The position numbers and the translations under genes are program-made. A stretch of DNA of 6,262 bases, taken from NCBI GenBank assembly GCA_903873355.1, contig CAIQOG010000587.1, positions 1 through 6,262 of the forward strand. Reading direction: 5' to 3'. This document shows, in pieces, positions 1 to 6,262 of this stretch. This DNA is from an uncultured Bacteroidales bacterium. Its GTDB lineage: Bacteria; Bacteroidota; Bacteroidia; Bacteroidales; Paludibacteraceae. The first letter of the stretch is position 1. Every line of letters starts with the position of its first letter. The notes beneath the pieces are model-generated. The model was not told the DNA's origin. It saw only the letters and a list, made by a program, of their open reading frames with translations, and ran no database searches.

Positions 1-813
1 CAAATCACGTCCACCAACGGTAGGCAACATCTGAAAAGGGATTCCCTGATCTCCTAAAACACCATCACAATAAATTTGCCACGCCAGAGTGTGTGTTCCA
101 AACAACGGAATATACTGACGTATATCGAACAAGATTTCCTGTACAGAATAGTTGCTTCCTAATCCAGATTTTGATGCCGACAATGACATTTTTGCAAAAA
201 CTCCTTTAGTTGGATAAAACTGATTATCACGATTGTCAAACGCTGCCACCAACCCAAGACTGACAATTGAAAACGGACTCCAACCATCGCTGCCGAATTT
301 GCTAAATATTTTCATCTTATTATTTTCGAAAGTTGAATCGGTTAAAGTTCTTTCAAACCTGGCCGAAAGCGAACCGCCAATAAGAATATGCTTTGAAATG
401 ATATACTGTGGCTGTAATAATAATGATAGGTTCTGAGATGTGAAACCCTGTTTGACTTCAGTCTGTTTATTGCTTACCCCAAAATAATAATCAGGATAAT
501 TCCTGAAATTCAGATTGGAATATAAATACCACTTATTTGAATTAAAAAATATTTTTGGTGTAACATTGAACGTAAACTGGTTAAGAAAAGTGTAAACAGC
601 ACTTCCTGATATGGAACTTATACAGCTTATATCTTTGCTTTTAAAATAATAACCATAGGCAATTCCCGGTGCAACACTTGTTTCCTGTTGATATGACGCA
701 TGGGGAATGATAAACAGACTTGGGCGTGAAACAATGCTATCTGATTTTTCTTCTGCAAATACAAGAGCCGCAAATAATAATTGGAAAGAAACAAAAATGT
801 ATTTTTTCAACAT
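1..813 (-). CDS. Omp85/BamA-family outer-membrane beta-barrel protein, POTRA-less type (3' end cut by window edge)
   Basis: The frame opens at ATG 813-811 and stays open for 271 codons to the left edge. Residues 1-20 are a clear signal peptide (MLKK, then a hydrophobic core ending in LVFA, cleavage likely before EEKSD). The rest alternates aromatic and polar residues as in beta-barrel strands. Two family marks are visible: DNRDNQFYPTKG at 193-204, matching the Omp85 (bacterial surface antigen) D.RDN...PT.G signature, and PTVGGRDL at 264-271, which in this family directly precedes the (V/L)RGY motif of loop 6, here just beyond the edge. Only about 170 residues lie between the signal peptide and the DNRDN motif, roughly what the first barrel strands need, so no POTRA domain fits. 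It therefore resembles the POTRA-less Omp85 proteins common in Bacteroidota. The substrate or role (protein or lipid export, or membrane biogenesis) cannot be told from sequence. It lies downstream of frr, with a terminator-like hairpin between them. Confidence 0.82.
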   Translation of the reverse strand, partial: MLKKYIFVSFQLLFAALVFAEEKSDSIVSRPSLFIIPHASYQQETSVAPGIAYGYYFKSKDISCISSISGSAVYTFLNQFTFNVTPKIFFNSNKWYLYSNLNFRNYPDYYFGVSNKQTEVKQGFTSQNLSLLLQPQYIISKHILIGGSLSARFERTLTDSTFENNKMKIFSKFGSDGWSPFSIVSLGLVAAFDNRDNQFYPTKGVFAKMSLSASKSGLGSNYSVQEILFDIRQYIPLFGTHTLAWQIYCDGVLGDQGIPFQMLPTVGGRDL

Positions 814-825
814 AATTTAATATTT

Positions 826-863
826 AAAAAACATCAGTCATCCCAATAATATGAGATGACTGA
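826..863 (-). terminator. Rho-independent terminator or attenuator after frr
   Basis: Read on the minus strand, a 9-bp perfect stem (TCAGTCATC at 863-855 pairing with 842-834, 12-nt loop) is followed by TG and six T residues (831-826). It starts 45 nt after the frr stop. There is no T-run on the plus side, so it works leftward only. Its T-run ends only 12 nt before the start codon of the downstream outer-membrane gene, so it may partly attenuate rather than fully separate the two genes. Confidence 0.7.
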
Positions 864-908
864 AACATTCTTCCAATTGTAATTTGCAGATTATTCAATT
901 GTACATTA

Positions 909-1469
909 TTAAACTGTCATTATTTCCTTTTCTTTCGCAGCATACATTTCCTCAATTTTCTTGATAAATCTGTCATGTATCTTCTGCACACTTCCTTCAG
1001 CATCTTTTTCCATATCTTCAGGAAGTCCTTCTTTTACGAGCTTCTTCAGGTGTTCTATGGCATCACGACGGGCGTTACGGACTGAGATTTTTGCATCTTC
1101 ACATTCGGCCTTCGATTGTTTTGCCAACTGTCGGCGACGCTCTTCGGTAAGCGGTGGAATTCCCAACCGAATGGTTTCACCATTGTTCATTGGAGTTATA
1201 CCAACATCAGAATTCAGAATGGCTTTTTCAATCACAGGGATCAACGCTTTTTCGTAAGGTTGAATCGAAATGGTTTTTGCATCGGGTGTGGTAATGGTGG
1301 CAACATTTGAAATTGGCACATGCGCACCATAATATTCAACTTTTACTCCGTCCAGAATACGTGGATTTGCTTTACCGGCACGAATATGCGCTAACGCTTC
1401 ATCTAAAAACAAACATGCTGCTTCCATGTTTTCTTCGGCATGCGTGAGGTATGGTTTAATGTCTTGCAT
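909..1469 (-). CDS. frr: Ribosome recycling factor
   Basis: This is a 186-residue protein of standard family length (about 185). RRF acts with EF-G after termination to split the post-termination 70S ribosome and release mRNA and deacylated tRNA, in the cytoplasm. Visible family features in order: the N-terminal helix of domain I leading to IRAGKANP (29-36); VEYYG (44-48) and the domain II region with NVATIT and the ISIQPYEK block (67-74); [16 protein letters not shown] (96-112); and the charged C-terminal helices, including VRNARRDA (130-137), which holds the conserved arginine region needed for ribosome binding. ATG 1469-1467 gives the expected MQDIKPYL start. Nothing is missing. It follows pyrH on the same strand after 149 bp, the classic pyrH-frr order, and is followed by a hairpin terminator. 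Confidence 0.97.
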
Positions 1470-1480
1470 AATATATCTTT

Positions 1481-1613
1481 AGTTTATAAAGTCTGAAAGT
1501 TTATAAAGTTTGTAAAGTTGATTTGAAGAGTTTGAAAGTTCCTAAAGTTTATAATGTTCATAAGTTTATAAAGGGCTAACCTTTTACTTTACGAACTTTT
1601 TACTTTATAAACT
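1481..1613. repeat. Cluster of degenerate TTTATAAA-centred repeats between pyrH and frr
   Basis: AGTTTATAAAGT occurs exactly at 1481-1492 and 1498-1509. Degenerate copies follow: GTTTGTAAAGTT (1508-1519), GTTTGAAAGTT (1530-1540), AGTTTATAATGTT (1546-1558) and AGTTTATAAAG (1563-1573). The last has an exact 11-bp inverted partner, CTTTATAAACT, at 1603-1613. The core TTTATAAA is itself palindromic. The whole pyrH-frr spacer is essentially made of this motif. No ORF or clear promoter lies in it. It could form local RNA structure in the pyrH-frr transcript, or be a simple-sequence expansion. Confidence 0.75.
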
Positions 1614-1618
1614 AATTT

Positions 1619-2329
1619 CTAATTTCTTACTAATGTTCCGATTTTTTCTCCCAGCATTACCTTTTTCAGGTTACCAACGGTATCCATATCAAACACATAG
1701 ATTGGCATGTTATTTTCCTTACACATGGTGGTGGCAGTTAAGTCCATCACTTTCAGATTGCGGTTATAAATCTCGTCGTATGTAATTTCGGTAAATTTAG
1801 TAGCTGATTTATCTTTTTCAGGATCGGCGGTATAAACACCATCTACACGGGTACCTTTCAGCATCACATCCGCTTCGATTTCAATAGCCCGCAACGATGA
1901 ACCGGTATCGGTGGTAAAGAATGGATTTCCTGTTCCAGCCGAAAGAATCACCACTTCGCCGGCTTCCAGACTGGCAATGGCTTTTTGTTTACTGTAGAAC
2001 TCACCGATAGGTTCCATCCGGATAGCTGTCAGCACACGTGATTTGATGCCAGAAGCCTGCAAGGCAGAGTTTAAAGCCAGACTGTTGATAACTGTTGCCA
2101 GCATACCCATTTGGTCACCCTGAACGCGGTCGAATCCCTTGGAAGTGCCACTCAGACCGCGAAAGATATTACCGCCGCCAATGACAATTCCAACCTGTAC
2201 ACCCATTTCAACAATTTCGGCAATTTGCGAAGCATATTCGCCCAGTCGTTTCTCATCAATGCCATACTGCTTCTCACCCATAAGCGATTCACCGCTCAGT
2301 TTCAACAATATGCGTTTAAATGCTGCCAT
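1619..2329 (-). CDS. pyrH: Uridylate kinase (UMP kinase)
   Basis: The 236-residue bacterial UMP kinase of the amino-acid kinase fold phosphorylates UMP to UDP with ATP, for pyrimidine nucleotide synthesis. It is cytoplasmic, usually a hexamer, and family members are regulated by GTP and UTP. Motifs seen: KLSGESL near the N-terminus (10-16, phosphate binding), IGGGNIFRG (50-58), GDQMGMLATVINSLAL (71-86), ILSAGTGNPFFTTDT (128-142, nucleotide binding) with the following A..IEADV.LK (148-158), and DGVYTADP (163-170, ATP site). The length is normal and no key block is missing. ATG 2329-2327 is preceded by GTGAAAG and gives the family-typical N-terminus. It is the first gene of the leftward pyrH-frr unit, transcribed from the promoter at 2389-2420 through a ~50-nt leader. 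Confidence 0.98.
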   Translation of the reverse strand: MAAFKRILLKLSGESLMGEKQYGIDEKRLGEYASQIAEIVEMGVQVGIVIGGGNIFRGLSGTSKGFDRVQGDQMGMLATVINSLALNSALQASGIKSRVLTAIRMEPIGEFYSKQKAIASLEAGEVVILSAGTGNPFFTTDTGSSLRAIEIEADVMLKGTRVDGVYTADPEKDKSATKFTEITYDEIYNRNLKVMDLTATTMCKENNMPIYVFDMDTVGNLKKVMLGEKIGTLVRN

Positions 2330-2337
2330 CTTTCACA

Positions 2338-2367
2338 ATTTACGATTTTAGAATTTGATTTACGATT
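2338..2367. repeat. 10-bp direct repeat in the pyrH leader
   Basis: ATTTACGATT occurs exactly at 2338-2347 and 2358-2367, a 20-bp period. On the transcribed minus strand it reads AATCGTAAAT twice within the predicted 5' untranslated leader of pyrH. No hairpin with a T-run is formed, so it is not an obvious attenuator. Confidence 0.6.
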
Positions 2368-2388
2368 CTTTCGTTATCTAAAGCTTAG

Positions 2389-2420
2389 CAAAAGTAAATA
2401 ATTTGCTTCGGATAACCAAA
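2389..2420 (-). promoter_or_regulatory. Promoter of pyrH-frr (Bacteroidota sigma type)
   Basis: On the minus strand TTTG (2420-2417) is followed after exactly 20 bp by TACTTTTG (2396-2389), a full match to the Bacteroidota -33/-7 pattern TTTG N19-21 TAnnTTTG. Transcription would start near 2382, giving a leader of about 50 nt before pyrH. Confidence 0.68.
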
Positions 2421-2528
2421 TCGACACTAAAAAAAGTAATAATTGTATTAATATTCCTTTTATCTTCGATTTATTATCAAAATTCAGTCAACAAATCAGA
2501 CAAACTAATCATCTTAACCAACTGTATG

Positions 2529-2559
2529 TTTGAGGCTTGCCTGAATTATTGTACCTTTG
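2529..2559 (+). promoter_or_regulatory. Promoter of satP (Bacteroidota sigma type)
   Basis: TTTG (2529-2532), 19 bp, TACCTTTG (2552-2559) fully fits the Bacteroidota primary-sigma pattern. The expected start of transcription near 2566 leaves a leader of about 28 nt before the satP ATG. The ~108 bp between this and the divergent pyrH promoter holds no gene. Confidence 0.7.
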
Positions 2560-2593
2560 TAACTTCAATTTTAAAACTTAACATAACATATTT

Positions 2594-3196
2594 ATGCACG
2601 AAAAAGGAACGTATGTACGTATTGAAGTGGCAGATCCATCACCACTCGGATTGGCAGGACTTGCTATGGTAACACTTGTAGCAGCATCTCAGAAACTTGG
2701 TTTAACCACCGGACTTTCACTGGTAATTCCATGGGCAATTTTTATGGGAGGATTTGCACAATTAATGGCTTGTGTTTACGACTTTAAACACAATAATTTA
2801 TTTGGTGCAACAGCTTTTGGAATTTATGGTTTTTTCTGGATTTCTGTAGCTATGTCGTGGATGATAAAAATGGGAGTACTTGGCGAAACACTGAAAACCG
2901 GCGTGGATGTTCACCAACTGGGATTTGCATTTGTGGGTTACTTTATTCTATCTGTTTTTCTTAGTATTGCGGCACTAAAAACAAACAAAGTATTGATTGC
3001 CATTCTGGTACTTATTGACATTCTTTTTATCGGTCTGGCATTAGACTCATTTGGCATGGGCGAATACTGGCACACAGTAGCTGCCTGGAGTGAGTTATTC
3101 ATCTCACTGCTTGGATTCTATGCTGCCGGGGCTAACCTGCTTAATAAAACCTATGCACGCAATATACTTCCTCTAGGAAAAGCCATTTGGGAATAA
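2594..3196 (+). CDS. satP: Acetate/succinate-proton symporter, GPR1/FUN34/YaaH family
   Basis: This is a 200-residue inner-membrane protein with about six hydrophobic segments (roughly 22-36, 41-60, 74-94, 110-127, 132-150 and 165-183). The family signature NPxPLGL appears as DPSPLGL (14-20). The block GGFAQLMACVYDFK (52-65) followed by NNLFGATAFGIYGFFW (67-82) matches the conserved GG.AQ...G..E.K..N.FG.TAF.SYG.FW region of E. coli SatP. The C-terminal ARNILPLGK (188-196) matches its GRTVLPIG end. Relatives take up acetate (and succinate) with protons. The family average is near 190 residues, so this is full length. ATG 2594 has an A/T-rich leader without a Shine-Dalgarno sequence, as usual in this phylum. 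The gene stands alone, with its own promoter and a strong terminator, divergent from pyrH. The Asp in place of the signature Asn is a minor variation; exact substrate preference is inferred from the family. Confidence 0.92.
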   Translation: MHEKGTYVRIEVADPSPLGLAGLAMVTLVAASQKLGLTTGLSLVIPWAIFMGGFAQLMACVYDFKHNNLFGATAFGIYGFFWISVAMSWMIKMGVLGETLKTGVDVHQLGFAFVGYFILSVFLSIAALKTNKVLIAILVLIDILFIGLALDSFGMGEYWHTVAAWSELFISLLGFYAAGANLLNKTYARNILPLGKAIWE

Positions 3197-3217
3197 TCCA
3201 ACAATAAAACACTGAAC

Positions 3218-3254
3218 ACGGTGATTGTCTTTGAAGATAATCACCGTTTTTTTT
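3218..3254 (+). terminator. Strong Rho-independent terminator of satP
   Basis: ACGGTGATT (3218-3226) pairs with AATCACCGT (3239-3247). The inner bases extend the stem to about 13 bp (one G-T pair) with a 4-nt TTGA loop, followed by eight T residues (3247-3254). It begins 21 nt after the satP stop. Confidence 0.9.
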
Positions 3255-3885
3255 GAAGTCAGTAAAAACAAACCCACCAACCCGGGACAAGTGTGGATAT
3301 TACATACTATCAGAATTATCACATCAAATAAATATTCCCGGAAAATTACACATAAAGTCCTAACTTCGACCACTATCTATTTTCATTTTACAATACAACC
3401 AAAATATGGCCTTTTCCTGAAAACGTGATTTAGCATTCAATTTTAACCCTATTTTTCGTAATAATCAGTTTTATTTTCACAAAAAAACTCCAATACAGTT
3501 AAATATATTGACGTGAATTTTACGTTTTCTCATGAATATTGTGTTATTATATGTTATATTTAGCGTGCCTATATTTAATTTATGTTTCTTTTTTGCTGAG
3601 ATTAAATCCATTCCCGTCTGAATAAATTAAAATTCAGGAATATTTCCGGAATAAATTACAATACTTATTGTATATATAACTACAAAATACATAAAATTAT
3701 AATCATTTTTTACAGCTAAAATATATTACCACAAACCGTATTCATCTGATTTTCTGATACTTACTTATACATATCTCAGGTTTACAATTCAATATTTTGG
3801 CTAATATATTCATATATGTATTTTTCATAAAATCATTTGGAATAATTACTACATGCGATTACACTCATTACTACATGTTGTTGAA
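3255..3885. other. AT-rich gene-poor intergenic region
   Basis: About 630 bp without a convincing gene, visibly more AT-rich than the coding parts and dense in stops in all frames. The open frames that overlap it lack homology or a promoter. A 29-codon hydrophobic ORF (ATG 3532 to TGA 3621) exists but could be chance in such AT-rich DNA. A 12-bp motif ATATTYCCGGAA occurs at 3332-3343 and 3640-3651, each followed within a few bases by AATTACA or AAATTACA. No tRNA, rRNA or CRISPR pattern was seen. The region may hold an untranslated RNA or regulatory DNA for the microprotein unit that follows. Confidence 0.6.
3845..3877. promoter_or_regulatory. Direct-repeat operator candidate upstream of the microprotein promoter
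   Basis: ATTACTACATG occurs exactly at 3845-3855 and 3867-3877, 11-bp copies with an 11-bp spacer, so a 22-bp period (about two helical turns). They lie about 47-79 bp before the expected transcription start of the tandem microprotein genes, a usual place for an activator site such as those of LytTR or OmpR-type response regulators. The identity of the binding protein is inference only. Confidence 0.45.
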
Positions 3886-3917
3886 TTTCAGTTATTTATA
3901 ATCATATTATATATTTG
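3886..3917 (+). promoter_or_regulatory. Promoter candidate of the tandem microprotein unit
   Basis: TATATTTG (3910-3917) is an exact TAnnTTTG -7 element. At 20 bp upstream lies TTTC (3886-3889), one base off the TTTG -33 element. The predicted start near 3924 gives a leader of ~43 nt before the first microprotein ATG. In AT-rich DNA such a match is less telling than elsewhere, but the placement fits and a matched terminator lies at the other end. Confidence 0.5.
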
Positions 3918-3966
3918 TAATGTGATTTAAGACTAATAATTCAAACACAATTAAACACAGAATATT

Positions 3967-4062
3967 ATGAAAACACTTATTAAAAGCTACGCTGAAACTA
4001 CAATGATTCTTTTCACAAGTTATCTGTTCATCTTATGTGCAATTGAATTATTACAGAAATAA
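3967..4062 (+). CDS. Small membrane microprotein, tandem copy 1 (31 aa), function unknown
   Basis: ATG 3967 to TAA 4062 encodes 31 residues: a basic/polar N-terminus (MKTLIKSYAETT), a hydrophobic stretch of about 17 residues (13-29, MILFTSYLFI then LCAIELL) long enough to enter or span a membrane, and a terminal QK. I do not recognise a family. Two more near-identical copies follow. Compared with copy 3, only Ile5 and Ala25 differ at the protein level, while five codons (16, 22, 24, 28, 29) differ silently, which indicates selection on the peptide. A promoter candidate lies ~50 bp upstream. The start is preceded by an A/T-rich leader with no Shine-Dalgarno sequence. Small size and hydrophobicity recall type I toxins, but small regulators or subunits of membrane complexes are equally possible. 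Confidence 0.72.
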   Translation: MKTLIKSYAETTMILFTSYLFILCAIELLQK

Positions 4063-4111
4063 GAAAGAATGTTGTTTAAAACAAATACTAACTATTTCAA
4101 AATATACTATT

Positions 4112-4207
4112 ATGAAAACACTTTTTAAAAGCTACGCTGAAACTACAATGATTCTTTTTACAGGTTATCTGTTCATTTTATGCGTGATTGAGCTATTACA
4201 GAAATAA
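4112..4207 (+). CDS. Small membrane microprotein, tandem copy 2 (31 aa), function unknown
   Basis: ATG 4112 to TAA 4207 encodes 31 residues, begins MKTLFKSYAETT and keeps the single hydrophobic segment at 13-29. It differs from copy 1 by Phe5, Gly18 and Val25, and from copy 3 only by Gly18 (Ser there) plus two silent changes in codons 27 and 29. The 49-bp spacer from copy 1 holds no terminator or recognisable promoter, so it is probably co-transcribed from the upstream promoter. The start is preceded by TACTATT, similar to the TACTGTT before copy 3. No known family recognised. Confidence 0.72.
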   Translation: MKTLFKSYAETTMILFTGYLFILCVIELLQK

Positions 4208-4258
4208 GAAAAACCGTTGATTTTTATATAAATACGATATAAATTAAAATTTACTGTT

Positions 4259-4354
4259 ATGAAAACACTTTTTAAAAGCTACGCTGAAACTACAATGATT
4301 CTTTTTACAAGTTATCTGTTCATTTTATGCGTGATTGAACTACTACAGAAATAA
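4259..4354 (+). CDS. Small membrane microprotein, tandem copy 3 (31 aa), function unknown
   Basis: ATG 4259 to TAA 4354 encodes 31 residues with the consensus sequence of the set: MKTLFKSYAETT, then a hydrophobic segment containing Ser18, Cys24, Val25 and Glu27, ending LLQK. It is the last of the three and is followed after 38 nt by a strong terminator, which marks the end of the tricistronic unit. Cys24 and Glu27 within or at the end of the putative membrane helix are invariant in all copies and might matter for oligomerisation or partner contact; this is inference. No known family recognised. Confidence 0.72.
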   Translation: MKTLFKSYAETTMILFTSYLFILCVIELLQK

Positions 4355-4392
4355 ATTTTCTTCATAATAAAAAAGGTTGTTTGTTATTGAAC

Positions 4393-4437
4393 TGCACCCT
4401 GAAAGTTATACAAATACTTTTAGGGTGCATTTTTTTT
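4393..4437 (+). terminator. Strong Rho-independent terminator of the microprotein unit
   Basis: TGCACCCTGAAAGT (4393-4406) pairs with ACTTTTAGGGTGCA (4416-4429), a 14-bp stem with one G-T pair and a 9-nt loop, followed by eight T residues (4430-4437). No T-run on the other side, so it stops rightward transcription only. It shows that the small ORFs upstream belong to a genuine transcript. Confidence 0.9.
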
Positions 4438-4508
4438 GGTAATTTTTGTTTTCTGGTTTATATTGTATCAAAGTCAAACATAAGTATCAAAGAATGTGAT
4501 TTTAAGAA

Positions 4509-4548
4509 CAAAAAAAGAGGAACAAATCTAACGACTTGTTCCTCTTTT
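4509..4548 (-). terminator. Rho-independent terminator of the rpoA-rplQ (alpha) operon
   Basis: Read leftward, AAAAGAGGAACAA (4548-4536) pairs with TTGTTCCTCTTTT (4525-4513), a perfect 13-bp stem with a 10-nt loop, continued by more T residues to 4510. It begins 22 nt after the rplQ stop and faces the convergent terminator of the microprotein unit about 70 bp away. Confidence 0.88.
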
Positions 4549-4570
4549 CAGTTTATTAAAAAGGTATTTA

Positions 4571-5176
4571 TTATTCTGCTTTTGGTGCTTCTTCTGCTTC
4601 GGCAACTACTTCGGTAGATTCTTCTGCGACAGGAGTTTCAGCTACAGTTTCTTCTACTACTGGAGCTTCTTCAACTACTATAACTTCTTCTACAACCACA
4701 GCCTCTTCCACTACTGGAGCAGCAATTGGTGCAGCAGGAGTAGCTTCAGCTTTCTTGGCAGTACCCGCACGACGTGTACGTGAAGCTTTCTTAGCTGCTT
4801 TTTCTTTCAACATATTTTCGTTATAGTCAACAAGCTCGATGATACACATTTCAGCGTTGTCACCCAAACGGAAACCTGTACGTAAAATACGGGTATAACC
4901 TCCCGGACGGTTAGCTATTTTCTGTGATACATTCTGGAACAACTCAGTTACAACTTCTTTGTTCTGCAAGTGGCTGAATACGGTACGGCGTGAGTGCGTT
5001 GTATCGTCTTTCGATTTAGTCAAAAGTGGTTCTACGTAAACCTGTAAAGCTTTTGCTTTAGCAAGTGTGGTAGCAATTCTCTTATGTTGAATAAGAGAAG
5101 AAGCCATATTGGACAACATCGCCTTTCTGTGAGCCGTTTTGCGGCCTAAGTGGTTAAATTTTTTATTATGTCTCAT
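4571..5176 (-). CDS. rplQ: 50S ribosomal protein L17 with acidic C-terminal extension
   Basis: Residues 1-120 form the L17 core of the large ribosomal subunit: [20 protein letters not shown] with the typical basic N-terminus, [16 protein letters not shown] (29-44), [22 protein letters not shown] (89-110) and CIIELVD (111-117). A basic linker [19 protein letters not shown] (124-142) follows. Residues ~145-201 form a low-complexity tail rich in Val, Glu, Ala and Pro with repeated VVEE units (155-176). E. coli L17 has 127 residues; longer tails are usual in Bacteroidota, and this one is at the long end. ATG 5176-5174 lies 4 nt after the rpoA stop with AAAGAG just before it, so the two genes are translationally close and co-transcribed at the end of the alpha operon. 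The tail would project from the ribosome surface near the exit-tunnel side, where L17 sits; its role is not known. Confidence 0.97.
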
Positions 5177-5180
5177 CTCT

Positions 5181-6262
5181 TTACTCTTTATCTAATTTAT
5201 ATTTAGCGATATCCATACCGAAGGACAGATTAAGGCTTTCTAATTTTTCGTCTAATTCAGTAAGCGATTTCTTACCAAAGTTGCGGAATTTCAACAAATC
5301 GTGTTTGTGGAAACCTGCCAACTGTCCCAATGTTTCTACATCGGCTGCTTTAAGGCAGTTCAATGCACGAACTGAAAGTTCGAGATCGGTCAGTTTGGTT
5401 TTCAGTAACTGACGCATGTGAAGAATTTCTTCGTCAAATTCGTCGCCGCTCTCACTTTCAGAGATTTCCATCGAAATTTTTTCGTCAGAAAACAACATGA
5501 AGTGATGAATCAGAATTTTTGCAGCTTCTTTCAAAGCTTCTTTCGGATGAATTGAACCATCAGTACTGATTTCCAATACTAATTTTTCGTAGTCGGTAAC
5601 CTGCTCCACACGGTAGTTTTCGATACTGTATTTCACATTACGAATAGGTGTAAAGATTGCATCGATAGGAATAACTCCCAGTTCAGAGTTGCTCACTTTA
5701 TTATCTTCAGCAGGTACATAACCGCGACCTTTGTTTACAGTAATATCAATTGTGAAGTTAGCTGTTGGGTCAAGTTCACAAATAACCAGTTTTGGGTTCA
5801 ACACCTCAAATCCGGTAAAATACTTACCTATATCGCCTGCTTTGAATGCTGATGCACCGCTAACATTGATGGTTACCTTTTCATTTTCAATATCTTCAAC
5901 AATCTGTTTGAAACGAACTTGTTTCAGATTCAGAATAATGTTGGTTACGTCGTCAATCACACCCGGAATAGTTGAGTATTCGTGATCTATCACCCCGCGC
6001 GGAGAAACACCGTAAAAGAAGATTATATTACCTTTATCATCAGTGCAACAGCCAGTGACATTTTCAACAATTGCATAATCATGAGATACATACTCTGTCT
6101 GCACCAGTTGAAGAGTAAACCTGCCAGGATCGTACCGGTAAATAAATATAACGCCCGTGGAAGAATCACAGGTAGAGTAATAAATAATATCCTCTTTAGT
6201 TCTATATTCTGTATATTCGGGAGTAACTGCCGTTAGCAGCACTGGCGACAGGTTTAATGAAG
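5181..6262 (-). CDS. rpoA: RNA polymerase alpha subunit with N-terminal part replaced (open to window edge)
   Basis: The alpha subunit dimerises to nucleate RNA polymerase assembly, and its C-terminal domain contacts DNA and activators. From HEYSTIPGV (His at 5984-5982) to the stop at 5183-5181 the protein is a normal Bacteroidota Rpo[53 protein letters not shown], the NTD end [14 protein letters not shown], an acidic linker, and an alpha-CTD with [19 protein letters not shown] and [13 protein letters not shown]. This part is 267 residues, exactly as in a usual 330-residue protein. Upstream of it the frame continues without a stop to the edge, but does not encode the expected ~63 residues (no FRPLEPGYG, no GN.LRR.LLSS); no other frame does either. 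GTG 6242 is a possible but unsupported start. The functional status is uncertain: assembly chimera, rearrangement or in-frame insertion. It precedes rplQ by 4 nt, as in the alpha operon. Confidence 0.88.
5994..6262 (-). other. Non-RpoA coding segment fused in frame upstream of rpoA
   Basis: This stretch encodes about 89 residues in the rpoA frame, from the window edge to the junction just before VIDHEYSTI. It has no visible similarity to an alpha subunit. Two parts align with a 41-residue spacing: [17 protein letters not shown] and [17 protein letters not shown]. This beta-strand-rich periodic pattern, with GN.. followed by aromatic/hydrophobic strands, is what blades of a beta-propeller or similar repeat protein look like; the assignment is tentative. 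The other frames on this strand are interrupted by stops. Confidence 0.55.

Follow-up and report, generated by a model that had tools for sequence, protein, structure and literature searches.

A Bacteroidales family of membrane-type microprotein genes, often in tandem and mostly preceded by a two-part TRCTACA site

The stretch of DNA analyzed here (the window; 6,262 nt) carried three tandem microprotein genes on the + strand, at positions 3967–4062, 4112–4207 and 4259–4354. Each consisted of 31 codons from ATG, followed by TAA, and each was supported by the ORF listing, a profile search and codon comparison. The three copies varied at codons 5, 16, 18, 22, 24, 25, 27, 28 and 29. The changes at codons 5, 18 and 25 altered the residue, the other six were silent, and there were no coding indels. 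The spacers (49 and 51 nt) had clearly diverged. At the DNA level, the tandem repeat unit was 133 nt, and identity to the middle copy was 79% and 89% for the two outer copies. These results agreed with a sequence-only reading made earlier, which had described three near-identical 31-residue ORFs here, with nine variable codons, six of them silent, and with spacers that had drifted more than the coding parts. The same reading held that standard gene calling would miss the ORFs. This was incorrect, as the peptide is represented in a protein database by a cluster with three sequences from one 19,228-base contig, listed in the way used for proteins encoded by the window.

Upstream of the genes, a candidate Bacteroidota-type -7 promoter box, TATATTTG, was found at 3910–3917 (+ strand), its only occurrence in the window. 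The assignment follows TAnnTTTG, which we take to be the Bacteroidota -7 consensus. Two copies of TACTACA on the same strand preceded the box, and we designate them the operator repeats. The distal repeat (3847–3853) lies 63 bases and the proximal repeat (3869–3875) 41 bases before the box, just to the left of the stretch reported earlier, which started at 3886. Downstream, an intrinsic terminator on the + strand (4393–4437) combined a 14-pair stem (4393–4429) with eight T (4430–4437). Its folding energy was -21.7 kcal/mol (z -5.1); it did not appear in the list of a simple terminator scanner. The earlier picture of a self-contained unit of three genes, with its own Bacteroidota-type promoter candidate and a strong terminator, was thus upheld. 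For sigma-70-type promoters, a scan of 3197–4571 gave 11 candidates where 11.0 were expected by chance, a result to be anticipated if the promoters of Bacteroidota are of a different type.

In the left part of the window, the - strand carried an Omp85-type gene, frr and a gene for an amino-acid kinase, which we assign as pyrH. An acetate uptake transporter gene (+ strand) was located between the pyrH-like gene and the three microprotein ORFs, and rplQ and rpoA (- strand) lay to their right. The nearest named loci came from Paludibacter (a member of the Paludibacteraceae, Bacteroidales), other Paludibacteraceae and uncultured Bacteroidales metagenome bins; RplQ was 94% identical to that of genome G004. 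Similarity to the fetched loci (E 1e-3) ran up to about 3254 and again over 4508–5990, and between about 3254 and 4508 none was detected to the loci fetched by then. The unit therefore falls within a part of the window that those loci do not share. Seventeen fetched loci of the transporter gene (satP) also contained no relative of the microprotein.

The transporter gene and rplQ are convergent across 3197–4571, and no rplQ match was present in the 17 transporter loci. This junction may have arisen in the assembly or may be particular to the lineage. Farther right, the similarity of rpoA to its relatives stopped at 5987–5990 in all eight genomes used for comparison. Past this break (5987–6262), an in-frame piece of 90 residues matched nothing in Pfam, and nine relatives gave no convincing match to it. 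The break probably marks a rearrangement or a chimeric join in the contig.

Relatives of the peptide were sought in 358 genomes of one family, Paludibacteraceae as judged from its named members. A single-peptide search gave relatives in G004 (65% identical) and G009 (67%), plus weaker ones. In the profile searches the best 20 or so candidates were scored per genome, and copy counts are therefore lower bounds. The 27-row profile A2, built from matches in the same genomes (which makes E-values for the rows it contains look favourable), gave at least 39 matches in 18 genomes at E 0.01. At least 35 homologues in 14 of the 358 genomes (E 1e-16 to 5e-4) were accepted as family members, and partial matches in G255, G271, G336 and G352 (E 0.004–0.009) were left out. 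All but one of the 35 aligned from model position 1; the exception, in G256, aligned from position 6 and had a longer N-terminus. The sequence-only reading had named stops or frameshifts in homologues as evidence that would count against it. None of the 35 contained an internal stop, and the reading was not refuted.

Twenty of the homologues were arranged in eight tandem arrays and 15 were single. G278 had arrays of three, three and two copies (C44, C71 and C104), G279 one of three (C15), G268 two of two (C22 and C28), G280 one of three and G256 one of two. Together with the window copies, the homologues gave an alignment of 38 rows. Residue lengths were 30 (one member), 31 (six), 32 (16), 33 (nine), 34 (three), 35 (one) and 40 (two), and one of the two longest owed its length to an extended start.

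Selection was estimated from 17 chosen pairs, comprising copies within arrays, likely orthologues and the window versus its relatives. The dN/dS comparison, which the sequence-only reading had proposed, gave ratios of 0.03–0.41 in 16 pairs; the remaining pair gave none, its silent change being saturated, and several other dS values exceeded 1 and are rough. Over 666 pairs (the mean omits the first alignment row), mean pS was 0.66 and mean pN 0.35. AGGAGG preceded the ATG in two G268 copies. From the absence of internal stops, the low dN/dS and these AGGAGG sites, we conclude that, by comparison, the three ORFs are protein-coding genes under protein-level selection.

The majority sequence of the family (30–40 residues) was MKTxxxxSFxKTASILFSSYMLVLxVLxxIxx. 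M1 and F16 (window-peptide numbering) did not vary across the 38 rows, and T11, Y19 and L23 hardly varied. The best 18-residue stretch had a mean hydropathy of at least 2.07 in all 38 members, and on its N-side the net charge was +1 to +4 in all 38. A basic N-side and a hydrophobic segment, of the kind described earlier for the window peptide, are thus predicted throughout the family. A structure model of the window peptide gave one helix over residues 2–30 (mean pLDDT 86, pTM 0.42). A single predicted helix says little on function. A subgroup in G256 and G280 (L126 and L128) had His- and Gln-rich N-termini.

Small membrane proteins are characterized, in a published account (PMC10903887), by an ORF of 60–180 nt, one membrane segment of 15–30 residues and conservation among organisms. 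The family resembles this class in all three respects: its 38 members have 90–120 coding nt, hydropathy (38 of 38) and the one predicted helix indicate a single membrane segment, and relatives occur in 14 of 358 genomes and 25 database clusters. It differs from the class by its tandem arrays and by an operator shared with secreted proteins, and it has no named sequence match.

In an order-level sample of 393 Bacteroidales genomes including G004, only G004 had a credible member, and none was found among the candidates scored in the other 392. The same was true of the 394 genomes other than G004 in a phylum-level sample of 395 Bacteroidota. Both samples were drawn evenly out of larger groups. 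Weak partial matches in 59 genomes of the order sample (E 0.0037–0.1) and six of the phylum sample (E 0.004–0.008) were left uncounted. A search of 5.8 billion predicted proteins with the 38-row profile gave 25 clusters, at E 3e-11 to 4e-5. Seven of these were already in the alignment, including the window's own, and the source name given for eight was hypothetical protein.

Searches of curated collections gave no identity. No member of the 38 matched NCBIfam at E 0.1, and Pfam gave two non-toxin matches at chance level (E 0.059 and 0.099). Four PHROG families were matched by one or two members each, also at chance level (E 0.064–0.09). The PDB gave no match for the profile at E 1 and one chance match for the single peptide (E 0.08), and PADLOC gave nothing for the three window peptides. 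A plasmid relative was sought by DNA, and the 16 records obtained (best E 0.01) consisted of short AT-rich pieces and were rejected; by protein, plasmid records gave none. We found no description of the microprotein family or of a TRCTACA operator in the open-licence literature. The earlier reading had known no described family with this sequence, and NCBIfam, Pfam and the protein names bore this out. Judged from these sequence searches, the microproteins are a genuine, unnamed family, found so far in one Bacteroidales group and apparently restricted to one lineage. It is a new family within a known class, with an unusual arrangement, and adds a selected, unnamed member to the little-known small proteome of Bacteroidota.

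In 10 of the 14 genomes (G001, G002, G004, G009, G251, G268, G278, G283, G284 and G287), one copy adjoined leuB in convergent orientation; leuB was identified by Pfam in G004 and elsewhere by the same ORF start. Away from leuB, no constant neighbour or partner gene was found among the loci compared. The neighbours of other copies included an Nramp transporter, an outer membrane efflux protein, a cNMP-binding protein, a LuxR-type response regulator and a Mg-chelatase-like protein. A glutathione peroxidase gene was located near the leuB-side microprotein in G278 (L051:3639-4199), and ORFs starting like it were also there in several other genomes.

The promoter layout was compared in 23 of the 24 transcription units; L060, with 59 bases upstream, was left out. 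A TAnnTTTG box was at the right place in 20 of the 23 (the exceptions were L058, L126 and L127). In a separate count over 20 family upstream regions, 18 contained CTACA, against 4.7 expected from shuffled sequence, and 13 contained TACTACA, against 0.7. TRCTACA, with at most one mismatch, lay 62–63 bases before the box in 15 of the 20 promoters with a box and 41–42 bases before it in 13. At least one repeat was at these offsets in 17 of the 20, and L051, L052 and L124 lacked both. The 258 other TAnnTTTG boxes in the same loci, used as controls, scored 0–1.2% per offset. By this comparison, a two-part TRCTACA site is conserved at most family gene sets.

Patterns made of repeats and box were searched for in the 14 genomes. 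The distal repeat with the box gave 23 matches versus 8 in the reversed control, and 13 of the 23 were family units. The proximal repeat with the box gave 22 matches versus 3, of which six were family units. Both repeats with the box (at most three mismatches) gave 17 matches versus 4: seven family units, six secreted proteins of one kind, one type IX-tailed beta-helix protein and three others. Both repeats without the box were not enriched in four genomes (12 versus 14 in the reversed control); in G251, both two-repeat matches without the box were family units. Many matches to the operator patterns belonged to neither family nor secreted genes. Those that lay inside genes or before unrelated ones may be chance.

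The secreted-protein kind with this layout occurred once each in eight genomes (L162, L167, L188, L189, L190, L192, L194 and L196). Six of the eight matched the type IX sorting-tail model below the cut-off (E 7e-5 to 0.008) and two did not. The beta-helix protein (L193) had a clear sorting tail (E 1e-13), and PKD-domain proteins (L172 and L180) were also among the pattern matches. When the promoters of the secreted set were aligned on the box, a further common element, CTatATATCA, appeared between the proximal repeat and the box; it was present in only some family promoters.

The N-termini were also similar. With the microprotein profile on 167 N-termini, seven of the eight secreted proteins fell within the top 12. 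The eight outscored 156 controls (rank test p 2e-6), and since they are related to each other, this p makes the difference look stronger than it is. Three of 159 controls had been dropped, namely L067 and L071, which the profile itself had fetched, and one duplicate from L190. The top two N-termini were those of L067 and L071, unrelated to the operator and from profile-fetched loci; among the next best were L172, L176 and L185, from loci fetched for the operator. As scored by the profile, the signal peptides of the secreted proteins resemble the microprotein N-termini. Like type IX cargo of the same genomes, the microproteins have this promoter layout and an MKTxxxKSxxxT N-terminus followed by a hydrophobic run. 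Type IX cargo consists of a signal peptide, a mature domain and a C-terminal sorting tail, whereas the microprotein ORFs stop at 30–40 residues with no following domain and have the conserved FSSY.

Comparison shows selected coding genes with a membrane-type helix, a promoter and terminator, and a conserved operator layout in common with secreted proteins. The reading we prefer, to which we give roughly an even chance, takes the products for inner-membrane accessory proteins, each with a single pass, that serve a surface-protein regulon and have been amplified in tandem. The three copies would each cross the inner membrane once, probably with the N-terminus inside, and a single promoter would serve the tandem genes. 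The promoter is probably switched on by a regulator that binds the two TRCTACA repeats, some 62 and 41 bases ahead of the -7 box, although the sites could repress rather than activate. Given that secreted surface proteins have this layout as well, production of the microproteins probably accompanies a change of the cell surface. With the conserved part of the helix, which includes F16 (invariant) and SSY, they would probably dock on and tune a partner in the membrane, for instance a sensor, a transporter or a component of secretion; tandem copies would raise the dose. Against this stand the lack of a fixed partner gene, the three of 20 promoters without repeats, the three of 23 units without the box, the absence of enrichment for both repeats without the box in four genomes, and the many pattern matches at genes of other kinds. 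Through the operator, the family is tied to a regulon of secreted surface proteins that lends itself to testing.

The shared layout and N-termini also fit signal-anchor peptides that stand alone, come from the 5' ends (the promoter and the first codons) of the operator-controlled secreted proteins and act on their export machinery or signal peptidase. The rank test and the operator-linked L172, L176 and L185 favour this, but the relatedness of the eight proteins weakens the test, and the N-termini from L067 and L071, unrelated to the operator, scored higher, albeit as profile-fetched loci. Short hydrophobic starts converge easily, and the microproteins keep an FSSY segment of their own that those signal peptides lack. 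We regard this origin as possible but doubtful. In a bolder version, which the shared promoters and N-termini also fit, the peptides would be freed signal anchors of this descent, kept in tandem arrays as a built-in governor of the export pathway of those proteins; this is rather improbable. The family is a concrete case of a tandem-amplified microprotein, one that may have arisen from the 5' ends of genes for secreted proteins.

Ldr, Ibs, Hok and TisB are very short type I toxins with one hydrophobic helix, and the Ldr and Ibs genes are also tandem. NCBIfam and Pfam contain models of known toxins. The sequence-only reading had likened the unit to such toxins or to small membrane regulators. 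The microproteins share the length and the helix with all four, and the tandem arrangement with Ldr and Ibs, so that they might be membrane-damaging peptides whose translation is blocked by an antisense RNA. Antisense CAAAnnTA boxes, the one promoter type counted, were at chance (10 versus 10.4 expected in base-shuffled sequence, with possible double counting where regions within arrays overlap) and had no common position. Nothing reached Rfam gathering scores, the four weak Rfam matches lying outside the unit (4483–4571), and no named toxin family was matched. Moreover, secreted-protein genes share the operator, the family belongs to another phylum than Ldr, Ibs, Hok and TisB, and the leuB-side locus is stable. 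The unit of membrane microprotein genes stood and the leaning toward toxins was weakened; we consider a toxin role unlikely. Absence from toxin lists is weak evidence here, type I systems being hard to predict and, according to a published account (PMC12390103), known from three phyla until recently.

Size, hydrophobicity and a weak PHROG holin match in one of the 38 members (E 0.065) would suit holin-like or other phage-derived membrane peptides. PHROG matches were at chance, however, the 14 pattern matches in a viral collection (single-sequence search) yielded no confirmed relative, two protein matches in phage records at E 5 were no relatives, and the gene is retained on the chromosome beside leuB, which makes this very improbable. 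A conserved RNA or repeat element in place of proteins, which the tandem DNA repeats might suggest, is hardly credible, as replacement sites are far more conserved than silent ones, lengths are kept in codons and all 35 homologues are stop-free.

Two further kinds of gene had operator-like sequences. Upstream of a lipoprotein-like gene in G256 and G280 (L146 and L159), a conserved stretch included a single TACTACA, placed at the distance of the distal repeat. In G004 and G009, PocR-PAS sensor proteins (L177 and L178) were preceded by the proximal repeat and a -7 box at operator distance, and, going by this placement, could be part of the regulatory circuit.
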